Positions 1 through 64,000 of a DNA stretch of 64,000 nt are shown piece after piece. Source of the stretch: Apostichopus japonicus (taxonomy: Eukaryota > Echinodermata > Holothuroidea > Aspidochirotida > Stichopodidae); the NCBI RefSeq assembly GCF_037975245.1, contig NC_092568.1:15213501-15277500 (forward strand). Direction: 5' to 3'. The position numbers and the translations under genes were made by a program. Numbering within the stretch: the first letter of the stretch is position 1; each line of letters begins with the position of its first letter. The notes under the pieces were generated by a model. It was not told the origin of the DNA. It did not search any database and saw only the letters and a program-made list of their open reading frames with translations.

Positions 1-295
1 CCGATAATCCTATGAGAATTTCGTTTTTCATTGTAAGTTATCTTTAAGCCTCTTTACTATACCTTTATCTTTTTCCTTCCTTTTTCTTTTTTGTAAATTA
101 CTATTCATGCCCGGTACAAAAGAACTTAATTATTCCGCCTTAAGTGAACCTGATAGTAATTACCATACTTATGAGGTTAACCCTACTCATGAGAATATTG
201 ATCCCGATGTCAACTTTAATGATTTTTTAACTGCCCATACACGTGTAACTAACTGCACATACACGTGTAACTATTATGTCGTCAATGAATTTAAC

Positions 296-845
296 TCAAA
301 GTCTGGCAACAATTTCTTTTTACTTCTCCACATTAATTCAAGAAGCTTAGGATTTTTTTTTGACAATTTGTTCAGCTTAGTTAAATCACTCCATAACAAT
401 TTCACTTGTATCGGTGTGTCTGATACGTGGATAAAAGAAGATACCCCTATTCATCTCCGTCAACTCCCTGGTTATTCATTTTTATCAAGGTCACGTTCAA
501 ATATGAGAGGTGGGGGTGTGGGCTTTTATGTTAATGATTCATGCGTTTATAAAGTCAGGGATGACTTAACTGTTTTTAAAGAGGGTTGTTGCGAGTCACT
601 TTTTCATTGAAGTTGAAAACCCGTGTGATACCAGTAGAACCTTGATAAGAATTATTTATCGTCCTCCTCATGACAGTAATTTGATTGATTTTATGGATAA
701 TTTTGAAAATATTACTATTGATATTTGCAATGAGGGTAAACCAAATTACATTCTTGGGGATTTTAAATTAAACTTACTTGAGTCACGTAATTATAATGTT
801 CGCAGTTTGTTAATACTGCTGCAGTTTCATTCTTCAGACCTTTAA
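296..845 (+). pseudogene. LINE endonuclease domain remnant
   Basis: The first frame, open from 107 to 610, carries LHINSRSL (start of the endonuclease fold), a DTWI word and GGGVGFYV. A frameshift near 610 moves the fold into the frame open at 642-845, which holds IIYRPP and ILGDFKLNLL. In intact relatives these lie in one reading frame and make the nick that primes reverse transcription. The next piece (IFTNVT, SGV, ISDHFP-like words around 885-960) again needs a frame change. Non-functional. Confidence 0.82.
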
Positions 846-1447
846 TTAACTGTCCGACGAGAACTTCAAAAACTTCATTGCTTGACAATATATTTACAAA
901 TGTTACTGATAAGATTTCTATTAGTGGTGTTTATTGCATGGTATTTCAGATCATTTTCCTATGTTTTGCTTAACGTCAAACAAATTTACTCCGCAAATGA
1001 TAGAACCAACAAATTTAAGCGTAATATGTGCCCGATTAATTTAGATAAGTTTGTACACAATCTTTCTATGGAACCTTGGAGTGGTGTTTTTGATAGTTAC
1101 GATCCCGACACTGCATATCGTACTTTTATTTCTATCTATTCTTAGCATTATAACAATAGTTTTCCTTTAGTAAAAGTTAATTAACGCACTCCAAGAAAAG
1201 ACTGGAGTACTTCTGGCATTGTAAATTCATGTCATACTAAAGACAAACTTTATAAAAAGTATATCAAAAAGGCTAGTCAAGAAAATCGTGAGAATTACAT
1301 TAGATTTAGGAAAAGTTAACCAATGTTATAAAAATTGCTAAGAACCATTTTTATTTCGATACATTTAGATCATCTAATCACAAAAGAAAATGGGACTGCA
1401 TTAATTCTCTCATCAAGGACAAAACCTCCACTTCTTCTGTCACTTCG

Positions 1448-2370
1448 TTGAAATTGGATGAAAATTGTGTTTCTAATCCCTGTGAAATTACTAATGCACT
1501 TATAGATTACTTTACTAATATTGGTCCAGATTTAGACCGTGATATTCCGGTTGGTATACAGAACCCCCTAGACTATATGTGCCAAGCTAATCCCATGAAT
1601 TGTTTCTTTATAATGCCTACAGACGAAGTGGAGGTTTTAGATTGTATTTCAAATCTAAAAAATTCAAGCTGCGGTTATGAAGACATTAGTCCTAAAATTG
1701 TTATATTATCTAGTTCTGCTATTTGTAAACCTCTCGTGCATATCATTAATTGTTCTTTTTTCCAAGGTATTGTTCCTTCTGACTTGAAAATAGCTCGTGT
1801 AGTTCCGGTATTCAAAAGTGCCACGCGAGAGAGCGTCAGTAAATATAGGCCTAGATATGTCTTACCTTCGTTTTCAAAAATCTTAACTTGTTTATAATCG
1901 TTTATATTCTTTTTTAATGAAACATGATCTATTATATGATTATCAGTTAGGCTTTATGCCTCAACGAAACACGTCCCAGGCTATTTTAAGTCTTGTAGAT
2001 TATATTATTGAAATTTTTGAAATTAAATGTCTAGTTGGGGGGATTTTTTAGATCTCTCCAAGTCTTTTGATAAGCTTGACCATTCATTCTGTTAAAAAAA
2101 AAACTTGATAAATATGGCATAAGGGGAGCTGCATTATCTTGGTATAATAGCTACATTCATAATAGATGCTAATATGTCTCTTTATCTGGCGCCAATTCTT
2201 CGAAGCAGGCAATTAATTGTGGTGTCCCCCATGGCTCTATTCTTGGACCCTCATTGTTCGTCATTTATATAAACGACCTTCCTAATGTCACTCCAAAATT
2301 TCACTTTATTTTGTATGCAGATGATACGAAATTACTATATAAAGGTCGTGATATAAATACTCTTGTAGCT
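1448..2370 (+). pseudogene. LINE reverse transcriptase remnant
   Basis: The N-terminal RT region is open at 1448-1897 and ends in KYRPRYVLPSFSKIL followed by a stop. After a frameshift comes LGFMPQRNTSQAIL (about 1950-1985), FLDLSKSFDKLDH (motif A with its catalytic Asp), CGVPHGSILGP (motif B region, 2219-2251) and FILYADDTK (motif C with paired Asp, about 2300-2330). Several indels break the frame. Thumb and most C-terminal sequence are missing because of the deletion at about 2370-2385. Confidence 0.85.
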
Positions 2371-2560
2371 TCTCCTATTTTTTTTGTATCACATAATCGT
2401 TTTCATGCTTACAATACCCGCAATGCAAGTTTACTCTCCGTTCCCCATTATTCACTTGCAAGTAGTCAACATTTGTGTGCCTACGTAACGTACAATGAGG
2501 CAGAATTTGACCATAAATGTCTACCGTGTCAAGTTCTTTCATACCCCTAAATTGACACAT

Positions 2561-3345
2561 TCGTCTTTAATCTTACTGTAGTGAAGGCCTAAATATACAT
2601 ACATTGACTTTGGATGTTGTTTGCTATGCTGTGAGCCTGTAAGCTCAGACAAGGCAGGTCCCAGGGAGAAGTAGTATTATATTGAGGTTAATTACGAAGG
2701 TGCGTCAATTATGAAGCCTTTACTATACATACAGTACAGACACCAATACGTGTGCATAAATGATGCGTGGCGAATCAAGCTTCCAACTGCGAAGGTAAGC
2801 TTTAACTTCTTAGTTTATTTTCATATAACCATTTGCACATGTCTTGCTGGCGATCCAACGGGACGCCTAGCACACTTCAGAAGACATCGCCTGCAAATCC
2901 TTTACAGTTTCATTGAAATAATAAAAGAACAATAATCATCATTTTAAAGGTTTCTCACTCCCAGTTGTTCATCAGTGCATTAGCCTAGCTTAAGGCCTGC
3001 GTGCTAGTAAAAGTAGTCAGTGCATTAGCCCAGGGCCTAGGCCTACCTGCCACTCACTTTACTGTTCCTATATCATCTGACATACATAACTCAGAGTTAC
3101 CCCTCAAGTAGCCCAGATGGTTGGTTGCACATGTAGGCCTATGTCCATTTTGTTTGTTATTGGCCTAACTAACTTATCTGGTTTTAAAAAATTACAAAAC
3201 TATGGTTGTTGTCATGTTGTTACATGTTTCATTTACTGCATTGTTACTGTTTTACTTTTAGTTGACTCTAGGCAATCATACAAAACATATAAAAAATCCC
3301 TCAATATAACCCAAAGACTTGCCTTCTCTACATAAGTTTACCTAG

Positions 3346-3348
<3 letters not shown>
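2561..3348. other. Unassigned non-coding stretch
   Basis: AT-rich sequence with several TAGGCCTA-like words. Short open frames show no family motifs. I see no repeat structure or gene here. Confidence 0.5.

Positions 3349-3416
<68 letters not shown>
3349..3416. repeat. (TA)n microsatellite
   Basis: An almost pure run of alternating T and A, about 34 dinucleotides, bounded by unique sequence on both sides. Confidence 0.97.
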
Positions 3417-3418
<2 letters not shown>

Positions 3419-3934
3419 TCTCTGGTGTGTTGTCCGACCAAAATATAACACCATGACCAACCGAAAAATTCTTCCTTATACTGCAAGCACTCCACGTATA
3501 CTGGTAATTTTTGGCATATGCAGTTCTAGTGTATACTGCACATAGTGGGCAACATATCGCCAGCTGTAACTTACCTATAACGAGACTCCACAGAAACTTT
3601 CCAAGTCATACGAAACAAATATATGAAAATTAGAGCAGCGATTGTCTCGATGATTCCGCCAACGAAAGGAGAATGGTACCTTTCCACAGCTACAAATGTT
3701 CACGCCTTGGTAGTTAATGTCAACTCCCATCGAATTTCTAGTAATGTACTGTCTGCATGACGTTAGTTGCTGTTAATGCCTATCCCTGTGCAATACCCTC
3801 TACTAAGTAACATGCCTTTGTTATGTATCCTTCTTAATTTATACAAGTATTAATAGAGAGGGGCTTTTTACGGAAGCCCAGAGGTTCGGTCGTATGCCAC
3901 CATTTTTGTTTTCGGTGATAATCGTAACCTATGC

Positions 3935-4160
3935 ATACATGCAGGCGGATGAGTATGGGTAAGTGGGCGCGTGTGTGGGTGCATGTGGCGTGTGAGTGTG
4001 ACGCCTTGCTTGTAAACACGATATCTCAAGAAGGAAACTAGGACCAATCTCATATCGTGTGTAGGAGTACCATGTTGAGTATGAGAAGCCTATTGTTTTC
4101 AGAGAGGGTCAGAGGACATTTGGAGTCAGCATAGTTCAAATTGTGGAAACCATGTCCCAT
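3935..4160 (+). repeat. Dispersed repeat, copy 1 (second copy at 15556-15752)
   Basis: Shares an ordered series of words with 15556-15752: a CATGCAGG..GATGAG start, GTGACGCCTTGCTT / GTGATGCCTTGCTT, GATATCTCAAGAA.GGAA, GGACCAAT.TCATAT, TATTGTTTT and GGTCA-rich 3' words. The two are clearly homologous but diverged. No open frame is shared, so this looks like an old non-coding interspersed repeat. Confidence 0.72.
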
Positions 4161-6811
4161 AATCTACCGTATTTCCAACCGACCAGCATATTCGATAGCA
4201 TGTGCGTTACGCCTCGTTACAATATGAGAGGTTGTTGGCAATTGAAAATTATGGGCATTCGTAGAATCCGAATTCAAGAAGTCGTGAAGAAACTGCTTAT
4301 AGCTATACTTTGTCGCTCACCGCATGCGTAGTTGCATGACAAAGGTTTTTACACACGACATTGCTATTGGAATGAACGACACCGATGTGAATCATAGGAA
4401 TTAGGCCGACGATAAATCTTTGCTTCCGCTGTTGAACTTTCCGTCGAATTTCGCAATTGTCGAAATTCAGTGCCTTATACAAACTTCAGGTTTAGATGTA
4501 TTTACTTTGGGGAAATGACCAGGCGCCGTTTACGAAAATTACTGTCGTCTTGTTAGATTCTTAGATTTTTGTATCTCAATGCGAATTAAGTGAGTGTGTA
4601 AAATGGTTCGCTATCTGACCGTGCGTTATGTACGGGAAATTGTCATGTGGGGAGATTGTTCACAAACTTCACGGCGAATTTAAAAACATATAGCGAAAGC
4701 ATCCTTTATAATCAAAATAACAATTGATTACAGGGAACGGTTTCAGCTTACGAATTACGTAATGCGTTTTAAAGACATTCATTCATAAGTTGTGTTCATA
4801 TATTAATTTCTCAACAATTTTTGTTTGTTTTGTTAAACGTCGATATCACGAGGGCTTGGTTATGCGCAGGCAACCCCTACACAGTGGAGTATAGTTCCAG
4901 CGACCCAGGTAGACTACTAACAATAAACATTGGACATCCCATCTGAAGTTTAGATATAAAAGCATTATATTAATATAGCCTAATACACACACTTTACCAA
5001 GTTGTAGGCGGACAGCTTTATTCCGAGTTTCGTGGTAATAAAATTCATAAGTTAATGACGCAAGACCCCTTAGAGTTAATCCACAGAAGACCAATGCACG
5101 ATTATCTGTTATTTTGTAACGTTACGTAGCACCATATATCTGCCCAAGTGCCTATAACCTTTGTTCATAGAAAGTATTGATGATGTAGATCTGTACTATG
5201 GAGACTTGAACAGCAATCATAGTGCCGAATGAATTTTGCGTTTTGACGAGTAGATTGTTAGTCACGGTCGCCAATAGCGAGTGCTTTTAAAACATATTTG
5301 TCGAGGCGTGAGAAGGACCCTGTTGTCTTTGGTAGAGAGCAATATTTATGCTGTATACAATAAAAGTTTCCATCTCGGTCATCAATTCCCAATATGATAT
5401 TGTTTTGCATATCTCAATGCTTTTTACTGGACTTCCTTGAAGTATGTTGTTCATTCTGGCTATACACTACAGCCCAGTTTGTCACATTCATATAAGATTA
5501 TTCATGTAGCATCATCGACACTACATTTCAGTTTTGCTATCTGGTTTTCTCTACTTCTTACGTCACTGCCGATCGCCACCTTGCATGCTGAATTATAATC
5601 CTATACCAGATCTACACCACCTGGGGGAATATTATCGTTTGGCTTTAGCTTTATTTTACTTTCATGCCATGCAGTGCATACTTTAAGCCGAAATAATCGA
5701 ATGTTCACAGCATGCTTTGCTGTGGAGATTCTCGTAACAGGAAAATGGAACAACTGGGGGACTTTGGCTGGTACAATGGTACTATCTTACAAAACGAAAC
5801 CGAAAGAGATTTCAGTTACGGCATGTTGCAATAGAAAGATATGAGATGATAAAAAATGATTAATCATCGATGTTTTGTTTGTTGTGCAACTAATCATCAT
5901 TTTCAATTGTGATTAATGGTATGTATTTGATGTTATTGAAAATAACAAATTGGATTTATAAATAAATTGGACTTAAACCAGTGGGAGTCTCTGATATTCT
6001 TATCTAAATCGAGTGGTTATCTACTCCACTCTGTACCGAATAAACTGCGGTGATGGTGTTCAAACATATTGTTCTTCCACGTATCGAGCCATGCAATGTT
6101 TATACAGATGTTTTATCACCATTTTGGTAATATTTGGTATTGTTCTCCACCTCTCATATCATTGACTGTTTACTAAGTTGTGATAAAGTATCTAGCTTAT
6201 TTAAAACCCAATGCCTTACTGAAACATGCATCGCACAAAGCACTTTAACCTAGTCAACTGTGTCATTCTAAGAACAATGACAGATTAAATACCAAGCTAG
6301 TTACTGTAGGTTAGTTGGCCTTGACAACAAATTGATCAATACATTCCCAAAGCGTGTAATGAAAACGACAAAGAGAAGGTTGCCAAGATGAAGCGGGCAT
6401 TAGCAACAACCAGATTCTCGATGATCTATGCCGAATTCCGTTCTTCTTTGGTATGTTTGCACAAAATACGGTAGTTAGTTACTAACTTCTTTCGCTAAAC
6501 GATTATGTTTCCACAGTCACATGAGAAATGAATCTCTGGATGTGAACACAGCGAAGTATTTCACAACATGAGACTGAACACAGTGAACTTTATTAATTTA
6601 ACCTGCCCTTGGAGGACTCGCTAAAGAAAATCAACAGCTTTCATGGAGAAAGATGAACTGTACAGACGAATTGTTCCAGACTGTTTTGAGCACTATCTTT
6701 CGGTTGATGCATTTGTACAACAAAAATAGCTGTGTTTAATAAATGACATGGAAACTGGACATGAGGGCGTGGGGTAATGGCTGTTCTTAGTTACCACCAT
6801 AAGATATAACC
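4161..6811. other. Unassigned non-coding stretch
   Basis: About 2.6 kb of AT-rich sequence. Open frames are short and lack recognisable motifs. No tandem repeats or long inverted repeats were seen. Nothing annotated. Confidence 0.45.
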
Positions 6812-7137
6812 GGTGCTGTGGCCGAGTGGATAAAGGCGGTGGCACTTGAAGCAATGAGGCTTAGCATTAGGGAGGTTCCGTGTTCGATTCCAGGCCGGGT
6901 CATTGTAATGTGGGTTATTCATCCAAGAGCAATTTGCGATTTTCTCAGCTGAAATTCCTTCTTCGTTGAAACGATTCCAAATTTGAATTAAAATGTTGAA
7001 CTGAAAGCCACCCGACCTGTTAGTTGTAATCAATAAGCCCTTGCGAGTTTTTCCACATTTTGGGTCGCATAAGCGTCTTAAAGCCAACTGCTGATTTTTT
7101 TATATTATTATTATCATTATTATTATTATTTTATTAT
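6812..7137 (+). mobile_element. tRNA-Ser-derived SINE
   Basis: The head resembles tRNA-Ser(UGA): A box TGGCCGAGTGG at 6819-6829, CTTGAAG where the anticodon loop falls, and a B box TGTTCGATTCC at 6881-6891. The would-be acceptor arms do not pair and the T stem is mismatched, so it is not a working tRNA. A roughly 200 bp tRNA-unrelated body follows and the element ends in a TTA/ATT microsatellite (about 7100-7137), the usual SINE layout with an internal RNA polymerase III promoter. Confidence 0.82.
6819..6891 (+). promoter_or_regulatory. Split RNA polymerase III promoter (A and B boxes) of the SINE
   Basis: The A box (6819-6829) matches the Ser/Leu tRNA consensus and the B box (6881-6891) differs from GGTTCGANNCC only at its first position. 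Spacing of about 50 nt fits a long-variable-arm tRNA. Confidence 0.75.
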
Positions 7138-7390
7138 GTGAATATTATGCGGCGCATGGAATAGTCGACCTTTCAAAATTCAGGAGACAACGGTATGCTT
7201 CAGGGTTTATGTAATAAAATGAATCCATTTGATATCCAATACGTTTATTGAATTAGTTTTGGGATTGATCCTGCAGTTGGGGAAGAAATAATATCGCACT
7301 TAATGAGTAGAAAAGACTGCGATAGCATTGTAGCCATATGTGTTAAGGAAAGAGGTTGTGAAGTGACAGGCATCAGAACATGACGTAGTG

Positions 7391-7445
7391 TAACCTTCGG
7401 CACCACCACCATGCATGTTATGCATAGTGGTGGTGCCGAAGGTTA
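7391..7445. repeat. Short near-perfect hairpin
   Basis: Arms 7391-7409 and 7427-7445 are perfect reverse complements (19 bp). One mismatch follows, then five more pairs (7411-7415 with 7421-7425) around a 5-nt loop. The arms contain GTGGTGGTGCCGAAGG. No coding role is visible. Confidence 0.9.
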
Positions 7446-7658
7446 AGTTTGTTTTGTCTTTTCTTAAATTCACGTAAGTGAGACTTAAAATTATATTAGT
7501 GGTTGTTTTAGCAACATTGACAGTACCGATTCTACAGTCAAATGTGAAACCCATAAGGGCTTTAAAGCAATTAAGTTAGATCAAGTGATTGATTGAGTGA
7601 TTGATTGATTGGTCAATTTATCGATTAATTGGTGAATCCATTGATGAACTATATCTTC

Positions 7659-7789
7659 TACAATGATGTGGGTCTCATTCACTTTTGCTGTTGTGAATTT
7701 ATCCACGTCATTAAATAATCGTTAACTTTATCAAGCGTGTTTTTGCCTTCATTGTGTCAGATTGAGCACAGAATGTGAAGATCACAACA
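7659..7789 (+). repeat. 5' LTR (left boundary uncertain)
   Basis: The last ~73 bp (about 7717-7789) match 21537-21609 almost base for base, differing by a 2-nt indel. Upstream U3 is much more diverged, sharing only ATGTGG and TTCACT-like words, so the left edge at about 7659 is a guess from alignment with the 3' copy. No target duplication could be confirmed. Confidence 0.72.
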
Positions 7790-7804
7790 TGGTTTCAAAA
7801 GTGA
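7790..7804 (+). promoter_or_regulatory. Primer-binding site candidate
   Basis: TGGTTTCAAAAGTG begins immediately after the 5' LTR end. It resembles the TGGTGTCAGAAGTGG primer site, complementary to the 3' end of tRNA-Leu, known in sea-urchin SURL-type Gypsy elements, with a few mismatches. Confidence 0.55.
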
Positions 7805-8339
7805 GTGGTTTACTGACCAATGTATCAAGTTATGTTTAAAGTTCAAAGTCACAAATTGGCGAACTTGTAATTGTATGATCAACCTGAGAGGGTACTTATA
7901 CCCGAATCTAGGCTATTCTACTTTAGCGTGTTAGGATGCCGTAGCATTTAGTACAGTCATTACACGTGCTGACGTTAAAGATAACGTACAGTAGGCCTAC
8001 ATACGATAACATTGGTGATTGCCGTGTTTATGAACAAAGCCTGTGTAAAGACGTTACCGAGTATTGCGTTGTATTTTATGTGTTAAAACAAATAATAAAA
8101 CAATTTAAAGCGGGTATCGTCTAGGAGGGTTGCCAAATAACGTATCGTGTTGACGCAACAGAGTCAAAGTAAAGTCGTCACAGTAAAGTCGACAAAGTAG
8201 AAAGTCATCTAGTGATAGGCCAAACATTCGAGTAATTAAAAGAGATAAGGTTTCTTTGTCTAGGTCATTGTTAGATTAGACTTTGGAAGTACAGTAGCAT
8301 AATTTTGTAACAAAAATTAGTACAGTGTCATTACCACAT

Positions 8340-9194
8340 AACTTGGACCTCAAGGGTAATTTGAAGAAGAACTGGGAGAAAATTCAGTTTGTTTTTGTAT
8401 AGGTATGTCACTCTAACTGAGTTGGATAAAACAGATGAGAAAATCCAGGTGGCAGGCAAAATATGTAACATGTACAGGTTCTGAGGCGTTGGAAATCCAC
8501 AACAATTTGCCGAATGAAATGCAGTAGACCGTACAAAAATGCAAATATAATGAGCCTATGGGAAGCTTACTGTATTGGGCAGACAAACGTAATCTATGAG
8601 AGACACACGTATAATAACTGCACTCAGGAACAAAATTAAATATTTGGCGAATTTGTTCGACTGAGAATTTCTGCATCCTCGTGCAAATATGGCACACTAA
8701 AGGATCAAATGATTCGAAATCGTATGATGTATGCGGCATAGCTAGTCGAAATACTCAGAAATAAATTATTGCATACAGCAGATTTGGATCTCCCAAAATG
8801 TATCAACATCTTTAAGACGGCTGAAGTGGCTTCAGCACAAATAAAATATATGAATGATCAAAGTGCTGAAGTTCATGCTGTCATGTACAACCCTAGGTCA
8901 GATGCCACAGGTCAATTCATGGGTTGAAGACTGTAGGTACTGCGGAGGAGGTTATGAGGCAGATAATATGAAATTCCAGCATATGACCAATCTTGTTCGA
9001 AATGTGGAAATATGAATCATTTCGCAGTGAAATGTAAAACCAATTGGAAGTCAAAGAAAAAGACAGATTTTCATGAAAGTCATAAGAAATCAGTCAAAAA
9101 GGTTGACTTGAGTAGTGAAAGTACTGACGAAGAGGCACAATTTGCGAGTGAATCAGTTTTATCTGTAACATTTCAGGAAGATGTAACATGTGAG
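8340..9194 (+). pseudogene. Gypsy gag remnant with CCHC zinc knuckle
   Basis: Pieces in two frames read as Gypsy gag: a KGNLKKNWEK word then RYVTLTELDKTDEKIQVA (about 8350-8450), VTCTGSEALEIHNNLP, KLLHTADLDLPKCINIFKTA (about 8770-8830), a first knuckle remnant CRYCGGGYEAD, and a complete CCHC knuckle CSKCGNMNHFAVKC ending near 9040. An acidic tail (SSESTDEE) follows in the frame open at 9012-9227. Multiple stops and shifts mark it as dead. The reading runs directly into the inverted terminus at 9195. Confidence 0.85.
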
Positions 9195-9218
9195 AATCCG
9201 CCCTTTAGTAGCACGGAC
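9195..9218 (+). repeat. Left terminal inverted repeat of the 9 kb insertion
   Basis: AATCCGCCCTTTAGT followed by AGCACGGAC; partner at 18173-18196. Confidence 0.8.
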
Positions 9219-9785
9219 GTTCACTGATGGCACTGGCCGTTTCTGCACCATTCAAGGTTATTAGTTTGGAAAGTGAGCTTGTATATTACGTAACTATTTC
9301 CCTCGCAAGTAGCGTGATTCACCTTATCCATGCAGGCAAATTAAACATAATTTTTACGTTTGATGATTGTTTAAATATTTTAAGAGCCTTAGCTGGATCA
9401 TTTATACCATATTTAGTGGTCGAATTAACCAATTTGATGCAGTATTCATCAAAATAGGTCAGTTTGAGAAGTTAAATTCTGATCTGAACGTTCAAATTGT
9501 GCCGATCTCTCAGCGTGCACCCTCCCGAGAAGAAAAACCCGCGTATTCAGTTCCGGCGCGACCAGCGAAACCCGCCGATCGTGAATCTGATGCACTATAG
9601 CGTTGTAAACACTTTGCCTTGGTCTAAAGATTTGGTCGCTATCAAGTTAAAATTGGAATTAAATGCCCTTATTTGTGTCTTGGCCCTTTGATCAAGTAGA
9701 ATGGTACAGAAAAGACTTTGATTGAAGAGGTGAGTACTACGCTATGTAGCCTAGAACTTCTAGTTAGAACTATGCTACGCTATCT

Positions 9786-9892
9786 AGCCTAGGCCACAGG
9801 CACTCGTAACGTTATGTAGGTGTATAGTATATAAACACGGAGATTATATACTATACACCTACATAACGTTACGAGTGCCTGTGGCCTAGGCT
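9786..9892. repeat. Perfect 49-bp inverted repeat with 9-nt loop
   Basis: Positions 9786-9834 and 9844-9892 are exact reverse complements over all 49 bases, with a 9-nt spacer (9835-9843). The arms contain AACGTTATGTAGGTG and CCTAGGCCACAGG. There is no open frame and no target duplication was recognised. Confidence 0.97.
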
Positions 9893-11497
9893 TGACCTGT
9901 AGCACAATCACATCACTCCAATCCTTGTTTCGTTTCAGGTTAGACAAACTTACTAATTAATACCCGAGCGAAGCGTAGTCGAAACGTTAGTTAAGATTAT
10001 CTAAAATGTTAGGCCTAAACGATTCAAATGCTAAGGAAGCTTAGATATAGGCTAGGTTCTATGCCTTTGTTTATGTTTTGCATCCGCGAAATTTGTAGCC
10101 ATGCGCATCACAGTATTTTTTGTGTATTATAGCATAGGCCTAGCCTAATACTAATAGTTATACTACTGAGAACACTAGCCGAGGCCTACTTGTAGTTGTA
10201 TTGCAAGAACTACAGTACAAGCTTAGTCTAGAACTACAAGTAGTGTGAATGAGTTAAACAATGTTTGGACAAGTAAATACTTTAAGCATTATAATCGGTT
10301 CTGATCTTTTGTGCATTCAGGTTTTTTTCTCTGCCATAGGGTCATTGATGTGTATTTGACTGTCCCTCCTGATGCTTTCTTTTCTACTACTGTTAGTTTA
10401 TTACAAGTTAAACAAAAATATAACTTATCTAAACTTACGAGGCTAGGCCGGGTCTTACTAGCCGTGACCTAGCCAAGGTGGAGCCTAATTAAAATCAGTA
10501 TTCACTTAAAATCCGGTACTTTCCAATTGTTCTCAGTTATTATCAATGAACAATCACGGTGACTGATGTCTAGAGCTGAGGTAAATTGACCAAAGGTGTC
10601 CATATTTGAATATCTGGCATATATAGGGCCAATGCCATTTTGATGCATGCACAAAATGAGTGCATCCATCCTAGTAAACTCTAGGCTCTGACTAGGCTAA
10701 GCCTAGTTCCATGTGCCAGGTCAGTTTTTAGTCTTTATGGCTTGTAAGACCGTTTGTATAGACCTACAGGAAAAAGCACTTTGCTTATCATAAGAGTTTA
10801 AGTTGGGCTGACATATTTTTTACCTAACGATAATTAGTAGTTGTTCTGAAGTCCCTACTGTATATTCTGGTGTTACTGCCTGCCACATTGCAGATAAACT
10901 AATTGTTCTGTTTAATAACAAAATACCAAGATCTCTCGCTTTATGGCAAGGGGCACAATTCTCAAGAGTAAACAGCCACCAACAAGTGTTTAACAAATGA
11001 GCTAAATGATTAATTTACAGGAGGAGGAGGAGGCTTGTGACTACCACTGTACTCTATTGTACCGTGTATAATTTTAAATTTTGGGCTCAAATCCCTTTCA
11101 ATTAATGCATGACGTCGCACACCCCACCTCTCCATTCTCCACTTTTGAAAAAGGATTGTACCTTGTGACCATAGGTGCAGCAGGACAGGTGGATTGCAAA
11201 GGGGGGGGGGATATTTCAATGAAAACATGGGCAATGTATTGATATCTCTGGTAAGGTCAAATAGAACCCATTTATTAATGAGACACCATATTGACTTTTA
11301 CTTTTCACATGGCACAGTTGAGAACTACACAGTTGGCACAGTTGAGTACCACAAAAATCTTCAGGCAAATCATTACAACCCCACCCCTACCAACCTAATT
11401 GAATTGGGCCCATACAAAAGAAAACTTTGAAACTAAAAGCCAAGTCACAGATTATGATCTTTACACACTGTTCATTTATTGCTTGTTTTTCTTGTAG

Positions 11498-11597
11498 AAC
11501 TAACTGTTGGCCTTGAGAAGAATAGAGAAGGAGAAAGTAAAAAAGGAGCAAAGCTAAGCAAATCAAGAAACAAAGTAGACGCTCCGCTTCTGAAGAA
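11498..11597 (+). other. Possible coding exon, lysine-rich
   Basis: A pyrimidine-rich TTTTTCTTGTAG acceptor precedes it and GTGAGT follows. The single open frame between them reads LTVGLEKNREGESKKGAKLS then SKSRNKVDAPLLKK. The next 200 bp hold two overlapping interrupted frames (one including DGTPSNTSADEILKN near 11757-11800) that could be further exon remains. No family recognised. The splice signals are good but the evidence is only one short exon. Confidence 0.3.
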
Positions 11598-13303
11598 GTG
11601 AGTTGTGACAGAAAAGTTCTGTCATGTATGGCAGAAAACTACGTGGAAGAATGTCCTGTCGTTCTCCATTTCCCGGTAGTAGCCAGAGCTTGAAAGGCCA
11701 ACAAAGTGGTTGGAAGGCTTCAACTACCAGCGCATAAACTGCCTGACAAAAGTACAGGTGATGGCACTCCTTCAAATACTAGTGCAGATGAAATATTAAA
11801 AAACAAAACAACATTGAGAATAAACTTTTGGATGGGTTTATGGAGTCGAGGAAACTAATATTTTCATTTTTATGTGACCCATTTTATTGAGACAATGAAG
11901 ATAGTACCTACCATCTCGTGCAGTGTGAGGATCATGGCTTTCATTTTATTTGCCAGCAGTCAACCACCAACACCTTCCTTTCCTCTTAAGTTTAAATACC
12001 CTAAGAATAGGCTGCTTTAGTGTTATTGGATTATACAACTATTGGCAGGACTATCCAACAAATAGTCTAATATAAAATTCAAATGTCGTTTGCATAAGGA
12101 GACTGTTATGTGTGAGAGCTTTGAGGCAGCACAAACCACATGGTCACATGCTTTTCGTTTTTGCAGTCAATCGCTGAATACTGTATCATTGTGAAGTAGG
12201 TGTGGTTGCCCTTTTTCACACTGAAGGTATGGCAATTCTCCAAGTCAAGTCAATTTGCCCCAACCCTCCCCAAACCCACAAACCCATAGCTACAGTACAA
12301 GTATGTTATCAATACTAGTCTACAGTGAATCTCATTGAATGATACTAATGTCTGTAGGTGTATCCCAAGATAGGTCTATGTATGTATATTAGTTAAGTTA
12401 ATATGGTTTGCCTAAGGTATTGTCAGGCAACTGGAATAAGTGAGAGTGTGAAGGTACATGTAGCACACACCATATTGCTTGGTGTGAAGCTTTGCCACAT
12501 ACTCTTTACTGTTTCTGTTAGTGGCTTAATAATACTTCATAATACTTAAGGTTTACACTGGGGGAATATATCTAATAGATCATTAGACTATACTGTATAT
12601 GATAGGCAATTGGCCTAAGGTATTCTCATGCAACTGGAATAAGTGAGAGTGTGAAGGCAGCACACACCATATTGCTTGGTGTGAAGCTCTGCCACATACT
12701 CTTTACTGTTTCTGTTAGTGGCTTAATAATACTTCATAATACCTAAGGTCTACACTGGGGGCATATATATAATAGATCAGTAGACTATACTGTATATGAT
12801 AGGCAATTGGCTTAAAGGTATATGGACAGATAGCAATTTTGCTATGAATGTATTGCTTATGTATGTCCGATCATATTCTCAATATAAACTCTTTAAAAAT
12901 TTGCTCTAGTTTTTGAGAAATTAAGGATTAATTACTCAGATTAACGAAAAATAAACGCCTGAAAGCACGTTTCAAAAATTTGACTTCTGACACGATATGA
13001 CGTAGAATCGAGAAGGGATAAGAGCATGCGTATATGGGGCACACGATGGGAAAACTCCGGATGTTTACATTGAGTCATCGAACTGGTATATATTGTGTAT
13101 CAATCTATACCCAAAGCACGTAATCGTTACCATTTCGTTCGTTGACAAATTTGTTTTCGTACATCCTTATTCGTTTATTCTCAACGCTGTTTAAAAGAGA
13201 ATTAATTTGTTTACATTCTTATTCTGTATGACTACATCGTATTCAATTTTATTTTGGGAAATACTGTTCAAAATCTTAAGTTTGGAGAGAGTTTGGAGTA
13301 AGA

Positions 13304-13371
13304 ATGCCGCGGCGTTGTAAAGTAGGAGGTTGCAGTAACACTAACAGTGGAAATATAAGCCTATATACGTA
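13304..13371 (+). pseudogene. 5' end of a THAP-domain gene
   Basis: ATG at 13304 opens a frame reading MPRRCKVGGCSNTNSGNISL then YT. This matches the start of THAP zinc fingers: Met-Pro, basic pair, Cys-x4-Cys, Asn-rich loop, then a hydrophobic Leu/Phe-Tyr/Phe strand. The rest of the C2CH module (the later Cys-x2-His and the AVPTIF tail) is missing. Reading past about 13371 runs into sequence antisense to the next entry. It sits about 490 bp inside the left end of the transposon and is probably what remains of its transposase gene. Confidence 0.6.
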
Positions 13372-13378
13372 TTCTCAC

Positions 13379-13617
13379 CAGTCAGTATTCAACAGACGCC
13401 GTGGATTTTCATGGCTGTCAGGTTCACCTTCCGAGTCTGTGGTGCTTTTACTTTCATCGGCTTCTGGCTGAAATTGATATGGCCTAATTTCCTCTTGGTT
13501 CGGAATTTCGTATTCCAAAGAGCTTTCTTCCTCACTTGCTGTCCCCGTTTCGTCGTCCGAAACCTCTGGACTGGAAATTTCGGGTTGTTTTGAAGCTTCC
13601 ATTTTCGAGGTTACCAA
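13379..13617 (-). pseudogene. First exon of a P2X7 C-terminal (ballast)-like protein
   Basis: Minus-strand frame from ATG at 13617 (a second ATG at 13602, MEASKQPE, may be the real start). It is highly acidic (SDDETGTASEEESSLEYE), then RPYQFQPEADES, then RRLLNTDW. PYxFEP- and NTDWC-type words are familiar from the many invertebrate proteins annotated P2X purinoceptor 7-like, which carry only the cysteine-rich cytosolic domain. A good donor (G|GTGAGA) lies at 13378-13373, right after NTDW. The following exon is absent. It lies 250 bp inside the right end of the TTAA element. Confidence 0.6.
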
Positions 13618-15022
13618 GCGAAATCAACGTTAAATGATAGTGCGCAGAACTTCACATTTAACATACGGTCTGCGTCTCTCGATACTACGTCACAACAAAA
13701 TCAATACGTAATGAGGTGGTTATCAATTCTTACTTTTGTGAAGCTCAAACTTTCCCGATTTTTTCACTTTTTAAAATCGAATTTCAAAGGTTGATGGAAT
13801 ATGTGAAAAGTAGATGTAATTTGCTATTAAATAAAGTAAAGTTGTAGCTACCTGTCCATATACCTTTAAGGTATTGTCATACAACTAGAATAAGTGAGAG
13901 TGTGAAGGCAGCACACACCATATTGCGTGGTGTGAAGCTTTGCCACATACTGTTTCTGTTAGTGGCTGAATAATACTTTGTAATACCAAAGGTCTACACT
14001 GGGGGCATATATCCAATAGATCAGTAGACTATACTGTATATGATAGGCAATTGGCCTAAGGTATTGTCATGCAACTGGAATAAGTGAGAGTGTGAAGGCA
14101 GCACACACCATATTGCTTGGTGTGAAGCTTTGCCACATACTCTTTACTGTTTCTGTTAGTGGCTTAATAATACTTTGTAATACCTAAGGTCTACACTGGG
14201 GGCATATATCTAATAGATCAGTAGACTATACTGTATATGATAGGCAATTGGCCTAAGGTATTGTCATGCAACTGGAATAAGTGAGAGTGTGAAGGCAGCA
14301 CACACCATATTGCTTGGTGTGAAGCTTTGCCACATACTCTTTACTGTTTCTGTTAGTGGCTTAATAATACTTCATAATACCTAAGGTCTACACTGGGGGC
14401 ATATATATAATAGATCAGTAGACTATACTGTATATGATAGGCAATTGGCTTAAGGTATTGTCATACAACTAGAATAAGTGAGAGTGTGAAGGCAGCACAC
14501 ACCATATTGCGTGGTGTGAAGCTTTGCCACATACTGTTTCTGTTAGTGGCTGAATAATACTTTGTAATACCAAAGGTCTACACTGGGGGCATATATCCAA
14601 TAGATCAGTAGAATATACTGTATATGATAGGCAATTGGCCTAAGGTATTGTCATGCAACTGGAATAAGTGAGAGTGTGAAGGTAGCACACACCATATTGC
14701 TTGATGTGAAGCTTTGCCACATACTCTTTACTGTTTCTGTTAGTGGCTTAATAATACTTTGTAATACCTAAGGTCTACACTGGGGGCATATATCTAATAG
14801 ATCAGTAGACTATACTGTATATGATAGGCAATTGGCTTAAGGTATTGTCATGCAACTGGAATAAGTGAGAGTGTGAAGGCAGCACACACCATATTGCTTG
14901 GTGTGAAGCTTTGCCATATACTCTTCACTGTTTCTGTTAGTGGCTTAATAATACTTTGTAATACTTGAGGTCTACACTGGGGGCATATATCTAATAGATC
15001 AGTAGACTATACTGTATATGAT

Positions 15023-15555
15023 ATGTATATGATACAATATAGGTTTCTCTTAGTTATGAGAGTGTTAGTATATTTCAAGATATCACTAGTGTGTAGAGTA
15101 AGCAATAAACCACCCATTCCCCCCCCCCCCCAACCCAGAACTGGCTATTGTACAGTAGGTTCATCAAATGGTACAAATGTCAGCAGGCCTACACAAAGAA
15201 TATCATAGGACATTTTAATGTGGTGTGCAATATCAGGTGACTTATTCGTGAGAGTGTGAAGGTATCACATACGGTCTAGTTAGGCTTCAGGCTTAGCCAC
15301 ATGCTTTTCATTTTGCAGTCAATGGCTGAAATATTGTATCATTGTGTAGATTTTGCACAGTATGTTGCCCTTTTTTCACATTGAAGGTATACATGTCAAT
15401 ATATTACATTTTCTTGTTGTGCAGTTTCTTTTCAAATGATCTATCCTTTTCTCCCCCTAAAAATTAAATTAAAAGCTGCCTCAGTTGTTGAAATGTTCTC
15501 CAGATATTTTCTGTATTGATAGAAATATCAGTTTTTGGTTCCAATGATAATTTGT
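15023..15555. other. Degenerate satellite flank and poly-C tract
   Basis: Contains a C-run of about 13 nt near 15120 and a highly diverged copy of the array region (15205-15400: GTGAGAGTGTGAAGG, CATGCTTTTC, TGCAGTCAATGGCTGAA) also seen at 12100-12240. No gene. Confidence 0.55.
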
Positions 15556-15752
15556 AGTCATGCAGGTGGATGAGTGATGTGTTTGTGATGCCTTGCTTTT
15601 AAACTTGATATCTCAAGAAAGGAAGCTTGGACCAATTTCATATTAAAAACGTTGTTGTGACACGTTGAGTTCAAGAATCAAGAGACTTATTGTTTTTGGT
15701 GGTCAAAGGTCATGTGTAGTCAGAATGTGAGAACCTTGCAAACCATATCTAT
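15556..15752 (+). repeat. Dispersed repeat, copy 2 (first copy at 3935-4160)
   Basis: Ordered similarity to 3935-4160, including GATGCCTTGCTT, GATATCTCAAGAAAGGAAGC, GGACCAATTTCATATT and a GGTCAAAGGTCATGT word. Diverged, same strand. Confidence 0.72.
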
Positions 15753-15851
15753 ATGCTGAGCACAAGAAGACAATAATTTTGGTCATCAGCTGCCGATGTG
15801 AGTATTAATTGTCACGTCTCAATACTCTTTGCTAATTGGTTTTATTGCAAG

Positions 15852-15944
15852 CGGTGGCAACATTTGGGATCGATTAAAGCAAAAGAAGGTACACATTTCA
15901 TGCACTTAATCAACAGTCTTTCTCCAACATGGAGAAGATTGTAA
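15852..15944 (+). other. Possible terminal coding exon
   Basis: After a TTTATTGCAAG acceptor-like site the frame reads RWQHLGSIKAKEGTHFMHLI then NSLSPTWRRL and stops at TAA. Composition is protein-like, but no family or upstream exon is identified. Confidence 0.22.
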
Positions 15945-18172
15945 TGAACTTGGTTCTTTGCTGTGGAAATTTTCTCTTCAGGTAAGTGTGTGACTTGTCT
16001 TTCTCTTTTTTTTTAATAAGCTGTACAGGTTTTTCCTCACAGAAATTACTCATTCTCTGCAGTTGAGTTAACAAGGCAATGGTCATCTGATGTAAGTAGA
16101 ATGTGATTTCAAATCCATGTGAACAACATGATAGTATTAAATGGACTGGATTTTTTTTTTCATTTGAATATTCTTGTCAGAATCAATACATGAAATCATA
16201 ACAAAAGGTGAAAGTATATTTCTGAACAATGCTGCTAGTGAATATTGTTTACTCTGTGAGCCTATAATATGCAGTTTTTAGTAGTTGTCATTGTTAAACA
16301 TAGATTTCCCAAAATCGTGTAAAATCCATTTCAGAACAATTCAGAAAATTTGGTATTTACTGTACATAAGTGCAGTGAATGTGTTTACATCTAGAGGCTC
16401 TCACACAGAGCAACAATTTGAGTTCCAGTGACCTATCAAATGGAAAGTTTAAAAAGCGCTACAAAAGATGTCAATGATGCCATCTGTGATCTTTCAAAGC
16501 AACGCTAGAGACAATCAGACCCCCCCCCCATAATAACAGTTGTGCCCCTCCCATGAACAAATCCTACCCAAAGGAAGCTTGATGTTTATGCTGAAAACCT
16601 TTATACTTTGCCTTCTTCTGCTGTTCACTGTGACAGGACACAATGAAAAGAACATAACAATGATAAAATCTTGTTTGTTATCCTTTTCTTTGTGCTTTTC
16701 ATTATTTTGCCTGCACCAAACAGTGTCCCTCTCCACCCCACCCTGACTGCATGTAAGAGGGAAATAATGACACTGTTAAGGTTCATCACATACTACTAGT
16801 CAGAGCCTGACATTGTTCTGCTCCCCCCCCCCCCAACCCCCATGTTTTGATGTGGGACTTATTAATTGTGTATATATAAATAATTTTTGACCTTTCACAT
16901 GACATTTCCAGTCACAGGCCCTTTGAATTTTTTCCATTGTCTCCCTTCTCCTACTCAAACAAAGACCAGATGTGCTTTTGTAATCGACTTCTACAAGCTT
17001 CCTAGGAGACAATAGTAAATAATTTGAAGGAAAAAAAAACACTCCTTCTAGAAGCAACAATACCCCTCCCCAAGCTGGTATTTAAAAATCCAGTGAACCC
17101 ACTTACTAACAAAGAATAATTGTTTGGTAAAATCAATTGCTGATTTCTACATATTTATTTGACATTATTACAGTACAGTCATGGTGAGATTGAATATCTG
17201 GGATGATGGCCTAAAGAAAAAAAGCATGATGGGCGATGTATGGATAAAATGATTGTTGCTGTATATAATAATAGGATCATTTAAGCAAGCAAACCCTCTT
17301 ATTGTAGCATGAAATAGATCATTTTATTAAATCTATGGCTGATGCTATAATATTACTAGTGACTTAGTTCAAGCAAAGTTTCTATACAACTAGCCTATTA
17401 TGATAATTTAGGAAAAAATGCAACATCAAGCATCAACTTATGCTATATATTAAATGATAGAAGTTTTCGTCTTTGAGCCACACTTCCGCAAATCACGATA
17501 GGGGTATATCGTTGCGCAGTATGGTATGATTCATGGATAGGTATGGGTTCCACTATTTCTGCTAACGCAAGTTAGCTCTATAGATTTTCCCAGCTGACTT
17601 ACGAAAGTTCTGTACAATATGATGTAACATTTACTTTTGGCATGTTCGATGTTGATAAACGATGGGGGAGGGTGGTTTATAGATAATCCTTTTATTAACT
17701 GTAATGCGTTTAAATCATTACATAAATTAATGTAAATCACTTATAAATCATTATTAATAATTAAAAAAGGGGAGCTTAGAATCATATCAATCTCTTCAAT
17801 GGCTTTGTCATATTTCAATTAATAACAATGTATATTCTCAACACCAAAAGATAATGGTACAGTCCAAGTTGAAACGGACGAGATTCAAGCCAAAATAAAG
17901 ATGGGGAGGAAGTTTGCCGTGAAGAATATCTGTTTTGAATTGTAAACCGGATTACAAGTTTCCGTGAAAAATGCTTTATAGACGACTATTTTTTAGTTTT
18001 AAGGGTGCAATTTCGTACTGAATCGTTCGAGCATTTCAAAGTTTGGCATCCTAAATGCCAAAATCGAGTTTCGTCTGTCGGATAGAAAAGGAATGAAGCA
18101 TAGGCAATAGCTACGGAAGATCAAATTTCCCGCGAATACCGCAAGAATGCCCGAGGCAGCAAAAATCCTTAT
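15945..18172. other. Unassigned interior of the 9 kb insertion
   Basis: AT-rich, with poly-C runs near 16519-16528 and 16824-16834. The last ~200 bp before the right terminus (about 18000-18170) is richer in CpG than its surroundings. Open frames lack recognisable motifs. Confidence 0.4.
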
Positions 18173-18196
18173 GTCCGTACCACTAAAGGGCGGATT
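18173..18196 (-). repeat. Right terminal inverted repeat of the 9 kb insertion
   Basis: Reverse complement reads AATCCGCCCTTTAGT followed by GGTACGGAC, matching the left terminus at 22 of 24 positions. Confidence 0.8.
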
Positions 18197-18198
18197 TT

Positions 18199-19410
18199 CA
18201 AATGAACTATATTTATATAAAAAGAGTGAGTCCATATGCGAACAAGGTACATGTCACGTTCCAAGTTAAAGGTTCACTTGCAAAGTTTCAAATTGATTTA
18301 GGGGCATCATGTAATGTGATACCTGAATTGTATGTCACTGAAAGCACCGAGACTAAAGAGTCAGACTACAAAAATCTGAGCATGTACAACAATAATCCAT
18401 CGTCAATTGTGGGGACTTGTAAATTGAGGTTGAGAAACATAAAGAATATGAAGTAATATTTTGTGCAGATGGTTGTTGTGCAAGGAAACAAGCAAATGCC
18501 ACTTCTTGGATCACGGGCATCACAACAAATGAAATTGATTAAAGTGTTGTATGAAAACATAGATAACAAACCAACTGAAAGTTCTGAAATTAAAGGGGAA
18601 GTAAAGCAAATTGAGAAAACTAACTTACCGCTGAAAAAAAGAAAATGTAATAAAAGTTTATCATGATGTATTCACAGGTCTAGGGTGTTAGCCAGGTGAA
18701 GTCCACCTGGAAACTGATCCTAATGTCACGTCAGTTATTATACCACCAAGACGTGTTCCAATATTTATAAAGACTAAGCTTAACGAGTAGCTGAAGCGAT
18801 TGGACAAAATTGCATGTGATAAAGAAGGTTGACAAACCTTCTGACTGGGTGTTAAGTCTGTTTGCATAACCAAACCCAGTGGTAAATGCGTGTTTGTATT
18901 AACCCACTAACATTAAATAATGCTCTAAAACGGGAACACTACTCGTTACCTATTTTCGAAGATATTCTGCCTAGTCTTAATGAGGTAAAGGTTTTTAGCA
19001 AATGTGATCTGAAAATGTTTTATCTAATGTGAGTTGGATGAAAATTCTCCCAAGTTGACTTCATTCCAAACCCCATGGGGAGTCACACGTATAAACGCAT
19101 GCCATTTGGAATCTCCCAAGCACCTGAGCTCTTCCAACAAGGCTAGATTAAAACCTTGAAGGGATTGAGGGTGTTCATATCATAGCTGACGACCTATTGG
19201 TCACTGACAAAGGTAAAACGGAAGCCGAAGCAGACAAGGATCATAACCGAACACATGACTAAGCTGCTTGAAAGAGGGAGAGAGCGATCTATCAAGTCCA
19301 ACAGAGATAAGTTTAAATTTAAGTGCAAAGAAATCCACTTTATAGGGCATGTTGTTACAAAACATGGTCTCTAAGTCGACCCTAAGAAAGTCGAGCCAAT
19401 CATTGATATG
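18199..19410 (+). pseudogene. Gypsy protease and reverse transcriptase remnant
   Basis: The protease starts HVTFQVKGSLAKFQIDLGAS, where LGAS stands for the D-T/S-G-A active-site loop, and continues NVIPELYV; the frame closes at 18456. RT words follow in broken frames: VIIPPRRVP (about 18735), KMF (about 19010), MPFGISQAPELFQ (about 19100), IADDLLV (about 19180, the catalytic YxDD position) and KEIHFIGHVVTKHGL (about 19327). Many stops and indels. The family normally processes and copies the element RNA in virus-like particles; this copy cannot. Confidence 0.87.
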
Positions 19411-20193
19411 CCTAAACCGACTGACATCGCAGCAGTACAACGGTTCGTTGGAATGGTGAAAAACTTGTCTAAGTTCCTTCCAAGCTTATCGGACACGTGC
19501 AAACCGATTCGTCGTCTAACACATAAGGACGCGAAATGGAGCTGGGGACAAGACCAAGACGCAGCATTCAACGGGGTGAAGCTTAGTGTCAGCAGCACAC
19601 CGGTGCTGCAGTACTTTGATCCGCAAAGCGAAACTGAAGGTCAGGGAGACGCATCAGAAAAAATGGACTTGATACTCACAAATCGAGAAAGAACTTCTTG
19701 CGTTAATCTCCGGTTTGGTGCGAAACCACCAATTCACCTACGGACGCAAGATAAAGCTTTGGACATATCGAGCACAAGCCATTGGTTCCAATCCCTAAGA
19801 AACAAATCACGACTTCCCCAAAGCGCCTCCAACGGCTACTTCTTTAGAAGTCTGGTGCAGTATAATGCCGACACTCTGTACAAGCCGGGAAAGGAAATGT
19901 ATCTCGCTGATACATTATCGCAAGCCTTCCTCCAGAATGAGGAAAGACCCGCAGTGGAAGTCGAGACAGAAAGTGTGAACATTATAGACTTCCTTCCGGT
20001 GTCGGAAGCAACTCGCAAGCAAATCCAGGAGTCGACCAACGGAGACCCCGTCTGTCAGAATCTGAAACGATTCATTACAGAGGCTGGGCATAATACAACA
20101 GGAACTAGCCCATACATACAAATTCGCGATGAGTTTCCATCTAAGATGGTATCAAATTCAAAACACAGCGATGTGTCATTCCTACACCTCTGA
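19408..20193 (+). pseudogene. Gypsy RT connection / RNase H region, longest open pol segment
   Basis: 261 codons stay open. The N-terminal half is the usual RT thumb-to-RNase H linker: MPKPTDIAAVQRFVGMVKNL, then KFLPSLSDTCKPIRRLTHKD and WSWGQDQDAAFNGVK. The RNase H region is shortened and scrambled: after PVLQYFDP the sequence jumps towards NADTLYKPGKEMYLADTLSQ, a conserved word that normally follows RNase H, so most catalytic acids are gone. The C-terminal part (ESTNGDPVCQNLK) leads into the integrase zinc finger. Confidence 0.85.
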
Positions 20194-21251
20194 GAAGAGA
20201 CATTAAAGCAAAATTTCACAACGCACACTCTGGTATCAAAAGTACGTTGAAGAGTGTGAGAGATACGGTTTATTGGCCAGGTATGAGTAAAGAAGTAAAG
20301 ACTATGTTGAACAGTGCATTATCTGTAACAAATACCGCACTCAGCAATCCAGAGAACAATTGTTCAGCCATGACATACCAGGTCCCCAGGGAGAAAACGT
20401 TGGTGTCGATATTTTTTACCATCGATGGTACAGATTATCTCTGTATTGTGGACTACTTTTCGGACCACTTCGAAACTTACATACTCTTAAACAAGAAAGA
20501 TACGCCGGCAGTGATCAAAATCGTGAGACGATATTCACTACACATGGTACACCTGTTACTGTACAGTCAGACAACGAACCACCATTTTCGTCCCGCGAGT
20601 TCTCTGATTTTGCGCAATCGTATCAGTTCGACCACGTAACCAGTTCGCCGCTCTTGCCACAAAGCAATGGTAAAGTCGAAAACGCGATAAAGACAGCAAG
20701 AAATTGATCAAGAAAGCGAAGAAGGATAAGCAAGACATATATCTCAGCTTGCTTAGCTGGAGGAATACTCCTTCTGAGAGTCTGCCGCCATCACCACGTG
20801 TATCAGTCGAAGGACTAGAACAGTTATACCTACTTCCAAGAAGTTTCTCACACATTAACTAAGGATTCAAGCAGAAGAAAAACATGAGAAATGAAAAGCA
20901 AGCGCGATATTACAATCACAGTGCTAAGCTTCTTCCAGAACTGAACAAAGGGCAAACAGTACGCGTTCAACCATCAGGACGAGAGAAAGTATGGAAAAAA
21001 CTAGCGATGAAGAACTCGTCAACAATTGCTCCTACAAAGTTATCATAGAAGATGGACGTGAATTCCGTCGTAATCGTAAACATTTACGCCCTACCAAAGG
21101 AACACTGATTTACAGACGCGAGCTGTTCTATGACGTAATGATTCACAAATCGCACCGCCAACCAGCGTCGATTGCAGCAACAACAATGCAGCACGCAACG
21201 AGAGTTCAAGCACAGCACAAGAACACGAACCAGAACCAGAACCATATTTAA
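20190..21251 (+). pseudogene. Gypsy integrase remnant
   Basis: HHCC zinc finger: KFHNAHSGIKSTLKSVRDT then VYWPGM and EQCIICNKYR in a second frame. Core: VGVDIF (first Asp), VQSDNEPPFSSREF (second Asp) and PQSNGKVENAIKTA (catalytic Glu), spread over two frames between 20247 and 20707. A third piece after 20707 holds LLSWRNTPSESLPPSP and the basic C-terminal segment (KGQTVRV, RRNRKHLRPT) ending at 21251. The catalytic triad is visible but the frame is broken. Confidence 0.87.
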
Positions 21252-21451
21252 GAAGAAGCCAAAGGAACCGTAAGCAGAGACCCGATTGTGTTTGCTGTAA
21301 ATGATCTATATGAGGCCATTGATGAACATGTTCATCACTTGTTAGCGTTAGGTGTTTGTAAATATGTTTGAATACATTTAATGGTAAGAAATATGATTAG
21401 TTATGAAAGTAGAAATTAGAGCTTAAAAGTTGGATCAAAGAAAATTTTCCT

Positions 21452-21466
21452 TTAGAGAAGGAAGGG
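21452..21466 (+). promoter_or_regulatory. Polypurine tract candidate
   Basis: AGAGAAGGAAGGG-type purine run immediately before the TGTAAAGATGTGG start of the 3' LTR, the expected place for plus-strand priming. Confidence 0.6.
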
Positions 21467-21609
21467 TGTAAAGATGTGGAAGTTTGTTCACTCTTATGAC
21501 ACCACTCTGTGGTTGTTAAGCAAAGCATGAGAACGTATAATCGTTAACTTTATCAAGCGTGTTTTTCTTCATTGTGTCAGATTGAGCACAGAATGTGAAG
21601 ATCACAACA
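21467..21609 (+). repeat. 3' LTR
   Basis: Starts TGTAAAGATGTGG after a purine tract and ends GAAGATCACAACA. The last ~73 bp match the 5' LTR end (7717-7789) nearly perfectly. About 143 bp, at the short end for Gypsy elements. Confidence 0.75.
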
Positions 21610-24600
21610 CTACTTACAGACAATGTACCATGGATGTACTTTGTCGACAGTCCTCAGACCACTTGTGGGAATAAACTGAAGTTGGATGGGTTAGTTGTCA
21701 CTATGTGTGGGACACGATAGTAAGTGTGCAATATATAATGTAAAATTGACGTATTTGTTTATAAACGTGAACAGCAATGTGTCTCATGCACTACATAAAG
21801 TATATGGGCTTTAAACTTGGTGAGTTTCTGCACGGACAAGAAATGCAGTACCTTCGTGACTTTGATGTCATAGGTTCGTCGGTTACAATATTATTATTAA
21901 ATGGCCAATAACTAAGAACCCTCAAGACTTATGTCGTATTTATTTTGTCAAACGTTACGTGATCAATTGAGTTCCAAAGTCAAACTGGCAAATTTGTGCA
22001 AATCATTGTGTTATGTAAACCTAAACAGTACGACCAACGTTACCACGGGATCAAACGCTTCCGAGACGTATGAAAAAGTAAGTTCGAAGGCAAGAGGTCA
22101 AATATTAAAGGAAAGGAAATGTTAAAGAGCATTTTGGTCATTGCGCTGTGAGAAAGCAATATCTCAAATTGGCCAAATCCGCAATCATGTAATAAGCATG
22201 ACCGTTGAAATATATATCGAAATATTAGATGAAAAACGCCAAACACCAAGTGGTCAATGGAGGCCAAATTAAATCAATTAATTCAAAAATGTTGGCCGCG
22301 AACTTCTTCTGAGCCGTAATACTGATGGACTGAAAACTCGCTGGGGTGGGAGGTTACTGTGAATGCGTTGTTGCCCCTCGTTGTAAGTTGTGGTCGTATG
22401 GCCAAATGTGAGAGATCAGAAACAAATTTTGCTTTTCTTTGCCTTTTGCACACGCCAAAACGTCTTTTAAGATTTAGATCGTAACAGAAAGCCCTTATCA
22501 ACATAATTTTTAATTTTGTTTTCCCGTTGAGACCGTTGATACAAATACCTGGAAATAAAAAATAAAAAAATTGTACATCTTCTGCTATGACACGTGCGTA
22601 GTCTTTATTGTAATCACTCCTTCATGTAACTTTCGATTTTAATTCTTGTGTCATTTAGATTCCAATATCGAACCTGATTCTTAATGAATCTTTTATCCAT
22701 GTACATGAGAAAACAATTGTACTCCGTTCCGACATGACTTTGAGGAATCTCACAACATAAGAAAAGTTAGGAATAGGTACGTGGTCTGGAAGAAAGTTGA
22801 CAGCACCCAATCAAAGATTTTTATGAACTTTGACAACCATTTGCCTTGCTCTAGTGTCAATATTTAAATATATACACATAGAATTTGGTGGAATGCCGAA
22901 AGTCTGACTGAACCTTCCGTTGGTGATACTATAAGTTTAGAGAAAGCTTGGTATAGTTGTGTAAGGATGTCATTTTAAGGGTTAAAGATTATTTGCTAAG
23001 AGAAAATTGATGCATTAGTCAACGCAACTTGCAAAATGTTAACAATATGAATATCAAATCACCAAAACTACCCAATATACTGCAGTTATAAAAAAATTGT
23101 TTTGATGAGTGACCTTTCTAAGAAAAAGCATAGGATTAACTTCAAGTCTTAGTTGTAACCGAAAAACTAGTGCTTAAATGTATAACCAACAAGTGTCCTT
23201 ATAATAATGATGATTTACTAATAAAGTACCTCTCCAGAACATAAAGTACGAAACAAATGATAACGCAAAGAATAATTGTTTATCACGACTTTTAACATGT
23301 GCTTCATCGATCTATGACACCAGATACTATTTCAGAGGAATTAAAGTCGTCAGCTATCAAAGGTATAGAAACGTGATGTAATTATGTGTTTTGAAGTTTA
23401 ACAGAAGTTTGTACAGGCACTGGTATCCTTCAAAAGCACACTTGCAAATTGATTATCGAATAATCACGCATCAAAGGGTTTAACTAGACAGTTTGTTGCA
23501 AATATATATAACCTAATACAAACAAATTAAAATATATTTAAAAAAAAATTTATTGAAAAATTCTTCTTCAGTGTAAATGTCGTTCAATTCTTGCATTAAT
23601 ACTCATTGATAATAAAGTAAAGAACACGATTTTAAGTCACTACTAGACATGCACATACCGAAGATAGATGTCAAACCTGGTTTCGTTCAGAAAACCATGT
23701 TTGTTGTGTGATTCCATGATATCCTAGCTGTGCTGTTGTTTAGTTGCCTTAGTTACGCTGCTGATAAACAAATTAATCATTGTTATCTCAAAATACACAA
23801 CTCTCTACTATATTAACAGTTATGTTGCCAAGTTTTGATCATCAGCATGATCTAGAGACTGGTAAAAGGGTCAGGTACCACTGGGTGCATGTGGTGATTA
23901 TAGCCTATATTGTACGTTCTGGATATCGTTCAGCATCATCCGACATAAATTCATTCTGTAAGTTACATTACTTCTACATTCGGTCTTCATATTTTCCCGT
24001 TACACATCAATGTCACTAATACTATTATTATGTTATATTTCATTTTATTCAATCAGTGATAAATAATTCGGCGATCGGTTTAACATTTTTTCAAATGAGA
24101 TAGATTCATATTTGTATTTTATTTACAAGGCTACAGAAGTCACTTTTATTACATATCTGTGTTTAGAGAATAGCAACAAACATCAGTTGTAGAATACGAC
24201 AATCGAGCTCCTAAGAGATGCATCACATAAATATGTAAATTAGTATATTAGTTGTTGGGTTTAGTTTGTGGGTTGCGCTAATTGAGCTTGCTTCATGTAG
24301 TTTGCAAAGATTTGAGTGGGGTGTTACTTTATAGTTAAATCTTAAAACACATTACGATATGTGATTAATACAGTAATTTGTGAGAAACTGTTTAATGGAA
24401 GTGCGAGTAATATGAGTTTTATGATATTTCAGGTTTTACTTTCTATCACATCAAATTTAGTTTTGACATATTAGTAAATCCATGGTTTGTGGGAATTTCC
24501 AACAACTTTGTGTCTCATAGTTCAGGTGATATGGCATAAGACTGGCACATTTTTGTTTCTGGTTAAATGTCATCCTAACTTAAAATATTCCTGCTATTTA

Positions 24601-25359
24601 AACGTCTTCTATATAAATCTCGCAGTTATTACACTAAATCAGCATACGAACTAAATTCTCTCGAAATCTTATCTTTTGTGCTGACTGGTATGTATCGAAT
24701 GAACTGATATATTCGCATGATATGTTGTTCTCATAATCATATTGGAAGAAATAGTTTAGGTTGAATCAATAGATTTGACCTGATACCGTTATTTAGCATT
24801 TTCATTCATTAGATACGTTTAACCCAGTTATATTTATACCAGTGAATGAAAAGTGTTAGAAAGGAAAGCATTACGTTGCAATCAGAATTAAATCTTACAC
24901 GTCTTTGAACAGTGGAGACTATAGAAACCGAAGCAGGAAGAGATCTCATATATAATGGCGTATTCAGGGAAGTCACGTTTACTGAAGAATCTGAGGTAAG
25001 TACCTCACGGAAAAAACGGCATTCAAGGCCGTATAGTAACATTTAAATAATTTTGATGATGAAATCGAGTCGATATTATGTTTTGAACTGGTAAGAATTG
25101 TAGTCGATACGAACATCTTCTTCACTGTTAATGAAAGTTGCCTAACCAAATTGTTGACTACGTACCATCAATTTAATGTATGTCTGATATGCTAAAGGAA
25201 TGTTTGATCAGCTCCTCTTTGGCAGTAGCTTTAATTGAGTTAGTTCTATTCACTTCGCCCAACAAAAAGGGTGTCTACAGTTTGCTACAGTAGAAAAGTG
25301 GTTGAGTTTTCGTGGAGTGCGGACGTGTTTGGTTTCGCTCTCCACTTTATTACCCTTAC
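21610..25359. other. Unassigned non-coding stretch
   Basis: About 3.7 kb of AT-rich sequence. No open frame shows family motifs; no tandem or inverted repeats were noted. Confidence 0.45.
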
Positions 25360-25770
25360 AAAAAAATCCCACATAAAACCCATAGGAAATCGGCCATTTC
25401 CTATAGGAATAAGCAAAATTCTGTGGGATTTACAAGTGTATGTGGGGTTTTCAGGGAAATTCCTATGGGTTATTTACAAATCCCACGTGACTTTTAAATT
25501 TATGTGGGATTTTCAGGAAAGTTTGTGGGTTTTTTCTACAAATCCCACATGGTTTTGTTATATTCCTATAGGATTGCAAGATTATGTGGGATTTACCCGA
25601 AATTCATGGTTTTTTTTTTACAAATCCCACATTATTTTGGGGTTGATGTGAAAATTCCTGGAATATTCATGTTGGTTATCATAAATCCCACATTAATTTG
25701 ATTAAATCATGTGGGATTTAAAGTTTACATGTGATTTTCAGCACACTCATGAGGGTTTTTACAAATCCCT
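25360..25770. repeat. Degenerate array of AAATCCCACAT / ATGTGGGATTT words
   Basis: The words AAATCCCACAT and its reverse complement recur every 30-70 bp, with CCTATAGG and CCTATGGG words between them (for example near 25381, 25405, 25465, 25564). Both orientations are mixed, so the RNA or single strand could fold extensively. Open frames through it are a by-product of the repeats. Confidence 0.8.
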
Positions 25771-25856
25771 TATAATTTTGCAATTTTTTGTCGATTTTTA
25801 AGGTACAATGAAAAATTCCCAAAATTTATGAGAGATAAGTTCTTATAAAATGGTAA

Positions 25857-26300
25857 ATCTCTATGTTCCGACGTCTCTATGTTAAAAAAAAAAAAAAAAA
25901 TTGATCAACATTTTTCGGAACCAATTTTTTCGGACCAACATTTTTTTGGACCCACATTTTTGGACCAATAATTTTGGGACCAACATGTTTTTCGGAATCG
26001 AATTTATAGGACTAAATTTGAGTCCCCCCAAAAAGTCGGTCCGAAAAATTTGGGCCCAAAAAATTAAGTTCCTCAAAAAATTTGATCCGAAAAATTGTTG
26101 GTCCGAAATCATGTTGGTCCGCAAAAATTGCTCCAAAAACATGTTGGTCCAAAAAAAATTGAGTCCAAAAAATGTTGGTCTGAAAAATTTGGGTCCTAAA
26201 ACATGTTGGTCCAAACAAATTTTGGTCCGAAAAATTGGTCCAAAAAAATTACGAGTCCAAAATTATTTGGTATTTTTGGAACATAGAGAACATAGGGATG
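25857..26300. repeat. Fold-back minisatellite with CTCTATGTTCC termini
   Basis: A ~15 bp unit (CCAACATTTTTNGGA) repeats in one orientation from about 25905 to 26030 and in the opposite orientation from about 26035 to 26270. The ends carry CTCTATGTTCC (25859-25869) and GGAACATAGAG (26278-26288). A run of about 17 A follows the left end. Open frames here read repetitive F/W/D/N/M-rich strings and are shadows of the repeat. Confidence 0.88.
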
Positions 26301-26675
26301 TCCCCCTTCCTCCGGTTGATAGTATATACGTAGCATACACTTGCATTACTTTGATGTGATTGAGACGAGCTCGCATCTATATTTAGATCAGTGATTCAAA
26401 GTCGATGAAAGTAAGACGCATGTTGCCAAATCATGATGAAGATAACAATAATTAATGTTTAAATTATATTATGATGCAATCCTTTCTTATTTATTGTTGT
26501 TTAAATTTTATAAAATAAATTAATTGTATTTACAATTTTTAGTAGCACGAAACTCTCAAATTGGAAGGCCTAAGACAATTTTCTCCATTTTTGATAATCA
26601 GATTTTGTACGAGGTTTAAGTTGAAGTTTGACTTCAACACCATATTCAATTTAAAAATAGTTTGAAAGACATATT

Positions 26676-26965
26676 TGGCGTGTCGTCTGCATCAACTTTC
26701 TTTGGAAATTTGCTTGTTTTTTGCTCATTTTAGTGATCACCTCCTGTCGTGTTTACTCTAGTATCAAGGTTTATTGTTTCTGTCAACGGCTTTAGTGTTT
26801 AAAACAGTTTGGATTCATTAATTCCAGTGATTTGGCCTATCGGTAATGTTGCACTAGCCTATACTATAGCCTACCACTTGCAATTTACGTGGTTCAGTAC
26901 ATTAGTCGTTTTCCTGCAAGAGAAGAAGTGTAAATATGTTGGAAGCTTGCTGGGGACCGAAGAAT
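26676..26965 (+). repeat. Inverted paralogous block, copy 1 (partner 47068-48065)
   Basis: 26676-26835 matches the reverse complement of about 47926-48065 (AAATTTGCTTG, CACCTCCTGTCG, CTAGTATCAAGGTTTATTG, GTTTGGATTCATTA), and 26838-26965 matches 47068-47208 (GCCTATACTATAGCCTAC, AAATATGTTGGAAGCTTGCT). Similarity is roughly 85-90 percent by eye. This copy lacks the 663 bp MITE present in the partner and so shows its empty site (GTTGCACT near 26853). Confidence 0.85.
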
Positions 26966-26966
26966 T
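26923..26966 (+). other. Partial exon homologous to the first exon of the 47 kb gene
   Basis: Reads EKKCKYVGSLLGTEEL before a GTATAA donor-like site, matching EKKCKYVGSLLGTEEDEL at 47125-47020 on the other strand. It diverges right after GTEE. The direct frame stops at once if unspliced, and phase does not fit the next exon candidate at 27688, so this copy is probably not a working gene. Confidence 0.45.
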
Positions 26967-27687
26967 GGTATAACTAACGGTGCTTTCAACACACTGTCAA
27001 GTATTTTCAAAAGCCGGAACATTAACATTTGTGAAAATTTCTAAGAAACTTTCAACTATAAGTATAACTCACCCAAGAAGATCTAAAGAAGAATGGAAGT
27101 GTTATTGTTAACCACCATCATCGGCCTACCTGTTATTCCTTAAACTTTGAGGTAAGACTAAGTTAATTGTTAGGCCACTGGCACTACTATTATGTAACCG
27201 TTGTTAGGCTGGCGTTTTGCAATACACAAGTACAATGACAGTGAGTAGCCTAAGCTTCTACTGGGTACTGCAGTGCATTCTCAACACCAAACTGTGCATT
27301 CTAAACACAAATTAACGTTATGTTATGTGTGTATTGTACTAGATTGAACAGTGGCACATAATCTTGTAATTGATTCCAAACAAATGCTGGGACTAAGTCT
27401 CAATAGTTTACTTGAACTTGAAGCCTAGCCTACACTCATTTGGTAAAGATTTCTTGAATTTCCCATGTAAATCTAAATAGGTAGGCTATGTGATATTGTT
27501 TGGATGCAGGCCTGGGAAGTGCCATTTCGGACAATACGGAAGGCATTTTTGGCCAAACCAGCCAATGTTGGCGCTTTGATAGTGTCTTATATAGTACGTG
27601 TCAAGCAAATGCCCCCCCCCCCCCACACTTTCAAAAGCACATCAACATCCCTGCATGAATTGATCCATATTTTCATTTATTTTTCAG

Positions 27688-27791
27688 AGCTGGTAATGAA
27701 AAAGTATCCTGCCACTAAAAAGGCAATCATCTGGATGAAGATGACAGAAAAACTAAAGGATGAGAGGAGAGCATATAACACTAACAGATAA
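27688..27791 (+). other. Possible terminal coding exon, basic
   Basis: Strong acceptor (TTTATTTTTCAG) followed by a frame reading LVMKKYPATKKAIIWMKMTE then KLKDERRAYNTNR and TAA. Highly charged, no family recognised. A run of 12 C lies about 70 bp upstream. Confidence 0.35.
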
Positions 27792-28143
27792 GATTAATTA
27801 GAACTGTTACTGGCTTGTTTTTGGTTTCTTGCCATTGGTTTCTTGTACAGCCATACTTGGCTCCATAAAAAAAAATTGATTCTCATCATTGACTTCTGAA
27901 AAACCCTGTTGCCAGGTACTTTTTCTGTTTGTTTTTTTTATATCTCAAATCAACTTTTAGTGTGGTCTCACTGGGCCCAATCTGGTACTATAAATCGTGT
28001 ATCCAATACCTAACAGTTAAAGGAAATAAGAATGTTGAATGTCAAAACCCAAACCTGTAACTTTCCACTATTGCTGCAGTGGAGGCACCTGAGAATGAGA
28101 AAAACAGTAAAACGTTGATACACCAGTTGATGTAGAGGCAAAG

Positions 28144-28895
28144 TTACATACCAATGTCATCAAAATACTCAGTTTCAGTTGCAGCAGCAGCAAGTAATTT
28201 GCAAAACTCATCAATATCAAACAATTCAGTTTCATTTTGTTCATCTAGTAATTCATTACCAGATAAAAAGTCTGTATCTGAAGAGTCAGAGCCAGAGTCA
28301 CTGTCAAGCTGTTTTTGATGACTGACAAGATGTGCTGGATTAGAGGACTCGGTTAAGATTTCCACGGTATCAACACTTGACTGGGTTTTATTCTCACAAC
28401 TTTGACACTGACAAAATATGGAACAGATTTTACCATCTTTCCTACATTAACACCGATTTCTGGTGCAGCCTTTCTTGCATTTGCAACTTTCCTTAAGGTG
28501 TTGAATGTTGCAGTTAACACAATCACCTTTAGCAGACTAAACTTGGGCGAAGAACTGCATTTTGTTTTTCTTACTTGGCAAGTCTTGACTGCTAATTTCA
28601 ACCCATACTGATAAGCAATTGTTATAACTTTTGGAATAAAAATCATAGACTGTTTCAAGTAAAATGGCTTTATCTTCTAATAATTCTCTACCTAAAAATA
28701 ACAAAGACTGTGCAAAGTCATAAACCTCACACCTATCAGCACTCTCAAGTGTGGTCGTTCGAAAATGGTCTAACAGCTCAGAGAGATATTGCTTTGACGT
28801 TTTAACACTTTCCAAATACTCTGAGCTCATGGCATACCCTGAAACTGCCTGATAACAGGTGTTACACAGTAAACTATCTCTTTCAATAGTGACAT
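28144..28895 (-). pseudogene. Cysteine-rich (CXC-like) protein, 3' coding part with one amber stop
   Basis: One frame runs from an acceptor-like site near 28890 (CTTTAAGACAG) to the stop at 28146-28144, interrupted only by TAG at 28539-28537. Residues: SLLCNTCYQAVSGYAMSS, CEVYDFAQSLLFLGRELLED, then after the TAG a dense Cys cluster with CKCKKGC, CKCRKDGKIC and CQCQSCE, then an acidic tail (DSDSGSDSSDTDFL) ending YFDDIGM. The cluster resembles CXC/TSO1-type zinc-binding modules common in repetitive invertebrate genes. Function unknown. Upstream part at 29426-29998. Confidence 0.62.
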
Positions 28896-29425
28896 CTGTC
28901 TTAAAGGATTATTTCAAGTGTCACAAATGTTTATCCTATATGAAAGAGGACAATAAAAGGAGCCCAATAGTGAAGAAATTATTCAAATATCTTTTTTCGT
29001 TTAGGAGATATTCAAGTTTAAAGTTCTATCTGACTGTGTAGAAACTGCTGAAATCAGACTAGACGTGACGTCATATTCTCACATTCCTGAAAAGTCTTTG
29101 TTATTTTATTAAAATATTTTGTATGATTTTATGACTTACAACCAAAAGATACGTCAGGAGATCCCATAGGTGTCAAGGGAAGTATTTGAGATTTAACATC
29201 TGAAGAATGTTTGATTATTTTTTTTTTAGATTTGTGAAAAAAAGTAATTATTTTTTAATGAAATATATTGACACATGTTAAGGAAGTGAGGAGGTGACAT
29301 CACACCCTCACAGTTAGTCTTTCTACACCAGTCATTTGCAAAGAAATTTTGAAATCTTCAAAGTGTGATATCTTCTTAATAGAGAATGCTATCATGGTAG
29401 TTTCGTCACTATTCTGTTTGTCTTT

Positions 29426-29998
29426 TTAAGCTCTTTCATATACGATAGACATGTCAGACACCTTAACCAATCCTTTAAGGGAATGATTAATATAAGCAGT
29501 AACAACACAAGGCTCTCTGTATAGACGCATTGCTGAACTTGTCGAAAGACATATGGAACAATCCTTAAAGATGATTTTGTTTGTTAGAATACAGTAATGA
29601 GCCTGGCAAAGAAAAATTCCTGAGCTGTTACAGCATAGTTTAATAGCAGTGGCATCATCAATGTCAAACAATTGTATAGGAGTGCTACGTTTAACAAATT
29701 GTGATGTCTGATGCACATTTTCTTGACTAGTGCAATTTGGCAACTGACATGTATTTGAAAAAGACCTTTTAGAGGGAGGCCTAGTTTCATCTTTGACTGA
29801 GCTTAGTCTAAGTTTACATGCATAGCAAACACAGTCATAATCCAAGATCTTTTTCTGCCTTAGCACTATAATCAACTAAGAATTAGCAGGAGTTGATTGA
29901 GCTATGTGCCAGTAACTTGGCTTGGACTCTATACAAACAGATCCTGGTCCAGCAACTTTCTCTTCATGGTATAACTGACGAGATGTTTTCTTTGGCAT
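29426..29998 (-). pseudogene. 5' coding part of the same cysteine-rich gene
   Basis: ATG at 29998 starts MPKKTSRQLYHEEKVAGPGS. The frame meets a single TAG at 29878-29876, then continues open to 29426. It contains YDCVCYACKLRL, TCQLPNCTS, KLCCNSSGIFLCQAHYCIL and KDCSICLS, paired cysteines suggesting zinc binding. Possible donors: AAG|GTGTCT or ATC|GTATAT close to the 3' end. It probably belongs with the cysteine-rich frame at 28.1-28.9 kb on the same strand, across a ~530 bp AT-rich gap. Not a family I can name. The lone stop suggests a recently dead or polymorphic copy. Confidence 0.58.
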
Positions 29999-29999
29999 A

Positions 30000-31737
30000 A
30001 TGTCAGGAGAGTTAAACCGTAAAAAAAAAAGCAGAATGACAAGTTCCACACGAAAATTTTAAACTTATATGATACACATATGCACATATTCAGTGAAGTC
30101 GGGGTGCAAATTGTTATTTAGTATAAGTACACTAGGTAATCAAAACTTTAGACTAAATAGCAGCAGTCTCTGCTTACTGTCATTTTCAAGTTTTAAGCTA
30201 CAAGTTCAAGCAGAATGTAGGCCTATGTTGTACCCACATTCCCAAATCCCAAGGCTTCATATGTCTCAAAAGTTTCAAGATCATTCCAAAAAAAATAAAC
30301 CCTGCTTTGTATTGAAATGTTGGTTAGTGCATCTGCTACAACTAGTGGGCAAAACTACAGCTAGGAAATAGGATGCTGTTTATTCTACGTAACTATTAGG
30401 GATAAATGAATATATAGATAGGCCTAGCCTTGTAAATGCAAGGATAGCCTACTAACTTTGGTCAGAATTGTTTAAACACCACTCCACCCAAGGATTAAGT
30501 AATGCATTGCCAAAAAGTTACACTCCAATCAAAAGACTTAGGCCATAGCCTTACTTTATATCTTAGCTTACGCCGTGACCTATTTTGTACTACTACTACT
30601 ACTAGAGCCAAGGCCAAGGGGGCCTTGAAGTTGAAGAAATTAAAACATGATGATTTGGGCCTAGCCTATATAGTTCATGACTAGGCCTAGGGCTATACTA
30701 ACTTAATAATACAGAACCCTAGTATCATACATACATTTAAGAGCGATCCGCGATTATGAAACAATATAAAATATGTCACAACGAATTTAAAGAAGTTACG
30801 GTGTGGCGAAGCCCTACCTACGTTGCTAACAACTATGTCCTTTAGTAATAGTACTGTAGACAATTAATAGTAACTAATAGTACGTAGGCCTATGGGGTAT
30901 ACGAAGCCTAAGTGTTAGGCGACATTACAGTGCAACAACAACGTAAGCCATATGTACTGTTGCTAACGATGAAACAAGAATTTGGCATGATGTTTGAGCT
31001 AAATTTTTGTACACTTTTTGAGGGTGAACAAAGTCCGAACTTACAGCGTTGATGGCTTAACGCATTTCCAACCTTTTGAAACCAACGTTATGATAACCAA
31101 CATTCTAATACGGAAACCTTACAGATCCGAAAAGTCAGATTTACTTACTTGCAAATTCTCCTCGCCGTTCCACAAGGGCAGATAAAATCATTAATTGAAG
31201 CTAGATGAGAACGAGTTCAACCGAAGTCTAACAAAGATATGTCTTTGCACTAGTTAAGGAAGCTCTAATACCATTTACGACAATTCTCGGTGATCAAGAT
31301 CATGCATAATTCATGTTTTAACGTGACCTTCGGTACTGGAAACGACTCGGCTTATTTCCGCGCCATCTTAGATTTGCCACTTCCGGTTTTTGCATCGGAT
31401 TCGTGAAAGTTGCGCAATAAGGGTCGTTTCGGCGAGGAGATTTTCCACTGATTGAAACTTATATTGAAGAGAAACATTTTCCACTCTGCTAGTTGAAAAC
31501 CCCCATCTCAATATCATGCCCCTAACTCAATATATGGTTGATAAAGTGCAACTTATCTGGACTGGCTAAAGGTAGGATTCTATAAGCACGGATACGGATA
31601 CGGAATGCTGTTGCGGCATACGGCTGCTATGTGCGGATGCGTACGTTTGCAATTCCAACATTGCGGATACAAAACTGATACTGATGCGGTCGTAACTAAG
31701 GGACCGTGCTTAAGGGATCAGAATATATATTAGCAAA
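30000..31737. other. Unassigned; upstream region between divergent gene remnants
   Basis: The 31,290-31,440 interval is noticeably richer in CpG, and 31,585-31,700 has repeated GGATACGG / GCGGATGCG words. It lies between the minus-strand cysteine-rich gene (start 29998) and the plus-strand transposase (start 31738), so it may contain old promoters. No specific site is called. Confidence 0.35.
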
Positions 31738-31830
31738 ATGGCACCAAACACGTCTAGAATGCGTTTACAACGACTGTATGCACAGGAAGAACACCTGACA
31801 TTGATAATTTCGATGTATCTGACGATGAAG
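31738..31830 (+). pseudogene. First exon of a PIF/Harbinger transposase
   Basis: ATG at 31738 reads MAPNTSRMRLQRLYAQEE; after an apparent 1-2 nt shift the frame PDIDNFDVSDDE gives the acidic end, then donor G|GTTAGT at 31830/31831. Joined to the next exon the split codon restores Glu (DDEE-TARKKQ), supporting the junction. MAP-start and arginine-rich beginnings are usual for Harbinger transposases. Confidence 0.5.
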
Positions 31831-32360
31831 GTTAGTGTTTGAAACAGTTTTGATCATCATTGGAAGCATTTCTTGGTTTCATCTGTTCCATAAGTTTGAT
31901 AATTGCCTAGGCTTATGTTAAATACGTTGAAATTGCCGGTAGGTTACATTGTTTGTGGCTGTTATCCAGGAAATATTCTCATGTAAAATCACAGAACATA
32001 CGAATTCCATTAGATACCTAAATCCTGAAGAGGTGTGATGTGCCCGGCGCAGTTCATGCACTAGTCGTATTTACCAAAAGTCCAGAAACCTAGCTATGAC
32101 CTATGTATACGGAGGTCCCTTGACTTCATAGAGATTTGTTGGCTCGTGTCCGATTTCGTTGCTGAAAGCTATTTTGCCTTGACTCTTAAATGTCTTTTTT
32201 TATTTCTCTATTCTCACTTATTAAAAGGTTTGTTTAATTTATTAAACCAAATCAACCCTAGCTAGCTGCCCCTCGTCCAAAAATTACTAAGCACCCGAAA
32301 GAGAATACTGGATTAATAAATGATTGTATACTATAACTGTATCCTGGTTTTCATTTGAAG

Positions 32361-32607
32361 AAACGGCAAGAAAAAAGCAGAAACACCGATGATGGGTTCA
32401 TCAACTGTTTCGTAACCGACGCAGATATGGGGCCTATCATACTTTGGTTAATGAGCTCAGGTTTGACAACGAACAATTCAAGCAATATTTTCGTCTAACC
32501 AAATATCAATTTGCAAAAGTCCTGTCAACGGTTGAAGAAGCTTTAGTAAAACATTGCAGAAGCAGGGAAGTTATTTGCCCTCGACAAAGACTTGCAATTT
32601 GTATAAG
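32361..32607 (+). pseudogene. Second exon of a PIF/Harbinger (HARBI1-like) transposase
   Basis: Frame reads TARKKQKHR, a TGA where the family has Trp, then WVHQLFRNRRRYGAYHTLVN, ELRFDNEQFKQYFRLTKYQF and a final RQRLAICIR before the donor AG|GTAACT. This is the helical N-terminal part of HARBI1-type transposases (WV, ...FH.LV.EL..D...F..YFR...F..LL, P..RLAI.LR). The DDE catalytic exons were not found downstream. The nonsense codon plus missing core make it non-functional. Confidence 0.82.
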
Positions 32608-32648
32608 GTAACTTTGAATTTACTTTAAAAAAAAATCCATCATATTAA

Positions 32649-33077
32649 GGTAGCATACGCCCATTAAAAAGCCCCATTGACTAACACACTAAATCACAAA
32701 AGTAATGTGGTCTTTTAGTCTAGATAAGAGTTTTCACCAGCTAAACGCTACCCATCACCGGATAGCTAACAAGTAGGCCTTTTATGGCACTATCAATTTT
32801 TTGTATCATGACCATGTAGATTTTGTGCTATCCGAGCCGAAAGTTTTTCGGCACTTGTAAACAAATAGTAAACAATTTTCCTACGCTGCTCCTGGGAGGC
32901 CTAAAGGAGTCTAAAATTGCCTCAATTGACCCAAGCTTTTTGACATGCAAGCCACAAAAAAATAGATCATGATTGATAACAGGTCAAAAAAGATGTTCTC
33001 CTGCTGCTTTTTTTGAACTTTTCCTGAAGGAGAACAATCGAGCAGATGGATATAGACTCTAACAGGAGTATGCCACC
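32649..33077. mobile_element. 429 bp PIF/Harbinger-type MITE with TAA target duplication
   Basis: TAA flanks both ends (32646-32648 and 33078-33080). Ends are GGTAGCATACGCCC and, reverse-complemented, GGTGGCATACTCC, an imperfect inverted repeat of about 20 bp. A 3-bp TWA target duplication is the known PIF/Harbinger habit. It lies 40 bp past the transposase exon, in what would be its next intron. No coding capacity. Confidence 0.7.
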
Positions 33078-33346
33078 TAAGGTGATATTACAGAGAAAGC
33101 GAATCGCCTGTATAATCAATGTTACCATTTAAGCACACTATTATTGTCACCAAAGGCTAGATTTTCCCATTGACTTACAATTGAACTTACAATTTATTTG
33201 CATGGATATTGGTGCATATGGCAGAAATATGTGATGGTGGTGTCTTTGCCAATTAAAACCTAGGAAAAGCTATTGCAGCCAATAATTTGCATTAATTGTG
33301 GAGCCAGTGACTGAAAACACATCTAGAAATGTGGGACAGCAATAGC

Positions 33347-33377
33347 AATTGTGGGACCACTGCCTGGTCCCACAATT
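33347..33377. repeat. Perfect 13-bp hairpin
   Basis: AATTGTGGGACCA (33347-33359) and its exact reverse complement (33365-33377) with a 5-nt loop. Confidence 0.9.
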
Positions 33378-34611
33378 TACAACCTATAGAACCCTATTTT
33401 CCCATCTTCTGAGTGATCATCTTCATGAATATGCATGGTGCCAAAAATTCTGTATGTTTTCTCATTGTGTCTTTTTGTGTGGAAAAAACACAATACACTC
33501 TAAATACACACTAATATTGATGAAGGGCTATTGTGAATAGCGCCCTCAATAATACTGCAGAATGTCACTTGTGAGCTGAGGGAAAACACACATACTGTAC
33601 TTACCTCCACAATAATATTGGGACCCTGCAGTAACTTGGTACTTTATATCTCTCACTTCTACAGTTTTTGTTTTGTTTATTTGCCAGCTGATTAACTCTT
33701 ATTAGTTTTAATGATCTTCTGCCAGGCCTGTACAGGATATTCTTACTTCATATTTCAATGAAAGCTAATGTCATGACCAACCTCAGTGGACTATTTAGTA
33801 GTCCTACTGTACGTGTCACTGTATACCTCTAGGTATACACTACTGGCTTAAGAAGTACCACACTACAGTACTTCCACTCTCAATGTACCTGCAAGCTAGA
33901 AGCTGTTATTTTTCAAGGAATGTGTCAAAACAATTGGGTATGTAGGCCTTTTTTGTTTTCATCAGTGTAATGCCAAATTAACCATTAAGTTCTTATAACT
34001 ATATTGAACTTTGATACTGGTATTAGAGTTAGAATATAACCAGCAAGTAAAAAATCGCCATGCATCCATGCCCAAAATTTCAACTTCAAAAAATATATAT
34101 ATAGGCCTATATAGTTTTGCTGTAAAGCAATTTTGTCATGGAAGTAGAGTAGACTTGTTTGGGGTTAAAATGCATCATGAATACATGCATTATTAAAGGA
34201 GATCAAACACTAGGCTTATGAATTTCTTGATTGGGGTATTTCACGGCCACTAGGTAAATATTGATGGTCATGACCATACAGTACTTGCATTGTTCATGTG
34301 AACACCAAACGTATTGAATTTCAGTGAAGTAGGGGTTTCGGTAGAAAAAATGTCAATATAAGAATCAATTGTTAGCCATTCACACATATACTGGATATTT
34401 TGTCTTGTATCATCAAAATTTCATGAGAAAATACACAATAAATTACACTTGCATGTGTATCACAGTATAACAGTAAAAGACGTATTGAAATGATGATATC
34501 GAATGTTGTCCATTCAAAGAATCTACAAGTTGAATTTTGTTTCACATTTATGTGACATAGTGCAATTTTGACCTCAATGGGTGACCCTGTCCCCATCTTT
34601 TTTCTTTTTCT

Positions 34612-34668
34612 TGGGGGGGGGGGGGCCTGGGTGGGTGGGGGAGCCTGGGTGGGTGAGGGAGGCAGGGA
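34612..34668 (+). repeat. G-rich tract, potential G-quadruplex
   Basis: A run of about 13 G followed by CCTGGGTGGGTGGGGGAGCC and more GGG runs, preceded by TTTTTCTT. Four or more G3+ runs with short loops satisfy the usual quadruplex pattern. Confidence 0.75.
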
Positions 34669-35594
34669 TCAACTCACTATTGAATCCATTTGTCCTATAT
34701 AAATGTAACCTTTTTTTCAGAGTTCAATTTCAATGATCTATGAACGAACAGATTGGAATTAAAACAAGAACTCCCAAGTTCTTTCTCCAGCAGCACTATA
34801 TATAGGGCATGGAAAAGTTGCCACTCATGACTTTGACTTTGGTAACCGGGCAGACTTCCCCTCTGTCCAAGCTTAGTACGCGACTGCTTTAAACTCTTCC
34901 AAAACGCTGTAAAGGTTTCAGTTCTTTCGAATGACGAAAGTCTAAAATGGTTTCAAAGGCGGTGCACTCTATACTACAAATATAAGATCCATAAATATAC
35001 ACCATCAGTTTCAGTGGTGAATACAGATTTTTGTAAAAGGAGGTTTCTCAGTGACTTTTAAAGAGGAGACCATCAGGAGACTGTCTGTTTTGTTAACTCT
35101 TGCTTTGCGCATGGTGGTCTTGGGTCCAGGGGTCTGCCCAGTTTCCCTGTAATAGAAGCATTATGGTTTAGTACAGATATTAGCACCATCCGTATATGAC
35201 TGACCGCAATATATTCCCCTTTGATATCATGATGATCATGTAGTTAGTCTATACAACCATCATGTTAAATTACCTAATGATCATTTAATTGAACTCTTTA
35301 TCATATTTTCATTTTTTCCCCCATTTTATTTTCCTCCTTTCCCATTTGTTTGCCTTCCCCATTTTCCTTCTTCCTTTTTTCTTTTTTAAAGGGGGGGAGG
35401 GGGCTCTCCAACCCCCCCCCTATCACCCGGATATGCACCCGATATACTGTATATACACAAAGAAAATGTCTCTACTTATTTGTTACTAGTGGGGTATAGA
35501 GGTGATAAAGCATTTCGAGCGTCAAATCTTGTCAAAGTGCAAAACAATTTTAATTCCACCAACAACTAGTAAACTCAATGGCATGTCTTAGCTT

Positions 35595-36810
35595 CAAAGC
35601 ATTACAGTGCGACAATCAGAAGGCTTGCTCAATATTCAAATGGTTCTTTTACAAAGACTTAGTTTTTTATCAGCAATAAAATAATAAAAAATAACTACTG
35701 GAACTATGTTCTTTCTAAACAGGTAAAATAATTAACTATGATCCGAAATATGATTAATAAATCATCCCTGTTACAGTGTGACGTAAAATGAACAAGAGTT
35801 TTTTGCACAAACATGTAATACCCAAAACTCTGTGAAGTTTGAACAGCTACCATATTGGAAACTCTTTTGTTGCTTTCTGCAATGTCTTATATGACACCTA
35901 ATTTGGGAAAATTGTTTGACAATTAATTTAAATATGCAATAAAATCTTACTCAATGTAATGTTACAGCGTGACCGTTACAGCATGACAATTGAAATGTCA
36001 ATACAAAGTCGATGTATAGGGGCACACTGTCATGTTTCAATGGTGCTTTGAAGTTGCTTACAGTATATCTTTCTGATGGTTCCTAGCATCAGTCTTTGAT
36101 CTTAGATGTGGAAATTTGTTAAAAAACATTAATCATGAAATAAAATGTCAAATTAGCATAGCGTGACAGCGTGACACACAACAGGCAATTACAAAATTAC
36201 GAATATTTTATAATGTGAATATAACATAAAAATGACTTGATTAAAAGATAACTTGAGAATTTATGTTCCCTAAGAATAGATCACATAGCATATCCTGAAA
36301 CGTATGTATACAGTACTGTAGCTGAGTTGAATGAAGAAGTTGGAATGGTGCTACCAGCTTTCAAAAAGTGTGTCAACTATAATTAACAATATGTTTTATT
36401 TTCCCTGTCTCTATTGTTTCTCATTAGTCATTTAATTATACTTTTCAAGAAGGTGAGATGATATCTCACATTTGGAAGCTACTGTATACCCTTTATTGGC
36501 AAACTCAGTTGAGTAGGGTTGGTGCCAGAGGGGGGGGGGGGATGTTTCAATCATGTTTGGGAATAGGACACTACAGTTCAAAGTTTGTGTGTATATGCAA
36601 TGGGATGTCAGCTGTAACGTCACAGCGTACGTGACAGACTTTAATTAGTCATTAATGAAGGCAAGTCAGATGAACTTAAAATGTGCTTGTATTTAATGGT
36701 TTTTGATGTCCTACAGTAGGTTTGGAAGCAAACTTCATTGCAAATTATTGTCTTTCAAAGGAATAATTAAAAAAAAACATCAACATTTACTCTTATAGCA
36801 TGACATATTT
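35595..36810. repeat. Degenerate long-period repeat marked by ACAGCGTGAC
   Basis: The word (T)ACAGYGTGAC or close variants recurs near 35605, 35774, 35965, 35978, 36166, 36175, 36621 and 36800. Spacing is often 170-200 bp, each occurrence preceded by AT-rich sequence with ATATGCAAT-like words. It looks like an old, badly eroded tandem array. Confidence 0.45.
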
Positions 36811-38129
36811 TTCCAAACTCTAATTAGGTCATTGGATCGCTTTGGATCTCTAGAGTTCAAACATCATGCACCCATTCGGATTTATCATTTTTATCATGTA
36901 TATAAATGTATTTAGTATCAAACTTGACAACCAATCATTTTATGAATGTTGCAATTAAAATTATGCTAATTAAATATGCAAATTTCAATATGTAAATGAC
37001 ATGAAAAAAGTATATCTTATGCAGATTAAGGAAATTTCGATTCTTAGCTTTAATTTGATACCAAATTTGTTACGATTAAACCTATTTGAAACTTTGGGAG
37101 TCATGTCCTGTTTTTCTTGAAACTGCCCTCAGACTTGTTGCGGCTGACATTCCATAGTTATATATGTTAATCACATGAAATTGCACTTAATTAAGTCCAT
37201 TCAACTCACAAATTTCAATTTAAGTACAGTTTTGTTTGCTTCAAGCTAACTCCAAAGAGCTAGCATCGTCTTGTAGTACCTCCTACTCAATATACCTCCT
37301 TATGAGAGGTATTGTAAATTTCATTTAAATGCACAGGCCAAACTTATGTCTAATTGTAATTATGTGGCATGAATTTTCAGTTGGCAGCAATTAAAGTGCT
37401 TTCATTTATTCATTTACACCATGATGTAGTAGCTGAAGTTTGGTGTAATTGTGCAGCTTATATCTGTGTATGTGTGGAGGGGGGACATTTATGAAATGAG
37501 TTTTTTAAAGCATTTTGACAAGTAGAAGCTGCTCATGGAGTTGGTATAGAAGAGCATACTTGAACGTGCACCTTTTTTGCTTAAGTTTCATCCCACATGT
37601 TGGCACAGCTTGTATTAGACCATTCGATTGGAATAAAGGAAGTTAACTCTTATTTGTAAGGAAGAGAATGCCAAACAAGCACACATCATTTCTAACTTGA
37701 TGTCCCAAACTTAAGGAATTGGAATAAAAACTGATATTGCTATCAATAAGAATTTTCGATTGAAATTTAAAAACCAAGGAATCTTTAACTATAGCTTTCT
37801 CCTCACTGCAATTTCATGTCAAAAGAATTTGATTAACACACCTGTTCACATTTCTGTTTCTAATATGCAAAACTAAAAATAAGAATCTTTGAAGTGTATA
37901 CATACAGTAGACTATACTGTGCATGCTGTTGTGATATAAATTAAGACAAATTTGAGGGAAAAAAAAAAAAACTTCACCATACAGTGTTTACTTGTTGTAC
38001 ACATGCAGTTACATGCTTCATATACAACTGACATATTTTACCATGAATATCACAGTGTGCCTGAAGTTAATTGTAAAACAATAACCTGTATAAATATAAT
38101 TTGCCTAGGTTATTATTGCATGTAGTAGG

Positions 38130-38210
<81 letters not shown>

Positions 38211-39059
38211 TGGAAACCTCTTCTGCAGAAAAAATCCAATGTGAACCCCAAAGGTCAAATTGTCTGCCCTTCTTGGTAACTGTTTCTCTATATTTGCATA
38301 CCTTTAAGGTCACATTTTCTTGACTTTAGTGATAATGGGTCCTGTGGGAAAATCAAAAGTCACTGAGAGATGGCCAATAACTAATGCACAATTACAGTAT
38401 GAATAGTTTTTCATGACAGTGTCTGTGGAGTATGCATACTGTAAATGTGTTCAGTAACTTAAAAAACTGAATCATAGAGTCTGTGATTAGTAACTGTGGA
38501 AACAGTTTAGAAGAAGCTTCTCTTTGGATAAAGACTTTTGGAGAACAATTGAAAGTAGTAGCTAAATAATCTTGACTAATTATAATTAGTGGACATATGG
38601 ACTGCATGGGCATGCAGATTTTTGAATCAGATATATTTTCTCCAGTCCCTTTTGCCCTTGTTGGTACACATTTAAAGTTGAGAAGAAATTAGAAACTACT
38701 TACCTAGAAATTTTCTCATACAAGAATTTCCACTGATTTAACTCTCTTGCCAAAGTTATCTATAATTTAATGTTCAGTATTCAAGAAGTATGTTTATTAT
38801 AGATGTATTGCCACTTCACATCATTGGGCTGAACTTCAGTACATTTTGTTTCCAGCGTACTACAAAAAGAACAGATCATCAATGTTGTTTCCTGTACTAT
38901 CTAGGTTTTACAGTATGCCTTTGAAATATTGTAGTGGAAGGAAAGAAAAGTATGAAGGGAAAATTCCTTTGATGTTTTGGGAGTCCTTGCATGCAGTGTA
39001 ATGCCATGGTTTACTTCACCAGAGAGAGAGAGAGGGGGAAAGGGGGGGGGGAGAGAATG
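36811..39059. other. Unassigned non-coding stretch
   Basis: AT-rich, with a (TA)n run (38132-38209) and a GA-rich/G-rich patch near 39021-39053. No gene seen. Confidence 0.4.
38132..38209. repeat. (TA)n microsatellite
   Basis: About 39 uninterrupted TA dinucleotides. Confidence 0.97.
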
Positions 39060-39826
39060 ACGTGGGGCACACTAAACTGTACCTGGGCATAATGTAAACC
39101 CTTGTTTAGGAATACTACTTGAGAAAAATGTTAACCTCTTTCGCAATTTTTTTAAAAGGGTAAACTGTGCAAGGCCAGGAATTATTCTTAAATAACTATA
39201 TGCGCAGGTTGGTCATACAATTTCTGTGCTTGTTTGAGCCTACGGTTAATGTTAGCAAAAACTGACAACATTGTTGCTTCTGCCCAGTATATAGAGCTGC
39301 CAACATTGTTGAAGACTACTAATTGAGTATAGCCAAAGTGTACACGAAATTGAGGGGGGGGGGGCACATGGGGGAACCAAATTTTCTGTGTTCAAGGGCA
39401 TATCGTAAACCCCTGTTAAGGACTACTAGTTGAGTAAAACTGAGCTTTTTTTGAGGGCAATTTTTTTTTAAACGGTATATATTCAACATGAAGTGCAAAA
39501 CCAAGAATTATCCTTAAATGAACTAAATAGGTTGGCAGGTTGGTCCCACATTTTCTGCGCATATTAGATCGTACTGTAAATGTGTGTGGAAACTGACATT
39601 GTTGCTTCTGCCCAGTATATAAAGCTGCCACCCTTGATAAAGACTACCAATTGAGTAGCCTAAAAGTACATGAAAGTATTCTTAGCATTATTTCTTACAA
39701 AGTTCTGTGGGTATATAAAACAAGGAGTGCTACTGAAGTCCAGGAATTATCTTAAACTTTATATATGTACAGCAGGTTAATTGGCAGGTTGGTCCGACAT
39801 TTTCTGTGCTCATTAGGGCCTATGTG

Positions 39827-40215
39827 CAGTGGTCTAGCGTCCATATAATCAGGGGGGGGGGGCGGATGCCCCCCTGACGGATTAAAGTAGACAGCCTGCT
39901 GGCGCCCTTTACAGCTCTTTACCTCTTTTTACTTATTCGCGATTAGTGACTTTTTTATTGCACTCACATCTACCTATTGACATTTGTCACAGTTTGTTGG
40001 TGTAATTTGGCAAAGACATCTGTTTATTCTTCGTTTATCGGCAAATTACCCAGGCCCGGAAAGGGTTATTTCTGGCGATCTAGGGAGTATCTTTGCTCAA
40101 AAGATGTCTGTATGCTACGCACCATCCTGTGGTGGCGCTCCGCTTAGATAGTGTCGAAAGCGCCCCTACGGACCATTCTTGCCCCTCCTGACCAATACCC
40201 CTAACTCCACCACTG
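39827..40215. mobile_element. 389 bp hAT-like MITE
   Basis: Starts CAGTGGTCTAGCGTCC and ends with the reverse complement of CAGTGGTGGAGTTAG. Flanked by CCTATGTG and GCTATGTG (7 of 8 identical). Other satellite units read GGGCCTATGTGTTGATG without the insert. An 8-bp duplication with CAG..CTG ends is the hAT signature. No transposase. Confidence 0.85.
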
Positions 40216-41034
40216 GCTATGTGTTGATGTTTAGTGGGGACAGACATAGTAGTTGCTTCTGCCCAGTATGTGGTACATATAAAGGTGCCAACCATGTTAG
40301 GAATGATACAGTCAGACTAAGCAGATTTTGTTAAACACTTCTGTGCACAGAACACAAAGCAAGTTGGTCCCACATTTTCTGTGCTCATTTGAGCCCAACG
40401 TAAATGAAAGTGGTAACTACTAACTGACAATACAGAACTTCCCAGTATATACTTCATATCAAGCTGATTTACCCCTGTTTAGTACTACTAATTAAGTTAA
40501 ACTTAGCACATTTGGTAAAACAATTCTGTGGGAATACAAAACAGGAAAGCTAGTCCAGTCCACTTATACCCTTAAAACTATAAATAGCAGGTTGACAGGT
40601 CCCGTGGTCCTACATTTTCCGTTCTTATTAGATCGTACTGTAAATGTTTGTAGAAACTGAAAACACAGCAGCTTCTACCCAGTGTATAAAAAGCTGCCAC
40701 CCCTGTTAGGACTATACTAATTGAGTAAAACTAAGCAGATTTTAATTGTAAAACAATTTGGTGGGAATATAAAACAAGAAGTGCAAGCTAGCCATGATTT
40801 ATCATTTTAACCAACAGCAGGCTGGTCCCACATTTTTTGTGCTCATTGAAGCCTATACTTAAATGAAAGTGGTAACAGACAACACAGCTGCTTCTGCCCT
40901 GTATGAAATATATAAAAAGCTGTCCTCCTTATTGAGGACTACTTATTCAAAAAAAAAACTTAGCAGTAATTCTTAAACAATTCTGTGAGGATATAAAACA
41001 GGATATGCTAGGCCAGGAATTATCTTTAACTATA

Positions 41035-41038
41035 TCTA

Positions 41039-41100
<62 letters not shown>
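41035..41100. repeat. (TA)n microsatellite inside a satellite unit
   Basis: About 30 TA dinucleotides. Shorter TA tracts occupy the same place in sister units at 43005-43030 and 53812-53833. Confidence 0.96.
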
Positions 41101-41103
<3 letters not shown>

Positions 41104-42470
41104 CAGGTTAATTGGCAGGTTGGTCCCACATTTTCTGTGCTCATTAGGGCCTATGTGTTGATGTTCAGTGGGAACAGACATGGTAGTTGCTTCTGCCCAG
41201 TATGTACTTCATATAAAGCTGCCACCCATTTTAGGAATACTAACTGAGTAAAACTAAGCAGATTTTGTTGAACACTTCTGTAGGGGCATAAAACAAGAAG
41301 TGCAAGGCCAGGAATTATCCTTTTAACCAAACAGCAGGGTGAGCAGGTTGGTCCCACATTTTTGGTGCTCATTTGATCCTACCGTAAATGAAAGTGGTAA
41401 CTGACAATACAGTTGCTTCCCAGTATATAACATCTAGCTGCTATACCCCTGTTTATTACTTCTAATTAAGTTAAGCTTATCACATTTGTTAAAAAAATTC
41501 TTTGGGAATACAAAACAGGAAGCAAGCCCAGGAACTACCCTTAAAACTATTAACAGCAGGTTGACAGGTTCCATGGTCCCACATTTTCTGTTCTTATGAG
41601 ATCCTACTATGAATGTTTGTGGAAACTAAAAACACAGCTGCTTCTATACCCAGTATATATGAAGCTGCTACCCCTGTTATAAAACAAGAAGTGCAAGGCC
41701 AGGAATTCTCCATTTTACCCAACAGCAGGTTGGTCCCACATTTTTGGTGCTCATTTGATCCTACAGTAAATGAAAGTGTTAACTGACAATACAGTTGCTT
41801 CCCAGTATATAATACATATCAAGCTGCTATACCCCTGTTAAGTACTACTAATTAAGTTAAGCTTAGCACATTTGTTAAAAAATTCTGTGGGAATACAAAA
41901 AGTAAGTGCAAGTCCAGAAACTACCCTTTAAAGTTATTAACAGCAGGTTGACAGGTTCGGTGGTCCCACATTTTCTGTTCTTATTAGATCCTACTGTAAA
42001 TGTTTGTGGAAACTAAAAACACAGCTGCTTCTACCCAGTATATATGAAGCTGCTACCCCTGTTATAAAACAAGAAGTGCAAGGCCAGGAATTCTCCATTT
42101 TACCCAACAGCAGGTTGGTCCAACATTTTTGGTGCTCATTTGATCCTACAGTAAATGAAAGTGTTAACTGACAATACAGTTGCTTCCCAGTATATAATAC
42201 ATATCAAGCTGCTATACCCCTGTTAAGTACTACTAATTAAGTTAAGCCTAGCACATTTGTTAAAAAAATTCTGTGGGAATACAAAACAGATAGCGATCGA
42301 AAGTTCAGGAACTACCCTTAAAACTATTAACAGCAGGTTGTCAGGTTCCATGGTTCCACATTTTCTGTTCTTATTAGATCGTACTGTAAATGTTTGTGGA
42401 AACTGAAAACACAGCAGCTTCTACCCAGTGTACAAAAAAGCTGCCACCCCTGTTAGGACTATACAAATTT

Positions 42471-42695
42471 ACTTCGTTCCCCCTTACCTGTCTCCCCACA
42501 ACCTATGCACCGCATTCTACCGTGTCTAGAATGCCCTGGTAATCTTTTAACACTGTACACCCTCACTGGCCCTAATGGCCTTCCTTCATTTTTCTACCCA
42601 CAAAGTGTCTCACTGTGTTTTTCGGAGTTAGGAAAATTTTCGCGAAATTCGCCCGGAATACCTTGGATTTATACTCTAGAAGTTTCCTATCAGGA
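42471..42695. other. 225 bp non-satellite insert
   Basis: Sister units continue GGACTATACTAATTGAGTAAAAC; here the text leaves at GGACTATACAA and returns at AGTAAAAC, with six bases lost. The insert is richer in C and CpG than its surroundings and open on the plus strand. No inverted ends or target duplication. Origin unknown; a captured gene or LINE fragment is possible. Confidence 0.5.
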
Positions 42696-43214
42696 GTAAA
42701 ACTAAGCAGATTTTAATTGTAAAACAGTTTGGTGGGGATATAAAACAAGAAGTGCAAGCTAGCCATGATTTATCATTTTAACCAACAGCAGGCTGGTCCC
42801 ACATTTTTTGTGCTCATTGAAGCCTATACTGTAAATTAAAGTGGTAACAGACAACACAGCTGCTTCTGCCCTGTATGAAATATATAAAAAGCTGTCATCC
42901 TTATTGAGGACTACTTATTCAAAAAAAAAAACTTAGCAGTAATTCTTAAACAATTCTGTGAGGATATAAAACTGGATATGCTAGGCCAGGAATTATCTTT
43001 AACTATATCTATATATATATATATATATACAGCAGGTTAGTTGGCAGGTTGGCCCCACATTTTCTGTGCTCATTAGGGCCTATGTGTTGATGTTTAGTGG
43101 GAACAGACATGGTACTTGCTTCTGCCCAGTATGTAGTACATATAGCTGCCACCCATTTTAGGAATACTGAGTAAAACTAAGCAGATTTTGTTGAACACTT
43201 CTGTAGGCCCCATT

Positions 43215-43690
43215 ACACAAATTTCTAGTACCCGTTACATGCATGCGTATTTCTTGAGCATGTTTTTTGCGCGGGGATTGAAACAATACATGTATGAAAA
43301 TGCCCACCTTACATGCACTATGGCATGCGTGAAGCATGTATTTGAAAAAATTACATGCATGTAAATGAGCTACATTACATGCTCCAGCAAATACATGCTT
43401 AAAGCAGGTATTACTCAATGTTTTATACATGTACATGCTTAAAGCATGTTTTCTGCGCGGGGTTTGAAACAATACATGTATGAAAATGACCTCACATGCA
43501 CTATGGCATGCGTGAAGCATGTATTTGAAATGTTTCATACATGTACATGCTTAAAGCATGTTTTTTGCGTCGGATTTGAAACAATTCATGCTTGAAGCAT
43601 GTTTTTAAATCCATTGCATGCACTAATGCAAAGGAAATATACATGCATGTATTCCATGGAAATATATGCATGAAAGTAATTGCAAATGAG
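43215..43690. repeat. TACATGC-rich left end of the 9.5 kb insertion
   Basis: TACATGC, GCATGTA and CATGCAT words occur more than twenty times. Two longer sub-copies (about 43265-43345 and 43450-43525) share GCGCGGG.TTGAAACAATACA and CACTATGGCATGCGTGAAGC. Confidence 0.85.
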
Positions 43691-44844
43691 GCAATGCTTA
43701 GAAATAAGGTAACATTAAATAAAATACTGGTTAAGAATAGACTACTTACAAGAAATGTGAAGATTTAGACTTCTTAAGAAACAAATTATGAATGCAAAAT
43801 CTGGATTGAAAGCACCGAACATGGAAAATCAAAGTTTGATTTATGTTGAAAACATATACTAACAAGTGTAGTGAGAAAGGCAAATTAGAGTTATCCTGGC
43901 AAGCTAAAAAAAGTATATGCAAAACTGAAAAAATAAGGAGTTGGTCACATGTAGATAATGAACGGTAGATATAATTAATATGAGCTGGTATATAGCTGAT
44001 AAAAAATATAATGCAGATGAGCTAAGAAAGAAAGCACCTTAAATGCAATTATACAACTGTAATAAAAATGGTATATCAAAACGTTACATATGCCCATGGG
44101 GCACCCTTAATTGTGACTACATTTTCCTCACTATAGATGTGTAGTGTTATAGTATTATAGTATAGTATACAAGTTTACTGTTGTAAAGATAGTAATGAAT
44201 GAATTATGTTGAAAGATAAGATCTGGATACTCAAAACACTGATCAAGTCATAACATTTGGCAATGTTTATCTAATTAAAGAATGGATTGGAAGCTTACAG
44301 AATGTTGCATCACAGAATGGCCACTCTGTATGCCATAAGGCACATATATAGAATATATCTTTGTCATAAAATTAAGGCAAAAAGAAAACATGAGCAACAT
44401 TAATATAGTAAAGCTTCGGTTAAGCTTTGGTGTAAAACATAAAACAAATTACTAACTTGGTCCATTGCTGACTTCTATTCCTATAGGCTTGGTAATTTGT
44501 GGAGCCGAATAGCAAATTAAGAACAGAGTAGAAAACTTTCTAGCAGGTACCTATAAGCCAAACACTAGCTTTTCAAGATTTTTACAGCACATGCAACTCA
44601 TCAATTTCTGTGAACTTCTCCCAGGGCAAATAGGGAATATCTACTTCACATAACTCACATACAAACAAAGTTCATATTAATTAAACTCTACATTTACACT
44701 TGCAAAGATATTGGCATATCAAGATTAAGGCATATTTTGTAAATATTCATATGACCCAAAACAATAGGGATCATACATTTCCCCAAGCCCCACATGCAGT
44801 ATATGTCAGATATTATGTTTATAAGCTACAGTATTTCTCAATTA
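43691..44844. other. Unassigned interior of the 9.5 kb insertion
   Basis: A-rich sequence without recognisable genes or repeats. Confidence 0.4.
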
Positions 44845-47125
44845 TCAGAGTTGACACTTTTTGTAAAGTTTGTACATACATGGGAAACATTTCTCGGTGC
44901 ATTGTACCGTCTGCACTGAAAATGCGCCCGCTACACCACTTGACAAACGTGACCCCATGCTGCTTGCAAACCCTACAGTATGAATCATGCTGTTCGCAGC
45001 CGGTATTCTACTGTTTGTAGGCATCAAGGCGTGGGGTAATTCCATGACAGAAATCTGAAAAGAACAGAAACAAACATATATATAGGCTATAGATATTTAT
45101 TATAGAGAAAATTCACCTTTACTCCAAAGAAAAATATTATTAGAGAAAACCAGAGAAATAAGATATGACTAATAACTGACAAATAAGTAGTGTTTTAGGA
45201 AATAGTATTTTCTAAAACATTACTCCCTATTTGTCAATTATGAATCATATCGTAGTTCTCTGGTTTTGTCTAATAATATTTTATATATATACTATAGTGA
45301 TCGGACGTTTTTATATTTTGTTAGTGACTGCATGTCTTTTCTGATTGTGTACGTAGTGGATGTTACTGGCCTAACTAGGCCTAACTATATGGAATAACAC
45401 AGAGTCACAGACTCACGATAGTATTTCACCCAGGATTGAACGAGAAACATGGATTTGGAGTTGGGATATTCACAACGGAATTTGGTTTACTGCTAGGATA
45501 TTTTTTCCTGTGTATGTACTTTGGATATTAAAACGAGTAAGTTCAGCTGAAGCTTAGTCATGTATCCTACCCTGGTCGAATTGGGCCTACCAAATTGAAA
45601 TCGAAGCAAACTTGATTGTTTGCCCAATGGAGATGGGAATTAAATACCAATGCATACATGTGATGCATTTACATTATGAATGATTCAAATTTTGGCATAG
45701 AAATTTGTTTGTGAAGTAAACAAAAAACTTATTCCTGAGTGTGCACCTAGGCTATGATATCACACCTGTATGCTTCAAGTCTATTCTTGGTACAAAATTT
45801 GAAAACTTCAAATGTCAATATTCGAGAACGAAGCATTAGATTTGAATGTAAGTTTTACCAGAATGTTCAGATTATAGTACTCTTTGATATAACTTTTGGC
45901 TGGACAATCCTTTTCAAATGGCAAAAATGCCAGCATAATTGGATGACTATATATGACATACCTCAAGTTTCACTACTCTCGCATTCTTGGACAAAACTGT
46001 CTTCATCAACCGATGTCTCTGATGGTGCAAATGCAATGCCATCCAAAATGAAAACTCTGGGTCTAAAAAACTTGTCTGTAAGAAAAAGTATGAACAACTT
46101 TTAAGCCCTTGCAGCATATAAAAACAAAAGCAAAAAGAGAAACAAAGCAAAGATGGTACAATTTACATGGTATATCAACATCACTTCCCCAACACCTTTA
46201 CTACTTTAAGTTTAAAGATGAACAATAATGACATTTTACATTACTCTCTGTGGTTTATATTTGAATTTCCTTTAAACTGGGACGTTGACTTTCAAACACA
46301 AACCGTTTCTTTCTGCTGATTAAAGAAATTTCTGGTTGAAATTGCTACTGATGAGGCAGTTTTTTGGGAAATCTTTGCAGGATGCATATTTATAGCTGAT
46401 TTGAAGGGAAACTGTACAGAAAGTTGTGTATCTCTCAACTACCTACCTATCCTCCTTTAAAAAATGCCTCTCAAAAAATACTACAAAAATCTAACCTGTT
46501 TCTTGTTGCCAAGGAAGGCTTGTTGGCATTCCAATGCACCTGTCAAGCATTTCAAGAAATGCAGTTCCTCACAAGTGACTGCTGTAAGGAAAGAGCAACG
46601 GTTCTGTGAAATCTTCTTGACATAAATTGAAAATGTTTGTTAAAACTAGCTTTATTCTGACAAAATATGTCCATATATCAAAGAAAACAATAGTAAGACA
46701 GAAGAGGTGACACAGCTGAAATGATGCTTGTAACCAGAACAACAAAATTGAAGGTTTATCTTAATGCATCACAATATCAATGGAGCATTTGCAGTTCACA
46801 TTTGGACCAAACAATTTCAGAAACAATATATTATCAATTTGACCTTCCGTGATGCTTGATCCTTCCAATGAATGATGTAGCTTCTAATCTTACATTGCAC
46901 GTCTTTTAGTTTTTCAGGATAAGTAAAAAAAAAAAAAAGTAGGCCTAGCCTAGCCTAGGCCTAATTAAAATAAAGAAAAAAATTAAAACATTATGAGAGC
47001 ATGCAAAAACATTACTTACATGGTAATTTTGGTTGGGGCATACGTTGATACCGTTGTAACTCTCTCCTGAGCTCATCTTCTTCGGTCCCCAGCAAGCTTC
47101 CAACATATTTGCACTTCTTCTCTTG
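44845..47125 (-). CDS. Four-exon gene model, unknown product (5' end not found)
   Basis: Exons on the minus strand: 47125-47020 (EKKCKYVGSLLGTEEDELRR...PQPKLP; acceptor CCAG, donor GTAAGT), 46581-46496 (VTCEELHFLKCLTGALECQQ, AFLGNKKQ; CTTACAG / GTTAGA), 46075-45962 (TTCTTACAG / GTATGT) and 45054-44845 (CTTTTCAG, ending TGA). Phases 1, 0 and 0 agree at all three junctions and give one open frame. In exons 3-4 a competing frame looks more protein-like: FFRPRVFILDGIAFAP and, in exon 4, CEQHDSYCRVCKQHG. That frame needs the alternative acceptor at 46070 and meets a TGA and a TAG. So this is either a live gene in the open frame or a pseudogene in the Cys-rich frame. No family recognised. Confidence 0.5.
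45133..45280. repeat. Imperfect 72-bp palindrome (MITE-like)
   Basis: The left half (AATATTATTAGAGAAAACCA...) and the reverse complement of the right half (AATATTATTAGACAAAACCA...) align over about 72 bp at roughly 80 percent identity, with almost no spacer (centre near 45206). AT-rich flanks make a TA target duplication impossible to judge. Confidence 0.85.
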
Positions 47126-47208
47126 CTGGTAAACGACTAACGTACTGAACCACGTACAATGCAAGTGGTATAATGCAAGTGGTAGGCTATAGTATAGGCT
47201 ACTACAAC

Positions 47209-47871
47209 CAACGAGGTAAATGAATCTGGAGAAACTATCACACAGTAAATACGCGCGTACCATGTATGGAGGGTCATGTGATGTGTTCCAGGGTGGTACT
47301 AATATACTACTCTCCCTATTACGCATGATGATTTCACCCAACTAGTACGTAAATGAGTTTGCGTGCTTAGAGCAGCAGACGACACCCGTTACCTAGCAAT
47401 AACCGTGCCTGTAGCCTAACGTGATAGCTATATTCCCGTCGAGCAGCATTCGGCTCTGTTCCATGGAGAATTCCGTGGTTGCACTGAACTAAACATTTCC
47501 ACACATTTCCCATTTCTACATTCACTTGTAGCGTGTAGTAATAACGTTAGGCCATATGAGACAAAGCTTGCCCCTAGAGCTGTATTAATAAGTAAGATCT
47601 ATTATGTAGAAAGCCTGCCTTCATTCAAGAGAATAAGGTTGAACGTTAGCATATTAGCACTATTTCGTAGGCCTGAAGTACCAGTACCTTCTTATGCCGT
47701 TAGTTCCCATGTCCGAACGGACCAATCTTTCACGAAGTCACTAACACTGTTCTCGAACTGCTACAGAGAAATATCAGTATAGTACCACCCTGGAACACAT
47801 CACATGACCCTCCATACATGGTACGCGCGCACCCAATAGACATGAATCCTCCAGATTCATTTACCTCGTTG
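47209..47871. mobile_element. 663 bp hAT-like MITE with ~98 bp inverted repeats
   Basis: Perfect 8-bp duplications ACTACAAC lie at 47201-47208 and 47872-47879. Both ends begin CAACGAGGTAAATGAATCTG, and inverted similarity resumes with GCGCGTACCATGTATGGAGG and continues to about base 98. The paralogous block at 26676-26965 lacks the element and has a single GTTGCACT at the same point. Eight-base duplications fit hAT (also P) elements. No transposase. It sits just upstream of the first exon of the minus-strand gene. Confidence 0.92.
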
Positions 47872-47925
47872 ACTACAACATGACCGAAAAGTTGATATTC
47901 GAAAAATGCACTCAACTAAATCACT

Positions 47926-48065
47926 GGAAATAATGAATCCAAACTGCTTTAAACACTAGATCCGTTGACAGAAACAATAAACCTTGATACTAGAGTGAAC
48001 GCGACAGGAGGTGTTCACTAAACTGAGCAAAATACAAGCAAATTTCCGAAGAAAGATGATACCGA
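47926..48065 (-). repeat. Inverted paralogous block, copy 2, distal part (partner 26676-26835)
   Basis: Reverse complement shares long words with 26676-26835. The proximal part of the same block is 47068-47208, the two being separated by the 663 bp MITE and a further ~26 bp difference. Confidence 0.85.
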
Positions 48066-48449
48066 CAACACGCCACTGATGTATTCCGATATCTATATAC
48101 TGTAACTATCTTTGAAAGTGTATAAGTTTTACCGCCGAAATTGTCCCGAGTAATGTTCCTTGTAAATGTGAACTGTAATACATTTAACACCAAACGAATC
48201 TATTTGGTTCGTGTTTCGTGGGTGAAACAGGACAGATGTAATTAATTAAAATAAATTTATTTAAAAATTGTGGGTTTCTTTTTTTTTTTGGTATCGTTTT
48301 TCTCCGCTTTAGAAGACCAGACAAAATTAAAAAATAATGAATAAACGTACCGGGCACGCCGTCTGCGGTACGGTCGGTCATTATGCATATTCATTTTGTC
48401 GACAGCAACGTTAACCTAACTTCGACCAACTAAACGTAAAATAGTATAT

Positions 48450-48615
48450 TGTACTGTACTAAACCAATAGGAAGGCCCGTGACTACTTTGCTTGGAAAAA
48501 TAAAGTCGCAATTTAAGGACGTTAATATTAACAATTTCGAAGAAGCAATAAACCTTGCGCAAGATCGTGATACATGGCGGAGGTTAATCACTGAGCATGT
48601 CGGATACACGAGACT
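48450..48615 (+). pseudogene. LINE ORF2 C-terminal fragment
   Basis: Reads KPIGRPVTTLLGKIKSQF, NINNFEEAINLAQDRDTWRR and LITEHV. GRPxTT.L..., A.DRxxWRxLI is the usual extreme C-terminus of several LINE polyproteins. It is 5'-truncated, as expected for LINE insertions. Confidence 0.65.
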
Positions 48616-48771
48616 CAACTTACTACTAGGCCTACTACTGTAGGCTACTGTGTGCATATCGCGCGATATGTATAGACCTTGTCCTTAGACTTTTAGAGTA
48701 AGTACGGACGACGTTACTTCTATGCTCTAAGAAAATTCCGGAACTTTTGTCGCTCAATATTGAGGCCTACA

Positions 48772-49043
48772 ATGCCTTCTAAATATAGAGACTATTTCAG
48801 GACAAGCAACCCGTTTAAATGTGTGCCACGAACCACACGGTGGCGACTAAGCTCATCTCAGTTAGACGATTTAGACAATGGTGATGAGATGCCTAACGTT
48901 AGGCCCAATATTAGTGACACTACTCATGTTAGTGTTGCCGTTAGCCCAGCTAGTACTAGTTCTACGACTAGTCTGAATACTACTAACGTTGGTACCACTC
49001 AACTCCCAACAGAAGGAATCAATGAAGGAAATGGAGCTGAAAG
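48772..49043 (+). other. Candidate first coding exon, Ser/Thr-rich, unknown gene
   Basis: ATG at 48772 in a reasonable context (ctacaATGc). The frame reads MPSKYRDYFRTSNPFKCVPR, TTRWRLSSSQLDDLDNGDE, then a Ser/Thr/Val-rich low-complexity stretch, ending GNGAER before a weak donor (AAAG|GTTGTT). 90 codons plus two bases. The minus-strand gene model lies about 1.6 kb away on the opposite strand, so the two may be divergent. No downstream exon identified. Confidence 0.42.
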
Positions 49044-49260
49044 GTTGTTAAAATGACTTTTTTTACTTCAGTTATGATGGAACTGGATGTTTTTCCCACC
49101 ATGAACAAAAATGTATACAGCCTGTGGTATTGGTAAGGCTATAGGCTGCCTACAGAAAACCTAGTACTTTTTATTAGTAGGGTAATATTTTGAATGGGCC
49201 TAGGCTACAGACTATTTGTATTACTATTACTGTCTTGGTCCATACCTAGGCTTAGCCCTG

Positions 49261-49578
49261 TAGCCTAGTCCACCAAAATTACATGTGCAGGGTATACAAT
49301 TAAGCTTCTTTAAAGTTAGGAGCATGGAACTGCCCTTCAAATGCATAGCTGGAGGCGAAAAAAAACATTTGGGGGCTAGATCATACTAGTCTAAAGTATT
49401 TTAGTAGTAAAGAGTACAGTCTAGCCTAGTCCACCAAAATTACATGTGCAGGGTATACAATTAAGCTTCTTTAAAGTTAGGAGCATGGAACTGCCCTTAA
49501 AATGCATAGCTGGAGGCGGGGAAAAAATTGGGGGGCTAGATCATACTAGTCTAAAGTATTTTAGTAGTAAATAGTACA
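49261..49578 (+). repeat. Two-copy tandem duplication, 161 bp unit
   Basis: TAGCCTAGTCCACCAAAATT at 49261 and 49422 start two nearly identical copies, including CTTCTTTAAAGTTAGGAGC and GGGGGCTAGATCATACTAGT. Only a few differences, so the duplication is recent. Confidence 0.93.
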
Positions 49579-49785
49579 CAAACAATACCGTGGTTCCCGT
49601 TTAGTCCAAAGAGACATTATTTGATGTCAAAGTTACAGTAGCAGATTCGAACTGACCAGAAACGTGGTGCAAAAAGCACATGAACGTACAGGTCACTCTG
49701 TGACGTCATTGTGCGGAGTGTACCGCAATCACAATGGACTTTCCACGTATTTCTCGTAAGACAGTGAACCTTTTCTTAACTTCAC

Positions 49786-49976
49786 TCTCCGCAAGAGTTA
49801 CCTGAATACTTAGATTGAAGGGCTCGTGTTCAGTGCTCAGAAGGAAGAACAATTACACTTAAGTTGCCATTCTATTATTTTTTTCTTGGGGGGGGGGGGA
49901 GGAGTAGGGGTGGGAAACAAGTTGTTTGGCAAAGAACAATCTAAAGACTTCTTTGCTGTGAGTCACGATGTAAAGC
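49786..49976 (+). repeat. Direct repeat with poly-G core, copy 1
   Basis: Shares GCAAGAGTTACCTGAATA, AGGGCTCGTGTTCAGTGCTC, AACAATTACACTTA, TTTCTTGGGGGGGGGG, GTAGGGGTGG and GTCACGATGTAAA with 51124-51306 on the same strand. Confidence 0.9.
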
Positions 49977-52334
49977 AGAAGTTTTGTTTATGCAGTAGCA
50001 GGTATATAGCGCTTGTGTGTAACGTGGAAAAAAACTGCCAATTTCTCTGACGAAGGATGATGTATCCAACAATAAATTAACACATATTAATGTTGACGTT
50101 GCGTCGTTGCACCACCCAACCAAAGATATTTTATTTCTGTGTATGATTTTGGTTGCTGTTTGTGTGTGCATGGATTTCACTGATGCAAAGAATATTAGTT
50201 ACATTGCTGAGGTTCCCAATCTGATTGAAAGTGATTGAAACAGAGGGCCCTGTTTAAGTTACGTATAACATAATCTTTTTATTGGAAAGCTGATTCTGAT
50301 CAGTATTGTTTGGAGAAAGAAAGAAATTAACACAACAGGAACACTGTAGATATAAATGACTATGTGAATAAAATTGTGAATTCTGTACAATGCAGAAATT
50401 GTTTATTCTTGTTCACAATTGATTTTCAAACTCTATTGATAGTTATTTAATTTTTATATATACTAATTGTGTTCATTGAACGATACACACCAGTCGAAGA
50501 GATGCATAATATAAATACTGTATAAACATGAGTACAGTAAATGGTATGGTAGTCGAAGGTTTTTTGCTTGCATGGAGACCCAATATTTACCAGCTCTGAC
50601 AACTCTCTCAAAATACCACTGGCTATGTAAAACAATATCTATGGGTATACTAGACTTTTGTTTACATGTACCACCTTTTTAATATTTGCCTATCATAAAA
50701 TTGCAAAATTTTGAATGTAATTAACCCCAATGAGTTAGAAGAGTCAGTCATTTTAGGCTCAAGTGAATGAGCTGTTTGTGGTTTTTGTTTTTTACTGTGT
50801 AAAGACACCAATCGTTTATATTCTATTTATAAGCTGCAATATTTTTGTACACAAAATCCATAACGTTAGGTCATGTTATGACCTTTTTGTTGTGAAACAA
50901 TAATTTCAACAAGCATTTCCTATATGTAAGAAATTTCATAGTAATCTGAATGTTATTCTTCATTGTACAGTGGTAAAATCAATTTGAAAAGTATTTGTTG
51001 TAAATTGCTGTGGTAAGCCTCTCATCTTTCTTTCTGTCTTAATGGCTGTCGTTCACTTTTGACTCAAGAGGGCATTGCGTATCTCTTTGGAAATTTGTCA
51101 AACCTTTACCGCTTTATTCTATGGCGCAAGAGTTACCTGAATAATTAGATTAAAGGGCTCGTGTTCAGTGCTCAGAAGGGAGAACAATTACACTTAGGTT
51201 GCCGTTCTATTTTTTTTTCTTGGGGGGGGGGGGGGTAGGGGTGGATGACAGAAGTTGTTTTGCAAAGAACAATCCAAAGACTTTTTTGCTGTTAGTCACG
51301 ATGTAAAATAATGCCAAATATAGTTTTTTTTTTGTCTACAGTACTCAAGGAAGTTGTACTGTGCATGTTACACTTAGCTTAGGCTAAGTCTACCAGAACA
51401 GGAAAAACATCAGCTTTGGTGAACATTCAAATTTGTACATTTTCTTGAAATGTACTGCAACTAATTTTATCTTTTTTAATTCGTTTGTGTGTATATATAG
51501 GCCTCAACCATACTATTTAGTCTCAAAGTGCAAGCAATTGTGATCTAGGGATGTTATAATTGACTTCAAAAGAACGTAAAGGTCATAGCTTGGCTTTTGC
51601 TGTTAACACAGGTTTGTCTTGGGGGACGTAAGTTTTTATCTGCAGAATGCAAACTTTTTCGGGCAGATGCGTCCCTGGAACACGCGTTTTGAATTCCTAG
51701 TAAACTAAAAACACTCGCTGACATTTTACCAATTGACTGTTTACATTTGGCCACCCCAAAAACATTTGGTGACCATAACAAGGGTTGTGACCCCAATTTG
51801 ACTACCAGGGGTGTAACATAGAGTACTAGTCCACTTTACTTTCACCAAATTATTGTAGTAATGCATTAGTGAACATTAGTGAATGTATAAGTGGTAAAAT
51901 AATTATTTTGAGAGTGCAGGCAATACCAAATATAAACTTCAAAAAGTCATACCGCATCATCCTGTAGTTTTTATAAAGTTTTTAAATTTCTGTCATCACA
52001 GTATGTAAAGTTGGAATCAAGGCACAGTATGAAGCATGTACAGTAGCTTAATACACAATGGCATTTCCTTATAACTCATGGGAGATTACCAAATCAATGC
52101 TTTATATTTCAGGGTGCTCCATTTAATAACATATATCACCAATGCATGAGGTTACTTTAAACAACCAGCTAGCTGAAATTCGAAAAAATGAAAGCTTGTT
52201 TGCATCTTAAGATGTCAAGAGCTCATCTGGAAAAGAAAAATAATCAAACTCTTCATTCCTACCAAGACTTATTGTGATAAAATATGATATAATCATCCTA
52301 TATACAGTATACCATAAAATTACATCCAAGTTGA
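49977..52334. other. Unassigned interior of the 9.5 kb insertion
   Basis: Apart from the second direct repeat (51124-51306), AT-rich sequence with no gene recognised. Confidence 0.4.
51124..51306 (+). repeat. Direct repeat with poly-G core, copy 2
   Basis: About 90 percent identical to 49786-49976, which lies 1.34 kb upstream. The pair could be the ends of a decayed element or a local duplication. No coding sequence lies between them. Confidence 0.9.
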
Positions 52335-52722
52335 CTAATTGCATGTGTGCAATTGTAAATTGATCAAAGTCCAAAATACATGCACTGTAAATTTGAATAC
52401 ATGCACTATGAATTTGACAAAGTCCAAAATACATGCTTCACAAGCATTCATGAAACAACTAAGTCCAAATACATGTTTGACAGTTTGGTTAAATGCATGC
52501 ATACACCAAGTTATATGCCCAATGGACACTTATATTGCTGCGATACATGCTTAGTGTAAGGTTTACACGCATGTATTCGAATACATGCATGCATAAATAC
52601 ATGCTTCCTGGATGCATGCATGTAAATTGTATGAAAACAGCATGTGTAGAGCATGTTTTAGCCTTTTCATACAAGATACATACAATTTACATGCAATTTA
52701 CATGCAGTTTACATGCTTTAAT
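52335..52722. repeat. TACATGC-rich right end of the 9.5 kb insertion
   Basis: Again dominated by ATACATGC, GCATGCATG and AATTTACATGC words, ending TTTACATGCTTTAATTTGG just before the satellite resumes. Confidence 0.82.
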
Positions 52723-52727
52723 TTGGG

Positions 52728-54447
52728 GCATAAAACAAGAAATGCAAGGCCAGGAATTATCCTTTTAACCAAACAGCAGGGTGAGCAGGTTGGTCCCACA
52801 TTTTTGGTGCTCATTTGATCCTACCGTAAATGAAAGTGGTAACTGACAATACAGTTGCTTCCCAGTATATAACATCTAGCTGCTATACCCCTGTTTATTA
52901 CTTCTAATTAAGTTAAGCTTATCACTTTTGTTAAAAAAATTCTTTGGGAATACAAAACAGGAAGCAAGCCCAGGTACTACCCTTAAAACTATTAACAGCA
53001 GGTTGACAGGTTCCATGGTCCCACATTTTCTGTTCTTATGAGATCCTACTATAAATGTTTGTGGAAACTAAAAACACAGCTGCTTCTACCCAGTATATAT
53101 GAAGCTGCTACCCCTGTTATAAAACAAAAAGTGCAAGGCCAGGAATTCTCCATTTTACCCAACAGCAGGTTGGTCCCACATTTTTGGTGCTCATTTGATC
53201 CTACAGTAAATGAAAGTGTTAACTGACAATACAGTTGCTTCCCAGTATATAATACATATCAAGCTGCTATACCCCTGTTAAGTACTACTAATTAAGTTAA
53301 GCTTAGCACATTTGTTAAAAAACTTCTGTGGGAATACAAAACAGATAGCGATCAAAAGTTCAGGAACTACCCTTAAAACTATTAACAGCAGGTTGTCAGG
53401 TTCCATGGTTCCATATTTTCTGTTCTTATTAGATCCTACTGTAAATGTTTGTTGAAACTGAAAAGACAGCTGCTTCTACCCATGCAGTATGGCTGCCACC
53501 CCTGTTAGGACTATACTAAATGAGTAAAACTAAGTAGATACTAATTATAAAACAATTTGGTGGGGATATAAAACTTGAATTGCAAGTTAGCCATGATTTA
53601 TCCTTTTAACCAACAGCAGGTTGGTCCCACATTTTCTGTGCTCATTGAAGCCTATACTCTAAATGTACAGTAAGTGGTAAGAGACAACACAGTTGCTTCT
53701 GCCCAGTATGAAATATAAAAAGCTGTCATCCTTATTGAGGACTACTTATCGAAAAAAAACTTAAAACCCATTCTGTGGGTATATAAAACCAGGCCAGGAA
53801 TTATATTATTAACTATATATATATATATATATACACACACAGCAGGTTAATTGGCAGGTTGGTCCCACATTTTCTGTGCTCATTAGGGCCTATGTGTTGA
53901 TGTTAGTGGACACAGACATAGTAGTTGCTTCTGCCAAGTGTGTAGTACATCTAAAGCTGCCAACCATGTTAGGAATATGAACTGAGTAAAACTAAGCAGA
54001 TTTTGTTGAACACTTCTATAGGGGTATAAAACAAGAAATGCAAGGCCAGGAATTATCTTTTTAATCAAAGAGCAGGTTGGTCCGACATTTTTGGCAGATT
54101 TTATTTGTAAAACAATTTGGCTGTGCTAATTATTTGAGCCTGCTGTTAGTGTTAGTTAAAACTGAAAACATACTGTAGTTGCTTCTGCCCAGTATGTTAC
54201 ACTTTTGAAGTTGTCCCCCCCTGTTTAAGACTACTTAATGAGAAAAACTATTTTGTAAAACAATTCTGTGGGATATAGAACATGAAGTGCAGGGCTAGGA
54301 ATTATCCTTTTTAACCAAACAACAGGTTGGTCCCACATATTGTGTGCTCATTTGAGCCTAAACTGTAAATGGAAGTGGTAACTGACGACACTGTTGTTTC
54401 TGTCCAGTGGTAATACATGTCAAGCTCTACTAATTCCTTACTAGACA
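52728..54447. repeat. Diverged satellite array, second half (about 8 units)
   Basis: Resumes the word order of the 39.06-43.2 kb array at the exact break point. 52728-53126 is almost identical to 41279-41690, and 53126-53510 resembles 41690-42460 with units deleted. Confidence 0.93.
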
Positions 54448-55050
54448 CATTTAATTTTTGCATTCAGAATGAATTCATTTCGCCTTCTCAGTGAATGCAA
54501 ATAAAATTGCATTTGGCTTTTATTGAAGGCAAATCCATGCATTTTGAAGGCATCATTGCATATCTTCAAGCACATGCAACAGCTAGCAAGTGCATCATTC
54601 ACTCACACATGTACATATATATGCAATAATAAAAGTAGCTAGCATGCGAATTACACATAGTGCTCCATAGCAGTCTACGTTACCATGGCTACGAACAGTG
54701 TTTTTCAAATATAATCTTGACAGTTGCAATCATCCTAACCGATAGAAACCTGTGAAGATATAAGTCTTCTGGTCACACTGTTCAAAAGGCACTTTTTATT
54801 TTTTATTCAAAATGACGTCCGAATCTGACGGTGATTGAAACTGGGGTAATGATTATACTTGGGAAAATGATCCTTGAACTCCTTTTGGCAATTTTCCTTC
54901 ATTTTTGCATAGTACGCCAGGGGTAACATCCATTTTCAACTTTACTTTTCTTCTGAAGCAATATCAAAGTTTGCACTGAACATTTTTGAAGTTTTTTGCT
55001 TGGTAGGATGAACTTAAAAAAACTGTTGTGGTATCAAAAGATAAACGCTT
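54448..55050. other. ~0.6 kb insert in the satellite array, with a start-exon remnant
   Basis: The array leaves after TAGACACATTT and returns near GCTTTTGTAAAAGAATTCTG. The insert begins with TGCATT/AATGCA/CATGCA-rich sequence reminiscent of the 9.5 kb insertion ends. Near 54812 it reads MTSESDGD, a TGA, then NWGNDYTWEND, like the start of an acidic coding exon with Trp mutated to stop. No clear termini. Confidence 0.45.
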
Positions 55051-55300
55051 TTGTAAAAGAATTCTGTGGGGTGTAAAACAAGAAGTGCAAGGCCAGGCCT
55101 TATCTTTTCAACTGTACTTAAGCAGGTCGGTCCCAGGGTTAGGGTTGCTTAAAACAGCAGGGCCGATATCTTGTGTACCAGTCACTTTTAAAGCTTGTTC
55201 ATGCATTAGGGGTAAATGATTGAGTCACAGCGACTTCGTATTGACTGGCCGATCCACAATTAAGTCTGATACACTACTGGCCGGTCCCACCTTTTCTGTG
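55051..55300. repeat. Tail of the satellite array
   Basis: AACAAGAAGTGCAAGGCCAG, CAGGTCGGTCCCAG and later CCGGTCCCACCTTTTCTGTG are recognisable but badly diverged unit fragments. Confidence 0.65.
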
Positions 55301-58300
55301 ATCACAAGATTTTATAATGCTGGAACTGGCAGACAATCATACAGTCAATGCAACTTACTGTAGTTAATACCTTTTAAGATGCTTAACATAGTAATATGGA
55401 GAAGAAATTGAACATTGAGATTATAAGTGTGAATACATGGAGGGGGGGGGCAGAAGTCACATGATAGTATTTGACTTGTTCTGTTTGTCTGTGTGGATCC
55501 ACGCTTTGAATAACTTCCATAGGGTCTATTTCATTGCATAAGTTTTTTATGCAGGATCATTGGAAAAAGGTTACAGGTAGTTGTGACAAACATTTAACAT
55601 ACCTTTCTGTGAATTTCCCTCCAAATAATTCAGCTCTCAGTATGCCCTCTGATGAATATTTATCCATTTAAAACACGTTTTAAAATTATTACCAGAAATA
55701 TCCTAATCCTATATCAACAGATATATTAGTTTTTAACCCAATTTTCCTTAACTTTGGAGCATAAATTTGATTTATGTAGATGCAGGAACCCCCCTTTCTT
55801 TGAAATGAAGTGCTTACATCTAAAAAGTTCTACCAATTGGTATAATGCAAACTGACAATTAACATGTGGGACGGATCAAACAAAAGCAACATATGGTACA
55901 GTTGCATTATATGTTATTCTTTTCTACAGTTTTTCCCAACAACCCATCCTCCTTCAAGGGACTTTTTTAAACACATATTATGGATCTGTTCAATTACTGA
56001 TAGGTATCACTACAGAGAGGTAAGCAAAGTGAAAAAGGTGTATCTGGGGTTCTCGTGACTTTGGGGTTGGAGGTGACTATAGGGTCAGATCAAGGGTGTA
56101 AATTACTTCACAACCCCTCTGTAGGGCTGGATCCAGTGAATTGGGTGATGTTAACACCAGTTTAGATTGGTTGAAGTTTGAATCCTGAACTTTAAGATAG
56201 TTGCACATGTTCAGACTACTTCTAATAAATATTGCCAATTTGCTCAAATAATGAACAGGCAAGAGCCACTGCACCTCTTGTGCCATATTTAGTTTCATGA
56301 ACTCTTAATCAACTACATTGTAAATGATGAAAACCACCAATGGAAAGTTTCTCAAGTAGTATATATTGTAAATATGAGTATACAGACCATAACATACAGA
56401 CCTAATACAGACAATAAAATAAAGTTTTATGTGTGAAAAGTTAGAGCATGTGATCAAATTGTCTCTAATTTGCAAAAAAAAAGTTTAGAACTACTGTAAC
56501 AGATTGTGTATAATACATTAATACATGATACAAGTAACTATAAATGCTCACAAAATACTTGGTGTAGAATTTTTTTTCATCAGTGCATTCAGAAAAATGT
56601 CTATATGAAAGTAATTGTAATACAGTAATGCCTCCCCACCTGCGAGTTCTCAGGCATATCCGCTGCATGCCAGACCAGACCTGACGTTATTACAAGAACA
56701 TGCAGGCCTAAACTTATTGCATTTGCCTGAAGGAATAGCCAATGTATAGGTTCCATGCAATTATATAAGCCTATTTTTAGGCGTACGCTGGGTTATATAT
56801 GTATTGGTTGTGTACAAGGTCATGCCTAAATTTATGCTATAGCGTAATATTTGCTATTGACTTTCACACATGTGTAAAGTACACACCCTGTTGTAATGGT
56901 ACAAACTACACATGCAACAGCCAGTATAGGACCTAACTTCGAATACTGCAATGATAGTGTTTAGCTGTTCAGTTACTCACAACTTTTATTTTTTGTGACT
57001 GCAGTCACAAAAAATACAAGTTGTGAGATTCAAGTTATTAGGTCATGGTGGCTAGTGACACCTTCGTGAAATGTCATACCTCAAAGACAAAATGTTTGAA
57101 GTGGTGCTACAAAGGAAACTGCTCCCTGAGACCATTCACTTCCTCATTGGAGATCTGGCTAAAAACATAAATGCAAGTATCTTGCAGTTCATTTGACTTG
57201 CCAGCTACCACCAGCTAAAAACACCTGGTTACTGCCCGAGGGCTTTTCAATACTTCATTTGGCACACTCACTTTTCAGTTGTTATTGTTGTTGATCATAA
57301 TTACATCATGTGTTGATGTTCTAGTTGATGATCTAGAACCTTATGCATATATACTGTAGACCTTTTCACCTCTAGGAGCACTATATATCTGGAAGTTGCC
57401 TATGAATAAAAGCCAAGTGGCAACTCCCTTGAGACCCAGCATTAATGTACTGTATAGGAGTGTAAGAAATAGAAAACAATGTTATTTGCAAAACTAACAA
57501 ATATTCTACATTTCAGCTTAACATAACAGACATAACTGAAATCACTACAGAAGGAAACTAAGAGCATAGCTTATAAGCAGTATGCATGCTTAATACTTTT
57601 GAAGCAAAACAATGAAGCATAAACGAATACATATATAAAAAATATAGTAGTAACACCCTATTTCAAAGCAACAATTGGTGCTGGTTAAATAAACTATGAG
57701 AGTTAATGTACGTATGGTACAGTATGGCAGACTTGGCAGCTCAGTTTTTATTAAAAAAATGAGGCCGTAAGGCAAACATCTGTGTATACAGTGGAGGGGG
57801 GAGGGGATCATGGATCAGCCTAATGGGTTCACAAAATACTTCTATCAAGTTTTGAGGAAAAAACTTGTCCACTTAATAGTGATAATTATACTAGGCTAAA
57901 CTGGTTAGGCATCATCTGGAGTATGCAGTCCAGGCTTGGAAGTTGGAACCCATATTTTCTAAGGATAACTGTAAGGAAGTATAGGCCTATACTTGAGAAG
58001 GTCCATGCAGCCTCTGAAGATTGAGGGCTACTTAAAAAGTATATACTCTAGCTATGATGATTACTAAATATTTCCTAAAGTGTGTTCCTTAAATTATAGT
58101 TTAGGAGGTACCAGCTAGCTGCTGAATCTCACCACAGCGGAGCTTAGGAATAGGAGCTGGTTATAAGGACGTGGTGACTTGATTCAGGTTTTCGAGATGT
58201 TTATGGTTTTGACATGTTTAATTGCTAATAGTTGTTGTACCAAACCTCATACTCTTGAACCCCAGAAATTACCAAATAGGATTAATATTCTAATAGGGTT

Positions 58301-59459
58301 ATATACTGTACTGTATGAGTGAATGCCAATGAAGTGGTTTGTCTGAGAAAGTTAATTGCACTTGCTGCAAGTACTGTGAATGAGTTTAAGAATGATTTGA
58401 CAAGTGCTTTAAGCATTGGATAATTCAGGTCTGACTTTTTGTGGCTTCGGTTAATTTGCTAGAGCTCCCATAGGGTCCTTGATATGGGGACTTGATTGTT
58501 CCTCTTGACTCTAATTTTAACTAAACTATTCTACTGTAATTCTAGCCTATTAATGTAGGCCTAAGTGTAACAGTAACAGACACTTGCCTATTCAATACAT
58601 AAATAAGTAATACCTTAACTTACTTATAAGCTACTGTAGCCTAAAGTGCTCGATCATAATTGGCATAATTGTTAAACATATGCTGTTTGTCTTCCCGTTC
58701 AAAATGCAGAGTAGTTGAGATCGTGCTTAATATTTGTTTCTGCTGATAATTAATGTTTAAGTTAATGAAACCCCTGTTTGAGTTTGATATACAATAATGT
58801 TGTTAAAATGTGTACTTTTAACATGGAGTTTTAATTCCAAATAATGTGCCAGTGCTAGAATACAAATCTTTCAAGCTGTTACTAATGACATTACATGTTC
58901 ACCTGTCCCGACGGCTGCGTATAATAGAGTGTATCTATAAAACTCCAAAGGAAACGTTAACAGACTAATAGGGACTATTGGATTATATTGAGTGATAGTG
59001 GCCACAAATTGAGAACACTTCTGAAAATTGTACAGCATATCCTATTATCATATTCCTATTTAATGACACATATCTTGAAGTTGTATTTTAATAGTACTTA
59101 CAAGTACTTGAGTACTTATCCTACAGTAAATACTAATAGTATATGCACTGTTGCACTGCAGGAAGTAAGTATTCGAAGACTTATTTTGAATACTTAGTGA
59201 GTACTGAATGAATACATTCAAATTTGGTAAGGGAAGATGGTTAAAGCCCCCTAGCCACCCATCTCCCCCCACCATCTTCTCAAAGTCATTAAAACATTGC
59301 TCGAATGCAGAATATGCTTGATCATGTGCAATATTTAAGTGCAGCCTAACATTTGTCAATAAGGTAAATTTTTGACTTAACATATGTCACTTTTAATATA
59401 TACGTGGAGATAATTAGTTTTATCAAAAGCACTATATAACCACCCAAAAAAACTTGAAA
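55301..59459. other. Unassigned non-coding stretch
   Basis: AT-rich. A 52-bp palindrome lies at 56976-57027. A 41-codon frame at 57071-57196 (MSYLKDKMFEVVLQRKLLPE...) is protein-like in composition but unsupported. No other features. Confidence 0.4.
56976..57027. repeat. Spacer-less 26+26 bp palindrome
   Basis: CTCACAACTTTTATTTTTTG... is mirrored by its reverse complement around a CTGCAG centre, with one mismatch in 26 pairs. Confidence 0.93.
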
Positions 59460-59826
59460 TTACTTTCTGGTACATCTTTTTGACTCTTGTTTCATCATTC
59501 TGGATTTCTCAAGCCGATTCTTATTGTGTATTTTGTTTTTTATGTCTTTCCAAGATTTGTTCTTTAGTAGTCCTCTACTTCGTTTCTTCAGAAGCTCTCC
59601 AACCATTTTACCGGGGGTTGTTTTGGTCTTTAGGAATTGTTTAATCTCAGGCTGTGCAAATAAGAAATCTTCTTCTTGTTTGGTCCATCTGTTGTACGAT
59701 CTTGAATTTTTTGTCTCCTATCCCTTCTTTGGTTGCACTGGTTCCTCAAGTGCACTGTCTTCATCCGAATCTGGAGAACCTCTGTCTTCATCTTGCTGTG
59801 ATTCATCGTCATCGTCATCGTCATCG

Positions 59827-59916
<90 letters not shown>

Positions 59917-59923
59917 CCATCAC

Positions 59924-60006
<83 letters not shown>

Positions 60007-61779
60007 CTATCGCTATCAGAGTCATGATCTGATTCATCACTACCATCATCACCTTCATCTTCCCCATCTGTATCTACTTCCTCCTATGAATTGATGGATA
60101 TTTCGTCTAGAGACTCTCCACAATGTTGATGCACTTGGCCTTTCTCAGTGAGGCACAACAATTTGCTCATCTTAGCCAGCAACATTGTCTCCTGTGGTAG
60201 CCTGTAATACTCACGATGAACAGCAATATTGTGACCCATATGGTTAGCTAGTTGCTCTAGCTCATGATCTTTCAACCCAAGAAGTTGTGACAAAGTGGCA
60301 ATGTGTTTCCGCAGTTTCGTACAACGGAGGTTTTCTGGATGCTTCAATCCAGCTGCATCAGCTAGTTCCCTTATTGTGTCCCCGGCCCTTAAAGGAGTGG
60401 TAGCATCTAGACTGACCCTCGCAAATACATACTTTGCTTTGTGTTTCTGTTCTTTGTGATAGACAACAATCATCTCTATGCTCTCCTTTGTGTTTTCAGT
60501 GAGCAGTATTGGTACACCTCTACCTCTTTTGCCCCTTACCATCAGCACATCTAACCGCTTCATTGCGAGTTTCTCAGACAGAGATAGGGCCTTTGCTACC
60601 TCATCTTGAACTGGTTGTTTGTTCTTCATTTGTGTACAGAAGTCATCAATTAGTAGGACCTCTACCTCTCGAGGTCTTCGTCGATTGAAGAACACTAGCT
60701 GAGCCAGTGTAAGTCGTGCAAGTTCTCTGTAGTTTGATGATGTCATCCCTTCACTTTTAATTTTGGTTTTTACTGCCTTCTCCATTGTCAGTAAGTGTTG
60801 GTTGAACTTCAGACAGTCCTCAGTAAGTGGCAGAAGCTGTGGTTTCTTCCATGTTAATTCATTCCTTTGTCTTAGAGCAGATGCTGTTACTTTAACATTC
60901 CAGTCACTGTCTCTTAGTAAAAGGAAGTTATCCACTTCTGTCACTTTCTCCGGTTGTTTTGACTTTAAGTATTTGCTCCGCAGAGACACTGCTAAGTCTT
61001 TAATAGCAAATCCAATCTTCAAAGCACTGGAATAACTTCCGTGAACTTGAGACTGCTCGTTATATCGACTTATTTTGCGGGTGGCCTCAACTTAGCACTT
61101 TGGCAATAGTTCTCATCCTTTCTCTGCAAGTGTCTCCTTTCTTGGATGAGTTACTTTTATCAAGGTGGTTTTGGCCCACATCAACAATATCTCTGTCAGA
61201 TTTAGCAATCAGAGAGATGTCATCATTGATCATCTGGTCCAAGACTTTTTGATCTGCTAATTTTCTGGCATTGCAGCTTTTCTTGTGAACCCAGAGACTG
61301 CTGACATTGTAATATCCAAAACAGTCACTGCAAGGTACAAACTGATCAATATCAGTGCTCGCTCCATGCTGTGGGCGCTTTGAGACCATGAGCTCTCTAG
61401 CCTCTCCCTTGTATACTTTTTGGTTATGTTCATGATTACCTAACTTTTTAATTTTCCTCCATACAGGATTACCTTTTGACTTTTTCTTTCTTGGGCTGCT
61501 TTAATCTTTCACCATTGCTTCAGCTACTAGGAGTTCCTCGGGGTGGATTCGTCTGAGGTGGCGGAAAAGTTTGGTCTGCCTTTCTCCACAGTAGAGGCAA
61601 AATGCATGTTGGTCCCACTTTCTTTTTCCTCTTTTCATGGTGCAAGCAGATGCCACATAAGGAACGTTGTCTTGTTCAGATGCTTTGCTTGTTGATGGCA
61701 GGTCTTTTTCACTACTAGGTTCTTCCCACAAGCTTGCATCACTTTCTTCTGTGCTTTCTTCACCCTCAAGACAGCTAGA
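59460..61779 (-). pseudogene. Zinc-finger / tyrosine-recombinase-like / SANT-like protein, main exon
   Basis: Begins after an excellent acceptor (polypyrimidine then TTGCCCAG) at 61780. Order: C2H2-like finger (FCLYCGERQTKLFRHLRRIH), linker, second finger (FVPCSDCFGYYNVSSLWVHK KSC), then an open 312-codon stretch 61022-60084. In that stretch, counting from its Met, R116 (RRPREVEVL), R238 (KLRKHIAT), H264 (MGH) and Y273 (REYYRL) have the spacing of the tyrosine-recombinase box I, R, H and nucleophile Tyr. Then an acidic Asp tract, and a C-terminal segment with RWTKQEEDF..., TPGKMVG and NKSWKDIKNKI resembling SANT/Myb. Breaks: TAA 61503-61501, a 1-nt frameshift near 61090, TAG 60086-60084, TAG 59720-59718; final TAA 59462-59460. 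Function unknown; a transposon-derived recombinase (Crypton-like) is one possibility. Confidence 0.75.
59805..60012. repeat. (TCA)n / (GAT)n trinucleotide microsatellite encoding poly-Asp
   Basis: Roughly 65 near-perfect triplets. On the minus strand, in the frame of the recombinase-like gene, it encodes an Asp run with a few Ser and Gly. Frames giving poly-Ser, poly-His or poly-Met are shadows. Confidence 0.96.
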
Positions 61780-63355
61780 CTGGGCAACAAAGAATTTAAA
61801 AAAAAGTGAGATAAAATGTACCTTACAAAAGCTGTGTTGGTATGAATTCAGACTTAGTAAACCTATTCAGAATGGTACTCAAATATGTTCACATCATCTG
61901 CAGTAGCTATACTTCAACAAGTAGGAATTGCAGTTGGCAGATTTAAAGGCCATCTGTGTTGGCCCCAAATTTTAGCATGCTAACAGTGCTTAAAAGTTTC
62001 TAGAAGTACTTTTCCAGAAGTTTTCACTCTTCAAAATACTTGTTAGGTCTTAGAAAACTTCACATTCGATAATTGAATGTTTCTGAGGGGAAATGTAACC
62101 ATACAGTTTATAGTAAACTTAGTAAAGATATGTTATCATTTGTTAACATTTGACAAATGTGACCATGCATATTTGAATTCAAGCATCTTTTTGGGCAATA
62201 CAAAAGGCAGCTAATACTCTGAACTTGCTGTTCTGCTGGGGAAGAGCATATAGTCAAGTATACCAGATACCCTATGTTCAGAAACTACAAAGCATTGCCC
62301 CAAAGAAGACTTTCAATTCTCTTCTGCATAGACTCCATATATGCTTGTACTCATGATGGCTGCAGCAAACATAGTCAAAATTTCACTGCCTTATAGTAAT
62401 ATTAGTTGAAATTATGCAATCACCATAGTGTAAAGTTCCGTGACATGAATGCATTGGTCTATGCCCTATAAGCGATTGTGGGCATCTGAATGCATGCGCG
62501 TGACTCAAAGATTGTCTTGAGTTTTTACTGTGTTATAATTAGGCAATATTTAACAATGAATTGGTTATTATATTTCTCAAATTTGTAAGTTTTGACACAG
62601 AGAAAATATGTGCAAGTTTATGAAATGTTGCAACTTAACAAGCATAGAGAGTGCTCAAGTAGCATCTGGGATTCTCCATGTGCATGCTCAAATTTCTTAT
62701 GTACAGTCCATTAGATTTTCTGTTCAACTTGAAAGATCTGCTTTATTGTGCCTAATTGTAACACGCTCTAGCTAGGAAAGTTTTATGATTACGTAATCGA
62801 CCCACCACAGTGGTAAAATGACCTCAGGCTCTACAGTTAGCCTGCATAGCTTCTTAACACCATGACATCTTTGTGTAAACACTGTGTGGAAATATGTCCT
62901 TATACATGTCTACAGTAGTAATATCATACAACGTTTAGACAAAGACCCTCATACAAGAAAAAATACGTGGCAGGCATTGCAGACTAATTGGTAAAAGAAA
63001 GGTCATATTAATACCAAGGCAGGTTGATAATGTAATCTTAAATTTTTTGTGGTAGCGTGCTATACTTGGGGTCGATACAGCAGACCTTTAAGTAGCAATA
63101 CATGGCTGCATCATGTTTAGTTGAGCTGATACTGAATGTAGTTCATCAAAGGACATAGATGACTAGGCGCAAGCTTGTCAGTAGTGAATGGAGTTATTAA
63201 TGATTCCACATTCTTCAACATCAAAAGGATGTAATTGATATGTCACAAATGATTCAATCATCACTACAGAAACAACATTAGGTACTATTAGGTTTTGTAA
63301 AATTGCTGTAAGCTTATTGTGTGCAGTGTCCAGTTCTAAATACTTCATTACTAAC
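61780..63355 (-). other. Intron of the recombinase-like gene
   Basis: Bounded by GTTAGT on the 5' side and TTGCCCAG on the 3' side (minus strand). No repeats or inserted genes recognised. Confidence 0.5.
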
Positions 63356-63471
63356 CATTTTTTGATCAGTAGAATCTGCTGCGTCATCTATTTCTTGATC
63401 CATGTCAAGAAATCGTTTCCCCTTTGTTGTTTCAACTTGTTCTTCTGTAGAGTCATCACCAGGAGAGTTTT
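63356..63471 (-). pseudogene. Upstream acidic exon of the recombinase-like gene
   Basis: Acceptor TGCCTTTGTAG precedes, donor ATG|GTTAGT follows. The frame reads NSPGDDSTEEQVETTKGKRF, LDMDQEIDDAADSTDQKM. It ends in phase 0, and the main exon at 61779 starts in phase 0 (SSCLEGEESTEESD), so the two join into one acidic N-terminus. The intervening intron is 61780-63355. Further 5' exons, if any, lie beyond 63471 and were not found before the window end. Confidence 0.58.
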
Positions 63472-64000
63472 CTACAAAGGCAAATGTAATTAATACTATG
63501 AAAGACAAATATTCACCATTAAAGAGATATCAGATTAGTTTCTACATACGAAACAGCTGGTTAAACATTATATTTTGGTTCATAAAACAATTTGAAAAAA
63601 GTACATATTTAATCTGGCTATAATGAAACATGAGATTATCACTACATTCATATCATATAACACATTTTATTGCGTTGTCTGTTCATGGGGGATAAGAATG
63701 GTTCCTTACAATGTAATTTTGAATTTCACACATCTCCTTTAACCAATTTAAAAATTGATAGCTTTGAAAAACATAGGTGCATGCACATTTTGGAAATACT
63801 AGACTAGGTCAGTGTTTGAAGTAGCATAATCTGCCATCTGAGCACCATCAATAAAAAAAAAATATCTAAGGACAGGGAGAGACCTCCCCTTTGACCCCTT
63901 CCCAGGACAGCAATCAGTGCACTCAAACATAAATCCAGGGGAAAAACTGATGAGTACCACCAACTCTGGACTAAACAGTAGATAATGGTAAATACTGTGA
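63472..64000. other. Unassigned window end
   Basis: AT-rich sequence with no supported gene; may hold upstream intron or promoter of the recombinase-like gene. Confidence 0.4.

Follow-up and report, generated by a model that had tools for sequence, protein, structure and literature searches.

What kind of gene lies in pieces on the minus strand (63471-59460) of a 64,000-nucleotide stretch of Apostichopus japonicus DNA (the window, to which residue and coordinate numbering refers), and does it belong to the host or to a mobile element? I regard it as quite probably the 3' half of a decayed, large tyrosine-recombinase (YR) DNA transposon, in which a KMT5A/SETD8-like SET domain would be N-terminal in the same multi-exon gene.

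A decayed recombinase-like gene

Read along the minus strand, the feature opens with an acidic exon of the same gene at 63356-63471, predicted from splice-like borders (TAG/AAAAC...AAAATG/GTTAG) and also kept in the C17 copy. Next come a frame (61866-61504) with a first C2H2-like zinc finger (CLYC...HLRRIH, 61543-61599), which no Pfam model matches over its cut-off, and a frame (61500-61090) with a second (CSDC...HKKSC, 61273-61332); by eye, both fingers have counterparts in L008, L012, L027 and L030. The YR frame (335 codons, 60087-61091) is followed by a poly-Asp tract encoded by (GAT)n (59803-60006), a shorter acidic tract occupying the equivalent place in L008, and, after an in-frame stop, by a SANT/Myb-like tail with a W-x-x-EE motif (59463-59717). 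This tail resembles, by eye, those of L008, L012, the L030-family element and L060/L035; in Pfam, neither SANT nor Myb was matched by the tails of the window copy, L035 or L031. At 59460 the frame of the tail stops but the element does not, for likeness to the C17 twin continues to 58219.

The copy had been called broken, and indeed it carries a disabling in-frame TAA between the two fingers (61501-61503) and the stops TAG at 60086-60084 and TAG at 59720-59718, besides losing the frame at about 61090. That fingers, recombinase and SANT-like tail are parts of one protein is borne out by L008 (contig C19), where the same architecture runs through a single open frame of 747 codons.

As to the recombinase itself, alignment A1 comprises ten YR sequences from nine families, and R139 (60677-60675), K188 (60530-60528), R261 (60311-60309), H287 (60233-60231) and Y296 (60206-60204) are invariant in all ten. 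The residues that the initial annotation had singled out as R116, E119, R238, H264 and Y273 are the same as R139, E142, R261, H287 and Y296, the catalytic Lys K188 being added here; the catalytic residues are thus not freely variable among paralogues, and the tyrosine-recombinase reading stands. The usual His of HxxR is Thr or Ser in 30 of 30 sequences.

From profiles alone the YR assignment is weak. The window frame matches Pfam Phage_integrase (PF00589) with E 4.7e-4 and 20.4 bits, the curated cut-off being 27.1, and L030 also falls under that cut-off; at E<=0.1 the model matched two of ten members (best 1.6e-5), and at E<=0.01 neither the L008 frame nor the part of L027 used. The A1 profile matched no PDB chain at E<=1. 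When A1 was compared by hhalign with the single sequences of Cre, lambda Int and, as a negative control, the kinase, no score was significant. By sequence, the window protein had one PDB match, taken as chance (E 0.36), and its best match in PHROGs reached merely E 0.058; a single-sequence structure model had a mean pLDDT of 34.8, too low to judge the fold. No CryptonA/DUF3504-type family was among the matches of ten members at E<=0.1, a model that is possibly absent from the Pfam copy. The feature goes beyond chance, because the PF00589 match is joined by 120 scored matches in the host's own genome (671.6 Mb), the intact-frame relative L008 among them.

That genome holds at least 112 YR loci, in agreement with the multi-copy character proposed earlier, and many of them have open frames of 620-1498 codons. 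L011-L015, sited on C9, C13 and C16, are 99.8-100% identical across 3,978 bases, and the L012/L013 pair is 99.7% identical along all 9,971 bases read, its ends lying beyond the stretch read. Of the two origins offered by the initial annotation, transposon-derived or domesticated, the first is upheld and the second is not supported, because many near-identical copies are dispersed, i.e. recently mobile.

A SET domain upstream of the recombinase

Two further domains, a KMT5A/SETD8-like SET domain (histone methyltransferase) and an IRE1-like kinase domain, are found farther upstream on the strand of the YR; as they fall outside the window, the initial annotation missed them. Pfam PF00856 (SET) scored over its cut-off in seven of seven SET pieces, drawn from six copies, and the best PDB matches of the C17 piece, the sole one compared, are KMT5A/SETD8 (E 6.7e-11). 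By its nearest kin, the SET domain is KMT5A-like, H4K20 methylation being a putative activity. Its motif is Asn-Asp in E31 and L058 and Asn-His in the other three SET pieces compared; on account of this replacement, the E31 and L058 domains may be catalytically inactive.

Of the 112 YR loci, 69 have a SET match on their own strand no more than 40 kb upstream, where rotated controls average 0.9 and reach at most 16 in 1000 rotations; the other settings yield one upstream on the opposite strand, two downstream on the same strand and none downstream on the opposite strand. The open-frame length given for the SET match equals that given for the YR match in 11 of the 112 loci, and in L059/L027 (one copy read) the C-terminal half of SET and the YR share one open frame of 1498 codons. 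The count leaves 43 YR loci with no SET match: nine bear the 3' end of the L030 family, in two members of which SET was found by hand, and the remainder are unexplained or short fragments. Upstream of L055-L057, neither SET nor kinase was present in the 10-13 kb read; in this clade SET lies 11.5-32 kb upstream of the YR.

The kinase is present in some families only. Its first exon scores 50.9 bits in Pfam and has IRE1 (1.7e-14) and RNase L (2e-10) as best PDB matches, while the second is under the Pkinase cut-off and the third is without any match. SET lies 1.7-6.4 kb upstream in 11 of 17 kinase places, and the YR lies downstream in five of the 17. In several families these parts follow one another on a single strand: SET comes first, then, in some families, the IRE1-like kinase, next acidic exons or repeats, and after the two zinc fingers the YR, the acidic tract and the SANT-like tail.

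Element ends and rival explanations

Common ends of paralogues, a check that the initial annotation had called for, were found in one multi-copy family, L030 (both ends in two copies, the 3' end in three). Its element of about 17-17.6 kb is set between TG runs. Long terminal inverted repeats are lacking, but 17 bp from each end begins a subterminal inverted repeat of 11 bp. The YR gene is the sole frame that reaches 150 codons, and none of nine other frames of at least 70 codons matched Pfam at E<=0.1. Reverse transcriptase, a DIRS/Ngaro trait, was seen neither in the frames nor in the Pfam search of the nine, a search that short exons could escape. In copies A31 and A33, the first 54 bases of the 3' flank are 80% alike, and the flanks of A31 are similar to a dispersed, TG-run-containing repeat that is seen next to L020 too; in view of this likeness, the target of the family may be that repeat, or else the 3' border may lie somewhat further out. 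In the 3' flank of A30 the match is confined to the TG run. For the window family, the L008/L020 break offers no clean element end.

An expanded host KMT5A-like family that captured a Crypton recombinase, i.e. a domesticated fusion spread by segmental duplication, is an unlikely account of these data. Comparable genes in Hydractinia and sea urchin have been read as novel KMT5A genes and are embryonically expressed, and purifying selection is apparent between L012 and L016 (dN/dS 0.125 over 730 codons, dS being saturated in most comparisons), a result that counts for the transposon reading as well. In addition, the window copy and its C17 twin have about 13-15 kb in common, in pieces: the region 58219-64000 (minus strand) is 95-98% identical in this manner, the element end at 58219, where the C17 side enters an apparent LINE, is putative and not proven, and no TG/CA run of five or more units occurs in window positions 40000-64000, searched for the family's 3' end. 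Taken alone, this C8/C17 pair could be a segmental duplication. Against the host-gene account, however, close identity in A31 and A33 of the L030 family breaks off at a TG run on either side, the 3' end of this family recurs in nine copies (97-100% identical) spread over six contigs, and the YR active-site residues are retained, unlike in domesticated DUF3504 domains as described in excerpts of PMC3212892.

Quite unlikely, too, is an ordinary animal Crypton (CryptonV-like) with SET and kinase as accidental cargo in a few families. It would agree with the microsatellite targets that an excerpt of PMC8869645 reports for some CryptonV families, and with the lack of terminal repeats reported for animal Cryptons in part of PMC3212892; yet SET lies upstream in 58 of the 74 YR loci with frames of at least 480 codons, including YRs merely 24% identical to that of the window (C6:17744782, C12:33233781), and can share one reading frame with the YR, as in L059/L027.

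Plain domestication, DIRS and a virus were each thought unlikely; the last, an endogenous giant DNA virus (or an element resembling one) with an integrase aimed at microsatellites as in nimaviruses, is highly improbable. The SET-to-YR span of up to 32 kb in some families speaks for it; against it stand the coding content of the ~17-kb element, in which the YR gene is the sole long frame, and IMG/VR and phage searches, which returned no relative of the window protein (A1 gave 33 pattern matches in IMG/VR, 0 confirmed).

Proposed mechanism and known systems

I read the element as a Crypton-like, microsatellite-targeting YR transposon with its own histone writer, both movement and methylation being putative. 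Its exons would be spliced to give a single protein, whose YR would bind the subterminal repeats and recombine the two TG borders, thereby releasing a circle that could enter another TG run; the common TG letters would provide the identical overlap required for YR strand exchange. The SET domain, by analogy with KMT5A, might mark histones (H4K20) at the element or its target, and the mark might favour expression, replication-linked copying or access.

On balance, I lean towards a wider proposal, namely that a recombinase-fused histone methyltransferase is common to an entire lineage of YR transposons in animals, which use its mark in transposition or in escape from silencing, the large 'KMT5A-like' gene sets switched on in Hydractinia and sea urchin embryos being this transposon and not host genes. 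If true, a mobile element would write chromatin marks itself, besides being a target of them; the choice or opening of target chromatin by a transposon would become testable with one protein; and the published early-embryo burst of 'H4K20 methyltransferase' genes would be re-read as transposon expression. Caution is due, as invertebrate KMT5A-like annotations may be transposons. Among the literature matches listed (titles and abstract starts), no YR transposon with a SET domain is named, and a prior mention is possible.

With Crypton DNA transposons the element shares a YR with no reverse transcriptase seen, the lack of long terminal inverted repeats and a multi-copy state, and, by description, the microsatellite insertion of the L030 family recalls that of some CryptonV families (excerpt of PMC8869645). 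According to part of PMC3212892, animal Cryptons have no C-terminal domain; they differ from the present element in its SET, kinase, zinc fingers, acidic exon arrays, SANT-like tail and length of about 17 kb. The 'novel predicted KMT5A genes' that a 2023 paper (PMC10368294, in excerpt) describes from Hydractinia and Strongylocentrotus are treated there as an H4K20 methyltransferase expansion, and 'tyrosine recombinase' occurs 0 times in its main text. As described in those excerpts, they are long proteins with an N-terminal KMT5A-like SET and a homologous C-terminal part, in dozens of copies; I infer that they are the same thing as these elements. Nimavirus integrases likewise join a YR to a zinc-binding domain and have repeat-sequence targets, but these are telomeres or rDNA and the genomes are viral (PMC10871703, in part).

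The kinase exon is closest to the kinases of IRE1 and RNase L, its top PDB matches, just as the SET exon is to KMT5A/SETD8/PR-Set7, from which it differs in being N-terminal in a transposon protein. KMT5A has the motif NHS, whereas the motif here is NHG, NHA or ND. SETMAR is a single host gene derived from a single fusion. It resembles the present case, as far as an excerpted account goes, in linking a SET domain to a transposase, and differs from it in that here the fusion sits within the mobile element itself.

The window gene and its genomic copies

The tyrosine recombinase (YR) gene at 63471-59460, on the minus strand, includes an acidic exon (63471-63356) whose borders look like splice sites, followed on the same strand by two C2H2-like fingers, a YR frame of 335 codons (61091-60087), a poly-Asp tract and then a SANT-like tail. 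The coordinates and residues of the initial annotation agree with the sequence on re-reading, and so does its statement that this copy is broken: there is a stop between the fingers, the frame is lost before the YR, and two stops follow it. Taken alone, the match of the window frame to Pfam Phage_integrase (E 4.7e-4, below the curated cut-off) lends the YR assignment thin support. Elsewhere in the window, frames at 8-1897 and 19375-20639 resemble, by eye, pieces of gypsy-like pol and of a LINE-like endonuclease/reverse transcriptase. Tandem repeats of long period, with units of 197 and about 387 bases, occupy 12410-15023, 41342-42455 and 52784-53482, and one unit family is shared by the repeats at 41.3 and 52.8 kb.

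The genome (671,581,487 bases, 35 contigs) was searched for the YR frame; with 120 of 168 candidates scored, copy number is a lower bound, at least 120 matches merging into at least 112 loci. Many of the loci listed hold open frames of 620-1498 codons. One of them, L008 on contig C19, has a single 747-codon frame from finger 1 to tail, with the architecture of the window gene. Five copies on C9, C13 and C16 (L011-L015) are 99.8-100% identical across the 3,978 bases read, and L030-L034 are 98.3-99.4% identical across all bases read. The twin of the window copy, on C17 (L003), has a second match to the YR DNA query (bases 69-126) on the opposite strand, at C17:17928414-17928471 (58 bases, 98%).

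K188, R261 and H287 occur in all 30 fetched copies and R139 in 29; these four and Y296 are invariant in A1, an alignment of ten sequences from nine families. The His position of HxxR is held by Thr in 27 copies and Ser in 3, a departure from the usual YR pattern. Ten pairs of copies were compared for selection: L012 versus L016 gave dN/dS 0.125 (730 codons, pS 0.71), the window and C17 copies, both decayed, gave 0.57 (332 codons), and in the remaining eight pairs silent sites are saturated (pS 0.78-0.84, pN 0.26-0.48). Profile evidence for a YR is mixed. Phage_integrase is matched in two of the ten A1 members and weakly in the 830-codon L030 frame, and at E<=0.01 neither in the L008 frame nor in part of L027; DUF3504 is absent from the Pfam matches of the ten members, a PDB profile search with A1 returned no match, and hhalign of A1 against Cre and lambda Int gave no support.

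SET and kinase domains upstream of the recombinase

The stretch beyond the window's end and its C17 counterpart (L052, L053) were fetched, and both carry SET exons upstream of the gene on the same strand (C17, 26.4 and 36.5 bits; window copy, on C8, 32.3 bits), the PDB neighbours of the C17 exon being KMT5A/SETD8 (E 6.7e-11). In a member of the multi-copy L030 family, a frame on the 5' side of the exon array matches Pfam SET (29.7 bits, cut-off 22.4). Seven further upstream stretches (L054-L060) were fetched: SET lies over the Pfam cut-off in each of L058, L059 and L060, and neither SET nor kinase was found within the upstream stretch read of L055-L057. Altogether Pfam SET is matched in all seven SET pieces, from six copies; of the five aligned, all have YDYG, three the Asn-His motif and two Asn-Asp. 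In L059/L027 a single stop-free frame of 1498 codons joins the C-terminal half of SET, acidic repeats, fingers and YR.

The same strand also carries kinase exons, again located upstream of the window gene. The first (50.9 bits) is closest in the PDB to IRE1 and RNase L, the second (28.5 bits) falls short of the 31.7-bit cut-off, and the third has no Pfam match. L054, on C19, has one kinase piece with E 6.9e-7, yet under the Pkinase cut-off, and a second with no Pfam match and 39% identity to the kinase of the window family. Between kinase and YR (3443-4762, gene orientation) it carries a short acidic peptide array (ADTKNQSDPLPDQMDAETVPSGS), another acidic repeat, differing in build from the L030-family exon array.

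With the C17 SET exon as query (150 of 176 candidates scored), at least 142 matches were found in the genome. Within 40 kb of the 112 listed YR loci, SET lies upstream on the same strand in 69 and on the other strand in 1, and downstream in 2 and 0, respectively; when SET matches were rotated along each contig (1,000 runs), the mean was 0.9 and the maximum 16. Among the 74 loci with frames of at least 480 codons, 58 have SET upstream. The gap between SET and YR ranges from 2.1 to 32 kb. The 43 loci without a same-strand SET match upstream include nine with the 3' end of the L030 family, two copies of which were found by manual reading to have SET, and many of the others are short fragments. 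Not every SET match is paired with a YR: C20 has eight SET matches, yet no YR among the matches listed. The weaker SET matches there and on C14, C4 and C19 (mostly 33-38% identity), many of them interrupted by similar TGA and TAG stops, perhaps represent another SET-bearing family with multiple copies. The kinase exon is matched 18 times, at 17 places in the genome; SET lies 1.7-6.4 kb upstream at 11 of these places and YR 6-19 kb downstream at 5, and 5 places, on C16, have neither. At C13:9229162, 9269189 and 9309216, SET and kinase recur at a 40,027-base spacing with no YR match nearby, which could be a tandem duplication or a relative whose recombinase has diverged.

Ends of the L030 family and a candidate mechanism

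Two L030-family copies, A31 (C3) and A33 (C16), read in contiguous pieces, are alike from the TG run on their 5' side as far as the TATG and TG run on their 3' side, and a third, A30, has the same 3' border. The 3' flank of A30 matches the other flanks in the TG run only. Between A31 and A33 the first 54 bases of this flank are 80% alike, so that the border of these two may lie some dozens of bases further outward. On both sides of A31 the flank resembles a stretch beside L020 that contains a TG run (L020 3446-3651), a dispersed repeat, also seen in the A33 flank, at which these elements apparently land. My reading is that they insert into TG runs, at least one of which lies inside a dispersed repeat. 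The last 284 bases of the element have nine genomic copies, 97-100% identical, each near a listed YR locus.

The inner lengths are 17,582 (A31) and 16,483 bases (A33), and a 1.07-kb tandem array has one unit more in A31. Three A31 units each carry a 108-base exon-like stretch (36 residues); this length is divisible by three, so that, given the predicted splicing, each unit would make the protein longer and keep the frame. A search of the L030-family ends for long terminal repeats found none. Each end carries an 11-base motif (TTCGAGGACAT / TTGGAGGACAT) beginning at the 17th base inward and found again at 50 and 44; the motif has five matches at the element ends, whereas 11 of 5,000 random inner pairs had three and none more, a test that flatters the motif because it was picked after the ends were seen. 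In the unbiased form, which ignored whether a match lies equally far from the two ends, the ends' best inverted match of 11 bases has one mismatch, a result equalled by 25 of 200 random inner pairs.

The likely reading is a Crypton-like, microsatellite-targeting YR transposon that encodes its own SET domain. YR enzymes require a short identical overlap in both partners. Beyond that requirement I infer the whole mechanism: TG runs at both borders and in the target would supply the overlap, which would explain both the target choice and the apparent lack of a separate target duplication; the equal-distance subterminal repeats may serve as binding sites, the fingers and SANT-like tail may bind DNA or chromatin, and the SET domain would mark the chromatin of the element itself or of its target.

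Relation to known systems

Among the titles and abstract beginnings listed by literature searches, with most subscription journals and Repbase Reports outside their scope, none combines SET with YR in one transposon. As far as the account in PMC3212892 goes, animal Cryptons are described with neither a C-terminal domain nor terminal repeats, and the domesticated DUF3504 domain is described there as a Crypton YR derivative. CryptonV is named in Repbase lists, and microsatellite insertion is claimed for some of its families (PMC8869645); nimavirus YRs, with a C2H2 zinc-binding domain, likewise target repeat sequences (PMC10871703). KMT5A-like genes number up to 65 in Hydractinia and 61 in S. purpuratus (PMC10368294), with SET mostly N-terminal, C-terminal ends similar among the longer ones, and some switched on in embryos. 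That paper interprets them as methyltransferase genes, and its main text does not contain the term 'tyrosine recombinase'; I think that the Hydractinia and S. purpuratus genes are putative elements of this kind.
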